From Streptomyces sp. P9-A4 (GTDB taxonomy: Bacteria > Actinomycetota > Actinomycetes > Streptomycetales > Streptomycetaceae), in NCBI RefSeq assembly GCF_036634195.1, contig NZ_JAZIFY010000001.1, positions 6,024,501 to 6,088,500 on the forward strand: DNA of 64,000 bases, in the 5' to 3' direction. The number at the start of each line of letters is the position of its first letter. The first letter of the stretch is position 1. Shown piece by piece: positions 1-64,000 of this stretch. Position numbers and translations under genes: made by a program. Under the pieces are notes generated by a model, which did no database searches, was not told the origin of the DNA, and saw nothing but the letters and a program-made list of their open reading frames with translations.

Positions 1-1
1 C

Positions 2-472
2 ATCGCCTTCCTCACCACGCTCTACCACGTGTCCGTACCCGTCAGATCGCCGTGGATCGAGGACATCCCCGGCGCCCTCGTCGCGCTCGGCATGTGGGTC
101 CTCGGCAGCTTCGTGCTGCGGATCTACCTCACCAGCCAGGTCGAGGGCCCGACGATCTACGGCTCGCTCGCCGCCCCCATCGCCGTCCTCCTCTGGATCG
201 GCATCTCGGCCTTCGCGGTCCTGGTCGGCGCCGCCGTGAACGCCGCCATCGACCGGGTCTGGCCCTCCGTCGCCACCGCCGCCGCCCGCGAGGCCAACGA
301 ACGGGCCCGCGCCGTCCAGGCCGCCGAGCTCGTCGCCCGCGTGCGGGCCGAGGCGGACGACGTCGACGAGGACGACCCCGACATGCCCTCCGAGTTCCCC
401 GAGCGCTGGTCGAGGTTCCTGCCCCCGGACGACGTGAAGTCCCGCCTCCACTCCGGCTGGGAGAAGGACTGA
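2..472 (+). CDS. YihY/BrkB family inner-membrane protein, C-terminal part
   Basis: The gene runs in from the left edge; 156 residues are visible, open in frame from base 2. Two hydrophobic segments can be read ([18 protein letters not shown] and [28 protein letters not shown]). The motif with a [14 protein letters not shown] core and a closing AAVNAAIDR is the usual end of the YihY/BrkB (formerly ribonuclease BN) membrane family, followed by a charged cytoplasmic tail rich in Arg, Asp and Glu. The molecular role of this family is poorly defined. Only the C-terminal third is present, so start, promoter and upstream neighbours are unknown. Confidence 0.85.
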
Positions 473-500
473 CCCACCGGGCGGGGCCTATCGTCGAGGT

Positions 501-1286
501 GTGTACGAGGAACGCCCCGCCCTGCTCGACGGAGCCGTCCTGTGGACCCGGACCGCCGCCGGCCCCACGGCCGGCGCCACCGGCACCGCCACGGCGGAAC
601 GGCCGGTCCTGCCCGACGGCTGCATGGACCTGATCTGGGCCGACGGACACCTCCTCGTCGCCGGACCCGACACACGCGCGTACGTGCCGGGCGAATTCGC
701 CACGCGGTACGCGGGCATCCGCTTCGCCCCCGGTGACGCGCCCGCCTTCCTCGGCGTACCCGCCCACGAACTCCGCGACCGGCGGGTTCCCCTCGCCGCG
801 CTGTGGGGCGAGACGGAGGCGCGGAGGCTCGGCGAGCGGATCGAGGCGGCCTCGGATCCGGCCGCAGCACTGGACGCGTTCGTACGGGGCCGGGCCGCCC
901 ACGCGCCCGACCCCGACCCGCTGCTCCGGGCCGTGGTGGCCCGGCTCGCCGCCGGGCGGGCGGTCGAGGAGACGGCCGGGGCCGTCGGGCTCGGCGCCCG
1001 GCAACTGCACCGGCGTTCCCTGGACGCCTTCGGCTACGGCCCCAAGACCCTCGCCCGCGTCCTCCGCCTCCAGCGCGCGCTCGCGCTCGTCCGGGACGGC
1101 GTGCCGTACGCGGAGGCGGCGCTGCGCGCGGGCTGCGCCGACCAGGCCCACCTCGCGCGCGAGACACGGGCACTCGCGGGGACCACCCTGAGCGCCTACA
1201 CGGCGTCGGTGGCCGTACCGGGAGCGGCGCCGGCGTCGGCGAACAGCGAGACGCCGCTGCCGTCCGGGTCGAGGACCACCGCGTAA
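501..1286 (+). CDS. AraC-family transcriptional regulator
   Basis: A 261-residue protein, with a GTG start 28 bases after the YihY-family stop. The N-terminal half (about residues 1-140, with [10 protein letters not shown] and the later [19 protein letters not shown]) is the DUF6597-type sensor seen in short Streptomyces AraC regulators. The C-terminal part (about 145-245) is an AraC helix-turn-helix pair, including [20 protein letters not shown] and the second helix region [14 protein letters not shown]. The ligand is not evident. The last 91 bases overlap the convergent VOC gene, which such regulators sometimes control; that link is inference. The start is uncertain because the ribosome-binding site (cgaggt) lies very close to the GTG. 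Confidence 0.8.
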
Positions 1287-1636
1287 CGCTGGCCCCAGAC
1301 GGCGTCCCAGGGCTTCAGGTGCCCCCGGTACCCGGCGGCCGTCAGTTCCTCGTACACCGCGTCCACGTCCCCCGGCGTACCGCACTGGAAGGCGAGCTCG
1401 ATCCGGTGGCCGCCCTCGGGCCGCGTCCAGTCGGGATCGAAGGAACGGACGACGTCCTCTGTGTCCCAGGCGATCCGCAGCCCGCCGGGAAGCGTCGCCT
1501 CCACGTGCGGGGCGGACCCGGCGGAGTCGGGGACGTCCAGACCGAGACGACGGTAGAACGCGAGCGAGGCGGCCATGTCGGAGACGACGAGACCGATGAG
1601 GTCCAGCTGCGGGGTGATGCGGGATGTCCTGTCCAT
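1196..1636 (-). CDS. VOC (glyoxalase/bleomycin resistance) superfamily protein
   Basis: A 146-residue protein from the ATG at 1636; the frame is open further upstream, but the conserved fold begins only at [26 protein letters not shown], the first beta-alpha-beta unit of VOC proteins. The second half has HRIELAFQC and ends in a strand-turn ([19 protein letters not shown]) characteristic of the family. A metal ligand position is seen at His in GGHRIELAF and Glu in PHVEAT, but the substrate cannot be read. Its 3' end overlaps the AraC-type gene by 91 bases in convergent orientation, a tight packing that suggests functional linkage or antisense interference. Confidence 0.85.
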
Positions 1637-1733
1637 GGAGGCACCGTAGGCGCGCCGCCACCATCCGGTCTTGAAAGAATCGGACGTGCCCCCGCCCTGC
1701 CGCACCACCGGTCCCCCCGGCTACGGTCGGCCC

Positions 1734-2765
1734 ATGAGCACGCGCGTGTACCGACGGACCTCATGGCCCTGGGCGGCGGCGGCCGTCCTGCTGTTCTGGC
1801 AGACCTGGTACCTCTGCCATGTCTTCGCCACCGAGTACTCGGGCGTGCGGTGGGAGTGCGACTCCGACGGCTGCGGCACGAACCAGCTCGCGGGCGGCGC
1901 GCTCTTCCTCGCCGTGCCGTCGCTGGTGGGCGCCGCCGTGGTCGCGGCCCCGTTCCTCGGGGCCGCAGGCGCCGGTATCGCCCTCCTCCTCGCCTCCTAC
2001 GGGTTGCTCGTGGGCCGGGAGGACGACGACGCGGTCCTCTGGGCGTACGGCCTGGCGGCGCTCGGCGCCGTCCTGGTCGTAGCGGGAGCCGTACGGGCGA
2101 TACGCCCCAGGGGCGCTGGCGACACCACCACGCCCCAGGACCCCGCTCCCGGCACCGCCCCGGCAGAGGCGGGCCGTCTTCCCCTGCGAGCCCTGCTGCG
2201 CCAGGCCGCCGCTCCCGCCACCCTCGGCACGGCCGTGCTCGCCGCCGTCGCCGCCACCGCACTCGCGCACGGGGTGTTCGAAGGCCCCCGGTGGGTGATG
2301 ATGCTCGGGCTGAACGGCACCGTCGCCCTCCTGGTGGCGCTCGGCCTGGCGCGGCTGCGCCACCGGCCGGGCGTCGCACGCGGCCCCGTATCCGGGCCGG
2401 GCGCCGCTTTCGCGCCCGCGCGGCTGCACTCGCTCACCACCCGGGGCACCGCCTTCGTCTTCGACCTGACCGTCCTGCCGGACGGGGGAGAGCCGTACCG
2501 GATCGCGGTCGAGCATCCCCTCGACCTCCAGCACGTCCACGTCCACCGCGCGGGCGTCGTCCGCCACGACCCGCGCCGCCCCTGGCGGGTCGACCTCCCG
2601 CAGCACCCGCCGACCGCCGCCCTGAGCCGCGCCCGCGCCGCCGCCGCCCGCGCGGATGACGTCCCCCCGGCGGCACGCCTGCGCGTACCCGCCCCCGGGG
2701 CCACGGCCCTCGCCGTCACCGCACTGCTCACGGCGGTCCTGATGACCGTGCTCGCATTGGCCTGA
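1734..2765 (+). CDS. Polytopic membrane protein of unknown function
   Basis: A 343-residue protein from the ATG at 1734 (MSTRVYRRTSW). About five or six hydrophobic segments are visible: one near the N-terminus (WPWAAAAVLLFWQTWYLCHV), a pair from LFLAVPSLVGAAVVAAPF onward, one around AVLWAYGLAALGAVLVVAG, a pair from LGTAVLAAVAATALA, and a terminal anchor (ALAVTALLTAVLMTVLALA). Between the fourth and last segments lies a roughly 130-residue soluble domain with alternating beta character (FVFDLTVLPDGGEPYRIAVEHPLDLQ), reminiscent of DUF3592-like membrane proteins, but I do not assign a family. An extracytoplasmic loop carries two cysteines (CDSDGCG). Confidence 0.7.
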   Translation: MSTRVYRRTSWPWAAAAVLLFWQTWYLCHVFATEYSGVRWECDSDGCGTNQLAGGALFLAVPSLVGAAVVAAPFLGAAGAGIALLLASYGLLVGREDDDAVLWAYGLAALGAVLVVAGAVRAIRPRGAGDTTTPQDPAPGTAPAEAGRLPLRALLRQAAAPATLGTAVLAAVAATALAHGVFEGPRWVMMLGLNGTVALLVALGLARLRHRPGVARGPVSGPGAAFAPARLHSLTTRGTAFVFDLTVLPDGGEPYRIAVEHPLDLQHVHVHRAGVVRHDPRRPWRVDLPQHPPTAALSRARAAAARADDVPPAARLRVPAPGATALAVTALLTAVLMTVLALA

Positions 2766-2801
2766 ATTACGCGCGAAAGACACAAACACGAAGTGTGACC
2801 G

Positions 2802-2873
2802 ATGGCTGTCGTCACGACGGGCCTTGCCCTCACGCAGAAGCTCATCCACTCCACCTCCGTGGCCACCGGCTGA
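2802..2873 (+). CDS. Putative 23-aa leader peptide upstream of the rsgA fragment
   Basis: A short ATG-to-TGA frame of exactly 23 codons, ending 51 bases before the TTG start of the truncated rsgA. It aligns without gaps to the leader ORF at 16392-16463; ten of 23 residues are the same (Met1, Val3, Thr6, Gly7, Ala9, Gln12, Ile15, Thr18, Val20 and the final Gly23) although the DNA has clearly diverged. It is too short for statistics on its own, but the shared length, start, stop and position in two diverged copies argue that it is translated or that its translation matters for the downstream gene. No run of one amino acid that would mark classical attenuation is visible. Confidence 0.5.
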   Translation: MAVVTTGLALTQKLIHSTSVATG

Positions 2874-2898
2874 CCTCACCGTTCTCACACGCAGCGCC

Positions 2899-2923
2899 GG
2901 GGCCACCCCTGTGAAGGGTCCCC
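2899..2923 (+). promoter_or_regulatory. Shine-Dalgarno-sequestering hairpin, left copy
   Basis: GGGG, CC, ACCC, a loop, then GGGT and CCCC can fold into a two-part stem that hides the AAGGGT ribosome-binding site placed six bases before the TTG at 2925. The same arrangement, with a different loop sequence, precedes the intact rsgA at 16501-16524. The pairing arms are conserved while the loop is not, which suggests that the structure is selected. Confidence 0.5.
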
Positions 2924-2924
2924 C

Positions 2925-3389
2925 TTGTCTTTCCCGCTTTCCCCGAACACCTCTCTCTCCTCCTCCACCACTTCCGGCTCGACGCTCGACGCCCACGGCT
3001 GGGACTCGGGCTGGGCCGCCGCTTTTGCTCCGTACGCCGCCCAGGGCCTCGTCCCCGGCCGGGTCGTCCGGGTCGACCGCGGGCAGTGCGACGTCGCCAC
3101 CGCCGACGGGATCATGCGCGCCGACACGGCGTTCGTGACCCCGCACGACCCGCTCCGGGTCATCTGCACCGGCGACTGGGCCGCCGTCGACCCCGAGGGC
3201 GTCAACGACCCCCGGTACGTACGGGCGTGCCTGCCGCGTCGTACGGCCTTCGCGCGGTCCACCTCCTCCAAGCGGTCCGAGGGCCAGATCCTCGCGGCCA
3301 ACGTCGACCACGCCGTCATCACCGTCTCGCTCGCCGTCGAACTCGACCTCGGCCGCATCGAGCGCTTCCTCGCCCTGGCCTGGGAGAGC
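2925..3389 (+). pseudogene. Truncated rsgA (ribosome-dependent GTPase) 5' fragment
   Basis: From the TTG at 2925 about 155 codons match the N-terminal part of the intact RsgA at 16526: both read AAQGLVPGRVVRVDRGQCDV and later RSTSSKRSEGQ and ELDLGRIERFLALA. Similarity stops at codon AGC (3387-3389), right after WES; the frame then runs on into unrelated sequence to 3605. The OB-fold is present, but all GTP-binding motifs (GxxGxGKS, DTPG, SKAD) and the zinc-binding Cys/His cluster are missing, so it cannot act as a GTPase. Divergence from the intact copy is substantial, so this is not a recent perfect duplication; it may be the remnant of the resident or of an incoming rsgA allele. Confidence 0.85.
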
Positions 3390-3641
3390 GCGAGTAATAC
3401 GCAACAGTCCTCACCTGCACAGATGTGCTTCGGAGCGGCCAGATCCGTGGGGTATGAGGGTGCCACGATAAGGAAGACACAGACGATTTTCGACCGCCCG
3501 CAGCGGCGCCGCCCACGTCAAGGAAGCCCTGAACGCGCGGCTGTGCCCGAAGCCAGACCTGACCCTGCTCGCTTGTGCGCCGATGGCGAAGTCGGTCGCT
3601 CATGATGGGACCAGCCGGCCGGCAGGCTTTCCGGCTTCGAG

Positions 3642-4021
3642 GGGTCCCTCGACCTCACCAACTGCAGCCCGTTCACGCTGCTGACTGAATATCAGACGCC
3701 AGCTGTTCTGCGCCGACTTGGCCCTAAACACCTTTCCACCTGGGTCCACAACCGTAGCGTCCGCAACGTCGATCACCCACACAGCAATGCAGATAGCTGA
3801 ACGCCACCCTGGCCCGGGAGAAGTTGACCGCACAGACGGTCCGCACGCTGGTCAAGGCGGTGATGGTGCGCAACCAACAGGTGGCTGAGCTGGACAACCT
3901 CATCGAGACCCGGTCGCGGCCAACGGTACTTCGACGTGCTCACCAGAATGCCTGGCCTCGGAGTCACCTCGGCGCCGAATTCCTCGCGGCCCACCGGCTG
4001 AGGTATGACTGCCTCTGGAAT
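3642..4021 (+). pseudogene. IS110-family transposase remnant
   Basis: Three broken frames recall the middle and C-terminal parts of IS110 transposases. The first (3642-3800) reads SLDLTNCSPFTLLTEYQTPA then LRRLGPKHLSTWVHNR before a stop. The next (about 3824-3925) reads TAQTVRTLVKAVMVRNQQVA and ELDNLIETR. The third, shifted again, gives LTRMPGLGVTSA, the conserved MPGxG of the Transposase_20 helix-hairpin-helix segment. The N-terminal DEDD nuclease half and both element ends are gone. Bases 3390-3641, between the rsgA fragment and this remnant, hold nothing I recognise. Confidence 0.7.
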
Positions 4022-4260
4022 AGTGTTTAGGATCATGGCGCCGCACCCTCTTCCGTGACGGGAGATACTCAGAAACTTCCTCCGTGGTGTAATCACCCGT
4101 CGCGATATCGCTGAAAAATCCCTCCCAGAATCCAGATGGGCGGATGTGGGCGGCTCAGGCGGCCGAGTTCGATAGCGAGGTAAGGCTCACCGTCCTGGTC
4201 GATATTTTGGAAACCACCCATCATCGAGAAACTCGGATGGTGTTCATAGTGAGAGCCGTA
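4022..4260 (-). pseudogene. Debris of a second toxin-immunity cassette
   Basis: On the minus strand the bases around 4022-4052 closely match the junction at 4909-4935 where the Rhs toxin ends and the Imm1 gene starts: GGCGCCATGATCCT is identical, followed by MILNTI here and MILNAI there. After six codons the Imm1-like frame meets the IS110 remnant. Upstream on the minus strand (4260 to 4060) two overlapping frames, readable as one if a single shift is allowed, give MMGGFQNIDQDGEPYLAIEL and then WEGFFSDIATGDYTTEEVSE, a composition and GC content like an immunity or toxin tip. The family is not recognised. I read this as an older, displaced cassette. Confidence 0.45.
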
Positions 4261-4288
4261 CTGGACGCTAGGGGGGCGTCGATCGCGA

Positions 4289-4318
4289 AAGCCCCGTCAG
4301 GGCAACCTGACGGGGCTT
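4289..4318. terminator. Intrinsic terminator after the toxin-immunity operon
   Basis: A perfect 13-bp stem with a GCAA tetraloop: arms AAGCCCCGTCAGG and CCTGACGGGGCTT. It lies about 100 bases beyond the immunity gene stop on the minus strand. The run of T after the stem on the minus side is short (CTTTC). Confidence 0.8.
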
Positions 4319-4415
4319 CGACTCTTACGCTGGGAATCCGATTCTTACCGGAGGTCCTCCGCTTGGGTGACGCAGGGACTATCGCCTAAGTGCCACGCCA
4401 GCGGCGTCAATTAGT

Positions 4416-4922
4416 CTATGAATGGCGCTCGCCATTCAATTCTCCGTGGACCCACGCTACGCACTCGGGGCGATTGCCTGATTCATTCCGGCAGAATTCC
4501 TCAAGCGCTGCTCGGATCTGGTTGACAGGGAGGGTGCTTCTTGGGTCGAAGAAGTACGGGACGCCAGGATCTGATACCACGCGCGGATCGAAATCTGGAG
4601 GATTCGGATTATCGGAGACCCAGATGTGTTCGGAGATCTCGTCCCTCGTGATCCGGTCCTGATTTGCAGACCAAACCAGACCGCCGTATCCAGACTCCGA
4701 ATTTACCGCAACCTGAAGGCAGTTGTCGGGCCACCAGTCGCGCACCGTCTCCGAGTGGCGCCGTTCGGCGAACATGAACGACGCGGTCTCTCCGGCGCTG
4801 ATCCATGGCCCACTACGGTCCTCATGCTGAAGATTCTCCAGGACCTCCGTGATTAGTGCAGATTTCCCGTTCCAATCATCGGCGTACTGGTATCGCCCGT
4901 GGATTATTGCGTTAAGGATCAT
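4416..4922 (-). CDS. Imm1 family immunity protein (cognate of Rhs deaminase toxin)
   Basis: A 168-residue acidic protein. The ATG at 4922 shares its ATGA with the stop of the Rhs toxin, so the two are translationally coupled; the longer frame reaching 5045 would overlap the toxin domain and is rejected. The pattern YADDWNGK near residue 12, GPWISAGETASFMFAER near 35-55, GYGGLVWS in the middle and HIWVSDNPNPPDFDPRVVSD is the Imm1 signature. In the polymorphic toxin literature Imm1 is the usual partner of SCP1.201-like deaminases, which agrees with the toxin encoded immediately upstream. It would act in the cytoplasm by binding the deaminase domain and protecting the producer and kin. The GC content is visibly lower than in flanking genes, typical of exchangeable toxin tips. 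Confidence 0.9.
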   Translation of the reverse strand: MILNAIIHGRYQYADDWNGKSALITEVLENLQHEDRSGPWISAGETASFMFAERRHSETVRDWWPDNCLQVAVNSESGYGGLVWSANQDRITRDEISEHIWVSDNPNPPDFDPRVVSDPGVPYFFDPRSTLPVNQIRAALEEFCRNESGNRPECVAWVHGELNGERHS

Positions 4923-7900
4923 GGCGCCGATCCCTCTCCATGTATTATCTTCGCAGCCTCCGCGCCAGGATACCAGACCTCCATTGTGTAACCGACGGGA
5001 AGGATCTTGGCAACTGCCCCTTGACAGCCGTACATGTCGCCACACACGCCCGCTTTATTGTTCATGACCACAGTGGCTGATTTCGTTCTCCCTTCGCGCA
5101 TTACCATGGCGTATTGCGCTTCGACGTGCTGCGCTGCCGGGTAATACTTCACCCTTGGGTTGATGGGTGCTCCGTGCTGCCTCAAGTACGCGTCGGTCGC
5201 TTGAACCAGAGGACTGTTTCCTCCGGCCTCAATCTCAGCGTGCATTTCCTTTGAGTTGCTAAACAGGCGCCCCGTCGTGACGCGCTTGTTCGCGAGTTCG
5301 CTCAATATCTGAGCAACATTGAGGCAGGTGTTGTGGACGAGGACTGGGGTCTGGCCGGCCAGCACGTAGTACGTGTGTAGATCGTCAACGGTGAAGTTGT
5401 ACGTCTTCACGTACTTCGTGAATGGAGCGTTTCTGTTGACGGCAACGGTCTTGCCCTTGTCGGTGAGCAGGGTCGTGCCTGGCTTCAGGTCCTTCGCGGC
5501 GATCCAAGCGTGCTGCGAGGCTGACCAGAAGGGGTGTTCGGAGGTTGCTGTGAGGGTCTCGGTGCCGTCGGGGGTGGCGATGGAGAGTGTGTTGAGGTGC
5601 TTGGTTTCCTCGGTGCGGATCAGCTGAGTGACGGGGCGGGCACCCGTTTCTCCGGTTTCGGGATCCGTTGCCAGGACCTCGTCGCCGATCTCGACGTCCT
5701 GGATCTCCTTTGTGCTGCCGTCGCCCATGAGGACGAGCGTGCCGGCGAGGAAGCAGTTGCCGCCGGGCAGCGGCGTTGTCTTGCGGGGCGTCGTTCCTGC
5801 CCCGCCGCCGGCGCGGCCGTGCGCGATCATTTCTCCGACGAAGCCCGGTACTTGGTACCAGTCGGATGTCGAGTCAACGCCTTGCTCGAGGACCCACTGG
5901 TCGAAGCTGGCGCCGTAGTCGCAGCCTGGGGCACCTGCTCCGCCGTTCCAGCAGTCGGAGTCGCCAAGCACTCCAAATAGTGATGATGTGTGGGCAGCGA
6001 TGCTGATCGTGCCCCAGAAAGCCTCGCTGAATGGATTTGACCAGGAGAGGTCGTAGCTTTCCGCAGGGGCAGCACGATTGGAACCGCCGCCGCCACCGCC
6101 ACCACCTCCGCCACCGGAGCTGGCTGTTCCAGATGCTTCTCCTGCCCCGGCTGTCACAGTCCCAACGTCAGTGCTGCCGCCCTGTGAGGGCTTCTGCACA
6201 TCCCCCGGGACTGTGCCTGTGAGTTCCACTCCGCTCGGGGTGCAGGAGTTTCCGGATGCCCCGCAGATCTCTCTGAGGCCGGTGGGGTCCGAGGAGGTGG
6301 TGGGGTGCTGGTTGGCGTAGCTATAGCCGTTGAGGGATTGGTGTTGGTCGGTTGAGAGGATGGGGTCGACGCTGATGAACTGGCCGATTTTCGGGTCGTA
6401 CTGGCGAGCCCCGACGTGCGTAAGGCCGGTGGTCTTGTCGGCGGTCTTGTTGAGGAAGGCCTTGTCTGTGGGCCAGGTGCCGACCGCGCCGCTGCGTTCT
6501 GCCCCAAAGGGAGTCATGTAGCGCTTGGTGGGCTTCTGCGTGGCATCCGAGCTGATGGCCAGGCTCTGAGTGCCGTGGTGGTCGCCTGCGAGGAACTGAA
6601 GCTGCGTTGTGCCGGTTTCGTTGGTGCGGACGGCGATTGGGGTGCCGTCGGCGGTGTAGCTGCGTTGGGCCCAGGTGGTGCCGTTGTCGCGGCGGTGGAG
6701 TTCCGTCGCGCCGGAGTACAGGACGCGTTCGCCGGCCTTGGTGTTGCGGATCAGCAGAGTGCCGTCAGCGTCGTACACGTAGTCGGTCGACTTGGTGCTT
6801 TCGGTAAGTGTGGTGAGCTGGCCTTCGGGCGACCAGGTCAGGTTCTGCTGTGCGGTGTCACTGGGACGCTTGGTGGTGTTGCCTGCTGTGTCGTAGTCGT
6901 AGACCTTGTCCTTGGCGGGGTCGGCGGCGGTGCCGCATGTGGTGCGCGGGGTGGTGTAGCGCAGTGCGTGCGGCTGCTTGGCCGGGTCGTAGCAGTACGT
7001 CGTGGCCGTGTTGCCTGTGGAGAGGTGCTGCGTCTCCGTCTTGCGCTGACCGGCTGTGTTGTAGGTGTACGACGTCCAGTACGGGGCGGGGCCGCCTAGG
7101 GCGCTGGCGTTGCGCGTATCGCCGCAGTTCTGGGAGGTCGGGGTCCAGGCTTCGGTCAGGCGGCTGTGGCCGTCGTAGGCGAAGCACTGGGTCTCGGCCT
7201 TGGTGGTGCCGCCGAGGATCGTGGGGTCGGCGATCGAGGTGACGTTGCCGGCCTGGTCGTAGGCATAGGTGAGGTGCTGCAGCATGTATGGGTGTGTCTG
7301 GTCCGTGACATGGCTGAGCGTCAGGCGGTCGGTTCCCTCCTCGTACCTGTTGGTGACGTAGACGTTGCGGTCACCTGCGCCGCCCTTGCCCAGGGTGAGC
7401 TGTAGAACCTGGCCGGTCTCGGAGTAGTCGGCCTGCTGCAGGTAGCCGTTGAGGCCCTTCACGGACGAGAGCTGGCCGAGGGAGCCGTAGCCGTACCCGA
7501 TGACCTCGCTCGCCAGACCGCCCAGAGCGGGCTCGCTGGTGCTGTCCACGCTTCCGTCGATGCGGTATGTGGACTGATAGGTGAGTTTCCCGCCCGGCAC
7601 GGACGGGGTGATCGGGTCCGTGGCGGGGAGGGTCAGCTCGGTCGTCGCGGGGCGGTCGAGGACGTCGTACGCCGTGACCGACTTGGTGTACGCCTTGCCG
7701 GTCTTGCCTCCGACGTAGCGGGTTGACGTGGCGGGAAGACCCTTGAGAGGGGTGTCGTAGGTGCGGCTCGTCAGGAGCGTGGCGTCCGATGCCATGCCCG
7801 ACCAGGTGTTGGTCGGACGGCCGAGAACGTCGTACCCGGTGACGACCGTGGAACTTCCGGTCGTCACCTTCACCGGCCGGTCAAGGCCGTCGTACTCGGT

Positions 7901-10900
7901 ACGAGTCGTACCCTTATCAGGGTCCTCCGTGGTCTTCTGCCGACCGTACTGGTCGTAGAAGTACTTCCACACGGCGCCGTCCGGCCCCGTGATCTTCGAC
8001 TGCTTGCCGTCACGGGTGTACTCGAACTCCGTCGAGGTGTACGAACTTCCGAGCGTTGCCCCGTACTCGGCGTCCGCCGGGCTAGGACCCGCGTACGCAC
8101 GGGTCTCGATCGTCCGGCCGAGGGCGTCGGTGATCGCACGCGTTGCGGAACCGCCGTCGAGCGCGGTGGTGGCGGTGGAGTCGCCGGTGTAGGTGGTACT
8201 GGTAGTCCACTTCAGCGTGCCCTTGACGTACAGGGCATTGGACGTGGGCCGCCCTGCACCGTCGAAGACCGTCTCGGTCTGCTTCGGTGCTCCTCCGTAC
8301 ATCGCCCGCGCGTACTTCGAACCCGGTACGTTCGTGTCGAAGACGTCGGAGTAGGTGGCGTAGACGCTTCCCAGGGTGTTGTAGCGGGCGTCCGTCAAGA
8401 GACGTCCGCCCTGAGGGGTCGGGGTCTGTGTCTGAAGCGGTCGCAGTAGCGAGTCGTAGATCGCGTAGCTCGTGTTGTACGTTTCCCCGTCGGCCTTGAG
8501 GCTCGCGGTCGAGACCCAGGACTCTGTGGTGTTGCTGAGCGAATACCTGTACTGGGTGTTGGGCAACTGTGTGCTGCGGTTGCGGTTCGGCAACCACACG
8601 TCGGTCAGACGACCCATCGCGTCGTACGCGAGCTCGGTCTTCTTCAGGTTCGCGTCGTAGGTGCGCTGGGCCAGGCCACGCCGCGGGTCGAGATAGCTCG
8701 TGACCTTGTGCGTCAGGGGATTGGTGACGGTCGTTCTCGTCAGCGGACCTGAGTCCACGGGCGAGTACGCCGTGGTCATGGTGCTTCCCTGCGCGTCGGT
8801 GACCGTGGTGGGCCGGCCGAGGGTGTCGTAGGCGGTGACGCTGGTCTTCTGCCACGTCACAGCTCCGCCGGTGCCGTATGCGGAGGCGCGTCCGGTCCAT
8901 GTGGGAAGACCCTTGACCGGCTTCATCGTCGTGGACCAGGCGATGTCGTCGTAGGAGATCGCCGTATCGGCCATGACGTTGGACCGAGTGCCGTCGGCCG
9001 CGGCGAGCTGAAGATCGGCTTCCTTGTACCCGCAGTTGAGGCCCACAGTGCGCACACGCGAGACGAGATTGGTCAACCCTGCTTCGGCATTGCGGGCGTA
9101 CCAGGTCTCGGTGCAGACCTCGTCGCCCGACTTGTCCTCGTCACCCAGGTCGACAGCCTCGGTGGGCATGCCGTAGTCGTCGAACGAGACGGTCGACGTG
9201 GCGCGTGAGCGCCAGGAGCTGGATGCGGTGAGGTAGGTGTAGGACGTCGTGCGCTGGGTGCGGACGAAGCGGGAGACATGATCGCCGGCGTCGGGGACAG
9301 CGGATTGGCGCGCGGTTTCGCGCGACCAGGGCAGGTTAGCCGTCGCGGAGATCGGAGCTGCACCGTCGTAGGTCACCTGCTCGCGCAGCGTTCCCGCGTA
9401 GTAGTCAGTGTCCGGCACCGAGGCGAGTCCGATTGCTGGCTGCGTGAGCGGGGCGATCGACACGGACTTGGTCGTGCCGTTCTTGTTCCTGTCGTCGTGC
9501 ATGCCCTGCATGTAGAGCGACACGGTCTTGGTTCGGTTGACTCCGGTTCTGACCGCACCCTTGTAGACCGTGACCTCACGGAATCCGCGCCAGTCCGACC
9601 AGGTCCGCTCGTCCTCCGGCGTGAACGGGTCATCGTTGTAGTGCCAGGCAGCGCCGCTGTAGACGTACTGGTTCTCGACGGGCTCGTTCCAGCCCGCCAG
9701 GTCGGACGTGAGGACGCCGATCACACGGTACTTGTGGAACCAGTCGACCGATGCCGTGGAACTGCCATTGATGTTCCAGTACTGCGGATAGCAGTTCCGG
9801 GTGTTGGTGTCCTCGGCAGCAGTGAGAACCTGGCTGCGTACGCACTCCGCAGGGGACATCTCCACGGTGGTGATGCCGCCGGTCTCGGAGACGATCGTGC
9901 GGATGCGAGGGCGGGTCAGAGCCAGGATGTGGTCGGCGTTGTCATCCACGCGGTTCGGACGCATGTCGTAGGTGAAGACCAGCGGGTTCGACTTGATGGC
10001 GGTCGTCCCGGCTTTTGCGGTCTGTGTGATCGACTTCAGTGTGAGGACGTGGTCGGAGGTGTCACCGATGTCGCCTCCGTCCTGGTACTCCTGAACGAGG
10101 TCCCAACTGTCGACCGCGTCGTAGGTGCCTGTGGTCGCGTTCCACGAGTGAGTGTCGATGCCGGTCAGCCGCTTGCGGGTGAAGAACGAGGGCGACTGGG
10201 ACAGACACTCGGCGGAACCACTGGCGCAGATGGCATCGAAGGGCACGTCCGGCCAGGTCTCGGCCGTCTCCTTCGTCAGCGACGAGCATGCTCCCTCCGT
10301 GCAGCGCTCGGCGTATCCGAAGGTCACCTTGGCGTCCGCGTCGTCCGTGAACAGGGCACCCTTACGAAGGCCGTACTTGATCTCCTTCAGGTACCCGCCG
10401 CGTACGTATTCGGCATCGGCCTTGGTGGCCTTGTTCTTCTTGTAGTAGTTCTTCTCTGCCGTGTACCAGTAAGTAGTGGCGTTCCCGTGGGTGTCCTCGA
10501 CGTAGTCGAGGTTCCAGCGCCAAGCCTGAGTCGCCGACTGCTCGGCGAACGTGGTACCCGCGTCGTGTCCGGGCTCACCGGCGTCGTCGCCGAATACGGG
10601 CGTGGTCCAGGTGGAATTGGTGCGCTCGGTGGTGGCGCCGTCGAGTTTGTCACGGCCGAATACGTACTTCGTGCCGTTGCCGGTGATGACGGTCCAGTAC
10701 TCGCCGTTGTCATCCTTGTTGTCGGCGCCGATGGAACGGGTCACCTTCGACGCGTCGTCGTTTTCCAGCTTCCACTCGCTGGTGGCGGCAGTCGGGTTCG
10801 TCGCGTCAGCCTTCACCAGGCGCGAGGATTTGCCGTTCAGCACGATCCGTGCGTTGTCGTACTTCCAGCAGCGGTCGAACACACCCGTGTGTCCGTCTTT

Positions 10901-12010
10901 GTCGCAGCTGCCATACGAGCGTTCGATGTAGGACTCGGTGAGGGAGAAGCCTTCACCGATGGAGGTTCCCTGGTTGTTCGTGGTCGCGGTGCGCCCATCG
11001 ATGCTGCCTGAGTCGTAGCCGAGACTCAGGGAAGGGGTCGGACCCGCGGCTGCAGGCGGGAGAGTGAAACCGTACGACCAGGTGAACGAGCCGGAGCTGC
11101 CTCCGGCGGACCACGAGGACGAGGCTGAAAGCGGTGTCGCGCTGTAGTCACCGGTGCCGTTCGGCGCTGCGCCATCGGCGCCGGCTGCGGTCAGGGCCAT
11201 GACTGTCGCGCCAGAGGCCGAGGACCCGAGCTGGGGTTTGACGCCCCCTCCGTCGGTACTCTGGGCGAGAGCGACACGGGAGGTGACCGTCTGGTTCCTC
11301 GGGTCGTTGCGCGAAGGAAGGGGGGTTTGGGTCCGGCACTCGGCCTTCTGCGGCGTGGTCAGGGAGCACGCCGGGAGTTGCACTAGCCGGAGTCGGCCGG
11401 CCCAGCCGCCTCCGATGGCGGACGCGAAACCGCCGTAGCCGACGCTCACCTCGGCCCCGCCGGCTCGTTGTGCCTCGGCGGTCAGCACAACTCCGGATAT
11501 CCCGAGTTGGTCCGCGACCTTCTGGTCCAGCACCGTGACCGTTGCGTTGCCGTTCGCCCGGAGAGCGTTCCTGGCGCCGGAGGGAGCGAGGGTGATGGGC
11601 AGGCCGCCGGGTGCGACCTTGGTGCGCCCGGCCGATAGTGTGACATCGGCATTGCCGGCCGCGGGCCAGGCCGGTCGCAGCTGCTCGGCCCGGGCGCGCA
11701 TCACCTGGATCGTGCTCTCCTGCAGTTCCTTCGCAACCTGTTCCCGGGCCTTTTTGGCGCCCGGGCCCGAGCCCTCATGGATCTTGCCGACCCGAGGCTT
11801 GGGCACGTCCGGTCGGCCCAGGCCGCGTGTGCCTTCGGCAGCTACAGGGGTAAGCCCGATCGGGATCGACAGCGCCAAGGCCAGAGGCACGATGACGAGC
11901 GCTCTGCGGCGTCTACGCCGCGGCCTTCCCTCTCGCGCACTTGTCCTGCCTATTACGGGTTTCACAGATACTCTCCCCGCCCCTTCGAACTGCGGATTGA
12001 TAGAAGCCAT
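4919..12010 (-). CDS. Rhs/YD-repeat polymorphic toxin with HINT and DddA-like cytosine deaminase tip
   Basis: 2363 residues from the ATG at 12010, which has AAGGAG six bases upstream; a longer in-frame ATG at 12073 lacks such a site and falls in a hairpin. Order: basic N-terminus (RRRRRR) and hydrophobic signal segment ending near PVAA; a long secreted N-terminal region; RHS/YD repeats from about residue 1000 to 1850; the RHS core end (YDPKIGQFISVDPI, about 1877); a glycine run near 1973; a HINT (intein-like autoprocessing) domain from CFLAGTLVLMGDG to VLVHN (about 2090-2227); and a 136-residue tip. The tip has HVEAQ (about 2294), MREGRTKSATVVMNN and VCGDMYGCQ, then ILPVGYTMEVWYPG: the His-x-Glu and paired zinc cysteines of SCP1.201-like double-stranded-DNA cytosine deaminases such as DddA. 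The cysteine spacing is C-x5-C, not the C-x2-C of Burkholderia DddA. Predicted to kill competitors by C-to-U editing of DNA. Confidence 0.9.
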   Translation of the reverse strand: MASINPQFEGAGRVSVKPVIGRTSAREGRPRRRRRRALVIVPLALALSIPIGLTPVAAEGTRGLGRPDVPKPRVGKIHEGSGPGAKKAREQVAKELQESTIQVMRARAEQLRPAWPAAGNADVTLSAGRTKVAPGGLPITLAPSGARNALRANGNATVTVLDQKVADQLGISGVVLTAEAQRAGGAEVSVGYGGFASAIGGGWAGRLRLVQLPACSLTTPQKAECRTQTPLPSRNDPRNQTVTSRVALAQSTDGGGVKPQLGSSASGATVMALTAAGADGAAPNGTGDYSATPLSASSSWSAGGSSGSFTWSYGFTLPPAAAGPTPSLSLGYDSGSIDGRTATTNNQGTSIGEGFSLTESYIERSYGSCDKDGHTGVFDRCWKYDNARIVLNGKSSRLVKADATNPTAATSEWKLENDDASKVTRSIGADNKDDNGEYWTVITGNGTKYVFGRDKLDGATTERTNSTWTTPVFGDDAGEPGHDAGTTFAEQSATQAWRWNLDYVEDTHGNATTYWYTAEKNYYKKNKATKADAEYVRGGYLKEIKYGLRKGALFTDDADAKVTFGYAERCTEGACSSLTKETAETWPDVPFDAICASGSAECLSQSPSFFTRKRLTGIDTHSWNATTGTYDAVDSWDLVQEYQDGGDIGDTSDHVLTLKSITQTAKAGTTAIKSNPLVFTYDMRPNRVDDNADHILALTRPRIRTIVSETGGITTVEMSPAECVRSQVLTAAEDTNTRNCYPQYWNINGSSTASVDWFHKYRVIGVLTSDLAGWNEPVENQYVYSGAAWHYNDDPFTPEDERTWSDWRGFREVTVYKGAVRTGVNRTKTVSLYMQGMHDDRNKNGTTKSVSIAPLTQPAIGLASVPDTDYYAGTLREQVTYDGAAPISATANLPWSRETARQSAVPDAGDHVSRFVRTQRTTSYTYLTASSSWRSRATSTVSFDDYGMPTEAVDLGDEDKSGDEVCTETWYARNAEAGLTNLVSRVRTVGLNCGYKEADLQLAAADGTRSNVMADTAISYDDIAWSTTMKPVKGLPTWTGRASAYGTGGAVTWQKTSVTAYDTLGRPTTVTDAQGSTMTTAYSPVDSGPLTRTTVTNPLTHKVTSYLDPRRGLAQRTYDANLKKTELAYDAMGRLTDVWLPNRNRSTQLPNTQYRYSLSNTTESWVSTASLKADGETYNTSYAIYDSLLRPLQTQTPTPQGGRLLTDARYNTLGSVYATYSDVFDTNVPGSKYARAMYGGAPKQTETVFDGAGRPTSNALYVKGTLKWTTSTTYTGDSTATTALDGGSATRAITDALGRTIETRAYAGPSPADAEYGATLGSSYTSTEFEYTRDGKQSKITGPDGAVWKYFYDQYGRQKTTEDPDKGTTRTEYDGLDRPVKVTTGSSTVVTGYDVLGRPTNTWSGMASDATLLTSRTYDTPLKGLPATSTRYVGGKTGKAYTKSVTAYDVLDRPATTELTLPATDPITPSVPGGKLTYQSTYRIDGSVDSTSEPALGGLASEVIGYGYGSLGQLSSVKGLNGYLQQADYSETGQVLQLTLGKGGAGDRNVYVTNRYEEGTDRLTLSHVTDQTHPYMLQHLTYAYDQAGNVTSIADPTILGGTTKAETQCFAYDGHSRLTEAWTPTSQNCGDTRNASALGGPAPYWTSYTYNTAGQRKTETQHLSTGNTATTYCYDPAKQPHALRYTTPRTTCGTAADPAKDKVYDYDTAGNTTKRPSDTAQQNLTWSPEGQLTTLTESTKSTDYVYDADGTLLIRNTKAGERVLYSGATELHRRDNGTTWAQRSYTADGTPIAVRTNETGTTQLQFLAGDHHGTQSLAISSDATQKPTKRYMTPFGAERSGAVGTWPTDKAFLNKTADKTTGLTHVGARQYDPKIGQFISVDPILSTDQHQSLNGYSYANQHPTTSSDPTGLREICGASGNSCTPSGVELTGTVPGDVQKPSQGGSTDVGTVTAGAGEASGTASSGGGGGGGGGGGSNRAAPAESYDLSWSNPFSEAFWGTISIAAHTSSLFGVLGDSDCWNGGAGAPGCDYGASFDQWVLEQGVDSTSDWYQVPGFVGEMIAHGRAGGGAGTTPRKTTPLPGGNCFLAGTLVLMGDGSTKEIQDVEIGDEVLATDPETGETGARPVTQLIRTEETKHLNTLSIATPDGTETLTATSEHPFWSASQHAWIAAKDLKPGTTLLTDKGKTVAVNRNAPFTKYVKTYNFTVDDLHTYYVLAGQTPVLVHNTCLNVAQILSELANKRVTTGRLFSNSKEMHAEIEAGGNSPLVQATDAYLRQHGAPINPRVKYYPAAQHVEAQYAMVMREGRTKSATVVMNNKAGVCGDMYGCQGAVAKILPVGYTMEVWYPGAEAAKIIHGEGSAP

Positions 12011-12037
12011 GGGCTCCTTGCCCTGGCTTTGAAAAGC

Positions 12038-12077
12038 AGGAGTGGGCGGCACCAGGCACCCGGTGCCGCCCACTCCT
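12038..12077. terminator. Strong hairpin between the LamG gene and the Rhs toxin
   Basis: A 16-bp perfect stem (arms AGGAGTGGGCGGCACC and GGTGCCGCCCACTCCT) with an 8-base loop fills the intergenic space. On the minus strand it starts 16 bases after the LamG stop, is followed by CTTTTC, and ends 28 bases before the Rhs start codon. It looks like an intrinsic terminator placed inside the operon, so toxin expression would need read-through, processing, or its own promoter. Confidence 0.75.
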
Positions 12078-12092
12078 TGCCTAGCTGCGCCG

Positions 12093-15000
12093 TCAGGAAC
12101 CGATCAGCGCGGTGATCTGGGTCTCGTTGTGTACAGCTCCCGACCACACCCGTATGTCGGATACGCGGGCTGCGAGGAAGTGCTTCCAGGTTCCGGCGGA
12201 CAGCCCCTTGGCGATTGTGAGCTCTCCGGTGCCGAGTTTGGCCGTGAACGTCTTCGGAACAGCGTCGAGCTCCGTGCCGACGCGGAGTGAGATCGTGCCG
12301 TCCTGGGCGTCGTACACCCCGGTCAGGCGGACAGGGGTATCCAGTTCGGACTCCTTGTCGGACCGGACCGAAGAGAAGGTGCCATCCGTGTTGAGCCGCC
12401 CGAAGTGCCAATAACCCACTGGCACTTCTTTCTCGACCATGTCCTTCGTTCCATCCGGGAGCGTGATCTCGACAAGGTCCAGCTTGGTCTCAGCGGCTTG
12501 GTACCACAAACCCCAGGCCGAGCCGTCCGCTGTGCGCTGCCCGAGAACCTGGCCGACATAGCCAACGCTCTTCGCGTTGATCTTGGTCTTGTCCAGAGCC
12601 ACCTGAGTCGTCACCGTGAACGACCCCGTGTCATCGACCAACGGGCCCTTGTACGTAGCAGAGTCGTCGACGCCGTCGAAAACGAGGTCCTCGCCGTCCC
12701 CCGTGGCGCCGCCCGCCAGCGTCAGAGCCTTGCCGTATCCGGATGACGTGTCGGCGACTGTCGTTCCGGAGGCTCCGCCAGGGGACCAGTCGGCCACGAG
12801 TTCGGCCGCGTTGAAGCCGCCCGGCAGGAGGGCGCTCGCCTCATCAAGGATGTCCGAGGCATCCACCTTGCTCTGCCAGACGTTGACCTCGTCGATCGAA
12901 CCTTTCCAATGGTCGTAGTACGCACCACGCCACCAAGCTCGACCAATCTGGAACTTGCCCGTGGACGTCCACGACGGGGCCACCTGGTCCGTTCCCTGGA
13001 GCTTGCCGTTGACGTAGAGGGTGATCTCTGTGTTGGTAGCGTCGTAGACGGCTGCGAGATGAGTCCACACGCCGAGGGTGGCCAGCTCCTTGGACTGCAC
13101 GAACTGGGTGGTCAGGTTGCCGTCCGTGGCATCCTTCGGCGAGGTGCGGATCTCCCACTTCCCCGACTCAGAGCGATACCCAAGGTAGAAGGCGCTGTAC
13201 CAACCGCCGGTCATCGTGCCGTCCTGGCTCAGCGCCGTTTGATTCTGGCTACCGTCCTCCAACCTGACCCAGGCGGAAATCGTGTAGGAAGAGCCGGTCG
13301 TCACTACGGGCCCGGCGGTGGAGGCATAGCCGGTGGTGCCGCCGAGTGAAAGGCCCGTGTCCACCACCTGCGGATCCAGAAGCGCCCCGTCCTTGTCATG
13401 GGTGATCACTCCTTGGCGGCCGCGATTGTCGCGAGTCACGGCCCCGTACAAGGTCGCGTGGGACAAACCCCCGTCCGGTGCGTTGTCGAGTGCCGCGCCG
13501 GATGTCTCCGTGAACTGCCATCGGCCGACAGGATCAGCTCCCTTGGCGACTCTGAAGTCATGTGCCGCCTGGGTGCCCCATCGCCCTTGCGGGTCCTCGG
13601 CTCGGACGAGGAGCGTGTACGTACCGGCCGCGGGTGGCTTGATCGTCACCGTTGCAGTTGAACCAGCCACTTCAGCCCAGTAGCCGTTGGAGAGGCGGTA
13701 GTGGTACGACACGACGGTGTCGCCGGCGGCAGGCTTGAAGGAAACCGTGCCAGGTACGCCAGGGGCGCCGTAGAAGGGACAGCTGTTTGGATCGGAACAC
13801 GGCTTGTAAGGGCTTCCGAAGGTGACGATGGGTGCCTTCGGCGCCGTCGGGTCGACCATGAAGTAGCACCAGGGCGCATACCCCGAGGCAGATGCCTGGA
13901 CGTTGGCGTCGGTGAATACTTGGGTGGCGGCCGAGTAGCGGTAGAGGCGCCCCTCGGTCAGCTTCGTGGGCCACAGTGCCGTGGTCTTCCAGTTGTCCGG
14001 GACAGTGCTGGTACTCGGACTCGCCATACCACTGCCGGACCAGACGCCGTCAGAAACCCAATACTCAAGGCGCATCCACGTCCTCAGTTTGGCCTGAGCC
14101 TCGCCGCCAGGAGCAGTCTGCGGGGTTGCGGTAAAAGTGGGCTGCGGAGAGTCCAATATTGCCGGGTCCGCACCGTCGGTGTCGCATATCCGGCTGCTAC
14201 CGCTCACGATGCCGACGTTGGTCGGCAATGCCGGTTTGGCGACGTACAGCACCCTCAGGACCGCGTCATTCCTGAAGCGCTTCCACGCCGAGGTGTCAGT
14301 CTCACTCCCCGCCCGGAGCTCCAACGTCAGCCGCGAGAACTTGCCGGCTGCGAAGGCCTGCACCGTTGGCGTGAGGTTCTCGTTCGGTTCCTGCGGGTTG
14401 TCGTTGAACTCGATCGGAGCGTCAGGAGAGTCCGGATCACACAGCGATCCGCGTCCGGCGGACACCCACAGATCGGCCATCCAGTCGAGCTCGGCGGGCC
14501 GGGACGCCCAGGTGGTGGCCGAGGAGATGTTGTTCGTTCGAACCAGGTCAACCTGCCGGGGATCGCACTGGAAGGACCACGGCTCGGTCACCGCGAACGT
14601 AGCGTCCAGCACCTGCTTGCCCTTGAGGTTGTCAGGAGCGAACTCGAAGTACAGACGCTGAACGTAGCCGGGGCCGCAGTAGTAGCCGTTCCAGCTGCCG
14701 CATTCGCCGACGCCCTGACCGCGCTCGTCGTCGCCGTTTCCCCACAAATAGGACTCGTAACCGTCGTTGCGAAGCAATGTCCGCTCCGACTCACCCCACG
14801 TCACTGTCGGGTCGATGAACAACGGGTAGTCCTCGGACGCGGTACTGCTGAGCATCCCGGCGTCCGGAACGACAGTGAGCGCATCTGCCTTGACATCGAC
14901 ATCCATGCGGGCGACGTTGTCACCCTGCCCCGGCTGCAGGCCGGTACCGGAAGGAGCCAGTTCAGACGGGTCGGCAGGACCCGACGGCGCGTCATTCGCC

Positions 15001-15797
15001 GCTACGACAGTCTGCCGCACCAGCTGTGGCGCCAAGCCAGGCGCGTCATCAACCTTTCCGGCCGAGTCCCACATTCGAGCCGGCGGAGCACGGAAGACAG
15101 TGGCCCCGCTGCCGTCGACTGCAGCAAGACTCCCGGCAGCACCTTCCCGAACAGTCAGGGCATGTGCCTTCAGACCGAAAGTGAGCTTCTTGAGTGCCGG
15201 GTTCGCCGCTGCTGCCGGCGTCTTGACCACCAGTACTTGCTGGAAGCTCTCAACTGTCGCGGTCAGCTTCAGGTCGACGTCAGGCAGCACATCGTGGTAG
15301 ACCGCGTTCGCTCCGTCGACTTCAGGAACTGGCAGATCGCCCGGCCAATCGAGCTGAAGCGAGCGACCGCGATCGGCGATCTCGACCAGCGGGGCAGCGC
15401 TGCCACCCCCAGAGAACGACATCGCCGCAGACGCGGCTTTGGGGCCAATCGACCCGTCCTCACGCCGCTCCAGCGTCGGGTCCGGCACCTGCCAGCCGCC
15501 GCCGGGTTTCGCTACGCGCACCGGCACCGTGTGCTGCTCCAACGTGAAAGTGAACCCGTCGGGGTTCGCGAACACGCTTGCTCGCTCGGAGCGCTTGCTC
15601 TCGACCTCGACACGCTGGCCGGACTCCCTCGCCGTCTCCAGTGCGAGGTCCGCCTCGCCAAGAACGGGCGAATCAACGGTTGGCGCGGCTGCCCGTGCAG
15701 CAGGAGATGGAACCACCAACCCCATGGCCAAAGCTGACAGGGCGACTCTCGTGCTCCAGGCACGTCGAAACGCCCGACGTCTCTTCACAATCTCCAC
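12093..15797 (-). CDS. Large secreted LamG-domain protein, partner of the Rhs toxin
   Basis: 1234 residues. The N-terminus has basic residues (KRRRAFRR) then a hydrophobic stretch ending in PAARAAAP, a signal peptide. Residues 40-330 resemble the all-beta N-terminal region found in Streptomyces wall proteins that accompany Rhs toxins. The centre carries a DNRP-type cysteine-containing beta region (CDPRQVDLVRTNNISSATTW) and an Ig-like segment with an SYHYRLSNGYWAEV core. Two concanavalin/LamG jellyroll domains follow: about 790-980 (VGRWQFTETSGAALDNAPDG) and about 1000-1225 (ADWSPGGASGTTVADTSSGYG). It precedes the Rhs gene in the same direction, 82 bases apart. A role in delivery or surface anchoring of the toxin is inference. 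Alternative: an independent glycan-binding wall protein. Confidence 0.85.
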   Translation of the reverse strand: MEIVKRRRAFRRAWSTRVALSALAMGLVVPSPAARAAAPTVDSPVLGEADLALETARESGQRVEVESKRSERASVFANPDGFTFTLEQHTVPVRVAKPGGGWQVPDPTLERREDGSIGPKAASAAMSFSGGGSAAPLVEIADRGRSLQLDWPGDLPVPEVDGANAVYHDVLPDVDLKLTATVESFQQVLVVKTPAAAANPALKKLTFGLKAHALTVREGAAGSLAAVDGSGATVFRAPPARMWDSAGKVDDAPGLAPQLVRQTVVAANDAPSGPADPSELAPSGTGLQPGQGDNVARMDVDVKADALTVVPDAGMLSSTASEDYPLFIDPTVTWGESERTLLRNDGYESYLWGNGDDERGQGVGECGSWNGYYCGPGYVQRLYFEFAPDNLKGKQVLDATFAVTEPWSFQCDPRQVDLVRTNNISSATTWASRPAELDWMADLWVSAGRGSLCDPDSPDAPIEFNDNPQEPNENLTPTVQAFAAGKFSRLTLELRAGSETDTSAWKRFRNDAVLRVLYVAKPALPTNVGIVSGSSRICDTDGADPAILDSPQPTFTATPQTAPGGEAQAKLRTWMRLEYWVSDGVWSGSGMASPSTSTVPDNWKTTALWPTKLTEGRLYRYSAATQVFTDANVQASASGYAPWCYFMVDPTAPKAPIVTFGSPYKPCSDPNSCPFYGAPGVPGTVSFKPAAGDTVVSYHYRLSNGYWAEVAGSTATVTIKPPAAGTYTLLVRAEDPQGRWGTQAAHDFRVAKGADPVGRWQFTETSGAALDNAPDGGLSHATLYGAVTRDNRGRQGVITHDKDGALLDPQVVDTGLSLGGTTGYASTAGPVVTTGSSYTISAWVRLEDGSQNQTALSQDGTMTGGWYSAFYLGYRSESGKWEIRTSPKDATDGNLTTQFVQSKELATLGVWTHLAAVYDATNTEITLYVNGKLQGTDQVAPSWTSTGKFQIGRAWWRGAYYDHWKGSIDEVNVWQSKVDASDILDEASALLPGGFNAAELVADWSPGGASGTTVADTSSGYGKALTLAGGATGDGEDLVFDGVDDSATYKGPLVDDTGSFTVTTQVALDKTKINAKSVGYVGQVLGQRTADGSAWGLWYQAAETKLDLVEITLPDGTKDMVEKEVPVGYWHFGRLNTDGTFSSVRSDKESELDTPVRLTGVYDAQDGTISLRVGTELDAVPKTFTAKLGTGELTIAKGLSAGTWKHFLAARVSDIRVWSGAVHNETQITALIGS

Positions 15798-16391
15798 CCC
15801 TGCTTAACGCAACGCTCACAGTAGGTGGGTCACCCAACGGTGTGATCAACGGCAGGTCAAGGCGCGTTCAGTGAATATGGCAAGTTGAGCGAGGAGCGTA
15901 GGAGTCCGGCGCCCTGCATCAGGTCGAACGCGTACATCGCCTCTCTGGATGCAACCCGACATGCGCGGAGGTGCGCATCGGGTTCCGGCTGTCGGACTTC
16001 CCGAGCTGGGTGCGATCTTCCTTCTGTCGGCTTCACCGGAACTCGCTGCTGAGCTGACCGCATTGGCTGCTGTCCTGGACACGGCGGCTGTTCCGGCCGT
16101 GGGTGCCGCGGTACGAACCGGTGGAGTTCACCACGCGCTCCGGGATCGCCGTGGGCTCCCGGCGGCCGGTCATTGAGGCGGCGGGCCGTAAGTCCTCGCT
16201 CAGGATGCTCTACGGCTCGCGCGTGATGTTGGTCCGCCGGCTGTCGGCGTTGTCCAGGTGAGGCCCGAATTTAATCAGTGGTGCCGTGTCCTGGGGTGGG
16301 GCTATGGTTCTGCTCGTTCCAAGGCGCGGCTGTGCCGCTGCCCAGGGCATGGTGTTGGTTCGTTGAGGAGAAGCAGGAGGTGAGGACATTG
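15798..16391. other. Gene-poor gap with unrecognised coding debris
   Basis: About 590 bases between the LamG start and the rsgA leader. The first part should contain the promoter and 5' UTR of the LamG-Rhs operon. On the plus strand an open stretch ending at 16260 reads FRPWVPRYEPVEFTTRSGIA then VIEAAGRKSSLRMLYGSRVM before TGA; on the minus strand one ending at 15870 reads ASREAMYAFDLMQGAGLLRS then SLNLPYSLNAP. Neither has a plausible start with a ribosome-binding site and I cannot assign a family. They look like tails of genes broken when the island formed. The bases after 16270 probably hold the promoter of the rsgA leader transcript. Confidence 0.4.
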
Positions 16392-16463
16392 ATGACTGTC
16401 ACGGTGACGGGCTCTGCCCGCATTCAGGAGTTCATCGTTCCCACCCCTGTGGTCTCCGGCTGA
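16392..16463 (+). CDS. Putative 23-aa leader peptide of rsgA
   Basis: ATG-to-TGA frame of 23 codons starting MTVTVTGSARIQEF and ending VVSG, preceded by AGGAGGTGAGG, a strong ribosome-binding site. It ends 62 bases before the TTG start of rsgA. The same 23-codon frame with ten identical residues lies before the truncated rsgA at 2802. A translating ribosome on this ORF would end just ahead of the hairpin that covers the rsgA ribosome-binding site, so the arrangement suits translational coupling, attenuation by ribosome stalling, or sensing of ribosome state; which one cannot be decided from sequence. Confidence 0.6.
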   Translation: MTVTVTGSARIQEFIVPTPVVSG

Positions 16464-16500
16464 CACCCACTCCACTTCCGCGCGCTCGGAGCGCGCTGCC

Positions 16501-16524
16501 GGGGCCACCCTTCGAAGGGTCCCC
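16501..16524 (+). promoter_or_regulatory. Hairpin covering the rsgA ribosome-binding site
   Basis: GGGGCC-ACCC-TTCGAA-GGGT-CCCC: ACCC (16507-16510) pairs with GGGT (16517-16520), extended by GGGG with CCCC across a CC bulge. The Shine-Dalgarno AAGGGT is half of this stem and lies five bases before the TTG start. The paired arms are kept in the left copy at 2899-2923 while the loop differs. Expected effect: low rsgA translation unless the structure is opened. Confidence 0.6.
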
Positions 16525-16525
16525 C

Positions 16526-17692
16526 TTGTTCAACGCTTCGCTCCACCCGTCTTCTCTTTCCGCTGTCCAGCACCCGCTCGCCGTCTACGGCTGGGACGAG
16601 GGCTGGGAGGCCGAGTTCGCCCCGTACGCCGCTCAGGGTCTGGTTCCGGGCCGGGTCGTCCGGGTCGATCGCGGTCAGTGTGATGTGGCCACCCCTGACG
16701 GCGTCGTCCGTGCCGATACCGCGTTCGTCGTTCCTCATGACCCGATGAAGGTCGTGTGCACGGGGGACTGGGTCGCCATCGATCCCGAGGGCCGTGACCC
16801 GCGGTACGCGCGGACGATCCTGCCTCGGCGGACCGCCTTCGTCCGGTCGACGTCGTCCAAGCGTTCCGAGGGCCAGGTGCTGGCCACCAACATCGATCAC
16901 ATCGTCATCTGTGTGTCGCTCGCGGTCGAACTCGACCTCGGGCGGATCGAACGGTTCCTCGCGCTCGCGATGTCCAGTTCGAGCGGTGAGGCACTGCTGC
17001 GTAAGTCGGCGAACTCCTGGGAGTCCGGTGCCCAGCCGACCGTGGTCCTCAGCAAGGCGGACCTCGTCCCCGACCCGACCGGCCTCTCGTACCTCGTCGA
17101 GGACGTCGAGACGGTCGCCCCCGGCGTCCAGGTGCTGCCCCTCAGCTCGGCCACGGGCGAAGGACTCGACGTGCTCTCCGCCGTCGTCGCGGGCGGCACG
17201 ACCGTGCTGCTCGGCGTCTCCGGCGCCGGGAAGTCCACCCTCGCCAACGCCCTCGTCGGCGAGGACGTGATGGACGTCCGAGCCGCCCGTGACATCGACG
17301 GCAAGGGCCGCCACACCACCACCACCCGTAACCTCTTCGCCCTGCCGGGCGGGGGAGTCCTCATCGACACCCCCGGACTGCGCGGCGTCGGGCTCTGGGA
17401 CGCCGAGGCCGGCGTCGGGCAGGTCTTCGCCGAGATCGAGGAACTGTCCCGGGACTGCCGCTTCCACGACTGCGCCCACGAGGCGGAGCCGGGCTGCGCC
17501 GTCGCGGCGGCGATCGAGGACGGCTCCCTGCCGGTCCGCCGGCTGGAGAGCTACCGCAAGCTGATCCGCGAGAACCGGCGGCTCGTGGCCAAGACCGACG
17601 CCCGGATGCGCACCGAGATGCTCAAGGACTGGAAGCGCAAGGGCGCCGAGGGGCGCCAGGCGATGGAGCTGAAGCGGGGGCGCGTCCGCTGA
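16526..17692 (+). CDS. rsgA: Ribosome small-subunit-dependent GTPase A (RsgA/YjeQ), intact copy
   Basis: 388 residues from the TTG at 16526. RsgA is a circularly permuted GTPase that tests late 30S maturation at the decoding centre. An N-terminal OB-fold (about residues 30-120) is followed by the permuted GTPase domain: G4 SKAD near 177, G1 GVSGAGKST near 230, switch/G2 threonines in KGRHTTTTR, G3 DTPGLRG near 283, and the C-terminal zinc site CRFHDCAHEAEPGC near 310. Compared with the left fragment, a 48-base in-frame insertion (16970-17017) places 16 residues between FLALA and WES. The leader ORF and hairpin suggest translational control. Streptomyces usually have another rsgA linked to aroA, so this is probably the second paralogue (from memory, moderate confidence). 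Confidence 0.93.
   Translation: MFNASLHPSSLSAVQHPLAVYGWDEGWEAEFAPYAAQGLVPGRVVRVDRGQCDVATPDGVVRADTAFVVPHDPMKVVCTGDWVAIDPEGRDPRYARTILPRRTAFVRSTSSKRSEGQVLATNIDHIVICVSLAVELDLGRIERFLALAMSSSSGEALLRKSANSWESGAQPTVVLSKADLVPDPTGLSYLVEDVETVAPGVQVLPLSSATGEGLDVLSAVVAGGTTVLLGVSGAGKSTLANALVGEDVMDVRAARDIDGKGRHTTTTRNLFALPGGGVLIDTPGLRGVGLWDAEAGVGQVFAEIEELSRDCRFHDCAHEAEPGCAVAAAIEDGSLPVRRLESYRKLIRENRRLVAKTDARMRTEMLKDWKRKGAEGRQAMELKRGRVR
16970..17017 (+). other. 48-bp in-frame insertion inside rsgA
   Basis: Encodes MSSSSGEALLRKSANS between FLALA and WES. In the truncated paralogue at 3376-3389 FLALA is followed directly by WES, so the 16 residues are an insertion in this copy or a deletion in the other. It falls just before the strand leading to the SKAD nucleotide-binding motif. 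Length is a multiple of three and the frame is intact, so the protein can still be functional. Confidence 0.7.
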
Positions 17693-17700
17693 CGGGACAA

Positions 17701-17737
17701 CGGTACGGAGGGGAGCGCGGCGCTCCCCTCCGTACCG
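17701..17737. terminator. rsgA terminator
   Basis: Perfect 17-bp stem (CGGTACGGAGGGGAGCG with its complement) and a 3-base loop, starting nine bases after the rsgA stop codon. No T-run follows, as is common for Streptomyces terminators. Confidence 0.85.
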
Positions 17738-17840
17738 CCCCCGCACGCCACCCGCGCCTGCCCCCTCCGTTTCGCGCCCCCGTACCGTCGTGTCCGAAAA
17801 CCGCGAGCCCGGTGTCCTCCGGGGCCGCACACTGGGAGGC

Positions 17841-19262
17841 GTGAAGGACGACGACACCCGCTACGAGGCGGTCAGCAGCAGGGACGCCCGGTTCGACGGC
17901 GAGTTCTTCTTCGCCGTACGGACCACCGGAATCTACTGCCGTCCCAGCTGCCCCGCCGTCACCCCCAAACGGCAGAACGTCGCGTTCTTCCCGACGGCCG
18001 CCGCCGCCCAGGGCCACGGCTTCCGGGCCTGCCGCCGCTGCCGCCCGGACGCCGTGCCCGGCTCGGCGGCCTGGGACGTACGGGCCGATGTCGTCGGGCG
18101 CGCCATGCGGATGATCGGCGACGGCGTCGTCGACCGCGAAGGCGTGCCCGGGCTCGCCGGACGCCTCGGCTACAGCACCCGGCAGGTACAGCGCCAGCTC
18201 ACCGCCGAGCTGGGCGCGGGGCCCGTCGCGCTCGCCCGCGCCCAGCGGGCGCACACCGCCCGGCTGCTGCTCCAGACCACCGGACTGCCGGTCACCGAGA
18301 TCGCCTTCGCGGCCGGATTCGCCAGCGTCCGCCAGTTCAACGAGACCATCCGGCGTGTCTACGCCCGCACCCCCAGCGCCCTGCGAGCCGAGGCGGGCAG
18401 CGGCGCCGGAGCCCGTACCGCCCTCGCCGCCGGGGTGCCGCTGCGGCTCGCCCACCGGGGGCCGTACGCGGCCGACGAGGTCTTCGACCTGCTCGCCGCC
18501 GAGGCCGTGCCCCGGGTGGAGGAGGTCGTCGGCGCCCCCGGCGCCCGCACCTACCGGCGCACGCTCCGGCTCCCGTACGGCACCGGGGTCGTCTCCGTCG
18601 ACGAGCGGTCCGCCGGGCGCTGGCTGGAGGCCCGTATCCACCTCACCGAGCTGCGCGACCTGACCACCGCCGTGCACCGGCTGCGCCGCCTCTTCGACCT
18701 GGACGCCGACCCGTACGCGGTCGCCGAGCGCCTCGGCGCCGCCCCCGGGCTCGCCGCCGAGGTGGCCGCCCGGCCCGGCGTCCGCTCCCCGGGCACGGCC
18801 GACCCCGAGGAATTCGCCCTGCGGACCCTCCTCGGGGCCCGGGAGGCCGCCCGGATCGTCGAGACGCACGGCACGGCGCTGGCCACCGCCTGCGGCACCC
18901 TCACCCATGTGTTCCCCGAGCCCCGGGCCCTCACCGGCCACCCCGTCGCGGGCCCGCTGGCCCGCGCGCTCGCCGTCGGAACCGTACGCCTCGACCCCGG
19001 CGCCGACCGCGACGAGGCCGAGCGGGCGCTGCTCGCCGTCCCCGGTGTCACCGCCGGCTCCGCCGCCCTGATCCGGATGCGGGCGCTCGGCGACCCGGAC
19101 GTGCCCCCGGCGGGCGGTCCGGACGCGGAGGAATGGCGTCCCTGGCGCTCGTACGCGACGCGCTACCTCAGGACGCCGCTCCGGGGGACGCCGTCGCAGG
19201 GGCCTCCGCAAGACCCCAGCTGTGGATCCGGCGCGGATGGATCCGGATCACCTCCTCGCTGA
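17841..19262 (+). CDS. alkA: Ada-AlkA fusion: methyl-responsive regulator and 3-methyladenine DNA glycosylase
   Basis: 473 residues from the GTG at 17841, which has GGGAGG just upstream; an ATG 51 bases earlier is possible. The order is Ada zinc/metal-binding domain (RTTGIYCRPSCPA and FRACRRCRPD supply the four cysteines, about residues 25-70), AraC-type helix-turn-helix (LGYSTRQVQRQLTAELGAGP and ITEIAFAAGFASVRQFNET equivalents, about 90-170), AlkA N-terminal domain (about 190-260), and HhH-GPD glycosylase (about 290-465, with LLAVPGVTAGSAALIRMRAL). It lacks the C-terminal O6-alkylguanine methyltransferase of E. coli Ada. It should excise alkylated bases and sense phosphotriester methylation. 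Its last 95 bases overlap the convergent oxidoreductase gene. Confidence 0.93.
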   Translation: MKDDDTRYEAVSSRDARFDGEFFFAVRTTGIYCRPSCPAVTPKRQNVAFFPTAAAAQGHGFRACRRCRPDAVPGSAAWDVRADVVGRAMRMIGDGVVDREGVPGLAGRLGYSTRQVQRQLTAELGAGPVALARAQRAHTARLLLQTTGLPVTEIAFAAGFASVRQFNETIRRVYARTPSALRAEAGSGAGARTALAAGVPLRLAHRGPYAADEVFDLLAAEAVPRVEEVVGAPGARTYRRTLRLPYGTGVVSVDERSAGRWLEARIHLTELRDLTTAVHRLRRLFDLDADPYAVAERLGAAPGLAAEVAARPGVRSPGTADPEEFALRTLLGAREAARIVETHGTALATACGTLTHVFPEPRALTGHPVAGPLARALAVGTVRLDPGADRDEAERALLAVPGVTAGSAALIRMRALGDPDVPPAGGPDAEEWRPWRSYATRYLRTPLRGTPSQGPPQDPSCGSGADGSGSPPR

Positions 19263-19581
19263 AATGCGGGCCCAGGGCGTGCGAGCCCACGAGGAGTTCC
19301 GCCTCGCCCCGGATCTCGACGCCCCGCACCCGCCAGGGGTGCACGGACGCGAGGTCGTCGACGACCAGTGCCACCTTCGGGTTCTGCCGCAGGTTGCGCC
19401 ACTTCTTCGTACGGCCCATGGCGAGACCGCCCACCAGGACGGTGCCGTCCTCCTGCGGGAAGAAGCCCACCGGGTTCGCCTGCGGCTGTCCGGACGGGTC
19501 GACCGTGGCCATCCGGGCGAGCCGCCGCCCCTCGGTGAGATAGGCGAGTTCCGCTTCGCTGAAGCCCTCGAAATCCCTCAT
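19168..19581 (-). CDS. PPOX-class (pyridoxamine 5'-phosphate oxidase-like) F420/FMN-dependent protein
   Basis: 137 residues from the ATG at 19581 (MRDFEGFSEAELAYL). The split-barrel core is read as GRRLARMATVDPSGQPQANP, then VGFFPQEDGTVLVGGL, KWRNLRQNPKVALVVDD and the final VRGVEIRGEAELL, as in actinobacterial PPOX-class F420-dependent oxidoreductases that reduce small unsaturated substrates. The exact cofactor and substrate are not evident. The upstream frame to 19623 lacks conserved sequence. The 3' end overlaps the Ada-AlkA gene by 95 bases tail to tail. Confidence 0.85.
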   Translation of the reverse strand: MRDFEGFSEAELAYLTEGRRLARMATVDPSGQPQANPVGFFPQEDGTVLVGGLAMGRTKKWRNLRQNPKVALVVDDLASVHPWRVRGVEIRGEAELLVGSHALGPHFSEEVIRIHPRRIHSWGLAEAPATASPGAAS

Positions 19582-19686
19582 ACGTCCAGGATCGCGCCGT
19601 TCTCGGCGGGGCGGATCGGCCACCGGACCGATTCCGGCTCCCTCCTGCGGACCAGGACCAGGCGCGTCCGCAGCCTGCCCCCGTCC

Positions 19687-20169
19687 TCAGCCCCAGATCA
19701 CCGCGCCCGCCCACGCCCCCACGATCAGCAGGCAGGCGAACAGCTCGACCAGCACGCTCGTCCCCGCCGCCCGCATCACCGCCCGGGTCGCCGCCCCGGC
19801 CTGCCCGTGGCCGCCCAGCCGCAGCCGCTCCGAGAGGTAGATCCCGCCGATGAAACCGGGGATCGCGCCGAGCACCGGAATCAGTACGAAGCCCAGGATC
19901 GCGCCCGCCCCGGCGTACGCCACCATCCGCCGGGTGATGCCCACGCCCCGGAAACGGCGGGGTGGCAGCTGCCATACGACCACCTGGGTGAGCAGCAGCA
20001 GACCCGTCGCGGAGGCCAGCAGGATCCAGGCCAGGTCCGTCCGCTCGTGCAGCGACCACCACAGCATCGCCGCCCACACCAGCCACGTCCCCGGCACGCC
20101 GGGGGTGAGCACCCCGAACAGACCGAGCAGCATCACCGTCGCGATCAGCAGGAGCTGCCACACACCCAT
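19687..20169 (-). CDS. DUF456 family membrane protein
   Basis: 160 residues, with four or five hydrophobic segments: WQLLLIATVMLLGLFGVLTP, GTWLVWAAMLWWSL, WILLASATGLLLLTQVVVW, GAGAILGFVLIPVLGAIPGF and a C-terminal VLVELFACLLIVGAWAGAVI. The VPGTWL start and the glycine-rich LGFVLIPVLGAIPGFIGG motif are typical of DUF456, found in many actinobacteria with unknown function. It follows the PPOX gene in the same direction with about 100 bases between, so its own promoter is possible. Confidence 0.85.
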   Translation of the reverse strand: MGVWQLLLIATVMLLGLFGVLTPGVPGTWLVWAAMLWWSLHERTDLAWILLASATGLLLLTQVVVWQLPPRRFRGVGITRRMVAYAGAGAILGFVLIPVLGAIPGFIGGIYLSERLRLGGHGQAGAATRAVMRAAGTSVLVELFACLLIVGAWAGAVIWG

Positions 20170-20234
20170 CTGTCAAGGGTGCAGGATTCCGGGTGTCCCC
20201 GCAGGTCAAGGGCGACGGACGGAGTACGCGGCAG

Positions 20235-21218
20235 TCAGCCGCGCGCCACCCACCCCTTCTCGTACGCGTGCCAGCCCAGCTGCAGTCTCGTCGTGACCCC
20301 GGTCAGCTCCATCAGGCCCTTCACCCGCCGCTGCACCGTCCGCAGCCCCAGGTCCAGCTGCTTCGCCACGCTCGCGTCCGTCATCCCGGCCAGCAGCAGC
20401 GACAGGATCTCCAGGTCCATGACATCCGGGCCCGGAGCCTCGTCCTCGGTGATCTGCGCGCCCGCCCCGAGCCGCAGCGGCAGCGCCTCCCGCCACACCG
20501 ACTCGAACAGGCCCGTCAGCGATTCGAGCAGTCCGCTCGCGTGCACCACGATCGCCGCCGGTTCCACGCCCCGCCCGGTCAACGGCACCATCGCCAGGTT
20601 CCCGTCGGCGACCACCAGCTTCGTCGGCACCCGGTCCGCGACCCGGATCCTCTCCTCGCGGCCGAGCGCCGCCGAGAGCTCCAGCAGCCCGGAGGGGAGC
20701 GTCAGCACCTCGCGCTCGATGACCACCCGGTAGCGCACCCCGCGCCCCGCCGCCTGTTCCTCCGCGTCGTTCTCCAGACCGGAGACCGCGATCGGCTTGC
20801 CCGTCACCAGGGCGCAGACCTCGTCCTGCGCGCCCAGCTGGAGCTGGAGGAAGCGGTGGGTGACGGCGCTCGCGCCGGTCACCACCTCCACCAGGTCGTG
20901 CACGGCCGCCTCCGCCGCCTCCGCCCGGTACTCCTCCGCGAGCAGCGCCGCCGCCAGCTCCGCCTGCTCCAGCTCGTGCCGCTGCTGGGTCAGCAGGGCG
21001 CCGAGCGCCACCCCCGGGGGCGCCGCCACCCAGCGCCCGGTCCGGGCCGAGGACTGCGCGGCGAGGCCCTGCGACTCCAGACGGCGCAGCGCCCGCTCGG
21101 TGTCGTGCTCGGGCAGCGCGAGCCGGTGCGCGAGGTCGGTCACCTCGGCCGCGCCCAGCGCGACCAGCGCCCGGTACGCGGACTCCTGGCGCTCGTCGAG
21201 TCCTATCGCTCCCAGCAT
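20235..21218 (-). CDS. LuxR-type regulator with TrmB-like N-terminal winged helix
   Basis: 327 residues from the ATG at 21218 (MLGAIGLDERQESAYRALVA). Residues 1-75 form a TrmB/MarR-like winged helix (VTDLAHRLALPEHDTERALRRLE). A helical and ligand-type middle region follows. The C-terminal 60 residues are a LuxR helix-turn-helix (DLEILSLLLAGMTDASVAKQL with LGLRTVQRRVKGLMEL). This two-DNA-binding-domain layout is common in Streptomyces, often associated with secreted proteases or cell-surface genes. It is divergent from the large subtilase gene with 233 bases between; control of that gene is plausible but inferred. Confidence 0.85.
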   Translation of the reverse strand: MLGAIGLDERQESAYRALVALGAAEVTDLAHRLALPEHDTERALRRLESQGLAAQSSARTGRWVAAPPGVALGALLTQQRHELEQAELAAALLAEEYRAEAAEAAVHDLVEVVTGASAVTHRFLQLQLGAQDEVCALVTGKPIAVSGLENDAEEQAAGRGVRYRVVIEREVLTLPSGLLELSAALGREERIRVADRVPTKLVVADGNLAMVPLTGRGVEPAAIVVHASGLLESLTGLFESVWREALPLRLGAGAQITEDEAPGPDVMDLEILSLLLAGMTDASVAKQLDLGLRTVQRRVKGLMELTGVTTRLQLGWHAYEKGWVARG

Positions 21219-21306
21219 GGATTGCCCCACCCCTCGCCCCACCTCCGGCGGGCGTACCGGATCTTCCCGGGACATTCACCGGAGGCATTCGTTCCGTTGG
21301 TGACCT

Positions 21307-21336
21307 GGCGGGAAACGGCCACGGCGTATTCCCGCC
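21307..21336. promoter_or_regulatory. Inverted repeat in the luxR-subtilase intergenic region
   Basis: GGCGGGAA (21307-21314) and TTCCCGCC (21329-21336) form an 8-bp inverted repeat with a 14-base spacer between the divergent genes. It could be an operator for the LuxR-type protein or part of an RNA leader. Confidence 0.35.
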
Positions 21337-21409
21337 TTGCCCATCATCCCTGCACCGCCCTCACCTCTGCCAATGTGGCGCCACCGCAGCACCAACAACC
21401 TCTGGAGAC

Positions 21410-21429
21410 GGGCGTCTTGCGCCCTTTTT
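21410..21429 (+). terminator. Terminator-like hairpin in the leader of the subtilase gene
   Basis: GGGCG-TCTTG-CGCCC followed directly by TTTTT, ending 22 bases before the ATG at 21452. T-tailed hairpins are rare in this GC-rich DNA. It could attenuate subtilase transcription. The stem is only 5 bp, so the call is tentative. Confidence 0.4.
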
Positions 21430-21451
21430 CCGGAATCAGATGGGGAGAGCG

Positions 21452-24400
21452 ATGCGCCCGATTTCGCGTACGGCCCTGGGAGCGGCGACCGCCGTCGTCC
21501 TGGCCGTCACCGCAGTCGCGCCGTCCATGGCGAATGAGCCGCAGGACGGCACGACCGGCAAGAGACCACCGGCAGGCAGCGAGGCCTCGGCCCGCGCCGG
21601 CGACCGCGCCGCCACGGTGACCCTGGTCACCGGCGACCGCGTCGTGGTCACCCGCGACGCCGAGGGCAACCCGGCCGCCACGGCCCTGCCCCGCGAGGAC
21701 GGCACCTTCCCCCTGGTCCAGACCCGCCGCTCCGGCCAGGACCTGTACGTCTACCCCGAGGGCGCCACCGCCGCGCTCGCCGCGGGACGCGTCGACGAGG
21801 AACTCTTCAACGTCACCGGACTCGTCCGCCAGGGCTACGACGACGCCGCCACCGGCACGCTCCCCCTCATCGCGGTCTACGGCTCCGACCTCGCCCGCTC
21901 CGTCCCCGCCGCCCCGCGCGGCGCCAAGCGCGGGCAGGTCCTCAGGACCGTCGACGGCGTCGCGCTCAAGACGGACAAGAAGCAGGCCGCCACCTTCTGG
22001 GCCGACGTCAACACCCCCACGGCCCGCTCCGCCGCCGGGATCACCAAGCTCTGGCTCGACCGCAAGGTCCAGGCCACATTGGAGCGCTCCACCAAGCAGG
22101 TCCACGCCCCCGAGGCCTGGGCCGCCGGCTACGACGGCACGGGCACCAAGGTCGCCGTCCTCGACACCGGCGCCGACGCCGAGCACCCCGACCTCAAGGG
22201 CCGGATCGCCGCCTCGGAGAACTTCACCGACTCCGAGACCACCGGCGACCGCCAGGGCCACGGCACCCACACCATCTCCACCGTCGGCGGCTCCGGCGCC
22301 GCGAGCGGCGGCAAGAAGAAGGGCGTCGCGCCCGGCGCGGCCCTCCTCAACGGCAAGGTCCTCAACGACTCCGGCTCCGGCGCCGCCTCCTGGATCATCG
22401 CCGGCATGGAGTGGGCCGTCGCCCAGGGCGCCGACGTGGTCTCGATGAGCCTCGGCAGCCCCGTGCCCACCGACTGCACCGACCCGATGAGCGTCGCGGC
22501 CGAGGAACTCGCCCAGAACAAGGGCACGTTGTTCGTCATCGCCGCCGGCAACTCCGGGCCGACCCTCAACACCGTGTCCTCGCCCGGCTGTGCGCCCAGC
22601 GTGCTCACCGTCGGCGCCACCGACCGCGACGACTCCACCGCGTACTTCTCCAGCCGCGGCCCGACGATCGTCAACCACACCCTCAAGCCCGAGATAGCGG
22701 CGCCCGGCGTCGGCATCTCCGCCGCCGCGGCCGGCGGCCGGGGCGTATACGCCTACCGGTCCATGTCCGGCACGTCGATGGCCACCCCGCACGTCGCGGG
22801 CGCAGCCGCCATCGTCAAGCAGCGCCACCCCGACTGGACCGCCCAGCAGGTCAAGGCCGCACTGGTCGCCTCCGCCGAGAGCTCCGTGCCCGGCGACGTC
22901 CGCGAGGTCGGCGGTGGCCGCCTCGACGTCAAGGCCGCGATCGACCAGACGGTCCTCGGCGCCCCCGCCGTCCAGGGCGGCACCTTCAACTGGCCGCAGG
23001 ACAAGAGTGACCGCACCACGGTCTCCGTCCCGTACACCAACACCTCCGACGCCGCCGTCACCCTGAACCTGGCGGTCGAGCGGGTCACCGGCAACGACGG
23101 CTCCAGTGTGCGGAGTTCGGTCGCCCGCCTCGGCAGGCGTACCGTCACCGTCCCGGCCGGCGCCACCGTCCAGGTCCCGCTGGACCTCGACCCCTCGGCC
23201 CGCCTCGAAGCCGCCCAGTACGGCGACGTCACCGGCCGCGTGCTCGCCACCGGCCCCGGCGGCGTCCATGTCTCCACCCCGTTCTCGCTGTACGTCGAGC
23301 CCGAGACGGTCACCCTCCGCGTCAAGATGATCGACCGTCAGGGCAAGCCCGCCGACGGAGCCTCCTCCCTCGACATCATCGGCACCGACGACGCCAGCGG
23401 AGAGCGCCGCTTCAACGAGGGCGCCGCCGACCAGGTCTACCGCCTGCGCCCCGGCAGCTACTTCCTCTCCTCCTTCGTCACCACCCCCGACGCGGGCGAG
23501 GGCGCCAGGCTGTACGACTCGATCAGCTACCTCGGCCGCCCCCAGGTGGAGCTGAAGAAGGACACCACCGTCGTCCTCGACGCCCGCAAGGCCCACAAGC
23601 TGTCGGTGAAGGCCGACCGGGCCACCGAACTCCGGGGCGCCACCCTCGCGTTCGCCCGCTCCTGGGACGACTCCTGGCTGCACGCCGGAACCGCCACGGG
23701 CCCGCGCACCATCCGCGGCTACTACGCCTCGGTCGAAGGCCGGGCCGACGAGGGCGACTTCGAGTTCGGCAGCTACTGGCGCGCCGCAGCCCCGCAGATC
23801 ACCTCGCTGCGCACCACCGACGGCCTGGCGCTGCACCCGCTGACCGCCTCCATCGCCTCCGACAACCTCGACGGCACCGGCTCCGCCCGGCTCGTCGACG
23901 CCGGTACGGGCACCCCGGAGGAGCTGAAGGCCGCCGGCGTCCAGGGCCGTATCGCCCTGGTCCGGCTGCCCGACGACTCCACCGCGGCGGGCGCCATCGC
24001 CCGCAACGCCAAGACCGCCGGCGCCGTCGCCGTCGTCGCGTACCACTCGGCCCCGGGCCGCTGGTACCCGGGCGGTGGCTTCACCGGACTGGGCCTGCCG
24101 ACCCTCTCCGTCCCCGCCGACGAGGCGACCGCACTCCTCGGCAGGCTGGCGGCCGGCGAGGTCACCCTCGCCTGGAAGGCCACCGCGAAGAGCCCGTACG
24201 TCTACAACCTCGCCTTCCCCGAGACCGCCGCGATCCGCGACGACAAGAACTACCGGGTCCGCGACGGGCAGTTGGGCCGCACGGACGCGAGCTACGGCTC
24301 GTCCGGCGTCGCCACCGACTTCACGGACTTCCCGGCCGCCCACCGCCCGAACGGCGTCGCCGTCTCCTTCGGCTCCCTGGAGACCGTCCCGGCGCCCGGC

Positions 24401-25213
24401 ACCCGCACCGAGTACTACTCCACCGGTGACACCGCCTGGTCGCAGATGGTCAACAGCAGCTTCCCGTTCGGTGAGCTGATGATGGGCGCACACCGCACGT
24501 ACACGCCCGGCGAGAAGCGCACCGAGAAGTGGTACGACGGCGTCATCGCCCCCACCGCCCCGCGCGACACCACCGGCAAGCCGGTTCTCGCGGCCGAGCG
24601 ACAGGGCAACATCATCGGCTTCGCCGCCGCCATGTGGGGCGACAGCACCCACTACGCCGAGGCCGGCTCCTTCGGTGACATCGGCAATGTGCGCCTCAGC
24701 CGCGACGGCGAGGTCCTGGGCGAGAACGGCTGGCCCTTCGGTGCCTTCGAGGTACCGGCCGAAGCCGGGACGTACACCCTCGAACAGAACATCATGAAGT
24801 TCGGCAGCAAGGTGTGGGCCCGCTCCACCTCCGTCAACTCGGTGTGGAAATTCACCTCCAAGCTCGACGAGAGCGTCTATTCTCAGGGCATCCCGATTCT
24901 CTTCCCCCGGTACGACCTGCCGGAGGACGGACTCAAGACCCTCGCCGCGACCGACGGCCAGCAGATCGGCCTCACCGCGACGGGTCACGCGGGCTACACC
25001 CCCGCTGCGCTCACCTCGGCGAAGCTCTCGTACTCCTATGACGGGGGTACGACCTGGACCGAAGCGCGGGTCTCCCAGCAGGGCGGACAGTGGACCGCGA
25101 CCGTGAACCACGCGGGCGCGGCCGGCAAGCCGGTCACCCTGAAGACCGAACTGACGGACGCCAACGGCAACTCCGTCACCCAGACCGTGGTCCGCGCCTA
25201 CGACGTGCGCTGA
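21452..25213 (+). CDS. Large secreted S8 family serine protease (subtilase)
   Basis: 1253 residues from the ATG at 21452, preceded by GGGGAGAG; an in-frame ATG at 21440 is possible but less well spaced. Signal peptide: MRPISRTALGAATAVVLAVT followed by AVAPSMA. An inhibitor-like prodomain covers about 40-200. The catalytic domain (about 225-500) shows Asp238 in VAVLDTGAD, His270 in GHGTHT, the oxyanion Asn in IAAGNSGP, and Ser442 in SGTSMATPHVAGA. The remaining 750 residues are beta-rich domains including a PA-like insert (GAIARNAKTAGAVAVVAYHS) and a terminal Ig-like fold. Such proteins are exported proteases of Streptomyces with nutrient-scavenging roles. A terminator hairpin follows at 25221. 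Confidence 0.95.
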   Translation: MRPISRTALGAATAVVLAVTAVAPSMANEPQDGTTGKRPPAGSEASARAGDRAATVTLVTGDRVVVTRDAEGNPAATALPREDGTFPLVQTRRSGQDLYVYPEGATAALAAGRVDEELFNVTGLVRQGYDDAATGTLPLIAVYGSDLARSVPAAPRGAKRGQVLRTVDGVALKTDKKQAATFWADVNTPTARSAAGITKLWLDRKVQATLERSTKQVHAPEAWAAGYDGTGTKVAVLDTGADAEHPDLKGRIAASENFTDSETTGDRQGHGTHTISTVGGSGAASGGKKKGVAPGAALLNGKVLNDSGSGAASWIIAGMEWAVAQGADVVSMSLGSPVPTDCTDPMSVAAEELAQNKGTLFVIAAGNSGPTLNTVSSPGCAPSVLTVGATDRDDSTAYFSSRGPTIVNHTLKPEIAAPGVGISAAAAGGRGVYAYRSMSGTSMATPHVAGAAAIVKQRHPDWTAQQVKAALVASAESSVPGDVREVGGGRLDVKAAIDQTVLGAPAVQGGTFNWPQDKSDRTTVSVPYTNTSDAAVTLNLAVERVTGNDGSSVRSSVARLGRRTVTVPAGATVQVPLDLDPSARLEAAQYGDVTGRVLATGPGGVHVSTPFSLYVEPETVTLRVKMIDRQGKPADGASSLDIIGTDDASGERRFNEGAADQVYRLRPGSYFLSSFVTTPDAGEGARLYDSISYLGRPQVELKKDTTVVLDARKAHKLSVKADRATELRGATLAFARSWDDSWLHAGTATGPRTIRGYYASVEGRADEGDFEFGSYWRAAAPQITSLRTTDGLALHPLTASIASDNLDGTGSARLVDAGTGTPEELKAAGVQGRIALVRLPDDSTAAGAIARNAKTAGAVAVVAYHSAPGRWYPGGGFTGLGLPTLSVPADEATALLGRLAAGEVTLAWKATAKSPYVYNLAFPETAAIRDDKNYRVRDGQLGRTDASYGSSGVATDFTDFPAAHRPNGVAVSFGSLETVPAPGTRTEYYSTGDTAWSQMVNSSFPFGELMMGAHRTYTPGEKRTEKWYDGVIAPTAPRDTTGKPVLAAERQGNIIGFAAAMWGDSTHYAEAGSFGDIGNVRLSRDGEVLGENGWPFGAFEVPAEAGTYTLEQNIMKFGSKVWARSTSVNSVWKFTSKLDESVYSQGIPILFPRYDLPEDGLKTLAATDGQQIGLTATGHAGYTPAALTSAKLSYSYDGGTTWTEARVSQQGGQWTATVNHAGAAGKPVTLKTELTDANGNSVTQTVVRAYDVR

Positions 25214-25220
25214 TCACGCC

Positions 25221-25268
25221 GGTCCGCCGGGCGTCCTTCCCGTGGGGGGTGGGGCCGCCCGGCGGACC
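25221..25268. terminator. Subtilase gene terminator
   Basis: Arms GGTCCGCCGGGCG (25221-25233) and CGCCCGGCGGACC (25256-25268), a 13-bp perfect stem with a 22-base loop, starting eight bases after the stop codon. Confidence 0.7.
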
Positions 25269-25336
25269 ACCCATTTGCAGCAACGGTTTTCCTGATGTCC
25301 CGTTTTCGGATCCCCCGCGCCGTGGAAAATAGGGGC

Positions 25337-26776
25337 ATGACTCAGCAGGGGGACAACTGGTGGGACAAGCTCTACGACGAGTCGGCGCCGGACACGGCCC
25401 CGACGGTCTCGGGTGACACGCTCGACGACCACTTCGCCACGGCACCCCGAGGCCCGGACCCGAAGGCGGTCCCGGCCCCGGAAGGGGCCGCGCCCCCGGG
25501 CGCGACGGCCGGGCCCACGCCCTGGGGGGCGCCCTGGGAGGCGCCCCGGGTCGGGCCGCGGACCTTCCCCGGGCCGCCGCCCCCGCCCCCGCCCGTCGAG
25601 GCGCCCACCGTCCAGGTCCGGGTCCCGACGACGGAACCGGTGCCTCCGGAGGCGGAGGGGGCGGAAGGACAGGATCCGGAGCCCGGCGCCGGAGCGCACG
25701 GAGACGGCGGCGGAAGCGGAGACGGGGACCTCACCGTCCAGGTCTCCGTGCCCCGCCCCCGTACCGGATTCATCGGGAGCAGACCGCCGACCTACGAGCC
25801 CGAGCCGACCGCGCTGCCCGTCGCCCGCCCCGGCGAGCTCGGCGAACTGGTCGCCGACACCGTGCTCGACGGCGCCCGCTACGGCACCTGCACCCTGCGC
25901 GCCGCCTCCGTACGCGGCGACTCCGCGCGCTACCGGGGCGAACCCCGGCGCGACGCCCTGCTCACCGCCCGCTTCGGCCACGACGAGACCGCGCTCGTCC
26001 TCGTCGCCGTCGCCGCGGGCTCCCGCGCCTCGGAGGACGCCCACCTCGCCGCCGCCGACGCCTGCCGGTGGATCGCCGAGGCCGTCTGCCGCAGCCACGC
26101 CCGGCTCTCCGAGGACATCGGCTCGGGCCGCCGAGGCGACCTGAAATCGGGACTCCACCGGCTCACCGACCGTACGTACGGCAAGCTCCGCGCCCGCGCC
26201 GCCGAGCGCGGCCTCGCCCCCGACGAGTACACCGCGTCCCTCCGCTGTCTGCTCGTCCCCGCCGACCCCGCGTGCCGCACCCGGGTCTTCTTCGGCATCG
26301 GCGGCGGTGGTCTGTTCCGGCTCCGCGACGGCTCGTGGCAGGACCTCGAACCGCTCCTTCCGGGGCCTGCCGCCGTCACCGGCGCCGCCGTCGTCGGCTT
26401 CGGCTCACCGCCCGCCGCCTCCGACCCCGTCTCCTCACTCGACGAGGCGCTCGACGAGGAGACCGAGGAGGGCGACCGGCTCACCATGGACCTGGGCATC
26501 ACCACCGCCCCCGGGCCGCTCGTCGAGGAGCCGGTGCCGCCGCCCGCCGAGCCGTTCCGCTTCCGGGCCTCCGTCGCCCGCCCGGGCGACACCCTGCTGC
26601 TCGCCTCCGCCGGCCTCGCGGAGCCGATGCGCGGCGAACCGGCCCTCGCCGGCGAACTCGCGGCCCGCTGGGCGGACGCCGAAGCGCCCGGCCTCGCCGC
26701 CTTCCTCGCCGACACCCAGCTGAGAGTGACCGGGTACGCCGACGACCGTACGGGGGTGGGCGTCTGGGAGGCGTAA
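25337..26776 (+). CDS. PP2C-like phosphatase-domain protein
   Basis: 479 residues from the ATG at 25337 (MTQQGDNWWDKLYDE); the frame is open 14 codons further upstream but the AGGGGC ribosome-binding site favours this start. Residues 1-150 are a low-complexity Pro/Glu/Gly region with pairs of TVQVRVP/TVQVSVP repeats. Residues 165-475 resemble a bacterial PP2C fold (GTCTLRAASVRGDSARYRGE, LVLVAVAAGSRASEDAHLAA, and at the end LLLASAGLAEPMRGEPALAG). The strict metal-binding DG motif is replaced by AVAAGS, so activity is uncertain. It precedes poxB by 27 bases and is likely co-transcribed with it. Confidence 0.7.
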   Translation: MTQQGDNWWDKLYDESAPDTAPTVSGDTLDDHFATAPRGPDPKAVPAPEGAAPPGATAGPTPWGAPWEAPRVGPRTFPGPPPPPPPVEAPTVQVRVPTTEPVPPEAEGAEGQDPEPGAGAHGDGGGSGDGDLTVQVSVPRPRTGFIGSRPPTYEPEPTALPVARPGELGELVADTVLDGARYGTCTLRAASVRGDSARYRGEPRRDALLTARFGHDETALVLVAVAAGSRASEDAHLAAADACRWIAEAVCRSHARLSEDIGSGRRGDLKSGLHRLTDRTYGKLRARAAERGLAPDEYTASLRCLLVPADPACRTRVFFGIGGGGLFRLRDGSWQDLEPLLPGPAAVTGAAVVGFGSPPAASDPVSSLDEALDEETEEGDRLTMDLGITTAPGPLVEEPVPPPAEPFRFRASVARPGDTLLLASAGLAEPMRGEPALAGELAARWADAEAPGLAAFLADTQLRVTGYADDRTGVGVWEA

Positions 26777-26803
26777 CCGGCCGGTCCGTGTGTTGATGGA
26801 GCC

Positions 26804-28546
26804 ATGGCCAAGCAGAACGTGGCGGAACAGTTCGTCGACATCCTCGTGCGCGCGGGCGTCCGGCGCCTGTACGGCGTGGTCGGTGACAGCCTCAACCCGG
26901 TCGTCGACGCGATCCGCCGTACCCGCGACCTCGACTGGATCCAGGTGCGGCACGAGGAGGCCGCGGCCTTCGCCGCCGGCGCCGAGGCCCAGATCACCGG
27001 GGGCCTCGCCGCCTGCGCGGGCTCCTGCGGGCCGGGCAACCTGCACCTCATCAACGGCCTGTACGACGCCCACCGCTCGATGGCCCCGGTGCTGGCCCTC
27101 GCCTCGCACATCCCGTCCAGCGAGATCGGCCTCGGGTACTTCCAGGAGACCCACCCCGACCAGCTGTTCCGCGAGTGCAGCCACTACAGCGAACTCATCT
27201 CCAACCCGAAGCAGATGCCCCGGCTGCTCCACACCGCGATCCAGCACGCCGTAGGCCGGGGCGGCGTCAGCGTGGTCTCGCTGCCCGGTGACATCGCCTC
27301 CCAGCCGGCCCCGGAGACGGCGGCGGGAACCGCCCTCGTCACCACCCGGCCCACCGTCCGCCCGGGGGACGCCGAGATCGACGCGCTGGTGCGGATGATC
27401 GACGAGGCCGAGCGGGTGACCCTCTTCTGCGGCAGCGGCACGGCCGGGGCGCACGCCGAGGTCATGCAGTTCGCCGAGCGGGTCAAGGCCCCGGTCGGGC
27501 ACGCGCTGCGCGGCAAGGAGTGGATCCAGTACGACAACCCGTACGACGTCGGCATGAGCGGACTCCTCGGCTACGGCGCCGCCTACGAGGCCACCCACGA
27601 GTGCGATCTGCTGATCCTGCTCGGCACCGACTTCCCGTACAACGCCTTCCTGCCCGACGACGTGAAGATCGTGCAGGTGGACGTCCGGCCCGAGCGCCTC
27701 GGCCGCCGCTCCCGGCTCGACCTCGCCGTCTGGGGCGACGTCCGCGAGACCCTGCGCTGTGTCGCCCCGCGCGTCCGCGCCAAGACCGACCGCAAGTTCC
27801 TCGACAAGATGCTCAAGAAGCACGCCGACGCGCTCGAAGGCGTGGTCAAGGCGTACACCCGCAAGGTCGAGAAGCACGTCCCGATCCACCCCGAGTACGT
27901 CGCCTCGGTGATCGACGAACTCGCGGACGACGACGCCGTCTTCACCGTGGACACCGGAATGTGCAACGTCTGGGCGGCCCGCTACCTCAGCCCCAACGGG
28001 CGGCGCAGGATCATCGGCTCGTTCAGCCACGGCTCGATGGCCAACGCCCTGCCGCAGGCCATCGGCGCGCAGTTCACCGACCGGAACCGGCAGGTCGTCT
28101 CGCTCTCCGGCGACGGCGGCTTCTCCATGCTGATGGGCGACTTCCTCACCCTCGTGCAGTACGACCTGCCGGTGAAGGTCGTGGTGTTCGACAACTCCTC
28201 GCTCGGCATGGTCGAGCTGGAGATGCTGGTCTCCGGACTCCCCTCGTACGGGACGACCAACAAGAACCCGGACTTCGCGGCCATCGCCCGCGCCGCCGGG
28301 GCCTACGGCGTCCGCGTGGAGAAGCCCAGACAGCTCGCCGGCGCCCTCAGGGACGCCTTCAAGCACAAGGGCCCGGCCCTGGTCGACGTGGTCACCGACC
28401 CCAACGCGCTGTCCATCCCGCCGAAGATCAGTGCCGACATGGTGACCGGCTTCGCCCTCTCCGCCAGCAAGATGGTCCTGGACGGGGGAGTGGGCCGGAT
28501 GCTCCAGATGGCGCGCTCCAACCTGCGCAACGTGCCCCGACTCTGA
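26804..28546 (+). CDS. poxB: Pyruvate dehydrogenase (quinone)/pyruvate oxidase PoxB
   Basis: 580 residues; a TPP- and FAD-dependent enzyme converting pyruvate to acetate and CO2 and passing electrons to the quinone pool. The N-terminal pyrimidine-binding domain has RRLYGVVGDSLNPVVDAIRR and the catalytic Glu in QVRHEEAAAFAAG. The central domain is of the FAD type (about 185-330). The C-terminal pyrophosphate-binding domain has the GDGGFSMLMGDFLTL motif leading to VVVFDNSSLG. Length matches PoxB of E. coli (572). It lies directly behind the PP2C-like gene. The C-terminal membrane-binding peptide typical of E. coli PoxB is not obvious. Confidence 0.93.
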   Translation: MAKQNVAEQFVDILVRAGVRRLYGVVGDSLNPVVDAIRRTRDLDWIQVRHEEAAAFAAGAEAQITGGLAACAGSCGPGNLHLINGLYDAHRSMAPVLALASHIPSSEIGLGYFQETHPDQLFRECSHYSELISNPKQMPRLLHTAIQHAVGRGGVSVVSLPGDIASQPAPETAAGTALVTTRPTVRPGDAEIDALVRMIDEAERVTLFCGSGTAGAHAEVMQFAERVKAPVGHALRGKEWIQYDNPYDVGMSGLLGYGAAYEATHECDLLILLGTDFPYNAFLPDDVKIVQVDVRPERLGRRSRLDLAVWGDVRETLRCVAPRVRAKTDRKFLDKMLKKHADALEGVVKAYTRKVEKHVPIHPEYVASVIDELADDDAVFTVDTGMCNVWAARYLSPNGRRRIIGSFSHGSMANALPQAIGAQFTDRNRQVVSLSGDGGFSMLMGDFLTLVQYDLPVKVVVFDNSSLGMVELEMLVSGLPSYGTTNKNPDFAAIARAAGAYGVRVEKPRQLAGALRDAFKHKGPALVDVVTDPNALSIPPKISADMVTGFALSASKMVLDGGVGRMLQMARSNLRNVPRL

Positions 28547-28616
28547 GGGAATGCGGACGATTTGGCGGGGCATGCATCCCCGTGAGCCTGTTCGACGCGA
28601 TCTGTGGGTGGGGGTT

Positions 28617-29021
28617 ATGGCCGGGGAGGCACGACAGCCGACTCAACTTCTCAGAAAGGTGGGATGCGCGGATCTCACCGCGGTGCCGGAGGTGCGACAT
28701 GCCGTGCGTGAACTGCTGCGGAGATGGGGCGGACCGGGCGCCTCCGACGTCGCGGAACTGCTCACCAGCGAACTGGTGACCAACGCCCTGATCCACACCG
28801 AGCACGGGGCCGTCGTGACCGCGACGGTCGTGCCCGAGCAACTGAGGGTCGAGGTCAGGGACTTCGTCCCCGGACTCGCGCCGCCGCACGTACCGCCCGC
28901 CGACGACGGTACGCACGGCAGGGGACTCGTCCTCGTCGAGGCCCTGGCCGACTCCTGGGGCGTCGAGGACCACGGAGTGGGCAAGGTGGTGTGGTTCGAA
29001 CTGAACGGCGGGGCCGCCTGA
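28617..29021 (+). CDS. HATPase_c_2 ATP-binding protein, RsbW/anti-sigma-like
   Basis: 134 residues from the ATG at 28617; in-frame starts at 28551 and 28572 are possible. The fold is a stand-alone histidine-kinase-type ATPase: N-box ELVTNALIHT near residue 50 and G-box HGRGLVLVEALADSWGV near 100. Streptomyces encode dozens of such proteins, some acting as anti-sigma factor kinases and many with no known partner. No sigma factor or anti-anti-sigma gene adjoins it. Its stop codon lies in the loop of a strong terminator hairpin. Confidence 0.88.
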   Translation: MAGEARQPTQLLRKVGCADLTAVPEVRHAVRELLRRWGGPGASDVAELLTSELVTNALIHTEHGAVVTATVVPEQLRVEVRDFVPGLAPPHVPPADDGTHGRGLVLVEALADSWGVEDHGVGKVVWFELNGGAA

Positions 29022-29035
29022 GGGGCGGCCCCGCC
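29007..29035. terminator. Bidirectional terminator
   Basis: Perfect 12-bp stem GGCGGGGCCGCC (29007-29018) with GGCGGCCCCGCC (29024-29035); the TGA of the anti-sigma-like gene is in the loop. It separates this gene from the convergent DUF2637 gene. Confidence 0.8.
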
Positions 29036-29060
29036 GGTTCGGCGCGGACAGGAGCGGTGC

Positions 29061-30191
29061 TCAGCCGAACTGCTGCTCCAGATCCTTGAGCTTGCGCTCC
29101 AGGGAGTCGAGACGGGGCAGCGTCTGGGTGTCGTCCTCCGCCGTGAGGTCCACCGTCCGGGGGTCACCCGTCTGGACGTCACGGCTTCCGACGGCTTGGA
29201 GGGAGGGCCGGGGTCGAAGCGGCAGTTGCCCGGGATCCGCTATGGCGGGTTCCGCGACGGCGGCCTGGACGGCCGCCGTCGCGGAACCCGAACCGGCGCC
29301 CGAACCCGAGCCGCCGCCGGACCCCGCACCCGGGCCGGGACCGGCCGGGGCGTTGAGCGCCGCCACCTCGACCTGACGACCGTCCCCCCTGCCGAGCCCG
29401 AAGGACCGGTGCTGGCGGTTGATCGCCTTGAGCCGTGCCCGGTCCAGCTTGACCTGGTCACGCCGCCGGATGCGGTTCTGCTCCTTCTCCCGCCGGTCCT
29501 CGCGCACCTCGTCGACGGCCTCGTCCAGGGTCCGTACGCCTTCGAGCAGCATCAGCGACCAGGCGGCGAAGGTCTCCCTGGGTGCTCTCATCCACCGCAC
29601 GATCCGGATCTGCGGCAGCGGGCGGGGCACAAGGCCCTGCTCGCGCAGCGCGGCCCTGCGGGTCTGCTTGAGCGCCCGGTCGAAGAGGACCGCGGCCGAG
29701 AGCGACATGCCCGCGAAGAACTGCGGGGCCCCGTCGTGGCCGAGCCCGCGCGGTGCGTGCACCCAGTTGAACCAGGCCGCCGCGCCCGCGAACAGCCAGA
29801 CCAGCAGGCGCGAGCCGAGAGCCGCGTCGCCGTGGCTCGCCTCGCGGACCGCGAGCACCGAGCAGAACATCGCCGCGCCGTCGAGGCCGAACGGGACGAG
29901 ATACTCCCAGCCGCCGGTGAGGTTGAGGTTCTGCCGGCCGAAGCCGACGAGTCCGTGGAAGGAGAGCGCCGCGGCGACCGCGGCACAGCAGAAGAGGAGG
30001 ACGTAGGAAGCCGTGCCGTACACGGCCTCCTTGCGTCTGCGGCGCTCCTCGTTGCGTTCCCAGGAGTCCTCGGCCGCGGCCTGGTCACCGGCGCGCTTCC
30101 CGCGCGCGAGCACCGCCACCGCCGTCAGGACTCCGGCCACCATCACGCCGCCCGGAAGCAGCCAGTCCAGCGATATGTCGGTCAGTCTCAT
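29061..30191 (-). CDS. DUF2637 membrane protein
   Basis: 376 residues from the ATG at 30191, which has AAGGGA nine bases upstream. Five hydrophobic segments: LDWLLPGGVMVAGVLTAVAV, ASYVLLFCCAAVAAALSFHG, EYLVPFGLDGAAMFCSVLAV, SRLLVWLFAGAAAWFNWVHA and the FFAGMSLSAAVLF segment. This is the DUF2637 region (about 60-230), which is common in Streptomyces and related to plasmid-spread SpdB-like membrane proteins. A long charged, coiled-coil-prone cytoplasmic tail follows, with a Gly/Ser linker and a heptad-like end (LPRLDSLERKLKDLEQQFG). The function is unknown. It is followed upstream on the same strand by the FhuF-like gene, a pairing I believe recurs in Streptomyces. Confidence 0.85.
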   Translation of the reverse strand: MRLTDISLDWLLPGGVMVAGVLTAVAVLARGKRAGDQAAAEDSWERNEERRRRKEAVYGTASYVLLFCCAAVAAALSFHGLVGFGRQNLNLTGGWEYLVPFGLDGAAMFCSVLAVREASHGDAALGSRLLVWLFAGAAAWFNWVHAPRGLGHDGAPQFFAGMSLSAAVLFDRALKQTRRAALREQGLVPRPLPQIRIVRWMRAPRETFAAWSLMLLEGVRTLDEAVDEVREDRREKEQNRIRRRDQVKLDRARLKAINRQHRSFGLGRGDGRQVEVAALNAPAGPGPGAGSGGGSGSGAGSGSATAAVQAAVAEPAIADPGQLPLRPRPSLQAVGSRDVQTGDPRTVDLTAEDDTQTLPRLDSLERKLKDLEQQFG

Positions 30192-30356
30192 GCGGTGTCC
30201 CTTGCATCGCAGTAGGGCGTTTGGCGGCCCATACTGGCCGACCCCGTGGGGCGCACACGGTGTTTCCGGGCAAGAGCACGCCATTGGGGTCCCAGGGCAT
30301 ACGAATAGGTGCGATCTGGTCGAACGTTCATACAGGGGACGGGTTTTGGGTTCGAT

Positions 30357-30382
30357 TTACGCCACCCGTCCGGGTGGCGTAA
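30357..30382. terminator. Terminator of the FhuF-like gene
   Basis: Near-perfect hairpin TTACGCCACCCG-TC-CGGGTGGCGTAA lying 14 bases beyond the stop codon on the minus strand. Confidence 0.75.
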
Positions 30383-30395
30383 TCGTCCGGGAGCC

Positions 30396-31262
30396 TCAGG
30401 CCGTCGCGGACAGCCGGCGGACCCGCTCGGCGTCGCAGGTGCGCGGACAGGTGAGACAGGTGTCCTCGGGGCGCAGCGTGTAGAAGAAGCAGCAGGTCGC
30501 CCGGTCGCGCGTGGCGCGCGGGGCGCCGTCGGGACCTTCGGAGCCCGTCAGCTCGCGGAAGCCGGCGGAACCCGCGTACGGCTTGTACGGCTTGGCCGTG
30601 CCCGGCATGAGGAGGTCGAGCTCGGCCATCGCCCGCCCCTCCTCGGCGAGCAGGGCGCCGATGTACCAGAGGCCCTCGACGATCTCGTCCGTGGCCATGC
30701 CCCACAGGGCCCGGCGCCCGCGCCGCATCCGGGGGCCGAAGCCGTCGAGGACCGCCTCGAAGTGCTCGGCCAGCGAGGCGCGGACCTCGGCCCGCAGGGC
30801 GTCCTCGTCGGCGACCACCCGGGCGCCGGGCAGCGCCGCCGCGGGGTCGTCCGGGAGGCAGGCGAACTCCTCGACCCGGACCGCCAGCATGCCCAGGGCG
30901 CGCTGGAAGGACACGTTCCGCGCGGGCAGCCTGGGCACCCTGCGGTCCAGGAACCAGGGGGCGGTGACGAGCAGACAGGCGGGCCAGGCGTACCGGTGGA
31001 GTCCGAAGCTCGCGACCACGTCGGGACGGGCCCGGGCGCCGTGGTCGCGCAGCACCTGCGCGTCGTCCCAGGCGAGGAAGGCGTCGAGAGCGGGGCCGCC
31101 GGCCGCCAGCTCGTCCGCGCCGACCCAGCCCGCGCCGCCCGGGAGCGGCTCGCCCCCCGCGATTTCCTGTATGCGCAGGCCGGGGAAGACCTCGGCGAGC
31201 CGGGTGTAGGAGGCCGCGACGGGCGAGGGCGAGGGGGTGGGCAACAGGGCGGGGACGGTCAT
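30396..31262 (-). CDS. (2Fe-2S)-binding FhuF-like ferric siderophore reductase
   Basis: 288 residues. The C-terminus carries CCFFYTLRPEDTCLTCPRTC, the C-C-x10-C-x2-C cluster that binds a [2Fe-2S] centre in FhuF-type ferric-siderophore reductases. The N-terminal 230 residues have no other catalytic motif, matching that family. An iron box (31290-31308) lies about 28 bases before the start codon, so DmdR1/IdeR-type iron repression is expected. This supports a role in releasing iron from siderophores in the cytoplasm. No siderophore transporter is adjacent. Confidence 0.88.
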   Translation of the reverse strand: MTVPALLPTPSPSPVAASYTRLAEVFPGLRIQEIAGGEPLPGGAGWVGADELAAGGPALDAFLAWDDAQVLRDHGARARPDVVASFGLHRYAWPACLLVTAPWFLDRRVPRLPARNVSFQRALGMLAVRVEEFACLPDDPAAALPGARVVADEDALRAEVRASLAEHFEAVLDGFGPRMRRGRRALWGMATDEIVEGLWYIGALLAEEGRAMAELDLLMPGTAKPYKPYAGSAGFRELTGSEGPDGAPRATRDRATCCFFYTLRPEDTCLTCPRTCDAERVRRLSATA

Positions 31263-31289
31263 GGGGGACCACCGAATCGCGAGCGTTGG

Positions 31290-31308
31290 CAGGTTAGCCT
31301 TACCTTAT
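31290..31308. promoter_or_regulatory. Iron box (DmdR1/IdeR operator)
   Basis: CAGGTTAGCCTTACCTTAT; read on the minus strand ATAAGGTAAGGCTAACCTG. It matches the actinobacterial iron-box consensus TTAGGTTAGGCTAACCTAA at most positions and sits between promoter and start of the FhuF-like gene. Confidence 0.85.
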
Positions 31309-31456
31309 CCGATTCGGGGTGGCCTCTCACCACCGGAGACCCCCTCCCACCAGCGGGGCAGCCCTCGCGCCCGGGATGTCGGTCCGTTCGCCTATGGTGC
31401 ACAGAGGGCCCCGGCGACGCGAGCCGGGCCCGGCACGAGGCCGCAGGAGGACCCGG

Positions 31457-32290
31457 GTGGAGCAGGGCGCAGCGCGCGAGCGGGCGACGGAGAGGCCGTC
31501 CCCGCCCTTCGGTGACGCCGTGCGCGTACCGGAACAGGGCCGCGCGGCCGAAGCGGCGGAGCGCGCGGGCGCCCACGCGGAGCACGTACGGGGGGAGCAC
31601 CTCCAGGGCGAGCCGATCGAGTCCGCCCGTGGCCGCATACCGACCGTCGCCCTCGCCCCCGCGCCCCGCGTCGTACGTCACTCCGTGCGCGGCCAGATCC
31701 TCGACGCCCTCCGTACCGCCCTCGTCGACGGCGAGCTCGTCCCCGGCGAGGTGTACTCCGCCCCCGCCCTCGGCGAGCGCTTCGGCGTCTCGGCCACCCC
31801 CGTCCGCGAGGCCATGCAGCGCCTCGCCGTCGAAGGCGCCGTCGAGGTCGTGCCGAACCGCGGCTTCCGCGTCACCGAGCGCACCCCCCGGGAACTGGCC
31901 GAGCTCGCCGAGGTCCGCGCGCTCATCGAGGTCCCCGTCATGCTGCGGCTCGCCCGTACCGTCCCCGCCGCCCGCTGGGCCGCGCTCCGCCCGCTCGCCG
32001 AGGCGACCTCGACCGCCGCCGCCCGCGGCGACCGCGCCCACTACGCCGAGGCCGACCGCGCCTTCCACCGGGCCGTCCTCTCCCTCGCGGGGAACGAGCA
32101 GCTGCTCGCCGTCGCCGACGACCTCCACCGCCGCTCCCAGTGGCCCCTGATCAGCGCCCCCGCCCTCCGGCACGGGGTGCTCGTCGCCGACGCCGCCGAG
32201 CACACGGCCCTCCTGGACGCCCTGATCGCCCAGGACCTGACCGTGGTCCAGGAGCTGGTGCGGGAGCACTTCACCGGATCGGAGTGCTGA
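31457..32290 (+). CDS. GntR family regulator, FCD subfamily
   Basis: 277 residues from the GTG at 31457, which has AGGAGG eight bases upstream; the frame is open to 31319 but that part is low-complexity. Residues 1-65 are a basic, Arg/Glu-rich extension. The winged helix (about 70-135) includes VRGQILDALRTALVDGELVP and GVSATPVREAMQRLAVEGAV. The FCD effector domain follows (about 145-270) with ELAELAEVRALIEVPVMLRL and metal-binding type His residues in DRAFHRAVL and VVQELVREHF. FCD regulators usually sense organic acids. No obvious target operon is adjacent. Its promoter region is shared with the divergent FhuF-like gene. Confidence 0.88.
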   Translation: MEQGAARERATERPSPPFGDAVRVPEQGRAAEAAERAGAHAEHVRGEHLQGEPIESARGRIPTVALAPAPRVVRHSVRGQILDALRTALVDGELVPGEVYSAPALGERFGVSATPVREAMQRLAVEGAVEVVPNRGFRVTERTPRELAELAEVRALIEVPVMLRLARTVPAARWAALRPLAEATSTAAARGDRAHYAEADRAFHRAVLSLAGNEQLLAVADDLHRRSQWPLISAPALRHGVLVADAAEHTALLDALIAQDLTVVQELVREHFTGSEC

Positions 32291-32355
32291 GCGCCCCGGA
32301 CGACTAAGGTCATGGACGTCAGCCGCCCGTCATCGCGTCGCCCGTGAGGTGTCCC

Positions 32356-34044
32356 ATGCCGTCCGCGACCCCGTCCCCGGCATGGGACGGACGCCGACCC
32401 GTCACCGGTACGGAAGCCGAGGCCACGGCCCTGCTCGGCTGGCTCACCGATCCCGAGGCGCCCCGGCTGTGCCTCGTCACCGGCGCCCCCGGCAGCGGCA
32501 AGACGGCCCTGCTCGGCTGGCTCGCCCGGCACGGTCCGCGCGCCGGCCGGCCCCGCAGGCGTACGGCCCGGGTGCTCGTCCCCCTCGCCGGGCAGAGCGC
32601 GCTCGGCGCGACCTGGACGATCGCGGACCGGCTCGGCGTGGTGGCCAGATCCCCGGGCGACCTCGTGCACGCCCTCGCGACCAGCGAGGCCCGGCCCGCC
32701 GGCCGCGCCGTCCTGCTCCTCACGGACCTCCACGCCGCCGCCGAACCCGAGGCGCTCACCCGGCTGATCGCCGAACTCGCGGGGGTGGGACGGGTCCGGC
32801 TCGTGGTCGAGGCCCGCAGCGGCACCCCGGCCCCCACCGTCCTGCGCGCCGAGCGCCGGGCCGTCGTCGTGGACCTCGACGGCGCACCGGACCCCGACGG
32901 CGGTCCCGACGGCGTCGCGGACGCCCCCGCCGAGCCGGCCCGGCCGCTGCCCGACCTCTCCGACCCGGTCGCGGTCTGCGTGGCCGATCCGCTGCTCGTG
33001 ACCACCGCCTACCTCGCCGGAGCCGCCGCCGCGGGCCTGCCGGGCACGCTCGACGGTCCCGAAGCGCCCGCCCGGCCCGGCGAGAACGCGGCAGAGGACC
33101 ACGGCGGCCTCCGCGCCGCCTGGATGCGGGCCGGACAGTCGCTCTGCCGCGAACAGCCCCCGGCCGAGCGGGCGTCGGTGCTCCTCGCCGCACTCGGCGA
33201 CGGCGCGGACCCCCGACTGCGTCCCGCCCTCGCCGAGTTGGCGGAAGGTTCCCCCTGGCGGCTGCGATGGGCCCGCCACCGCGGTGACCTGACCCCGCCC
33301 TGGCCGGGCCCCGTCACCGTGCTCGGTGCGGCGGGCGGCCCCCTGGAGGGGACCCTGCTCGTCGGTGACCGCACCGGCGCCGTACGGCTGCTCCACGAGG
33401 CCGACGCGAGCCCCGCCGGGCGCCTCGCGCACACCGTCTCCGGCCGGGTCACGGCGCTCGCGCCCGCGCCCGACGGCACGGTGCTGCTCCTGGACGACCG
33501 GGGCAGGCTGCACACCGTACGGGGGACGGCGCCGCGCGCCCCCTATCTGGAGCGCCTCACGGAGGCCGTCTCGGCGACCCTGGCCCGCCACCCCGGCACG
33601 GCCCTCGCGGCCATCGGGGGCTCGGTGGTGGTGGGGGACCGGCTCGGCTCCGTACACGCCTTCGGGCTGCGGGGCCTGCACCAGGCGGCCTCGCACAGCG
33701 GCCGGGTGACGGCGGTGGCGGCGGTCGACTCCGAGACCCCGTTCGTCTGTTCCGGCGGCGCCGACGGGACGGTACGGCTCTGGACGCCGGGCCGTGACCC
33801 CCGCCCTGAGCCCCTCGCGGAGCGGCCCTCGCCGGTGGTCTCGGTCCACGCGACGCAGACCCCGCACGGCCCGCTCGTCGCCGCCGCCTGGGCCGACGGC
33901 CTCGTCGAACTGCGCCGCCCCGAGGGTGGCCGCACGCTCGCCTTCCGCCCGGGCCCCCCGGTCCGCGCGGTCGCCGTCACGGGCGCCGGCTCACTGCTGA
34001 TCGGCACCGACGAGAGCCTGGTGTGTCTGGTGCCCAGGAACTGA
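32356..34044 (+). CDS. P-loop NTPase and WD40/beta-propeller fusion protein
   Basis: 562 residues from the ATG at 32356 (GAGGTG upstream). The N-terminal half is an AAA/STAND-like P-loop domain with Walker A GAPGSGKTALLGWLARHG near residue 45 and a possible Walker B in GRAVLLLTDLHAA near 120. The C-terminal half (about 320-560) has repeated strands typical of a WD40 propeller, for instance SGGADGTVRLWTPG, LVGDRTGAVRLLHEAD and VVVGDRLGSVHAFGL. STAND-WD40 proteins usually act as signalling switches or scaffolds. No effector domain (protease, TIR) is visible, so function is unknown. Confidence 0.8.
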   Translation: MPSATPSPAWDGRRPVTGTEAEATALLGWLTDPEAPRLCLVTGAPGSGKTALLGWLARHGPRAGRPRRRTARVLVPLAGQSALGATWTIADRLGVVARSPGDLVHALATSEARPAGRAVLLLTDLHAAAEPEALTRLIAELAGVGRVRLVVEARSGTPAPTVLRAERRAVVVDLDGAPDPDGGPDGVADAPAEPARPLPDLSDPVAVCVADPLLVTTAYLAGAAAAGLPGTLDGPEAPARPGENAAEDHGGLRAAWMRAGQSLCREQPPAERASVLLAALGDGADPRLRPALAELAEGSPWRLRWARHRGDLTPPWPGPVTVLGAAGGPLEGTLLVGDRTGAVRLLHEADASPAGRLAHTVSGRVTALAPAPDGTVLLLDDRGRLHTVRGTAPRAPYLERLTEAVSATLARHPGTALAAIGGSVVVGDRLGSVHAFGLRGLHQAASHSGRVTAVAAVDSETPFVCSGGADGTVRLWTPGRDPRPEPLAERPSPVVSVHATQTPHGPLVAAAWADGLVELRRPEGGRTLAFRPGPPVRAVAVTGAGSLLIGTDESLVCLVPRN

Positions 34045-34114
34045 GCCGCTCCGGGGGTTCGTCAACGACCCCCGGAGTGGGGAATTCGTCAACGTCCCTC
34101 CGGAGCGGCCGAGT

Positions 34115-34915
34115 TCAGGCCGTCCTGGGTGTGAGCTGGCTCGCGAGCCAGGTCGGCACCCCGCCCAGCAGGCGGAAGAGGCGGCGGGCCTCGGCGCGCA
34201 GGCGGCCCGCCTCCGGTTCCGTCTCCGTGGTGGCGAGCGCGGTCAGGGCCGGGGCCGTACCGACGAGGAAGCCCAGCTCCTCCCGGATGCGCAGCGACTC
34301 CGCGAAACCGTGCCGGGCCTCCGCCAACTCCCCCTCCCGCAGGGCGAGTCCGGCGAGGTGCCGCCAGGTGGAGGAGAGCAGCAGCGAGTCCCCCTGCGCG
34401 ACCGCCCCGGCATGCGCCCTGCGGTACGCGGCGCGGGCCGCCTGCGGGGAGTCGCCGAGGTTCTGCGCGATGAGCCCGCGCCGCAGGTCGAGCAGCGGCC
34501 GGCCCTCGGCGGCGGGCGCGATCAGCGCCGCCGCACGGCCGAGCGCCATCCGCGCCTCGTCGGCCCGGTCGCGCACCCCGAGCAGCGTCGACGCGTAGGC
34601 GAGATAGCCGCGTTCGCAGGCCGCCGCCCCGCGTTCCTCGTCGGTGCGGGCCACCGCCTCGGCCGCCCGGAGCGCCTCCTCGGCGTCGGCCCAGCCCTTC
34701 TCGGTGTAGAGGCAGCGCTCGATGAGCAGCGCCGCCCGTTCGAGCGCGGCGGCCGGTTCGGAGGCGTGCGGGGCGAGCAGCGCCGCCGCGTCCGTCCAGC
34801 AGCCCCGGGAGCGGAGCCGCCATATGGCGGTCTCCACGGGAGTCTCCTTGCCGTAGGCGAGGGACGGATCTTCGCCGCCCCTTGATTCGGAACCAGACAT
34901 GGCGGTATCCGCCAC
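34115..34915 (-). CDS. Helical-repeat (TPR-like) protein
   Basis: 266 residues from a GTG at 34915 with GGAGG upstream; an ATG five codons later is possible. The sequence is Ala/Leu/Arg/Glu-rich helix pairs typical of tetratricopeptide folds: AEEALRAAEAVARTDEERGA, then the GYLAYASTLLGVRDRADEAR pair, SPQAARAAYRRAHAGAVAQG and ELAEARHGFAESLRIREELG. No catalytic motif or signal peptide. Convergent with the WD40 protein gene. It could be a protein-interaction scaffold; the partner is unknown. Confidence 0.7.
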   Translation of the reverse strand: MADTAMSGSESRGGEDPSLAYGKETPVETAIWRLRSRGCWTDAAALLAPHASEPAAALERAALLIERCLYTEKGWADAEEALRAAEAVARTDEERGAAACERGYLAYASTLLGVRDRADEARMALGRAAALIAPAAEGRPLLDLRRGLIAQNLGDSPQAARAAYRRAHAGAVAQGDSLLLSSTWRHLAGLALREGELAEARHGFAESLRIREELGFLVGTAPALTALATTETEPEAGRLRAEARRLFRLLGGVPTWLASQLTPRTA

Positions 34916-35100
34916 ATTGCCCTCCCCGAGCGCGCCATTGAGCTGTTGAGTGAGACCCGCATCTCAGCACGAAGGGGAGTACCTGGCCAAGGGGTCAGGT
35001 GAAAGAATTCACAAGAGTCCGATGGATCGGGGCGCCGCCCGGCCCGGGCTGCCCGACAGGGCGTCAGATCGCCGCCGGGCCCGTGATCAGGCCCCGGCGA

Positions 35101-35129
35101 GGCCCCCCGGCCGGTGCGGCCGAGGGGCC
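35101..35129. terminator. Terminator downstream of pucR
   Basis: GGCCCC-C-CGGCCG / GTG / CGGCCG-A-GGGGCC, a 12-bp stem with one mismatch, about 60 bases beyond the pucR stop on the minus strand. Confidence 0.6.
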
Positions 35130-35191
35130 CCCACCGGCCCGGACGTCACTCCACCGGACTCGCCCGAACGGGTGAAACGCGTACGGCCCGC

Positions 35192-36889
35192 TCAGCTCAT
35201 CCTCAGGGCGAGGAAGAAGTCGAGCTTGTCCTCCAGACGGGAGAGATCGCGTCCGGTGAGCTGCTCGATCCGGCCCACCCGGTAGCGCAACGTGTTCACG
35301 TGCAGGTGGAGGCGGGTCGCACAGCGCGTCCAGGAGCCGTCGCAGTCGAGGAAGGCCTCCAGGGTCGGGATCAGCTCCGCCCGGTGCCGCCGGTCGTAGT
35401 CGCGCAGCGGGTCGAGCAGCCGGGCCGTGAACGCGCGCCGGACGTCGTCCGGCACGAACGGCAGCAGCAGCACGTGCGAGGCCAGCTCGTGGTGGCCCGC
35501 CGCGCAGACCCGGCCCGGCCGGGCGGCGGCGACCCGGCGGGCGTGCCGGGCCTCCTCCAGCGCCCCGCGCAGGCCCTCCGCCGAGTGCACGGCCGCGCTG
35601 ACGCCGAGGGTGAGACGCCCGTCGTCGGCGAGACCGGCGGAGAGCGGGGCCCGCACGGCGCCGAGCAGCACGTCCGCGTGCAGGCCGAGCGCGGGGGCCG
35701 GGCCGTCGTCCTCGCTGTCCGGCAGCGGGCCCGCGGCCAGCGGCACCAGGGCGATGGCCTCGTCGCCGCTGTGCGCCACCGCGATCCGGTCGGCGGACTC
35801 GGCGCCCACGGTCGCCGGGTCGACGAGGATCTCCTCCAGGAGCGCCTGGGCGACCGGGCCGCCGTCCACCGCCGAGCCCTGGGCGGCGTCCTGCTCCCAG
35901 TCGACCCGGGCCACGACCACCTGCCAGTGCGGGGCCGTACCGAGCCCGGGCAGCAGCACCGGGGCGGCGACCCGCAGCCTGGCGGCGATCTCGGCGGGCG
36001 CCGCGCCCGTCTGCACCAGCTCCAGGACCTCCTGGGCCAGCCTGCGGCGCACCGTACGGGCCGCGTCGCGCCGGTCCCGCTCGACGGCGATCAGCTGTGT
36101 GACGCCCTGGAGCAGGTCGAGCCGCGCCGCGGGCCACTCCCCGGCGTCCGCCTCGACGGCGAGCAGCCAGTCCGAGAGGACCGTCTCGCGCACGTCCCTG
36201 GAGGCCGGGACCGCGCCCCGGCCGGTGTTGCGGATCGGGAAGAGGGAGTACGTGGTTCCGCCCGTGACGATCCGGTGCGGGCCGCGCCGGCCGGTCCGGG
36301 TGGCCGCCAGGTGCTCACCGGCCAGGGTGGCGGCGAGGGCAGCCGGAAGGGGTTCGCCGGCACCCGCGATCTGGCGGCCGGTGGGGGAGAGGACCCAGGC
36401 CCGCAGGTCCAGGTCGGAGCCGAGCAGGTCGAGGACGACCTCCGGGCCGCCGCCCGCGGGGCCCGAGGTCATGAGCCGGCGGTGCCGGTCGACGACGGCG
36501 GCCAGGTCCCCGGCCCGCTCGCCCGAGACCTGTCGAACAACGTGCTCGGTGATCGTCGCGAACGCAACGGACTCGTTCACGGCGAACAGCGGAAGCCGAT
36601 GGCGCGAACACGCCTCCACGAGATCGGCGGGGATGTCCCCGAGCTCCGCCTCACCGGCCGCGAGCGCCGCGACCCCGGCCGAGGCCAGGATGCGGGCGAA
36701 GGGCTCGGCGTCGGCCGGCTCCCGCAGCCACGCGAGGCCCGTGAGGACCAGCTCGCCGCCGGAAAGGTACCGGCTGGGGTCCTTGAGGTCCGTCGTCATC
36801 ACGCCGCGGACGGTCCGGTCCAGCTCGTCCTCGCCGCCGAGCAGGCGCAGCCCGAGCGCGTCGTTCTCCAGCAGTGCGCGCAGCCGCAT
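35192..36889 (-). CDS. pucR: PucR-type regulator of purine catabolism
   Basis: 565 residues. The N-terminal purine-catabolism regulator domain (about 1-125, RLRALLENDALGLRLLGGED and later LTGLAWLREPADAEPFARIL) is followed by a GGDEF-like central region and the C-terminal PucR helix-turn-helix (about 500-560, LEAFLDCDGSWTRCATRLHL then HVNTLRYRVGRIEQLTGRDL). Proteins of this layout activate or repress xanthine dehydrogenase, urate and allantoin genes. It is divergent from the xdh operon across 307 bases, which strongly suggests that operon as target. Confidence 0.92.
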   Translation of the reverse strand: MRLRALLENDALGLRLLGGEDELDRTVRGVMTTDLKDPSRYLSGGELVLTGLAWLREPADAEPFARILASAGVAALAAGEAELGDIPADLVEACSRHRLPLFAVNESVAFATITEHVVRQVSGERAGDLAAVVDRHRRLMTSGPAGGGPEVVLDLLGSDLDLRAWVLSPTGRQIAGAGEPLPAALAATLAGEHLAATRTGRRGPHRIVTGGTTYSLFPIRNTGRGAVPASRDVRETVLSDWLLAVEADAGEWPAARLDLLQGVTQLIAVERDRRDAARTVRRRLAQEVLELVQTGAAPAEIAARLRVAAPVLLPGLGTAPHWQVVVARVDWEQDAAQGSAVDGGPVAQALLEEILVDPATVGAESADRIAVAHSGDEAIALVPLAAGPLPDSEDDGPAPALGLHADVLLGAVRAPLSAGLADDGRLTLGVSAAVHSAEGLRGALEEARHARRVAAARPGRVCAAGHHELASHVLLLPFVPDDVRRAFTARLLDPLRDYDRRHRAELIPTLEAFLDCDGSWTRCATRLHLHVNTLRYRVGRIEQLTGRDLSRLEDKLDFFLALRMS

Positions 36890-37196
36890 CGTGTCGCCGC
36901 CGTTCCTGGTCAGTGGGTCGTGGGGTGTCCCGTTGTCGACGGTGGAGTGGTGCCACCGTTTCCAGGGGAAAACAGCGAGGTGACTGTTCCTCGCCTTTCG
37001 TTCGAATCTACAAGACGACGACGGGACCCAGCCAACTCCTTCATGTTTTCGGTGACTGCACCCGGGCGAGCGTGGGCTTGTGTACTAGGCCACACACCGC
37101 GTTAACAGCACATGAACATGAAGTCGAGGGCCGGCCGTCCCCCCGGAACCCTGCTGAACGACCCCCGATCACCAGAATCACTGGAAGAGAGCCACC
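36890..37196. promoter_or_regulatory. Divergent pucR-xdh control region
   Basis: 307 bases between pucR and the xanthine dehydrogenase genes. It holds an inverted repeat GCGAGG-N8-CCTCGC (36975-36994) and an imperfect TGTGTACTAGGCCACACA (about 37079-37096) that could serve as operator or promoter elements. AGAGAGCCACC precedes the first xdh start. No further gene is seen. Confidence 0.4.
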
Positions 37197-38087
37197 ATGG
37201 ACTTCCTTCGCCCCGCCAGCTGGGAGGAGGCGCTCGCCGCCAAGGCAGAGCACCCCACGGCCGTGCCCCTCGCGGGTGGCACGGACGTCATGGTCGAGAT
37301 CAACTTCGACCACCGGCGGCCCGAGTACCTCCTGGACCTGAACCGCGTCGAGCTGCTGCGCGAGTGGGAGGTCGGCGAGGAGAACGTCCGCCTCGGCGCT
37401 TCCGTTCCGTACACCCAGATCATGGAGAACCTCCGCGCCGAGCTGCCCGGTCTGGCGCTCGCCTCGCACACGGTCGCCTCCCCGCAGATCCGTAACCGCG
37501 GCGGCGTCGGGGGCAACCTCGGCACCGCCTCGCCCGCCGGAGACGCCCACCCGGCGCTGCTCGCCGCGGGCGCAGAGGTCGAGGTCGAGTCGGTGCGCGG
37601 CACCCGGTTCATCCCGATCGACGAGTTCTACACGGGTGTGAAGCGCAACGCGCTCCAGCCCGACGAGCTCATCAAGACCGTCCACATCAAGAAGGCGGAC
37701 GGCCCCCAGCAGTACTCCAAGGTCGGCACCCGCAACGCGATGGTCATCGCGGTCTGCGCCTTCGGCCTGGCCCTGCACCCGGAGACCCGGACCGTGCGCA
37801 CCGGCATCGGCTCCGCCGCGCCGACCCCGATCCGCGCCAAGGAGGCCGAGGCCTTCCTGAACGCGGCTCTGGAGGAGGGCGGCTTCTGGGACAACGGCAA
37901 GATCATCACCCCGTCGGTCGCCAAGCAGTTCGCCGACCTCTGCTCGGCCGCCGCCAACCCGATCGACGACGTCCGAGGCACCGCCAAGTACCGCCGCCAC
38001 GCCGTCGGCATCATGGCCCGCCGCCAGCTCGGCTGGACCTGGGAGCAGTACCGCGGCGCCGGCCGCACGCTTGAGGGAGCTGCATAA
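37197..38087 (+). CDS. Xanthine dehydrogenase, FAD-binding subunit
   Basis: 296 residues. The molybdopterin dehydrogenase FAD-binding domain shows AVPLAGGTDVMVEINFDHRR near residue 20 and the flavin-binding RNRGGVGGNLGTASPAGDAH near 105; the C-terminal CO dehydrogenase flavoprotein domain follows. It transfers electrons from the iron-sulfur subunit to NAD. First gene of a three-gene operon, with two bases before the next ATG. Subunit order (FAD, 2Fe-2S, Mo) matches other actinobacterial xanthine dehydrogenases. Confidence 0.93.
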   Translation: MDFLRPASWEEALAAKAEHPTAVPLAGGTDVMVEINFDHRRPEYLLDLNRVELLREWEVGEENVRLGASVPYTQIMENLRAELPGLALASHTVASPQIRNRGGVGGNLGTASPAGDAHPALLAAGAEVEVESVRGTRFIPIDEFYTGVKRNALQPDELIKTVHIKKADGPQQYSKVGTRNAMVIAVCAFGLALHPETRTVRTGIGSAAPTPIRAKEAEAFLNAALEEGGFWDNGKIITPSVAKQFADLCSAAANPIDDVRGTAKYRRHAVGIMARRQLGWTWEQYRGAGRTLEGAA

Positions 38088-38089
38088 CC

Positions 38090-38686
38090 ATGCGCGTCAA
38101 TTTCACGGTCAACGGTCGTCCGCAGGAAGCCGACGACGTCTGGGAGGGCGAGTCCCTCCTCTACGTTCTGCGTGAGCGTCTGGGTCTGCCCGGCTCCAAG
38201 AACGCCTGCGAGCAGGGCGAGTGCGGTTCCTGCACCGTCCGTCTCGACGGAGTGCCGGTCTGCTCCTGTCTCGTCGCGGCCGGTCAGGTCGAGGGCCGCG
38301 AGGTCGTCACCGTCGAAGGCCTCGCCGAGTTCGCCAAGGACCGCGCGGAGCACGCCGGTTGCGCCTCCGGAACCTGCGGCACCTCGCTGGACGCCGCCAG
38401 GAAGTGGGAGGCCAAGCCCGGCCAGGACTCGCAGACCGGCGAGGGTGTCGAACTCTCCCCGATCCAGCAGGCGTTCATCGACGCCGGCGCCGTGCAGTGC
38501 GGCTTCTGCACCCCCGGCCTGCTGGTCGCGGCCGACGAGATGCTGGAGCGCAACCCGTCCCCGACGGACGCGGACATCCGCGAGGCGCTCTCCGGCAACC
38601 TCTGCCGCTGCACCGGTTACGAGACGATCCTCGACGCGGTCCGCCTCGCGGCCGCTCGCCAGGAGCGTCAGGGAGAGGCGGTCTGA
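38090..38686 (+). CDS. Xanthine dehydrogenase, [2Fe-2S] subunit
   Basis: 198 residues. The plant-type ferredoxin cluster is CEQGECGSCTVRLDGVPVCSC near residues 43-63; the second helical cluster uses QCGFCTPGLL near 137 and LCRCTGYETI near 171. The protein passes electrons from molybdenum to the FAD subunit. The region between the two clusters (about 85-125, with CASGTCGTSLDAARKWEAKP) is longer than the usual linker and carries two extra cysteines. It abuts both neighbours. Confidence 0.93.
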   Translation: MRVNFTVNGRPQEADDVWEGESLLYVLRERLGLPGSKNACEQGECGSCTVRLDGVPVCSCLVAAGQVEGREVVTVEGLAEFAKDRAEHAGCASGTCGTSLDAARKWEAKPGQDSQTGEGVELSPIQQAFIDAGAVQCGFCTPGLLVAADEMLERNPSPTDADIREALSGNLCRCTGYETILDAVRLAAARQERQGEAV

Positions 38687-38688
38687 CG

Positions 38689-41088
38689 ATGACTCAGAAA
38701 ACACGCACGACCCCGGTGGGCACGCCCACCGACGTCACCCAGAACCACGTCAAGGGCGGCATCGGCGAGTCCACGCTCCGCCCGGACGGCACCCTCAAGG
38801 TCACCGGCGAGTTCGCGTACTCCTCCGACATGTGGCACGAGGACATGCTCTGGGGCCAGATCCTGCGCTCCACGGTCGCGCACGCCGAGATCCTGTCCAT
38901 CGACACCTCCGAGGCCCTCACGATGGACGGCGTCTACGCCGTCCTGACGCACGAGGACCTGCCGGCCGCGAAGAACTACGGCATGGAGTTCCAGGACACC
39001 CCGGTCCTCGCGTACGGCAAGGTCCGTCACCACGGTGAGCCGGTCGCCCTCGTGGCCGCCGACCACCCGGAGACCGCCCGCCGCGCCGCCGCGAAGATCA
39101 AGATCGAGTACCGGGAGCTCCCGGTCATCACGGACGAGGCCTCGGCCACCGCTCCGGACGCGATCCTGGTCCACGAGGGCCGCGACGACCACCACTCCGG
39201 TCACGTCCCGCACCCGAACATCGTGCACCGCCAGCCGATCATCCGCGGCAACGCCGCCGAGGCCGCCGAGCGCGCCGATGTCATCGTCACCGGCGAGTAC
39301 ACCTTCGGCATGCAGGACCAGGCCTTCCTCGGCCCGGAGTCCGGCCTCGCCGTACCGGCCGAGGACGGCGGCGTCGACCTGTACGTCGCCACCCAGTGGC
39401 TGCACTCGGACCTCAAGCAGATCGCGCCCTGCCTCGGCCTGCCCGAGGAGAAGGTCCGGATGACGATGGCCGGCGTCGGCGGCGCGTTCGGCGGTCGCGA
39501 GGACATCTCCATGCAGATCCTCGCGTCCATCCTCGCGCTGCGCACCGGCAAGCCGGTGAAGATGGTCTACAACCGGTACGAGTCCTTCTTCGGCCATGTC
39601 CACCGGCACCCGGCGAAGCTCTGGTACGAGCACGGCGCCACCAAGGACGGCAAGCTCACGCACATGAAGTGCAGGATCGTGCTCGACGGCGGCGCGTACG
39701 CCTCGTCCACGGCCTCCGTCGTCGGCAACGCCTCGTCCCTCTCGGTCGGCCCGTACGTCATCGAGGACGTCGAGATCGAGGCGATCGGCCTCTACACCAA
39801 CAACCCGCCCTGCGGCGCGATGCGCGGCTTCGGTGCGGTCCAGGCCTGCTTCGCCTACGAGGCACAGATGGACAAGCTCGCGGCGAAGCTGGGCATGGAC
39901 CCGGTGGAACTGCGCCAGCTCAACGCCATGGAGCAGGGCACGATCATGCCGACCGGCCAGGTCGTGGACTCGCCCGCCCCCGTCGCCGAGCTGCTGCGCC
40001 GGGTCAAGGCCCGGCCGATGCCGCCGGAGCGCCAGTGGGAGACCGCCGGCGAGGGCGCGGACGTCCGCGCGCTGCCGGGCGGCCTGTCCAACACCACGCA
40101 CGGCGAGGGTGTCGTGCGTGGTGTCGGCTACGCCGTCGGCATCAAGAACGTCGGCTTCTCCGAAGGCTTCGACGACTACTCCACCGCGAAGATCCGGATG
40201 GAGGTCATCAACGGCGAGGCCGTCGCCACCGTCCACACCGCGATGGCGGAGGTCGGCCAGGGCGGCGTCACCATCCACGCGCAGATCGCCCGCACCGAGC
40301 TCGGAGTCCAGCAGGTCACCATCCACCCCGCCGACACCCAGGTGGGCTCGGCCGGTTCGACCTCCGCGGGCCGTCAGACGTACATGACCGGCGGCGCCAT
40401 CAAGAACTCCTGCGAGATCGTCCGCGAGAAGGTCCTGGAGATCGGCCGACGCAAGTTCGGCTCGTACCACCCCGCCTGGGCCAACGCCGAACTCCTCCTG
40501 GAGGACGGCAAGGTCGTCACCGACGGTGGCGAGGCCCTCGCCACCATCGCCGACGTCCTCGAGGACCGGGCCGTGGAGGTCGAGGAGGAGTGGCGGCACC
40601 GCCCCACCCAGGCCTTCGACCTCGTCACCGGACAGGGCGACGGGCACGTCCAGTACGCCTTCGCCGCGCACCGCGCGGTGGTGGAGGTCGACACCGAGCT
40701 CGGCCTCGTCAAGGTGATCGAGCTGGCCTGCGCCCAGGACGTCGGCAAGGCGGTCAACCCGCTCTCCGTCGTCGGCCAGATCCAGGGCGGCACCACCCAG
40801 GGCCTGGGCGTCGCGGTGATGGAGGAGATCATCGTCGACCCGAAGACCGCGAAGGTGCGCAACCCCTCCTTCACGGACTACCTCATCCCGACCATCCTCG
40901 ACACGCCGACCATCCCGGTCGACTACCTCGAGCTTGCCGACCCCAACGCGCCGTACGGCCTCCGGGGCATCGGAGAGGCGCCGACCCTGTCGTCCACCCC
41001 GGCCGTCCTCGCGGCGATCCGGGCCGCGACGGGCCTGGAGCTCAACAAGACGCCGGTACGCCCCGAGGCGCTCACCGGCACCCTGTAG
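38689..41088 (+). CDS. Xanthine dehydrogenase, molybdopterin-binding subunit
   Basis: 799 residues from the ATG at 38689 with GGGAGAGG upstream; the frame is open to 38221 but that part overlaps the preceding subunit. The aldehyde oxidase/xanthine dehydrogenase hammerhead domain occupies about 25-150 (STLRPDGTLKVTGEFAYSSD). Molybdopterin-binding motifs are GGAFGGREDISMQ near 265, GAMRGFGAVQACFAYE near 380 and the catalytic glutamate in GIGEAPTLSSTPAVL near 765. It hydroxylates hypoxanthine or xanthine. Together with pucR, the NCS2 permease and XdhC it forms a purine-use locus. Confidence 0.94.
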   Translation: MTQKTRTTPVGTPTDVTQNHVKGGIGESTLRPDGTLKVTGEFAYSSDMWHEDMLWGQILRSTVAHAEILSIDTSEALTMDGVYAVLTHEDLPAAKNYGMEFQDTPVLAYGKVRHHGEPVALVAADHPETARRAAAKIKIEYRELPVITDEASATAPDAILVHEGRDDHHSGHVPHPNIVHRQPIIRGNAAEAAERADVIVTGEYTFGMQDQAFLGPESGLAVPAEDGGVDLYVATQWLHSDLKQIAPCLGLPEEKVRMTMAGVGGAFGGREDISMQILASILALRTGKPVKMVYNRYESFFGHVHRHPAKLWYEHGATKDGKLTHMKCRIVLDGGAYASSTASVVGNASSLSVGPYVIEDVEIEAIGLYTNNPPCGAMRGFGAVQACFAYEAQMDKLAAKLGMDPVELRQLNAMEQGTIMPTGQVVDSPAPVAELLRRVKARPMPPERQWETAGEGADVRALPGGLSNTTHGEGVVRGVGYAVGIKNVGFSEGFDDYSTAKIRMEVINGEAVATVHTAMAEVGQGGVTIHAQIARTELGVQQVTIHPADTQVGSAGSTSAGRQTYMTGGAIKNSCEIVREKVLEIGRRKFGSYHPAWANAELLLEDGKVVTDGGEALATIADVLEDRAVEVEEEWRHRPTQAFDLVTGQGDGHVQYAFAAHRAVVEVDTELGLVKVIELACAQDVGKAVNPLSVVGQIQGGTTQGLGVAVMEEIIVDPKTAKVRNPSFTDYLIPTILDTPTIPVDYLELADPNAPYGLRGIGEAPTLSSTPAVLAAIRAATGLELNKTPVRPEALTGTL

Positions 41089-41408
41089 GACTCTCCGGGC
41101 GGTCCGTGCCTCCCGAGGAACGTCACACTTCCCGCCCGCACCGCCCGGAGCCCCCACGGCAGTACTCGCGTCACCGGGGTACTCCGTAACAACCGAAGTA
41201 CCGCATCACGGCAGTACCCCGTAACACCGCAGTACCCGCACCACCCCCGTAACACCGCAGTGCCCCGCAGTACCGATCCATCCCGTTCGTCTCGGGCCGT
41301 CCCCCGGGTCGTGCAGCCCACGCACCATCCCAAATCCCGCAGCTTCACCAGACCAGATCCCTTCGAAGTCTGACGCGGGTGCCCCTTTGAACCTTGGGAG
41401 CAGGCCCC
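41089..41408. other. Intergenic region with GTAACACCGCAGTACC repeats
   Basis: 320 bases without a gene. First comes a hairpin with 11-bp arms (41093-41103 and 41140-41150), a likely terminator of the xdh genes. Then 41158-41275 contains five or six imperfect copies of an 18-base unit close to CCGCAGTACCCCGTAACA, some with spacers. The promoter of the permease gene should lie after 41290. Confidence 0.6.
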
Positions 41409-42875
41409 ATGACCCAGTCGTCAGTGGAGCCCAGGACCAGCGCCGATGACGCGGGCTCCGGCTCGCGCAATCCCGCCGGCAGGTCTTGGCTCGACCGGTA
41501 CTTTCACATCTCGGAGAGAGGATCCACCGTCGCGACGGAGATCCGCGGCGGCGTCACCACCTTCATGGCGATGGCGTACATTCTCCTGCTCAACCCCCTG
41601 ATCCTCAGTGGCAAGGACGTCAACGGCCAGCTCCTGAGCCAGCCGGCGCTCATCACCGCCACCGCCCTCGCGGCAGCCGCGACGACCCTGCTCATGGGTT
41701 TCTGGGGCAAGGTCCCCCTCGCGCTCGCCGCCGGCCTCAGCGTCTCCGGCGTCATGGCCTCGCAGGTCGTGCCGGTCATGACCTGGCCGCAGGCCATGGG
41801 CATGTCCGTGGCGTACGGCGCCGTGATCTGTCTCCTGGTGGTCACCGGACTCCGCGAGATGATCATGAACGCGATACCGCTCGCGCTCAAGCACGCCATC
41901 ACCATCGGCATCGGCCTCTTCATCGCGATCATCGGCTTCGTGAAGGCCGGCTTCGTGCACGAGAACCCCGCACCGGGCGGCGGCCCCGTGTCCCTCGGCC
42001 CGGCCGGTGAGCTCATGGGCTGGCCCGTCCTGATCTTCGCCTTCACCCTGCTGCTGATCTTCGCCCTCCAGTCCCGCAACATCCCCGGCGCGATCCTGAT
42101 CGGCATCGTCGCGGGCACCGTCGTCGCGGTCGTCCTGAACGCGGTCGCGGACATCCCGGCCAAGGCCTGGTTCTCCGGCCCGCCGGAGCTCGGCGGCAGC
42201 GCGGTCTCCGCCCCGGACTTCTCCCTCTTCGGGGACGTGTCCTTCAGCGGCTGGGGCGACGTCGGCTACATCACCATCAGCATGATCGTCTTCACCCTGG
42301 TGCTCGCCGGCTTCTTCGACGCCATGGCGACCATCCTGGGCGTCGGCACCGAGGCCAAGCTCGCCGACGACAAGGGCCGGATGCCCGGCCTCTCGAAGGC
42401 CCTCTTCATCGACGGCGCCGGCGGTATCGTCGGTGGTGTGGGCGGAGCCTCCGGGCAGACGGTCTTCGTCGAGTCCGCGACCGGCGTCGGCGAGGGTGCC
42501 CGCACGGGTCTGGCCTCCGTGGTCACCGGCGGATTCTTCGCCCTCTGCCTCTTCTTCACGCCGCTGACCGCGATCGTGCCGCAGGAGGTCGCCGCCGCGG
42601 CCCTGGTCGTCATCGGCTCGATGATGATGCAGAACGCCAAGCACGTGGACTGGAGCGACCGCTCCGTCGCGATCCCGGTGTTCCTCACCGTGGTCCTCAT
42701 GCCCTTCACGTACACGATCACCACGGGTGTCGCGGCCGGTGTGATCTCCTACGTCGTGATCAAGGCGGCGCAGGGCAAGGCACGCGAGGTCGGCGCCTTC
42801 ATGTGGGGCCTGACCGCGATCTTCATCGTGTACTTCGCGATCCATCCCATCGAGAGCTGGCTCGGCGTCGGCTGA
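41409..42875 (+). CDS. NCS2 family purine permease (AzgA/PbuG type)
   Basis: 488 residues from the ATG at 41409 (GGGAG nine bases upstream; a TTG at 41394 is less likely). Twelve to fourteen hydrophobic segments, starting with the family mark TEIRGGVTTFMAMAYILLLNP. FWGKVPLALAAGLSVSG and the substrate-binding GFFDAMATILGVGTEAKLAD fit the AzgA branch for hypoxanthine, adenine and guanine rather than the xanthine/urate branch. It lies behind the xanthine dehydrogenase genes, so uptake of the dehydrogenase substrate is the natural role. Confidence 0.92.
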   Translation: MTQSSVEPRTSADDAGSGSRNPAGRSWLDRYFHISERGSTVATEIRGGVTTFMAMAYILLLNPLILSGKDVNGQLLSQPALITATALAAAATTLLMGFWGKVPLALAAGLSVSGVMASQVVPVMTWPQAMGMSVAYGAVICLLVVTGLREMIMNAIPLALKHAITIGIGLFIAIIGFVKAGFVHENPAPGGGPVSLGPAGELMGWPVLIFAFTLLLIFALQSRNIPGAILIGIVAGTVVAVVLNAVADIPAKAWFSGPPELGGSAVSAPDFSLFGDVSFSGWGDVGYITISMIVFTLVLAGFFDAMATILGVGTEAKLADDKGRMPGLSKALFIDGAGGIVGGVGGASGQTVFVESATGVGEGARTGLASVVTGGFFALCLFFTPLTAIVPQEVAAAALVVIGSMMMQNAKHVDWSDRSVAIPVFLTVVLMPFTYTITTGVAAGVISYVVIKAAQGKAREVGAFMWGLTAIFIVYFAIHPIESWLGVG

Positions 42876-42917
42876 CGCCCCCGCCGCCCTCCCCGCACCT
42901 TCCAGAGGAGAACCGAG

Positions 42918-44054
42918 ATGCTGGACATCGCCGAAGAGCTGCACCGGTGGGTCGGGCAGGGACGTGCCTTCGCCGTCGCCACCGTGGTGGCCGTCGGCGG
43001 GAGCGCGCCCCGGCAGCCGGGCGCCGCCCTCGCCGTCGACAGCGAGGGCACGGCGATCGGATCGGTCTCCGGCGGGTGTGTGGAGGGGGCGGTGTACGAG
43101 CTGTGCGTGCAGGCCCTCGAAGACGGCAGGACCGTCGTCGAGCGCTTCGGGTACAGCGACGAGGACGCCTTCGCGGTCGGGCTGACCTGCGGCGGCGTCA
43201 TCGACATCCTCGTCACACCGGTGCGCGGCGGGGTCTTCCCCGCCGCGCTCGGCGCCGCCACCACGGGGGAGGCGGCAGCCCTCGCCCGGATCGTCTCCGG
43301 ACCCGAGGACCTGATGGGCCGCGCCCTGCTGGTCCGCCCGGACGGCTCGTACGAGGGGAAGCTCGGCGGCCACCCCGAGCTGGACCGCACGGCGGCGGCC
43401 GAGGCCCGCGCGATGCTCGACGCGGGCCGCACCGGCACCGTGGAGATCGGCGAGGACGGCAGCCGCTGCGGACAGCCGCTGACCCTGCTCGTCGAGTCCT
43501 CCGTGCCCGCCCCGCGCATGATCGTCTTCGGCGCGATCGACTTCGCCGCCGCGCTGGTACGGGTGGGCAAGTTCCTCGGCTACCACGTCACCGTGTGCGA
43601 CGCGCGGCCCGTCTTCGCGACGCCGGCCCGCTTCCCCGAGGCGGACGAGATCGTCGTCGCATGGCCGCACCGCTATCTGGAGTCGACGGAGGTCGACGGC
43701 CGTACGGTGCTCTGCGTCCTCACCCACGACGCCAAGTTCGACGTGCCCCTCCTGCACGCCGCCCTGAAGCTTCCCGTCGCCTACATCGGCGCGATGGGCT
43801 CCCGCCGCACCCACGAGGACCGCAACAAGCGCCTCCGCGAGGTCGGCGTCACCGAACTCGAACTCGCCCGCCTGCGCTCCCCGGTAGGCCTCGACCTGGG
43901 CGCCCGCACGCCCGAGGAGACGGCCCTCTCGATCGGCGCGGAGATCGTGGCCAACCGCCGCGGCGGCACGGGCCGCTCCCTCACCGGCGCCCACACCCCG
44001 ATCCACCACGACGGGCCGCGCGAGCCGGCGGGGCGCATCGGGTCGGTCGCCTAG
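42918..44054 (+). CDS. xdhC: XdhC family molybdenum cofactor insertion factor
   Basis: 378 residues, with AGAGGAGAACCGAG as ribosome-binding region. The XdhC/CoxI N-terminal domain is read as FAVATVVAVGGSAPRQPGAA and GSVSGGCVEGAVYE; the C-terminal Rossmann-like domain has RMIVFGAIDFAAALVRVGKF and YIGAMGSRRTHEDRNKRL. XdhC proteins sulfurate and deliver molybdenum cofactor to xanthine dehydrogenase, in keeping with its position 43 bases after the permease gene. Confidence 0.93.
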   Translation: MLDIAEELHRWVGQGRAFAVATVVAVGGSAPRQPGAALAVDSEGTAIGSVSGGCVEGAVYELCVQALEDGRTVVERFGYSDEDAFAVGLTCGGVIDILVTPVRGGVFPAALGAATTGEAAALARIVSGPEDLMGRALLVRPDGSYEGKLGGHPELDRTAAAEARAMLDAGRTGTVEIGEDGSRCGQPLTLLVESSVPAPRMIVFGAIDFAAALVRVGKFLGYHVTVCDARPVFATPARFPEADEIVVAWPHRYLESTEVDGRTVLCVLTHDAKFDVPLLHAALKLPVAYIGAMGSRRTHEDRNKRLREVGVTELELARLRSPVGLDLGARTPEETALSIGAEIVANRRGGTGRSLTGAHTPIHHDGPREPAGRIGSVA

Positions 44055-44195
44055 CCAGGACTTGTCCGGCCGGTCATGCGACTACTCCGTAGCCGTGTCG
44101 CCGATGCGGGCATGGGGCGGGGCCCTGTGCTGATCGGGTGAATTCCGGCCGGGTGGAGCCGCCCGGTTCGACACTTGTTGTCGATAATGCGAAGC

Positions 44196-45188
44196 ATGTG
44201 TACACGGATTCTATGGTCATCGCAGGGTCATTCCCGTATGGCACAGGGTGGCCCCGCCCAGGGCAACGTACTGGTCGCCCGGAGTATGGACTGGTACCAG
44301 GACGCGGACACGATCCTGGCGGTGCGCCCGCGTGGCGTGGAGCGCCAGAGCATGCCCGGCACGCCCACACTCCCGGGCAACTTCACCTGGACCTCGCGGT
44401 TCGGCAGCGTCGTCGCGCTCATGTACCGCGAGGCCGCCGTCGACGGCCTCAACGAGGCGGGGTTCCAGGTCAGCGGGCTGTACCTCTCCGAATCGGAGTA
44501 CGGCGACCGTGACCCCTCGCGCCCCGGGCTCGAGCTGTACTGGGCGATCCAGTGCCTGCTCGACTGCTTCGACAACGTCGACGACGCGGTGGCGAAGATC
44601 CAGGACGAGGACGTACAGCTCATCGCGAAGGACCTCGGCGGCCGGCCGGGAACCGGTCACCTCGCGCTCGCGGACAAGAACGGCAACTCGGCCATCATCG
44701 AGTTCCGCGACGGCAAGGCCGTCGTGCACAAGGGCAAGCAGTACACCGTGATGGCGAACTCGCCCTGGTACGAGGAGCAGTTGGAACTGAAGGAGCGTTA
44801 CGAAGGACTCGGCGGCGATCAGCCGCTGCCGGGCGGCGTGCAATCGCCGGACCGCTTCGCCCGCGCCGCCTACTACTCCGCGCAGCTTCCGAGCACCTCG
44901 GACACGCGCGAAGCCGCGGCGTACATGTTCGGCGTGATCCGGAACGCCTCCGCTCCGTTCGGTACGGCGGACGAGGTGCGGCCGAACATCTCGACCACGC
45001 GCTGGCGCACCGTCGCCGACCTCACCGAGGGCCGGTACTTCTACGAGTCCACCACGAGCCCCAATGTGGTGTGGGTCGAGCTGTCGCAGCTGGACTTCTC
45101 CGAGGGCACCCCGGAGCTGCACCTCGATGTGGTGAAGGAGCCCGACCACGTCGGCAACGTGACCGGCGAGTTCGCCCCGGCGGACTAG
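44196..45188 (+). CDS. Linear amide C-N hydrolase (Ntn, choloylglycine hydrolase/penicillin V acylase family)
   Basis: 330 residues from the ATG at 44196. This start is chosen because the next codon is Cys (MCTRILW): Ntn hydrolases of this family expose that cysteine as the N-terminal nucleophile after Met removal. Other family marks are RSMDWYQDADTILAVRPRG near residue 30, GLNEAGFQVSGLYL near 90 and the Asn-containing YTVMANSPWYEEQL near 185. No signal peptide is visible, so a cytoplasmic amidase is expected. The substrate (bile salt, penicillin V, acyl-homoserine lactone or other amide) cannot be told. The ribosome-binding site is weak. Confidence 0.88.
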   Translation: MCTRILWSSQGHSRMAQGGPAQGNVLVARSMDWYQDADTILAVRPRGVERQSMPGTPTLPGNFTWTSRFGSVVALMYREAAVDGLNEAGFQVSGLYLSESEYGDRDPSRPGLELYWAIQCLLDCFDNVDDAVAKIQDEDVQLIAKDLGGRPGTGHLALADKNGNSAIIEFRDGKAVVHKGKQYTVMANSPWYEEQLELKERYEGLGGDQPLPGGVQSPDRFARAAYYSAQLPSTSDTREAAAYMFGVIRNASAPFGTADEVRPNISTTRWRTVADLTEGRYFYESTTSPNVVWVELSQLDFSEGTPELHLDVVKEPDHVGNVTGEFAPAD

Positions 45189-45468
45189 GGCCTGTCGTCC
45201 GGATCACGCCGGGCTCGCCGCGCCGTCCATCCGGGAGCACTCCGGGACGCGGAGGGCTTCCCGATGGGCGCGCGCCCGCGTCGGCCCCCGTCGCCCGTTC
45301 CCGGTTCGTCGACGAGAAGGCCCCGCCCCCGTGATTGCTCGATACTTAATGCAAGCCAAAAGGAAAGTCGGTCAGATGCCTTGACCCCCCGCGGGGCAGC
45401 CGCGAGCATCTGCTGCGGAGAGCGCGCTCCCTTCCCCAACTCCCCCTCATCCATGAGGAGATCGAGCC

Positions 45469-47658
45469 ATGCCCGCAGCAGGCATCCGTCTCGCGCCGCC
45501 CCCGCCATCCTCCGCACCACGTCGTCGCCTCACCGCCGTCGCCCTCGTCGCCGCGCTCCTCGCCGGACTGCTCGCGCTCGTCGCCGCACCCCCCGCCGAG
45601 GCCGCCCCCGTACTGCTCTCCCAGGGCAGGCCCGCCACCGCCTCCAGCCAGGAGAACGCCGGCACCCCCGCCGGCGCCGCCGTCGACGGTGACCCGGGAA
45701 CCCGCTGGTCCAGCGCCTTCGCCGACCCCCAGTGGATCCAGGTCGACCTGGGCGCCCCCGCCGCCCTCAGCAGGGTCGACCTGCGCTGGGAAGCCGCCTA
45801 CGGCACCGCGTACCGCATCGAGACCTCCGGCAACGGCACCGACTGGACGACCGCCTACAGCACCGCCAACGGCCCCGGCGGCAACGAGTCCCTGGCCGTC
45901 ACCGGCACCGCCCGCTACGTCCGCGTCCACGGCACCACCCGCGCCACCGGATACGGCTACTCCCTCTGGGAGTTCCAGGTCTACGGCACCACCGGCGACG
46001 GCGGCCCCACCCTCCCCGGCGGCGGCGACCTCGGCCCGAACGTGCACGTCCTCGACCCCTCCACGCCCGGCATCCAGACCAAGCTGGACGAGGTCTTCAC
46101 CCAGCAGGAGTCGGCCCAGTTCGGCAGCGGCCGGCACGCCTTCCTCCTCAAGCCCGGCACCTACAACGGCCTCAACGCCCAGATCGGCTTCTACACCCAG
46201 ATCGCCGGCCTCGGACTGCGCCCCGACGACACCACGATCAACGGCGACGTGACCGTCGACGCGGGCTGGTTCGGCGGCAACGCCACCCAGAACTTCTGGC
46301 GCTCCGCCGAGAACCTGGCCCTCGACCCGGTCAACGGCACCGACCGCTGGGCCGTCTCGCAGGCCGCGTCCTTCCGCCGGATGCACGTCAAGGGCAACCT
46401 CAACCTCGCCCCCAGCGGCTACGGCTGGGCCAGCGGCGGCTACATCGCCGACTCGAAGATCGACGGCACCGTCCAGCCCTACTCCCAGCAGCAGTGGTAC
46501 ACCCGGGACAGCGCGATCGGCGGCTGGCTCAACGGCGTCTGGAACATGGCCTTCTCCGGTGTCGAGGGCGCTCCCGCCACCGGCTTCCCCGACCCGCCGT
46601 ACACCACGCTCGACACCACCCCCGTCTCCCGCGAGAAGCCCTTCCTGTTCTGGGAGGGGGGCGAGTTCAAGGTCTTCGCTCCCGCCAGGCGCGTCAACGC
46701 CCGTGGTACCAGCTGGGGTTCGGGAACCCCGCAGGGCCAGTCGATCCCGCTCGGCCGGTTCTACGTGGTCAAGCCCGGCACCACCGCCGCCACCATGAAC
46801 GCGGCCCTGCGCCAAGGGCTTCATCTCCTCCTCACGCCGGGCGTGTACCACGTGGACCAGCCGGTCCAGGTCGACCGGCCCGGCACGATCGTCCTCGGTC
46901 TCGGCCTCGCCACGATCGTCCCCGACAACGGCGTCACCGCCGTGAAGGTCGCCGACGTCGACGGCGTCCGGCTCGCCGGCTTCCTCGTCGACGCCGGACC
47001 CGTCAACTCCCCGGTCCTCCTGGAGATCGGCCCGCAGGGCGCGGGCGCCGACCACGGCGCCGACCCGACCACCGTTCAGGACGTGTACGTCCGTGTCGGC
47101 GGCGCGGGCCCCGGAAGGGCCACCACGGCCATGGCGGTCCACAGCGACGACGTGATCGTCGACCACACCTGGGTCTGGCGCGCCGACCACGGCGAGGGCG
47201 TCGGCTGGGAGACCAACCGCTCCGACTACGGCGTCCGCGTGTACGGCGACGACGTCCTCGCCACCGGCCTGTTCGTCGAGCACTTCAACAAGTACGACGT
47301 CGAGTGGTTCGGCGAGCGGGGCCGCACGATCTTCTTCCAGAACGAGAAGGCGTACGACGCGCCGAACCAGGCCGCCGTCCAGGACGGCCCGTACAAGGGG
47401 TACGCCGCCTACCGCGTCGACGACTCCGTGAACACCCATGAGGGCTGGGCGCTCGGCAGCTACTGCTACTTCAACGTCGACCCGACGATCCGTCAGGACC
47501 ACGGATTCCGGGCCCCGGTGAAGCCGGGCGTACGGTTCCACGACCTGCTGGTGGTCTCGCTCGGCGGCAAGGGCCAGTACGAGCACGTCATCAACGGCGT
47601 GGGGGCCCCGACCTCGGGCACCGCCACCGTGCCGTCCACCGTGGTCTCGTACCCCTGA
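45469..47658 (+). CDS. Secreted discoidin (F5/8 type C) plus right-handed beta-helix protein
   Basis: 729 residues. The signal peptide (RRRLTAVALVAALLAGLLAL followed by VAAPPAEAA) is followed by a coagulation factor 5/8 C-type carbohydrate-binding domain (about 48-170; GRPATASSQENAGTPAGAAV, WIQVDLGAPAALSRVDLRWE). After a Gly/Pro linker, residues 185-729 form a right-handed beta-helix/pectate-lyase-like fold (PGTYNGLNAQIGFYTQIAGL; VDRPGTIVLGLGLATIVPDN). Homologues in Streptomyces are often labelled adenylyl cyclase, a label I see no support for. A polysaccharide-degrading enzyme, possibly a glucanase, fits the neighbouring sugar transporter and GH1 enzyme. Confidence 0.82.
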   Translation: MPAAGIRLAPPPPSSAPRRRLTAVALVAALLAGLLALVAAPPAEAAPVLLSQGRPATASSQENAGTPAGAAVDGDPGTRWSSAFADPQWIQVDLGAPAALSRVDLRWEAAYGTAYRIETSGNGTDWTTAYSTANGPGGNESLAVTGTARYVRVHGTTRATGYGYSLWEFQVYGTTGDGGPTLPGGGDLGPNVHVLDPSTPGIQTKLDEVFTQQESAQFGSGRHAFLLKPGTYNGLNAQIGFYTQIAGLGLRPDDTTINGDVTVDAGWFGGNATQNFWRSAENLALDPVNGTDRWAVSQAASFRRMHVKGNLNLAPSGYGWASGGYIADSKIDGTVQPYSQQQWYTRDSAIGGWLNGVWNMAFSGVEGAPATGFPDPPYTTLDTTPVSREKPFLFWEGGEFKVFAPARRVNARGTSWGSGTPQGQSIPLGRFYVVKPGTTAATMNAALRQGLHLLLTPGVYHVDQPVQVDRPGTIVLGLGLATIVPDNGVTAVKVADVDGVRLAGFLVDAGPVNSPVLLEIGPQGAGADHGADPTTVQDVYVRVGGAGPGRATTAMAVHSDDVIVDHTWVWRADHGEGVGWETNRSDYGVRVYGDDVLATGLFVEHFNKYDVEWFGERGRTIFFQNEKAYDAPNQAAVQDGPYKGYAAYRVDDSVNTHEGWALGSYCYFNVDPTIRQDHGFRAPVKPGVRFHDLLVVSLGGKGQYEHVINGVGAPTSGTATVPSTVVSYP

Positions 47659-47678
47659 CGTCCGGCCGGTGAGGCGAA

Positions 47679-47705
47679 GGGCGGCGCGCGTTCAATGCGC
47701 CGCCC
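47679..47705. terminator. Terminator between convergent genes
   Basis: GGGCGGCGC (47679-47687) and GCGCCGCCC (47697-47705) form a 9-bp stem with a 9-base loop between the beta-helix gene and the ROK regulator; the stem overlaps the ROK stop codon. Confidence 0.65.
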
Positions 47706-48996
47706 GTTCCCGTACGGTCGACGCCCAGGCCGGCTGCTCCTCGGCGGTCTCCGTCTCGGCCCGCCTGCCGCCCCGGGCGAAGAAGTCCGCGAGCGGCAGG
47801 ATCGCCGCGCCGACCGTCACCGCGTCGGGACCGAGCGTGCCCATGCCGATGTCGACCCGGGCCGCCGGGTACTTCAGGGCGTACTCGGCCGCGTACCCCT
47901 TCACCGTCTCCAGGAAGCGGGCGCCGAGCTGGAGCCCCGCCCAGCCGCCGACGAGGATGCGCTCGGGCTGGAAGAGGTTGATCAGATCGGCGAAGCCCGC
48001 GCCCAGGTACTCGGCGGTCTCCTCCAGTACCTCGCGGGCCGTCGCGTCGGGCTCCGCCCCCGCGCCCGCCGGATACGCCCCCGCCAGCATCGCCGTCAGC
48101 GCCGTCTCCTCGTCCGCCCCCGCCGGAGGCCTCCCGCCCGCCTCCCGCCACCGTTCGAGCAGCGCCTCCGCGCCCGCGTACGCCTCCAGGCAGCCCCGGG
48201 CCCCGCAGCGGCACCTGCGCCCCCTGACCCGTACCGTCAGATGCCCCCACTCGATCGCCCGGCCGGGTCCCATCGGGTCCGTGACCACGCAGGCGCCGAC
48301 GCCCGAGCCGAAGAGGACGACCACCGCGCTGCGCGCGCCCCGCCCGGCGCCGAACCACATCTCGGCCTGGCCGAGGGTCTTGGCGCCGTTGTCGATCCAG
48401 TACGGAACGGCCGTCGGCAGGTCCACGCTCGCGCGCAGCAGCCGCTCCAGGGGGACGGCGTCCCAGCCGATGGTCTGGCCGTGCACGACCGCGCCGTCCT
48501 CGGCGGTGCGGGCCACGATGCCGGGCACACCGACGCCGACACCGAGCAGCCGGCCGGCGGGCACGCCCGCCGACCGCAGCACCTCGGCGATGCCCTCCCG
48601 GACGTGGCCGACGACGACACCGACCTCGTACCGGTCATGGGGGTGGGGGCTGTCGACCGCCAACGGGCGTTCGGTACGCGCGAGTTCGGTCAGGGTGAGG
48701 TCGAACAGCTCGATCCTGACCCGGGTCTCGCCGACGTCGACGCCGATCATGCAGCCGCTGCCGGGAGTGATCCGGAGCAGGGTACGGGGGCGCCCGCCGG
48801 CCGAGTCGACGCTGCCCGCCTCCTCGACGAGACCCTCCGCGACGAGCTCCGCGACCACGTTGCTGATGGAGCCGGAGCTGAGGCCGGTCGCGGGGCCGAG
48901 CGAGAAGCGGCTCATCGGCCCGTCGAAATAGAGGCGTTGGAGGACGGCGGTGCGGTTCTCGCGTCGCAGGTCACGCACGGTGCGGCCGTTCCGCAT
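47692..48996 (-). CDS. ROK family transcriptional regulator
   Basis: 434 residues from the ATG at 48996 (MRNGRTVRDLRRENRTAVLQ); a GTG two codons upstream is also possible. The N-terminal winged helix reads MSRFSLGPATGLSSGSISNV. The ROK sugar-kinase-like domain has GCMIGVDVGETRVRIELFDL and the zinc-binding signature CRCGARGCLEAYAG near residue 265. The kinase aspartate region is changed to IDNGAKTLGQAEMWFG, so DNA-binding regulation rather than phosphorylation is expected. It is divergent from the sugar ABC transporter genes, which it should repress in the absence of an inducer sugar. Confidence 0.92.
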   Translation of the reverse strand: MRNGRTVRDLRRENRTAVLQRLYFDGPMSRFSLGPATGLSSGSISNVVAELVAEGLVEEAGSVDSAGGRPRTLLRITPGSGCMIGVDVGETRVRIELFDLTLTELARTERPLAVDSPHPHDRYEVGVVVGHVREGIAEVLRSAGVPAGRLLGVGVGVPGIVARTAEDGAVVHGQTIGWDAVPLERLLRASVDLPTAVPYWIDNGAKTLGQAEMWFGAGRGARSAVVVLFGSGVGACVVTDPMGPGRAIEWGHLTVRVRGRRCRCGARGCLEAYAGAEALLERWREAGGRPPAGADEETALTAMLAGAYPAGAGAEPDATAREVLEETAEYLGAGFADLINLFQPERILVGGWAGLQLGARFLETVKGYAAEYALKYPAARVDIGMGTLGPDAVTVGAAILPLADFFARGGRRAETETAEEQPAWASTVRERAAH

Positions 48997-49054
48997 GGTC
49001 ACTTGGGCCCCCAGGTGAAGTAGTCCTGAGCGCAACATACCGCTGTCAGGACCC

Positions 49055-49101
49055 TTGACGCGACCTTCTCTTGAGGTTTAACTCACATCCTAAATTAAGC
49101 C
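49055..49101. promoter_or_regulatory. Promoter/operator of the sugar transporter operon
   Basis: TTGACG at 49055-49060 and TAACTC at 49079-49084 (18-base spacing) resemble a vegetative promoter toward the ABC genes. Overlapping it is an imperfect inverted repeat GGTTTAA (49075-49081) with TTAAGCC (49095-49101), AT-rich relative to its surroundings, a candidate ROK site. Confidence 0.4.
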
Positions 49102-49190
49102 GGGGAGGGCTTCAGGGCCTGAACACGGGACGCTTCGCCGCCCCCTCCTCCCCAGCTCCCCACCACTCCCCGAAAGGGTCCTGAGGAGCC

Positions 49191-50510
49191 ATGCGCAGAA
49201 TCAGAGCCGCGGCCACCGGTGCCGTCACCCTCTCCCTCGTCCTCACCGCCGCGGCCTGCGGAGGCGGCTCCCCGGCCGACGGCTCCGGCTCCGGCGGCGG
49301 CGTCAGGACCCTCACCTACTGGGCCTCCAACCAGGGCGCGAACCTGGAGGTCGACAAGAAGGTCCTGCGGCCCGAACTCGACAGGTTCGAGAAGCGGACC
49401 GGCATCAAGGTCAAGCTGGAGGTCATTCCCTGGTCCGACCTCCTCAACCGCATCCTCACCGCCACCACCTCCGGCCAGGGCCCCGACGTCCTCAACATCG
49501 GCAACACCTGGAGCGCCTCGCTCCAGGCGAGCGGCGCCCTGCTGCCCTGGGACGCCAAGAACTTCGAGGCCATCGGCGGCAGGGACCGCTTCGTCGACTC
49601 CGCGCTCGGCTCCACCGGCACCACCGGCCAGGACCCCGCCGCCGTACCGCTGTACTCCATGGCCTACGCCCTCTACTACAACAAGAAGATGTTCAAGGAC
49701 GCCGGCATAGCCAAGCCGCCGGCCACCTGGGACGAACTGATCGCCGACGGAAAGAAGCTCAGCAAGGGCGGAAGGTCCGCCATCGGCGTCGAGGGCGGCA
49801 ACCTCGCCAACAACATCCACCAGGTCTTCGTCCTCGGCAAACAGCACGGCGCCGACTTCTTCACCCCCGACGGCAAGGCCGACTTCACCTCGGACGGGGC
49901 CGTCGCCGCCGTCAAGCAGTACGTCGACCTGATGGCCGCCCACCGGATCGTCGCCCCCGGCAACGCCGAGTACGCCCAGAACCAGTCCCTCAGCGACTTC
50001 GCCAAGGACCGTACCGCCATGGTCCTCTGGCAGACCCCCGGCACCACCTTCGCCGCCCAGGGCATGAACGCCGACGAGTGGGGCGTCGCCCCCGCCCCCG
50101 TCGCCTCCGGCGCCCCCGGCCGGGGCACCGGCATCAACTCCATGGTCGCCGGCATCAACCTCGCCGTCTTCAAGAACACCCGGAACAGCCAAGGCGCCCT
50201 CGACTTCGTGAAGTTCATGACCAGCGACGAGGAGCAGAAGACCCTCAACAAGGCCTACGGCTCCATCCCCCCGGTCAAGAGCGCCCAGCAGGACCCCGCC
50301 TTCGACACCCCCACCGTCGCCGTCCTCAAGCAGACCCTCGCCACCAGCGCCGCGGCCCTCCCGCAGGTCCCCGAGGAGTCCCAGTTCGAGACCGTCGTCG
50401 GCACCGCGGTCAAGAAGCTGTTCGCCGACGCCGCCGCCGGCCGCCCCGTCACCACCGAGTCCGTACGGGCCGAGCTCGACAAGGCCCAGCAGCAGATGCC
50501 CAAGAAGTGA
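49191..50510 (+). CDS. Carbohydrate ABC transporter, substrate-binding lipoprotein
   Basis: 439 residues. The lipoprotein signal ends in LTAAAC, with the cysteine at about residue 23. The extracellular solute-binding family 1 fold is seen in LTYWASNQGANLEVDKKVLR, GIKVKLEVIPWSDLLNRILT and GPDVLNIGNTWSASLQASGA. First of four co-directional genes (binding protein, two permeases, GH1). No ATPase gene is present; Streptomyces commonly use the shared ATPase MsiK. The likely cargo is a beta-linked oligosaccharide because of the GH1 gene. Confidence 0.92.
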   Translation: MRRIRAAATGAVTLSLVLTAAACGGGSPADGSGSGGGVRTLTYWASNQGANLEVDKKVLRPELDRFEKRTGIKVKLEVIPWSDLLNRILTATTSGQGPDVLNIGNTWSASLQASGALLPWDAKNFEAIGGRDRFVDSALGSTGTTGQDPAAVPLYSMAYALYYNKKMFKDAGIAKPPATWDELIADGKKLSKGGRSAIGVEGGNLANNIHQVFVLGKQHGADFFTPDGKADFTSDGAVAAVKQYVDLMAAHRIVAPGNAEYAQNQSLSDFAKDRTAMVLWQTPGTTFAAQGMNADEWGVAPAPVASGAPGRGTGINSMVAGINLAVFKNTRNSQGALDFVKFMTSDEEQKTLNKAYGSIPPVKSAQQDPAFDTPTVAVLKQTLATSAAALPQVPEESQFETVVGTAVKKLFADAAAGRPVTTESVRAELDKAQQQMPKK

Positions 50511-50524
50511 ACCCGGACGCCACC

Positions 50525-51529
50525 ATGACCACCACCGTCGAGAAACCCGGCGGGCGGACCGGACAGCGGCACACCCCCGGGGCGGCCCCGCGCACCCGCC
50601 GCCCCGGACGGCTCCGGTCCGCCGGACTGCCCTACCTCCTGCTCCTCCCGGCCCTGGCCCTCGAACTCCTCGTCCACCTCGTGCCGATGCTCATCGGCAT
50701 CGTCATGAGCTTCAAGGAACTCACCCAGTTCTTCATCCGTGACTGGGTGGCCGCCCCCTGGGCCGCACTCGACAACTACGCGGTCTCCGTCGACTTCGAC
50801 GCCCCCGTCGGCGAGTCCCTCCTGAAGTCGTTCGTCACCACCTGCGTCTTCACCCTCTGCTCGGTCGCCCTCTGCTGGCTCCTCGGCACCGCCGCCGCCG
50901 TCTTCCTGCAGGAGACCTTCCGCGGCCGGGGCTTCCTGCGGGCGCTCTTCCTCGTCCCGTACGCCCTGCCGGTCTACGCGGCCGTCATCACCTGGGCGTT
51001 CATGTTCCAGCGGGACAACGGCCTGGTGAACCACGTCCTGCACGACCAGCTCGGCATCGGCGGCACCCCCGCCTTCTGGCTGATCGGCGACAACGCCTTC
51101 TGGACGCTGCTCGTCGTCTCCGTCTGGAAGGGCTGGCCCTTCGCCCTCCTCATCATGATGGCCGGACTCCAGAACATCCCCCGGGACATGTACGAGGCCG
51201 CCGCCCTGGACGGCGCGGGACTCTGGCAGCAGCTCCGCCGGATCACCCTGCCGTCCCTGAGGCCCGTCACCCAGGTGCTCGTCCTGGTGCTGTTCCTCTG
51301 GACGTTCAACGACTTCAACACGCCCTTCGTCCTCTTCGGCAAGGCCGCCCCCGAATCCGCCGACCTGATCTCCCTGCACATCTACCAGTCCTCGTTCCAG
51401 ACCTGGAACTTCGGTACGGGCTCGGCGATGTCGGTGCTCCTCCTGCTGTTCCTGCTCGTCGTCACGGGCGCCTACCTGCTGCTCACCACCCGGGGAACCC
51501 TGCGAAGGAAGGCCACCGATGCCTCGTAG
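50525..51529 (+). CDS. Carbohydrate ABC transporter permease (MalF-type)
   Basis: 334 residues from the ATG at 50525. Six membrane segments follow a basic, cytoplasmic N-terminal 40 residues. The ABC-interacting loop is EAAALDGAGLWQQLRRITLP near residue 225. It starts 14 bases after the binding-protein stop and overlaps the next permease by 11 bases, so the operon is translationally tight. Confidence 0.92.
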   Translation: MTTTVEKPGGRTGQRHTPGAAPRTRRPGRLRSAGLPYLLLLPALALELLVHLVPMLIGIVMSFKELTQFFIRDWVAAPWAALDNYAVSVDFDAPVGESLLKSFVTTCVFTLCSVALCWLLGTAAAVFLQETFRGRGFLRALFLVPYALPVYAAVITWAFMFQRDNGLVNHVLHDQLGIGGTPAFWLIGDNAFWTLLVVSVWKGWPFALLIMMAGLQNIPRDMYEAAALDGAGLWQQLRRITLPSLRPVTQVLVLVLFLWTFNDFNTPFVLFGKAAPESADLISLHIYQSSFQTWNFGTGSAMSVLLLLFLLVVTGAYLLLTTRGTLRRKATDAS

Positions 51530-52412
51530 CGACCGGCCCCGCCCGGCGGCCACGGCCGCGCCCCGCTCGCCCATGGCCCCGCCCCGCTCCTTCCTCTGGA
51601 GCCGGCGGATCTTCCTCACCCTGCTCACCGGCTTCGTCCTGCTGCCGGTGTACGTGATGGTCTCCAGCTCCCTCAAACCCCTGGAGGACGTGTCGGGGAA
51701 GTTCCGCTGGATCCCCTCCGGCATCACCTTCCGCCCCTACCTCGACATCTGGGAGACCGTCCCGCTCGCCGACTACTTCGTGAACTCCCTGATCGTCGCG
51801 GGCGCGGCGACCGTCTGCTCGCTCGTCGTCGCGGTCTTCGCCGCCTACGCCGTCAGCCGCTACGCCTTCCGCGGCAAGCGGGTGTTCACCGTGACGGTCC
51901 TGTCCACCCAGATGTTCCCCGGCATCCTCTTCCTGCTGCCGCTCTTCCTCCTCTACGTCAACATCGGCAACGCCACCGGCATCGCACTCTTCGGCTCGCG
52001 CGGCGGTCTGATCCTCACCTATCTGACCTTCTCGCTGCCGTTCTCCATCTGGATGCTGATCGGCTACTTCGACGGCGTCCCGCGCGAGCTCGACGAGGCC
52101 GCCGAGGTCGACGGCTGCGGTCCGCTCGGCGCGCTCCTGCGGGTCGTCGTCCCCGCCGCGGCCCCCGGCATCGTCGCCGTCGGCGTCTACGCCTTCATGA
52201 CCGCCTGGGGCGAGGTCCTCTTCGCCTCCGTCATGACGAACGACGCCACCCGCACCCTCGCCGTCGGCCTCCAGGGCTACGCCACCCAGAACGACGTGTA
52301 CTGGAACCAGGTCATGGCGGCCTCCCTCGTGGTGAGCGTCCCCGTCGTCGCCGGGTTCCTGCTCCTCCAGCGCTACCTCGTCACCGGCCTCACCGCCGGC
52401 GCGGTCAAGTGA
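51519..52412 (+). CDS. Carbohydrate ABC transporter permease (MalG-type)
   Basis: 297 residues, six membrane segments starting with [20 protein letters not shown]. The EAA loop is read as [20 protein letters not shown] near residue 193. It pairs with the preceding permease to form the channel. The start overlaps the preceding gene by 11 bases, with AAGGAAGG as ribosome-binding site. Confidence 0.92.
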
Positions 52413-52441
52413 CGCCCTCCACCGCCCCCGAAAGGACTCCC

Positions 52442-53800
52442 GTGTCCGAACCGCTCGACCTCGCCGCCTTCCCGCCCGCCTTCACCTGGGGCACGGCCAC
52501 CTCCGCGTACCAGATCGAGGGCGCCGCCGCCGAGGACGGCCGCACCCCCTCCATCTGGGACACCTTCACCCGCGTCCCCGGCGCGATCGACAACGGCGAC
52601 CACGGCGACACCGCCTGCGACCACTACCACCGCTGGCCCGAGGACATCGCCCTGATGAAGACCCTCGGCACCGACGCCTACCGGCTCTCCGTCGCCTGGC
52701 CGCGTGTGATCCCCGGCGGCGACGGCCCCGTCAACACCGCCGGGCTCGACTTCTACGACCGGCTCGTCGACGGCCTCCTCGACGCCGGGATCACCCCCTC
52801 CGTCACCCTCTACCACTGGGACCTGCCGCAGACCCTCCAGGACCGGGGCGGCTGGACCGTCCGCGAGACCGCCGAACACCTCGCCGGGTACGCCTCCGCC
52901 GTCGCCGAACGCCTCGGCGACCGCGTCACGCGATGGGCCACCCTCAACGAACCGCTCTGCTCCGCCTGGATCGGCCACCTGGAGGGCCGGATGGCACCGG
53001 GCCTCACCGACCTCACGGCGGCCGTCCGCGCCTCGTACCACCTGCTCCTCGGTCACGGCCTCGCCGCCGCCGCCGTCCGGGCCGCCGCCCCCGGCGCCCG
53101 GGTCGGCCTGGTCACCAACCACTCGACGGTCGCCGCCGCCTCCACCCGCCCCGAGGACCTCGCCGCCGCCGCCCGCGCGGACGGCCACACCAACCGCTGG
53201 TGGCTGGACCCGGTGTACGGCCGCGGCTTCCCCGCCGACATGCGGGAGCTGTACGGGGTCGACCTGCCGGAAAGGCCCGGGGACGCGCAGACCATCGCCG
53301 CACCGCTCGACTGGCACGGCCTCAACTACTACTTCCCCGTCACCGTCGCCGACGACCCCACGGGACCCGTCCCGCACGCCCGCGAGGTGCGGCTGCCCGA
53401 GGTGCCCCGTACCGGAATGGACTGGCAGATCGACGCCGGCGGCCTGGAGGCCTTCCTGCTGCGGCTCACCGAGGAGTACGGCGTACGGAAGCTCTACGTC
53501 ACCGAGAACGGCTCGGCCTTCCCCGACACCGTCGGCCCCGACGGCGCGGTCCACGACCCGGAGCGCACCCGCTACCTCGAACAGCACCTGGCGGCCTGCG
53601 CCCGCGCCCTGCGCAAGGGTGTCCCGCTCGCCGGGTACTACGCCTGGTCCCTGCTCGACAACTTCGAATGGGCCTACGGCTACGACAAGCGTTTCGGTCT
53701 CGTCCACGTCGACTTCGCCACCCAGAGGAGGACCGTGAAGACGAGCGGCCGGCGCTACGCGGACATCGTCCGCGCCCACCGGGCCCTAGACGCCCGCTAG
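52442..53800 (+). CDS. GH1 family beta-glucosidase
   Basis: 452 residues from the GTG at 52442 (AAAGGA upstream); a GTG at 52409 overlapping the permease stop is also possible. GH1 marks: N-terminal [20 protein letters not shown], catalytic acid/base Glu in [10 protein letters not shown] near 162, nucleophile Glu in [13 protein letters not shown] near 355, and the aglycone-side [20 protein letters not shown] near 400. No signal peptide, so it works in the cytoplasm on imported oligosaccharides. The stop overlaps the convergent small gene by 15 bases. Confidence 0.95.
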
Positions 53801-54031
53801 CGCGCGGAGGTGGGCGCAGGCCTCCGCCTCCGTGGCGTGGGTGGCGACCGGCTCGTACGCGCCGCGCTCGTACACCCCGGTCTCCCATGTGCCGGGACCG
53901 CCCGGCCCCGTCCGCAGATAGACGAAGTCGGGCGGGGTGGGCGCCGGTTCGTGGACGCCCTCGATCCAGTAGTACGCCCCGGGCACCCCGGCCTCCCGGA
54001 GCGCCCGGTCCAGCGCGCGGCGGTCCGTCAC
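53786..54031 (-). CDS. 81-aa protein coupled to the TNT toxin; candidate immunity protein
   Basis: 81 residues from the GTG at 54031, which shares GTGA with the stop of the TNT-domain gene, so translation is coupled. The protein is small, without signal peptide or membrane segment: [20 protein letters not shown], then [20 protein letters not shown] and a C-terminal helix [18 protein letters not shown]. It matches no family I know; it is not SUKH-like, the known family of the mycobacterial TNT antitoxin. Position, size and coupling make it a candidate cytoplasmic inhibitor. Confidence 0.65.
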
Positions 54032-54711
54032 GCGGGGACGCGCACCAGATAGCCGTTGTCGAGCAGCCACTTCACGTTGAGGCGCTGGCCCTCGCCCGGG
54101 TCGAGGAACGTGGCGTCCAGCTTGATCTGACGGCCACCGCCCGGCTGCTCGAACCAGGGCGCGATGGAGCCCTCCCAGACCACGAACTCCCGCGTCACCT
54201 CGTACAGGTGGTAGTCGCAGGGGAAGGCCGCGTCACGGGTGTTGAGGTTCTGCGGGGGCAGCGCGCGCTTGGCGTAGGCGTCACCGGCCGGGGCCAGGTA
54301 GCCGCCGTACTCCGAGCCGAAGCGGTCCAGCCTCTCGCCCTCGACGAGCAGCTCGGGCGCCTTGTCGACGGTGCCGTTGACCTCGCCGAAGCCGTCGTTC
54401 GGCGGGTACTTCCAGCTGCCGGTGTCGGCCGGACCCTCCCAGTACTTCTTGAGGAAGTCGGCCGAGGACAGACCACCGGTCCGGTGGTACCGGTTGAGCA
54501 GCGGGCCCACCGGCTCCTGCCACTTCTTCGGCAGGAACTTCGGGCCGAGCCGCTTGTCGCCCTGGAACTCCCCGGTGCAGGGGGCCGGCGGCGCGGCGGC
54601 GGGCTTCTCGGCGGGCACGGCCTGCGCCGCGGGGGCGGCGGCGAGGGCGGCGGTGACGCCCATGGCGGCGAGGACTGCACGGATCCTGAAGGCGGTACGG
54701 CTGCGCTCCAC
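54028..54711 (-). CDS. Secreted TNT-domain protein (predicted NAD glycohydrolase toxin)
   Basis: 227 residues from the GTG at 54711 (GGGAGCC upstream). Signal peptide: FRIRAVLAAMGVTAALAAAP ending in AQA. The C-terminal 100 residues fit the tuberculosis necrotizing toxin fold: LDRFGSEYGGYLAPAGDAYA, RALPPQNL, YHLYEVTREFVVWEGSIAPW and FEQPGGGRQIKLD, with the conserved Arg, Tyr-His and Gln positions used for NAD cleavage in TNT. The preceding 90 residues hold one cysteine (PCTGEF), possibly paired with CDYH. Expected to be exported and to hydrolyse NAD in a target or on the surface. The next gene is coupled to it. Confidence 0.85.
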   Translation of the reverse strand: MERSRTAFRIRAVLAAMGVTAALAAAPAAQAVPAEKPAAAPPAPCTGEFQGDKRLGPKFLPKKWQEPVGPLLNRYHRTGGLSSADFLKKYWEGPADTGSWKYPPNDGFGEVNGTVDKAPELLVEGERLDRFGSEYGGYLAPAGDAYAKRALPPQNLNTRDAAFPCDYHLYEVTREFVVWEGSIAPWFEQPGGGRQIKLDATFLDPGEGQRLNVKWLLDNGYLVRVPA

Positions 54712-54822
54712 GCGGAGGCTCCCTGGGGTGGGTGGTCAGTGGCCGCGGCACACAGTAGTGGATCATCTGCGCAGAGTGACCGCACGCGGGCGGAATCCGG
54801 CCAGGCGCGCCGTCCGGGCCGG

Positions 54823-55428
54823 TCAGGCCCTGCGGAGTCCGCTGAGGAGCAGTTCGGCCAGCTGTTCGTACGCCTCCGCGTCGGCGAGGCCGGTCGCCGC
54901 GGCGACCTGGCGCCGCTGGATGCGGACCATCACCGAGGAGATGACGTCGGCCGCGAAGGTCACGTGCACCTCGCGGAAGACCCCCGCCCGCACGCCCTCC
55001 TCGATGAGCTGCTGGACCCGGCCGGCCGCCGCGCGCGTGTTGCGCTCGTAGACCTCCGCCGCCGGTTCGAATCCGGCCACGTCGTCGAAGAACTGCGGCG
55101 AGACCGGCGCCAGCTCGGCCGAAACCGCCCGCAGATAGGCGGCGAGCCGCTCCGCCGGATCGGTCGCGGCGGCGAGCCCCGCCTCGACCCGAGCCGTGGC
55201 GCGCCGGAAGAAGTGCACGACGGCGGCGCGGACCAGCTGCTCCTTGCTGCCGGCCAGGCCGTACAGGGTCCGCTTCGAGCAGCGCAGCCGGGCGGCGAGA
55301 TCGTCGAGCGTCAGCTGGGCGAAGCCCTCGCCGACGAGGAGGGCGACGAGCTCCTCGAAGAGGGCGGAGCGGCGCGCCGCACCGCGGCCCGTCAGCTTCG
55401 GGGCGTCGGCGGCTGAGGTCTCGATCAC
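54823..55428 (-). CDS. TetR family regulator
   Basis: 201 residues from the GTG at 55428; the frame is open to 55473. The helix-turn-helix reads LTLDDLAARLRCSKRTLYGL, unusual in having LAGSKEQLV where most TetR proteins have FxSKEEL. The C-terminal ligand domain contains FDDVAGFEPAAEVYERNTRA. It is divergent from the acyl-CoA dehydrogenase gene with a 14-bp palindrome between them, so it probably represses that gene and itself in response to an acyl-CoA or related effector. Confidence 0.88.
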   Translation of the reverse strand: MIETSAADAPKLTGRGAARRSALFEELVALLVGEGFAQLTLDDLAARLRCSKRTLYGLAGSKEQLVRAAVVHFFRRATARVEAGLAAATDPAERLAAYLRAVSAELAPVSPQFFDDVAGFEPAAEVYERNTRAAAGRVQQLIEEGVRAGVFREVHVTFAADVISSVMVRIQRRQVAAATGLADAEAYEQLAELLLSGLRRA

Positions 55429-55493
55429 CCGGCCAGTATTCCAGGCCGGTGTTCCCGGGGGTGTCGGGGACACCCTTCTGCGCTACGCTCAGC

Positions 55494-55507
55494 GGTACTG
55501 CAGTACC
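55494..55507. promoter_or_regulatory. Palindromic operator candidate
   Basis: GGTACTGCAGTACC is a perfect 14-bp palindrome followed at once by a further half-site (CAGTACC at 55515-55521). It lies 36 bases before the acyl-CoA dehydrogenase start and 65 bases from the tetR start. The tandem layout suits a TetR dimer pair. Confidence 0.55.
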
Positions 55508-55543
55508 TGCCCCAGTACCACTTTGCGCGCCGCTGGAGTCGCC

Positions 55544-56695
55544 ATGGATGTCGACCGCCTGCTTCCCACCCCCGAAGCGGCGGACCTCATCGCCCTCACC
55601 CGGGAGATCGCCGACAAGGAGCTCTCTCCCAAGGTGGACGAGTACGAGGCCGCCGAGACCTATCCCGAAGGGCTCTTCGCCACCCTCGGAGAGGCGGGCC
55701 TGCTCGGTCTGCCGTACCCCGAGGAGTACGGCGGCGGAGGCCAGCCCTACGAGGTCTACCTCCAGGTCCTGGAGGAACTCGCCGCCCGCTGGGCGGCCGT
55801 CGCGGTCGCCACCAGCGTCCACACCCTGGCCTGCCACCCGCTGCACACCTTCGGCACCACCGAGCAGAAGGAGCGCTGGCTGCCCGAGATGCTGGAGGGC
55901 CGGAACGTCGGCGGCTACAGCCTCTCCGAGCCGCAGGCCGGCTCCGACGCCGCCGCCCTCAGCTGCAAGGCCGAGCGCCAGGACGACGGCAGCGGCTACC
56001 GGATCAACGGCACCAAGGCGTGGATCACCCACGGCGGCAAGGCCGGCTTCTACGCGCTCTTCGCGCGGACCGCGCCCGGCAGCCACGGCATCTCCTGCTT
56101 CCTCGCCCCCGGTGCCACCGAGGGCCTGAGCTTCGGCGCCCCCGAACGCAAGATGGGCCTCCAGGCCGTCCCCACCACCTCCGCGTACTGGGACGGCGCC
56201 CTCCTGGAAGCCGACCGGCTCGTCGGGGACGAGGGCCAGGGCCTCCAGATCGCGTTCAGCGCCCTGGACAGCGGCCGTCTCGGCATCGCCGCCTGTGCCA
56301 CGGGCCTGGCCCAGGCCGCACTGGACGCCGCCGTGGACTATGCCAACGAGCGCACGACCTTCGGCCGCCGCATCGTCGACCACCAGGGCCTCGGCTTCCT
56401 GCTGGCCGACATGGCCGCCTCGGTCGACGCGGCCCGCGCCACCTACCTGGACGCGGCCCGCCGCCGCGACCTCGGCCGCCCCTTCAGCCGCCAGGCCAGC
56501 GCGGCCAAGCTCATCGCCACGGACACGGCCATGAAGGTCACCACGGACGCCGTCCAGGTCCTCGGCGGCTACGGCTACACCCGCGACTTCCCGGTCGAGC
56601 GCTATATGCGCGAAGCGAAGATCACCCAGATCTTCGAGGGAACGAACCAGATCCAGCGACTGGTGATCAGCAGGGGGCTGGCGCGGCCGGCGTGA
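55544..56695 (+). CDS. Acyl-CoA dehydrogenase
   Basis: 383 residues from the ATG at 55544; the open frame continues upstream over the tetR gene but without homology. Typical three-domain layout: N-terminal helices, middle beta domain with YSLSEPQAGSDAAALSCKAE (FAD-binding, near 125-145) and INGTKAWITHGGKAGFYALF, and C-terminal helices with VLGGYGYTRDFPVERYMREA and the catalytic Glu region IFEGTNQIQRLVISR. It oxidises an acyl-CoA to its 2-enoyl form and passes electrons to ETF, encoded at the right end of this window. Confidence 0.94.
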   Translation: MDVDRLLPTPEAADLIALTREIADKELSPKVDEYEAAETYPEGLFATLGEAGLLGLPYPEEYGGGGQPYEVYLQVLEELAARWAAVAVATSVHTLACHPLHTFGTTEQKERWLPEMLEGRNVGGYSLSEPQAGSDAAALSCKAERQDDGSGYRINGTKAWITHGGKAGFYALFARTAPGSHGISCFLAPGATEGLSFGAPERKMGLQAVPTTSAYWDGALLEADRLVGDEGQGLQIAFSALDSGRLGIAACATGLAQAALDAAVDYANERTTFGRRIVDHQGLGFLLADMAASVDAARATYLDAARRRDLGRPFSRQASAAKLIATDTAMKVTTDAVQVLGGYGYTRDFPVERYMREAKITQIFEGTNQIQRLVISRGLARPA

Positions 56696-56718
56696 TCGCG
56701 GGCGCCGGCGGCGTCGGC

Positions 56719-57396
56719 TCACAAGGAGCGGTGGGCCACCGGGAGCGGCAGACCGCCGGGGGCTCGGACGGCCCCGGCGCCCCCGTGGAGGAGCCGGTGT
56801 GAGCCGGCCCTTCCGAGGAGGGTGGCGATCTCGGTGAAGCCGTGGCGGTCGGCGTGTTCCAGGGCCGTGCGGCCGTGGGGGTCCGGGAGCGCGGGGTCCG
56901 CGCCCGCCGCCAGGAGGAGGGCGACTACGTCCCGGTGGTCGCGGCCACCGGAGCCGAGGATCACGGCCTCCAGGAGGGCCGTCCAGCCGAGCCTGTTCAC
57001 GTGGTCGACATCGACGGCCGTCTCCCGCAGCAGGGCGCGGACATAGGCGACGTGGCCCCGCTCGGCCGCCGGGATCAGGGCCGTACCGCCGTAGCGGTTG
57101 GTGAGGCCCGGGTCAGGGCCCGCGGGGAGCAGCGTCCGCATCATCGCGACGCTGCCCGTGACGCCGGTGACCAGCCACGGGCTGTCGGACCGGTCGTCCT
57201 GGGCGTTCGGGTCCGCGCCCGCCGCGAGGAGCAGTCGCGCGGCGGGCACGTGGTCGTGCCGGGCGGCCCGCAGCAGCGGGGTGCGGCGGTGCCGGTCCCG
57301 GGCGTCGACCCGGGCTCCCGCTTCGAGCGCCGCGCGGACGGCGACGGTGTCACCGTGCGCGGCGGCCGTCAGGAGGGTGTCGTCGAGCGTCTTCAT
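56719..57396 (-). CDS. Ankyrin repeat protein
   Basis: 225 residues from the ATG at 57396 (GAGGAGC upstream). Five or six ankyrin repeats are visible, for example LLTAAAHGDTVAVRAALEAG, RTPLLRAARHDHVPAARLLL, GTALIPAAERGHVAYVRALL and GRTALEHADRHGFTEIATLL. No signal peptide or catalytic domain. It follows the HbpS-like gene by 32 bases in the same direction, so they probably form an operon. The role is protein binding; the partner is unknown. Confidence 0.9.
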   Translation of the reverse strand: MKTLDDTLLTAAAHGDTVAVRAALEAGARVDARDRHRRTPLLRAARHDHVPAARLLLAAGADPNAQDDRSDSPWLVTGVTGSVAMMRTLLPAGPDPGLTNRYGGTALIPAAERGHVAYVRALLRETAVDVDHVNRLGWTALLEAVILGSGGRDHRDVVALLLAAGADPALPDPHGRTALEHADRHGFTEIATLLGRAGSHRLLHGGAGAVRAPGGLPLPVAHRSL

Positions 57397-57428
57397 GACG
57401 GTGCTCCTCGGGCGCGGGCGGGTGGCGG

Positions 57429-58004
57429 TTACTTGCCGAGCGAGGCGACGCCGGCCTGGGCGAACTTCTCGTCGAGGTCGCCGGAGGGGGCGCCCGCGAC
57501 ACCGATGCCCGCGATGGGCGCGCCCTTGGCGGTGACCGGGGCGCCGCCGGCGAGGAAGAGGGTGCCGGGGATGTCCTTGAGGGTGGGGGCGTTGGTGAGG
57601 CGCTTGGCGAGTTCGGAGGTCGGGGCGTTCCAGGAGACGGCGGTGTAGGCCTTCTTCACGGCCGACTCGTAGGACTGCGGGCCGGCGCCGTCGCCGCGGA
57701 GGGTGACGACGGTGTTGCCGTTGCGGTCGACGACGGCGACGGAGACGCGCTGGTTCTCCTTCTCGGCGGCGTCCAGCGTGGCCTGCGCGGCCTTCGTCGC
57801 GGCCTCGATCGTCAGGTGCGTCGACTGCGTGGTGTTCTTGTTCTTGGCGTCCGCCTTGGCGACCGCGGCGGCGGGCGCCGCAGCCGTGTTCTCGCCGGTG
57901 GCGCTGGCCGAGTAGGCACCGAAGCCACCGAGAGCGAGCGCGGCGACGATCGCCCCACCGGTCACGACACGGGTGCGCGAGGTGGCCTTCTTCACGTGCT
58001 TCAT
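57429..58004 (-). CDS. hbpS: HbpS-like secreted heme-binding protein
   Basis: 191 residues from the ATG at 58004. Signal peptide: TRVVTGGAIVAALALGGFGA then YSASA. The GlcG/HbpS domain is read as TIEAATKAAQATLDAAEKEN, SVAVVDRNGNTVVTLRGDGA, SYESAVKKAYTAVSWNAPTS and FLAGGAPVTAKGAPIAGIGV. From memory it is close to HbpS of Streptomyces reticuli, an extracellular heme-binding sensor that modulates the SenS-SenR redox two-component system. No senS/senR-like genes are next to it here, so it may be a paralogue with another partner. Confidence 0.85.
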   Translation of the reverse strand: MKHVKKATSRTRVVTGGAIVAALALGGFGAYSASATGENTAAAPAAAVAKADAKNKNTTQSTHLTIEAATKAAQATLDAAEKENQRVSVAVVDRNGNTVVTLRGDGAGPQSYESAVKKAYTAVSWNAPTSELAKRLTNAPTLKDIPGTLFLAGGAPVTAKGAPIAGIGVAGAPSGDLDEKFAQAGVASLGK

Positions 58005-58146
58005 GGGATCTGCTCCAGTGAACTCGGTGGGATGCGCGGGCCGTCGGTGCTCCATGGCCCGCTTCCCTTCCATCCTGGGGCCGGTGTCCCGGGTGACCGG
58101 TCGTCGTCCCGGCTGCACCCGGCGCCCGCAACGGTGGACCCCGGGG

Positions 58147-59073
58147 TCAGCCGATCGGTCGACCCCGCCCGGTTCCCGCCGGGCCCTGGTCCTCCGCCCA
58201 CCGCGCGGCCAGCTCGGTGAAGGCGCGGGCCGCCGCGCTCCGGTAACCGGCGGCGCGGCGCAGCAGGGTGACCCCCCGGGACGGCAGGGCGGGGGAGAGG
58301 GGGACGGGGCTCAGATGCGGGTGGTCGCGGGTGACGGCGTCGGGCAGGACGGTGGCCAGCGCGGTGTGCCGGACGATCTCGGTGAGGGCGCCGACGGCGT
58401 TGGCCTCCACCGCGATCCGGGGCCGGAGGCCGTGCTCGGAGACGTATGCGTCGATGTGCCGCCGGGTGGCGAAGTCCCGGCTGAGCAGGGCCAGCTGATG
58501 GTGGTTCAGTTCCTCGGCGGGCACCGGCTCCGTACGGCCGGCGAAGGGGTGTCCGGGGCCGACGACGAGGCCGAGGGTCTCGTCGAACAGCGCGGTGGCC
58601 TCGACGCCCGGGAGGTGGCCGCCCTGGAACGCGATGCCGAGGTCGAGGCGGTCCGCGAGGAGTTCGGCCTCGATGTGGTCCTGGGTCAGCTCCCGCACCT
58701 CCACGGTGATGCCGGGGTGACGGCCGTGGAAGGCGGCCACCAGAGGGCCGGTGAGGTACGCGGTGAAGGTGGGCGTGGCGGCGAGCCGCAGCCGGCCCCG
58801 GGCGAGGTCGTGGACGTCCAGCACCGCCCGCTCGCCCGCCGCCAGGTCCTGGAGCGCCCGCCGGGCGTACCCCGCGTAGGCCTCCCCGGCGTCGGTGAGG
58901 CGCACGGTGCGGCCACCGCGGTCGAGGAGCAGCACCCCGAGGGCCTTCTCCAGCTGCTTGATCTGCTGGGAGAGCGTGGGCTGGGCGATCCGGAGCTCTT
59001 CGGCGGCGCGGGTGAAGCTGGCGTGTTCGGCGACGGCGAGCAGATAGCGGAGATGGCGGAGTTCCGGCTGCAT
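58147..59073 (-). CDS. cynR: LysR family regulator of the cyn operon
   Basis: 308 residues from the ATG at 59073; an in-frame start at 59094 would place the operator inside the gene and is rejected. The N-terminal HTH reads HLRYLLAVAEHASFTRAAEE then LRIAQPTLSQQIKQLEKALG. The effector domain (about 90-295) is typical, with LDLGIAFQGGHLPGVEATAL. It is divergent from cynT and cynS, as in E. coli cynR-cynTS, so cyanate-dependent activation is expected. A T-N11-A type inverted repeat sits nine bases before its start. Confidence 0.9.
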   Translation of the reverse strand: MQPELRHLRYLLAVAEHASFTRAAEELRIAQPTLSQQIKQLEKALGVLLLDRGGRTVRLTDAGEAYAGYARRALQDLAAGERAVLDVHDLARGRLRLAATPTFTAYLTGPLVAAFHGRHPGITVEVRELTQDHIEAELLADRLDLGIAFQGGHLPGVEATALFDETLGLVVGPGHPFAGRTEPVPAEELNHHQLALLSRDFATRRHIDAYVSEHGLRPRIAVEANAVGALTEIVRHTALATVLPDAVTRDHPHLSPVPLSPALPSRGVTLLRRAAGYRSAAARAFTELAARWAEDQGPAGTGRGRPIG

Positions 59074-59081
59074 ACGATCGA

Positions 59082-59100
59082 CTATAGATCGCATCTATAG
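59082..59100. promoter_or_regulatory. CynR (LysR-type) operator
   Basis: CTATAGATCGCATCTATAG is a perfect inverted repeat of 8 bp with a 3-base centre, containing the LysR T-N11-A core. A further half-site GCTATAGG occurs at about 59126-59133, a likely activation site nearer the cynT start. Confidence 0.8.
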
Positions 59101-59156
59101 CAGACATCGACAGCAGGTCTTGGACGCTATAGGTCCAGCTCGTGCATGGTGAGGAC

Positions 59157-59753
59157 ATGCCTCATCTCGCCGAGGGAATCGCCCGCTTCCAGCGGGAGGT
59201 CTTCCCTGCCAAGGCCGGCCTCTTCGCCCGCCTGGCCACCGCCCACCGTCCCGGGACGCTGTTCATCGGCTGCTCGGACGCCCGCGTCGTACCCGAACTG
59301 ATCACCCAGACCGACCCCGGTGAACTCTTCGTCATCCGCACCGCCGGGAACCTCGTCCCCGCCCACACCCCGGGCACCGACGGGGTCGCCGCCGGAGTCG
59401 AGTACGCCGTCACCGTCCTCGGCGTGCGGGACGTCATCGTCTGCGGGCACTCCGCCTGCGGCGCGATGACCGCGCTCGCCGAGGGCAGCGACCTGACCGG
59501 CGCGCCCGCCGTGGCCAACTGGCTCCGGCACGCCGACGCCTCCCTGGCCCGCACCGCCGCGGCCGGGCGGGCGGGTGACGTGGCCGCCCTGGTGCGCGAG
59601 AACGTCGCCGCGCAGCTGGCGAACCTCGCCACCCACCCGTCGGTGGCCCGCGCCCTCGCCGAGGGAGACATCCGGCTGCACGGCTGGGTCTTCGACATCG
59701 CCGACGGCACCGTCGAGGAGCTGCCGGGCGCCCCCGCCCGGGCCGCCGCCTGA
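59157..59753 (+). CDS. cynT: Beta-class carbonic anhydrase of the cyanate operon
   Basis: 198 residues from the ATG at 59157 (GGTGAGG upstream). Zinc ligands are Cys in IGCSDARVVPEL near 39 and His and Cys in CGHSACGAMTAL near 100. The CSDAR Asp-Arg dyad is present. In the cyn operon this enzyme keeps bicarbonate available for cyanase, which consumes it. It is followed by cynS after 50 bases. Confidence 0.92.
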   Translation: MPHLAEGIARFQREVFPAKAGLFARLATAHRPGTLFIGCSDARVVPELITQTDPGELFVIRTAGNLVPAHTPGTDGVAAGVEYAVTVLGVRDVIVCGHSACGAMTALAEGSDLTGAPAVANWLRHADASLARTAAAGRAGDVAALVRENVAAQLANLATHPSVARALAEGDIRLHGWVFDIADGTVEELPGAPARAAA

Positions 59754-59803
59754 CCCCCACCCGAAGAACCCTTCCTCCACCCTCCTGAAAGGACGTACCT
59801 CTC

Positions 59804-60274
59804 ATGGTGCACGCCCAGTTCGACCCCACCGCCCGTCGTGAGCTCGCCCTCGCCGCCGTCGAGGCCAAGACCGTCAAGGACCTGAGCTGGCAGGAGATCG
59901 CCGACGCCACCGGCTTCTCCGTCGCCTTCGTCACCGCCGCCGTCCTCGGCCAGCACGCCCTGCCCGAGCCGGCCGCCCGGGCCGTCGCCGGACTCCTCGG
60001 CCTGGACGAGGACGCCGTACGGCTGCTCCAGACGATCCCCACCCGGGGCTCCCTGGACGGCGCCGTCCCGACCGACCCGACGATCTACCGCTTCTACGAG
60101 ATGCTCCAGGTCTACGGGACCACGCTGAAGGCCCTGGTCCACGAGGAGTTCGGCGACGGCATCATCTCCGCGATCAACTTCCGGCTGGACGTGAAGAAGG
60201 TCGCCGACCCCGAGGGCGGCGAGCGCGCGGTGATCACCCTGGACGGCAAGTACCTGCCGACCAAGCCCTTCTGA
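59804..60274 (+). CDS. cynS: Cyanate hydratase (cyanase)
   Basis: 156 residues, the usual size. An N-terminal helical HTH-like domain ([20 protein letters not shown]) is followed by the catalytic domain with [20 protein letters not shown] and [20 protein letters not shown], which contain the active-site Arg, Glu and Ser of the decameric enzyme. It converts cyanate and bicarbonate to ammonia and CO2. The ribosome-binding site is GAAAGGA. Confidence 0.95.
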
Positions 60275-60309
60275 CCGCGCTCCCGCACCCGGCCCCTCCT
60301 TCGTGTCGA

Positions 60310-60352
60310 CGCGCTCCCGGACGGCCGCCCCGGTTCCGCTTCCGGGAGCGCG
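60310..60352. terminator. Terminator of cynTS
   Basis: Arms CGCGCTCCCGG (60310-60320) and CCGGGAGCGCG (60342-60352), an 11-bp stem with a 21-base loop. Confidence 0.6.
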
Positions 60353-60476
60353 GCCTGCGGTTCTATGGTGGGCGGCGCAGATCGCGCGGACCGCGCGGTC
60401 CCTCGCGGGCACGCGCCCGATCCGGCGGCCAACCCGGCGGCAGGGTCGCCCCCGCACGACACGAACGAGGAGTTCC

Positions 60477-61238
60477 ATGGACATCGCCGGCTCCGCCGCT
60501 CTCGTCACCGGTGCCGCCTCCGGGCTCGGCGCCGCCACCGCGGCGGCGCTCGCCGCCCGGGGTGCCACCGTGTACGGACTCGACCTGGACAAGGCCGTGG
60601 CCGCCGCCGGGCCGCTGCCCGAGGGCGTCCGGCTGCTCGCCGCCGACGTCACCGACGAGGACCAGGTCCGCGAGGCCCTCGCCGCGATCGACGCCGACGG
60701 CGCCGAGCTGCGGCTCGCCGTGAACTGCGCCGGCATCGCCCCCTCCGCCCGCATCCTGGGCCGCGGGGGACCGCACGACCTCGACCTGTTCCGGGCCGTG
60801 CTCAACGTCAACCTGCTCGGCACGTTCAACGTGATGCGGCTCGCCGCCGAGGCCATCGCGCGCCACGAGCCCGACGAACACGGGCAGCGCGGCCTCGTCG
60901 TCAACACCGCCTCCATCGCCGCCTTCGAGGGCCAGGTCGGCCAGATCGCGTACGCCGCCTCCAAGGCGGGCGTCGCGGGCATGACGGTCACCGCCGCCCG
61001 TGACCTGGCGCAGTTCGGCATCCGGGTCGTCACCATCGCCCCCGGCATCGTGGACACCCCGATGATGGCCGGGTTCGGCGAGGACGTCAGGGCCGGTCTG
61101 GCCGCGAGCGTCACCTTCCCGCAGCGCCTCGCGCGCCCGGAGGAGTACGCCCGTCTCGTGACGATGGTCGCCGAGCACGACTACCTCAACGGCGAGACGA
61201 TCCGGATGGACGGCGCGCTGCGGATGACCGCCCGCTGA
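60477..61238 (+). CDS. SDR family dehydrogenase (3-hydroxyacyl-CoA dehydrogenase type II-like)
   Basis: 253 residues from the ATG at 60477 (GAGGAG upstream). NAD-binding ALVTGAASGLGAATAAALAA near residue 10, NAG-type motif VNCAGIAPSARILG near 83, catalytic Ser in NTASIAAFEGQVGQ and YAASKAG near 160. The pattern RLAAEAIARHEPDEHGQRGL between helices and the C-terminal MMAGFGEDVRAGLAASVTFP is typical of HSD10-like 3-hydroxyacyl-CoA dehydrogenases. This agrees with the acyl-CoA dehydrogenase and ETF genes nearby. Confidence 0.88.
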   Translation: MDIAGSAALVTGAASGLGAATAAALAARGATVYGLDLDKAVAAAGPLPEGVRLLAADVTDEDQVREALAAIDADGAELRLAVNCAGIAPSARILGRGGPHDLDLFRAVLNVNLLGTFNVMRLAAEAIARHEPDEHGQRGLVVNTASIAAFEGQVGQIAYAASKAGVAGMTVTAARDLAQFGIRVVTIAPGIVDTPMMAGFGEDVRAGLAASVTFPQRLARPEEYARLVTMVAEHDYLNGETIRMDGALRMTAR

Positions 61239-61283
61239 GTCTCGCTCCGGAGGGGTTCCCCCGGACCTCCGTACCCTCATCGC

Positions 61284-61319
61284 AGCACTCGGTGCCGGAT
61301 TCCCCCGGCACCTAGTGCC
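61284..61319. promoter_or_regulatory. Two GGCAC-N3-GTGCC-type operators upstream of tetR
   Basis: AGCAC-TCG-GTGCC (61284-61296) and GGCAC-CTA-GTGCC (61307-61319), centres 23 bases (two helical turns) apart, just before the TetR gene at 61353. The same palindrome recurs at 62177-62189 and at 62651-62663, so they are probably sites of this TetR protein. Confidence 0.65.
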
Positions 61320-61352
61320 GCGCCGGGGCCCTTCGGGTGTTAGGTTCGGGCC

Positions 61353-62060
61353 ATGGGTACAGCGTCGACGAACTCCACGAAGCCGGCGATGCGGGACTCC
61401 CTCGTCGCCGCCGCCTTCCAGCTCTTCCTGGAACGGGGCTACGAGCAGACCACGGTCGACGACATCGTCACGCTCGCGGGCGTCGGCCGCCGGTCCTTCT
61501 TCCGGTACTTCCCGTCGAAGGAGGACGTGGTCTTCCCCGACCACGAACAGTGCCTCGCCGACATGACGCGCTTCCTCGCCGCGAGCGCCGACTCCGACGA
61601 CCCGATCGTCCGCGTCTGCGACGCCGCCCGGCTCGTCATGCGGATGTACGCCGAGAACCCCACCTTCTCCGTGCAGCGCTACCGGCTCACCCGAGAGGTG
61701 ACCGGGCTGCGCACCTACGAGCTGTCGGTGGTCTGGCGGTACGAGAAGACCCTCGGCGACTATCTGCGCACCCGGTGGGCCGACCGCAGGGACGGCACCC
61801 TGCGTGCCAATGTCGTCGCGGCGGCCGTGGTGGCGGCCCACAACCACGCCCTGCGGCACTGGCTCCGCTCGGGCGGGAAGGGCGACCCGCTGGCCGAGGT
61901 CGACGGGGCCCTGGAGTTCGTACGCGGCACCTGGGCCACCGGCCAGGCCGCGGACGCCCCGGCCGAGGAGACCGAGGACGTCGTCGTGGTGATCACCAAG
62001 CGGTCCACCCCGATGTGGCGCGTGGTGCGCGAGGTGGAGTCGAGCCTCGGCGAGGACTGA
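61353..62060 (+). CDS. TetR family regulator
   Basis: 235 residues. The HTH is standard: FQLFLERGYEQTTVDDIVTL then AGVGRRSFFRYFPSKEDVVF. The C-terminal domain includes FSVQRYRLTREVTGLRTYEL. Palindromes GGCAC-N3-GTGCC upstream of it and of the following gene suggest autoregulation and control of the zinc-ribbon protein. Acyl-CoA-type effectors are plausible from the context but not shown. Confidence 0.9.
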   Translation: MGTASTNSTKPAMRDSLVAAAFQLFLERGYEQTTVDDIVTLAGVGRRSFFRYFPSKEDVVFPDHEQCLADMTRFLAASADSDDPIVRVCDAARLVMRMYAENPTFSVQRYRLTREVTGLRTYELSVVWRYEKTLGDYLRTRWADRRDGTLRANVVAAAVVAAHNHALRHWLRSGGKGDPLAEVDGALEFVRGTWATGQAADAPAEETEDVVVVITKRSTPMWRVVREVESSLGED

Positions 62061-62176
62061 GGGGGCCGAGAGGGCTGAGAGAGCCGAGACGTCCGCTGAG
62101 CGGACGGGGGAGTCCGCTCGAATGCCTTCAGGGTTCTCGGTATCTCCGATTGAGGGAACTCGGGTCTTTATTTGTT

Positions 62177-62189
62177 GGCACTCAGTGCC
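62177..62189. promoter_or_regulatory. GGCAC-TCA-GTGCC operator upstream of the zinc-ribbon gene
   Basis: Extended by one base each side (TGGCACTCAGTGCCA). It lies 51 bases before the GTG at 62241, a position suited to block transcription. Confidence 0.65.
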
Positions 62190-62240
62190 ATATCTTGGCT
62201 CCATGCACGGTCGAGCCGCCGAGTGCGAGGAGAAGGCATC

Positions 62241-62624
62241 GTGTTCCACACGGGACTGAGGAGCGGGACCGCCGTCCGCGTCGAGGAGTCGGAGACCGAC
62301 CCCGAGCTCTACTTCCAGCGCTGCCGTTGGTGCGACACCACGACGTTCCAGCGCCTGCTCTGTCCGACCTGCGGGTCGACCGACCTCGCACCCGAACTCA
62401 GTGGGGGCGAGGGCGTGATATCCGTACGGCGCGGGGTGGCCGCCGCCGACGCGGACCTCTGGCCGGTCCATATGGCAGAGGGCTTCGTGGTCCGCTGCCG
62501 GGTCGACGGACCGGTGCACGCGGTGCGCCCGGGGGTCAGGGTGAAGGTCTCCGGCGTCGCGGGCTCCGGGCGCAGGCCGGTCGTCCGGCTCTGCGAGGAG
62601 GTACCGCTCGACGGCTGGTACTGA
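62241..62624 (+). CDS. Zinc-ribbon OB-fold (DUF35-like) protein
   Basis: 127 residues from the GTG at 62241 with AGGAGAAGG upstream. The zinc ribbon is CRWCDTTTFQRLLCPTCGS (C-x2-C-x10-C-x2-C), followed by an OB fold with GVISVRRGVAAADADLWPVH, EGFVVRCRVDGPV and a final VRLCEEVPLDGWY. DUF35 proteins act as acyl-CoA-binding partners of thiolase or HMG-CoA-type enzymes; no thiolase gene is next to it here. A shared palindrome links it to the TetR gene. Confidence 0.8.
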   Translation: MFHTGLRSGTAVRVEESETDPELYFQRCRWCDTTTFQRLLCPTCGSTDLAPELSGGEGVISVRRGVAAADADLWPVHMAEGFVVRCRVDGPVHAVRPGVRVKVSGVAGSGRRPVVRLCEEVPLDGWY

Positions 62625-62635
62625 GGCCGGACACG

Positions 62636-62677
62636 AGGAAGGGGGCGGGTGGCACAGAGTGCCACCCGCCCCTTCCT
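62636..62677. terminator. Bidirectional terminator
   Basis: A 19-bp stem with one bulged G (62636-62655 with 62659-62677) and an AGA loop, between the zinc-ribbon gene and etfA, followed by CTTTC. The top of the stem is another GGCAC-AGA-GTGCC. Confidence 0.85.
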
Positions 62678-62693
62678 TTCGGTGTCGCGGAGG

Positions 62694-63650
62694 TCAGCGC
62701 GCGCCGATCTCGTCCGTCAGCTGCGGCAGCACCTCGAAGAGGTCGCCGACCACGCCGTAGTCGACCAGATCGAAGATCGGGGCCTCGGCGTCCTTGTTGA
62801 CCGCGACGATCGTCTTCGAGGTCTGCATGCCGGCCCGGTGCTGGATCGCGCCGGAGATGCCCGCCGCCACGTACAGCTGCGGCGAGACCTGCTTGCCGGT
62901 CTGGCCGACCTGGTTGGAGTGCGGGTACCAGCCGGCGTCCACGGCGGCGCGGGAGGCGCCGACGGCCGCGCCGAGCGAGTCGGCCAGCTTCTCGACGACC
63001 GCGAAACCCTCGGCCGCGCCGACACCGCGACCGCCGGAGACCACGATCGCGGACTCGGTCAGCTCGGGGCGGCCGGTGGAGACACGCGGGGTGCGCGAGA
63101 CGACCTTCGCGGCGTTGCCGGTGAAGGCGACCGTGACGTCCTCGACCGTACCGGCGGCCGGGGAGGCCTCCGGGGCGGCGGAGTTCGGCTTGACGGTGAT
63201 GACCGGGACGCCGTGCGAGACCGTCGACCGCACCTGGTACGAGGCGGCGAAGACGGACTGGGTGGCGACCGGGCCGTTCTCGCCGGCCTCCAGCTCCACG
63301 GCGTCGGTGATCAGACCGGAGCCGAGGCGGAGCGCGACGCGGGCCGCGATCTCCTTGCCCTCGCCGGAGGAGGTCACCAGGACGGCGGCGGCCCCCTTCT
63401 CCCGGGCGAGCTGGGTGAGCGCGTCGACCTTCGGGACGACCAGCTGCTCGGTGAACTCGGCGCCGTCCGCGACGTACACCGTCGCCGCGCCGTACTCGCC
63501 GGCGGTGGCGGCGATCGAGGCGCCGGCCTCGCCGGCGCCGAGGACGACCGCCGAGGGCTCGCCGATACGGCGGGCCAGGGTCAGCAGTTCGAGGGCCGGC
63601 TTGCGGACCGCACCGTCGGCGTGGTCCACGAGAACCAGGATCTCAGCCAT
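62694..63650 (-). CDS. etfA: Electron transfer flavoprotein, alpha subunit
   Basis: 318 residues from the ATG at 63650. N-terminal domain: MAEILVLVDHADGAVRKPAL, with GEYGAATVYVADG following. C-terminal FAD-binding domain: IVVSGGRGVGAAEGFAVVEK, LADSLGAAVGASRAAVDAGW, VSPQLYVAAGISGAIQHRAG and IFDLVDYGVVGDLFEVLPQL. It accepts electrons from acyl-CoA dehydrogenases and hands them to ETF-quinone oxidoreductase. It follows etfB by 40 bases. Confidence 0.95.
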   Translation of the reverse strand: MAEILVLVDHADGAVRKPALELLTLARRIGEPSAVVLGAGEAGASIAATAGEYGAATVYVADGAEFTEQLVVPKVDALTQLAREKGAAAVLVTSSGEGKEIAARVALRLGSGLITDAVELEAGENGPVATQSVFAASYQVRSTVSHGVPVITVKPNSAAPEASPAAGTVEDVTVAFTGNAAKVVSRTPRVSTGRPELTESAIVVSGGRGVGAAEGFAVVEKLADSLGAAVGASRAAVDAGWYPHSNQVGQTGKQVSPQLYVAAGISGAIQHRAGMQTSKTIVAVNKDAEAPIFDLVDYGVVGDLFEVLPQLTDEIGAR

Positions 63651-63690
63651 GATTCGTTGCTCCTGTGTGGGTGTCTGGCTGACGGGCGGG

Positions 63691-64000
63691 TCAGATGAAC
63701 TTCTGGGTGGCGAGGAAGGCGGCGAGCTGCTTGCCGCCGTCGCCCTCGTCCGTGACGATCGTGCCCTGCGTACGCGCCGGGCGGGCGGCCGCCGCGTCGA
63801 CCAGGGTCCAGGCCCCGGCGAGGCCCACCTCGTCGGCGTCGATGTCCAGGTCGTCCAGGTCCAGTTCCTGTACCGGCTTCTTCTTGGCGGCCATGATCCC
63901 CTTGAAGGAGGGGTAACGGGCCTCGCCGGACTGGTCGGTGACCGAGACGACGGCCGGCAGCGGGGCCTCCAGGTGCTCGGTGGCGGCGTCGCCGTCACGG
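63691..64000 (-). CDS. etfB: Electron transfer flavoprotein, beta subunit (C-terminal part)
   Basis: 103 codons are visible; the gene continues past the right edge. It reads RYPSFKGIMAAKKKPVQELD, the conserved EtfB segment whose Ala-rich lysine helix contacts dehydrogenases, then an acidic DLDDLDIDADEVG and the C-terminal LAAFLATQKFI. It forms the AMP-binding half of ETF with the etfA product. Confidence 0.93.
   Translation of the reverse strand, partial: RDGDAATEHLEAPLPAVVSVTDQSGEARYPSFKGIMAAKKKPVQELDLDDLDIDADEVGLAGAWTLVDAAAARPARTQGTIVTDEGDGGKQLAAFLATQKFI

Follow-up and report, generated by a model that had tools for sequence, protein, structure and literature searches.

A candidate ribosome-mediated attenuator before rsgA in Streptomyces, with a short leader reading frame, two mutually exclusive RNA pairings, and a second occurrence before a methyltransferase-acetyltransferase gene

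Does the short open reading frame (ORF) that precedes rsgA in Streptomyces sp. P9-A4 control the synthesis of the 30S maturation GTPase encoded downstream, and is it the peptide, the RNA, or the act of translation that counts? A sequence-only reading of the window, that is, of the whole stretch of 64,000 nucleotides analysed here, had described two rsgA copies and proposed that translation of a conserved 23-codon leader reports the state of the ribosome and gates RsgA synthesis. Its description of the two copies was borne out: the leaders at 16392-16463 and 2802-2873 each comprise 23 codons and a stop, with 10 of 23 residues identical, and in both copies AAGGGT lies in the 3' arm of a ribosome binding site (RBS) hairpin associated with a TTG start (16501-16528 and 2899-2927). 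According to our analysis, leader translation very probably gates rsgA, as judged from a conserved ORF next to a covarying RBS hairpin, although the peptide itself is not conserved. The earlier reading overlooked the key feature, namely that the tail of the leader (segment A) can serve as an alternative partner of the 5' arm of that hairpin (segment B).

The leader, the candidate switch and the gene

The elements of the rsgA locus are the following.

16271-16308, plus strand: WblC/WhiB7-like promoter, with box TTAATC (AT-rich), -35 TGGTGC at 16279-16284 and -10 TATGGT at 16303-16308
16376-16380, plus strand: leader Shine-Dalgarno (SD) sequence GGAGG
16392-16463, plus strand: leader ORF MTVTVTGSARIQEFIVPTPVVSG and stop, 23 codons plus stop; TTG at 16389 is an alternative start giving 24 codons
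16409-16419, plus strand: candidate small hairpin in the leader, GGGC-TCT-GCCC, codons 6-10, with modest support
16449-16460, plus strand: segment A, putative anti-sequestor, last four leader codons GTGGTCTCCGGC
16480-16496, plus strand: spacer hairpin GCGCGC...GCGCGC, which differs among loci
16498-16508, plus strand: segment B, GCCGGGGCCAC, partner of A or (16501-16510) of C and the bases after C
16515-16520, plus strand: segment C, the rsgA SD sequence AAGGG(T) within the putative sequestor hairpin
16523-16528, plus strand: CCCTT (16523-16527), which runs into the TTG start codon (16526-16528) and could pair weakly with AAGGG
16526-17692, plus strand: rsgA, stress-type paralogue, 388 amino acids (TIGR00157, PF03193)

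The 388-amino-acid product scores 136 bits against TIGR00157 (curated cut-off, 100) and 145 bits against PF03193, and a script read the start codon of the gene as TTG in 199 of 200 loci. For the leader, the in-frame TTG at 16389 has the usual 8-nt spacing from the SD sequence. An N-terminally extended RsgA was rejected as a reading of this region, the upstream open frame being very variable across genomes. The host genome (7.5 Mb) encodes one other full RsgA, of 337 amino acids (locus L001), which begins three bases past an upstream ORF that we take, by eye, to be AroA, so that no space is left there for a leader. On the minus strand the window also carries a 2384-amino-acid ORF (4919-12073) with C-terminal pretoxin-HINT and DddA-like deaminase domains, resembling a polymorphic toxin, and a 1234-amino-acid ORF (12093-15797) with a concanavalin-like lectin (Laminin_G_3) domain.

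Rfam covariance models found nothing at gathering score in the window and nothing at E ≤ 1 in 16300-16600, and whole regions folded as single sequences are not unusually stable (z about -0.5); the signal is comparative and does not lie in the fold stability of each region. We collected 170 Streptomyces loci, in which some genomes are present in two collections, from 60 regions among the matches listed, 30 given loci, and the best 80 of 216 relatives. A script recovered the leader together with its SD sequence and the RBS in 163 of the 170 fetched loci (153 distinct), so the conservation of the leader exceeds chance. Inspected by eye, the seven loci missed by the script include two that look intact (L105, L121), two in which the leader is frameshifted near its end with the tail sequence kept (L022, L141), and three in which it is degraded or absent (L062, L066, L132). 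Most of the 163 leaders have 23 or 24 codons, with a range of 19 to 27 according to the start chosen. Of the fixed 23-codon frame without indels that had been expected, the frame is retained in most loci, but the lengths vary and the two frameshifted loci depart from it.

The substitution pattern of the leader is the reverse of that of the gene. In 72 sequences with full genes, pS is 0.19 and pN is 0.32 in the leader, against 0.43 and 0.12 in the gene body, and omega reaches 1.9 in the leader, where synonymous sites are constrained, versus 0.21 in the rsgA body. The dN/dS check that had been suggested for the leader therefore fails at the level of the peptide. Entropy over leader codons 2-19 in the same 72 sequences is 0.52 at third positions, 0.85 at first, and 0.81 at second positions, the gene body behaving in the opposite way (0.86, 0.33, and 0.25, respectively), and when 18 comparably variable columns were drawn 5000 times from the body, the third-position conservation of the leader was never equalled. 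Since third positions are the more conserved and omega is 1.9, the peptide does not look like the main target; as far as these comparisons go, selection acts mainly on something else, and it would seem that the RNA and the act of translation matter, with peptide identity seemingly dispensable.

Pairing accounts for part of this synonymous constraint. At codon -4 (counted from the stop), Val is encoded by GTG at 122 of 122 Val codons in 131 leaders, a codon that makes up 34.5% of Val in 103 rsgA bodies, and Val beside codon -4 is GTC or GTT in 44 of 44 cases. T-ending codons are kept at codon 2 in 101 and at codon 8 in 103 of the 106 leaders of 23 codons, compared with 0.8% GCT and 0.9% ACT among synonyms in rsgA bodies. 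In the Streptomyces loci T-ending codons are also common at codon 4, irrespective of the amino acid. The candidate leader hairpin explains those at codons 2, 4, and 8 in part only. Within the leader, mutual information singles out the pair 6.2-10.2 of this hairpin (2 of 2000 shuffles), and the rest of the signal looks like phylogeny. An overlapping frame as the cause of the third-position constraint is disfavoured: in the 131 leaders, sense frame +1 is open in 44%, +2 in 93%, and antisense frame 0 in all, with residue entropy in the last of 1.34 versus 1.57, and openness of antisense frame 0 is expected from high GC3.

Two mutually exclusive pairings around the rsgA start

Segment A is complementary to B (GCCGG.GGCCAC) over 11 bp, and B doubles as the 5' arm of the hairpin holding AAGGGT (segment C); because both use B, the pairings A:B and B:C are mutually exclusive. 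B starts 34 nt past the leader stop in the window, with a median of 33 nt and a range of 11 to 61 nt over 192 loci, in 14 of which the distance is only 11 to 19 nt. A local hairpin AAGGG..CCCTT across the start codon can form in 174 of 200 loci.

From 179 candidate segments reaching from the leader tail to the rsgA start we obtained an alignment of 133 sequences (A1), with 37 Streptomyces rows dropped as near-duplicates by eye and nine further rows (L182, L184, L189, L208, L214-L216, L226, and L228), seven of which pair worse, first left out; a 142-row alignment restores these nine. For A:B, 98.3% of the 1451 cells of A1 are paired, with 21 double-change cells and 0 of 500 shuffles as high, and slid versions reach at most 65%; with 142 sequences, 96.9% of cells are paired, with 24 double-change cells and again 0 of 500 shuffles as high. 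Counted by whole pairs, those changed on both sides (3 of 11) do not exceed the shuffles in the rsgA set (48 of 500, or 76 of 500 with 142 rows). Two variable pairs give Fisher p values of 2.5e-5 and 0.003 when rows are treated as independent; where the second base of A is C instead of U, B carries G in 14 of 15 (p 2.5e-5, on the same treatment of rows). This base has undergone at least 12 changes on the RsgA tree (122 of 125 rows kept), on which a tree-aware sign test of A:B covariation was not significant. Scrambled-tail controls of duplex energy discriminate poorly in RNA this GC-rich.

The pairing B:C is formed in 98.7% of cells and has both-sided changes at three pairs (4 of 500 shuffles); on 142 rows the figures are 97.2% of cells and 9 of 500 shuffles. 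The covarying stem positions predicted earlier for the RBS hairpin are thus present as double changes, but a one-column slide, used as control, is still about 80% paired with an equal covariation score. The RNAalifold consensus contains B:C unprompted; A:B is missing from it, and its place in the tail is taken by a local hairpin of five pairs. What is found, then, has the structural features of a ribosome-mediated attenuator, i.e., a conserved short ORF with its own SD sequence and two exclusive structures, one of which uses the ORF region.

A remnant copy, a second gene, and spread beyond Streptomyces

The other copy in the window had been taken as a second working example of the leader, which its present state contradicts.

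2802-2873, plus strand: remnant leader MAVVTTGLALTQKLIHSTSVATG and stop; no promoter match, SD altered
2859-2927, plus strand: remnant switch, RNA intact, with A at 2859-2870, B at 2896-2906, SD at 2914-2918 and TTG at 2925-2927
2925-3386, plus strand: rsgA fragment, first 154 codons, ending after GCCTGGGAG

The WblC-type promoter pattern is absent before this leader and present in relatives with the same leader type, the leader SD sequence reads CGAAG, not GGAGG, and the similarity to RsgA ends at codon 154; on its sequence, the 2802 copy is a decayed remnant. Its switch RNA is matched at 2847-2930 with 85.1 bits by R1, a covariance model built from A:B. A second rsgA in another Streptomyces (genome G307, locus L323) is cut at the identical point and followed by a resolvase-domain ORF (PF00239), and the window sequence past the rsgA cut (2925-3460) resembles the stretch preceding that ORF in L323. 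The shared cut point and the resolvase-domain ORF suggest that rsgA may be the attachment site of an integrating element.

Of 41 Streptomyces genomes, 37 have an R1 match with E < 1e-9, located at rsgA in every case where coordinates are comparable; five of these also have a second site with E ≤ 1.3e-5, the host genome included (C1:6461509-6461608, minus strand, E 2e-8). An exact-motif search of the host genome returned only the two rsgA copies, and a plasmid search with the element gave no match. A weak additional R1 match (L133:1439-1553, E 2e-4) precedes the rsgA site of that locus by about 800 nt. According to Pfam, the gene after the second site encodes a fusion of a SAM methyltransferase with a GNAT acetyltransferase, and 32 of 101 genomes have a match to it with E ≤ 1e-60. 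In the host gene the match stops after residue 319, where the frame seems shifted (L336, L352).

We read 28 of 30 methyltransferase loci, and 27 of these 28 upstream regions contain a leader starting with (L)MT, 22 to 28 codons long from its ATG. By eye, most of the loci keep the pairing of tail and B in other letters (for instance GGGUC:GGCCC, GGGUC:GACCC, GGGCUC:GAGCCC, and CCGGCCG:CGGCCGG), and the tail pairing exceeds 95% of scrambled tails in 8 of 27. Many of these leaders (L339-L367) also show a hairpin around codons 6-12, such as GCUGCC...GGCAGC, with changed pairs in L341, perhaps the counterpart of the GGGC-GCCC hairpin of rsgA leaders. In a combined alignment of 62 sites (A2), 7 of 11 A:B pairs are changed on both sides, with 62 double-change cells and 0 of 500 shuffles as high, the double-change count being favoured because the rows were picked for variety and the alignment being fitted to the model; slid versions are at most 54.5% paired. 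One row of A2 is the odd second match in L133, and the source L353 gave no match. A WblC-type promoter was detected in none of the 28 methyltransferase upstream regions, so the module can occur without it. On 61 genomes, a broader model, R2, gave matches at rsgA and at the methyltransferase gene wherever coordinates are comparable. No third gene class was recognised among these, and other matches, for example those in G008, G010, G036, G045, G055, and G058, or the weaker ones may yet include one. As the same module stands before an unrelated methyltransferase-acetyltransferase gene, the circuit is not peculiar to RsgA, although RsgA may still regulate its own synthesis.

Homologues of the 388-amino-acid protein with E ≤ 1e-20 occur in at least 194 of 199 genomes of the genus, where a few matches, such as G089, G192, and G207 at E about 1e-21, are probably the other RsgA paralogue, and in 117 of 121 genomes of the family, covering 16 of 17 genera. 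Across the class, a homologue with E ≤ 1e-45 occurs in 108 of 246 genomes. A separate short leader ORF, picked by eye and without a chance control, precedes the gene in 34 of 49 loci of other families, with peptides unlike the Streptomyces leaders; of the other 15, six have leaders that overlap the gene start and nine have no leader in the stretch read. In these families 12 of 34 loci have a pairing of tail and B better than 95% of scrambled tails, most clearly those of family f17, and overall own pairs outperform swapped ones (p 0.007); families f9, f4, and f18 gave no signal for this pairing. Among 53 loci from other or divergent members of the host family, 16 lack a recognisable tail motif, and in 9 of these 16 the leader reaches or overlaps the rsgA start. 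As read from their sequences, the switch in these 16 loci is lost or differently built.

Promoter, predicted direction of the switch, and relation to known systems

Of 154 distinct Streptomyces regions, 83 carry a WblC-type promoter pattern ahead of the rsgA leader, compared with 1.0 in local shuffles, the pattern having been drawn up after the regions were read. A second test used the published form, in which GAAAWY stands three bases ahead of the -35 and a -10 is present; it matched 40 of the 154 rsgA regions (0.1 in shuffles) and 18 of 49 regions in other actinomycete families (0.2). The box of the window, TTAATC, deviates from the published GAAAWY. The rsgA mRNA probably starts at this predicted promoter. 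Given the two-paralogue pattern and the adjoining Ada/AlkA gene, the rsgA of the window is probably the orthologue of SCO6149 of S. coelicolor, whose neighbours presumably include such a gene as well. Binding and activation by WblC, with dependence on tetracycline, are reported for SCO6149, and not for SCO5211, among the RsgA paralogues of S. coelicolor (PMC7157823).

The conservation of the leader, the two exclusive covarying pairings, the synonymous constraint, the WblC-type promoters, and the second gene are directly supported, and on them we build a reading towards which we lean on balance, a ribosome-mediated attenuator in which full translation of the leader shuts rsgA and impaired translation opens it. 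The mRNA from the WblC-type promoter would carry the short leader ORF with its strong SD sequence. A ribosome that reaches the leader stop would cover A, B would then pair with C, and rsgA would be shut; in most loci a ribosome finishing the leader would not reach B, leaving it free to sequester C. If leader translation were absent or halted early, by an inhibitor or for want of competent ribosomes, A would pair with B, the SD sequence would be left with a weak local hairpin only, and rsgA would be translated. The leader peptide itself would not be the effector. We infer that the leader is translated, and likewise the polarity, the trigger, and the choice between a translational and a transcriptional readout. 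In energy models of 154 sequences, covering A leaves the segment from SD to start harder to open in 117 and easier to open in 8 than placing a ribosome at the start of the leader does, the mean opening energies being 8.8 and 7.3 kcal/mol (a difference of about 1.5), and scrambling A makes it harder to open in 115 and easier in 3. The probability that the SD sequence is unpaired is low in all states; it is slightly higher with A covered (0.16, versus 0.09 in the early state, which is the higher in only 18 of 154), because the SD sequence can pair with CCCTT in the A:B state, and so does not support the proposed polarity. The polarity is thus a prediction with modest support from modelling and from the analogy with wblC.

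This unpaired-probability model would fit the opposite polarity, in which leader translation activates rsgA by coupling, through melting of the SD hairpin or reinitiation, as would the 9 of 53 loci with a leader that reaches or overlaps the rsgA start and the 14 of 192 in which B is at most 19 nt past the leader stop. The footprint of a terminating ribosome is too short to reach B at the distance found in most loci, and the opening-energy model points the other way, so we deem this reading unlikely. An arrest sensor of the erm type, responding to the nascent peptide or to a specific drug, could draw on the near-invariant positions V3, G7, A9, V20, and G23 of the leader; however, V20 and G23 lie inside A and G7 and A9 inside the candidate leader hairpin (V3 is not so accounted for), nonsynonymous divergence exceeds synonymous divergence with omega at 1.9 and no conserved arrest peptide, and leader peptides are very different in other families and at the methyltransferase loci, which makes such a sensor improbable. 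That ORF and hairpin are a functionless chance combination agrees with the unremarkable fold z-scores of whole regions, but is scarcely credible in view of the 163 of 170 loci, the covariation, and the second gene.

Transcription attenuation is a more serious, if still minority, possibility. Here B:C would act as an intrinsic terminator, its hairpin standing ahead of a U-rich tract, and A:B as the antiterminator, as described for wblC; the polarity would be the same with another readout, which could coexist with translational control. In the 12 nt past the rsgA start codon, T makes up 45% and G 7% over 200 loci; between +100 and +160 the values are 15% and 41%, and 11 other putative genes of the window have 11% T in the corresponding 12 nt. 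At least 5 of the 8 nt from the start codon onwards are T in 121 of 200 loci, and wblC and are5sc are described as working in this way (PMC12421871, PMC11550727). On the other hand, at most 4 T occur in the remaining 79 loci, the window copy has 4 T in its 8-nt stretch with no terminator-like site called in 16200-16640, and B:C, which overlaps SD and start, is kept in nearly all aligned rows.

The translational attenuator that we favour can be set beside several known systems. Erm-type translational attenuators possess a leader ORF, exclusive hairpins, and an SD sequence sequestered in one state, and the rsgA switch is like them in all three; it differs in that its leader peptide is unconserved and that opening is predicted whenever the tail is free, not from a stall at a single codon. 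Closest in regulon is the uORF transcription attenuator of wblC/whiB7, also of actinomycetes and of the same drug-response regulon, in which uORF translation shuts the downstream gene (PMC11550727, PMC12421871); at rsgA, another gene, the putative sequestor overlaps SD and start codon, and the tail of the leader would itself be the anti-sequestor. The amino-acid leader attenuators of Streptomyces (trpL, leuL, ilvL, and others) likewise have a short leader ORF and an RNA that folds in alternative ways, yet the rsgA leader has no run of a single residue and none is described before rsgA in the accessible parts of these reports (PMC8079986, PMC1262725). In S. coelicolor, the antibiotic-responsive uORFs of are5sc and tiaA encode leaders of 3 and 9 residues before ABCF genes and act through terminator/antiterminator folds (PMC12421871); the rsgA switch would share uORF control in the same genus, with a leader of 23 codons and a gene that is not ABCF.

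A literature search, with subscription journals largely outside its reach, returned no description of this leader or switch. What appears to be new, as judged from the alignments, is the use of the leader's own tail as anti-sequestor, with a seemingly dispensable peptide, and the occurrence of one module at two unrelated genes. The module gives the impression of an RNA switch that can be reused and that senses how well translation runs. More speculatively, it may be a stand-alone, peptide-independent sensor of translation capacity that reads ribosome loading and finishing, is reused before unrelated genes with different promoters in much of the actinomycetes, and at rsgA would couple a 30S maturation GTPase, by feedback, to how many competent 30S subunits are available. 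The RNA model already indicates a second target gene. If the reading is true, control of a ribosome assembly factor by the performance of ribosomes would be directly testable in Streptomyces, and the WblC/WhiB7 drug-tolerance response would have an extra layer that acts after transcription start.
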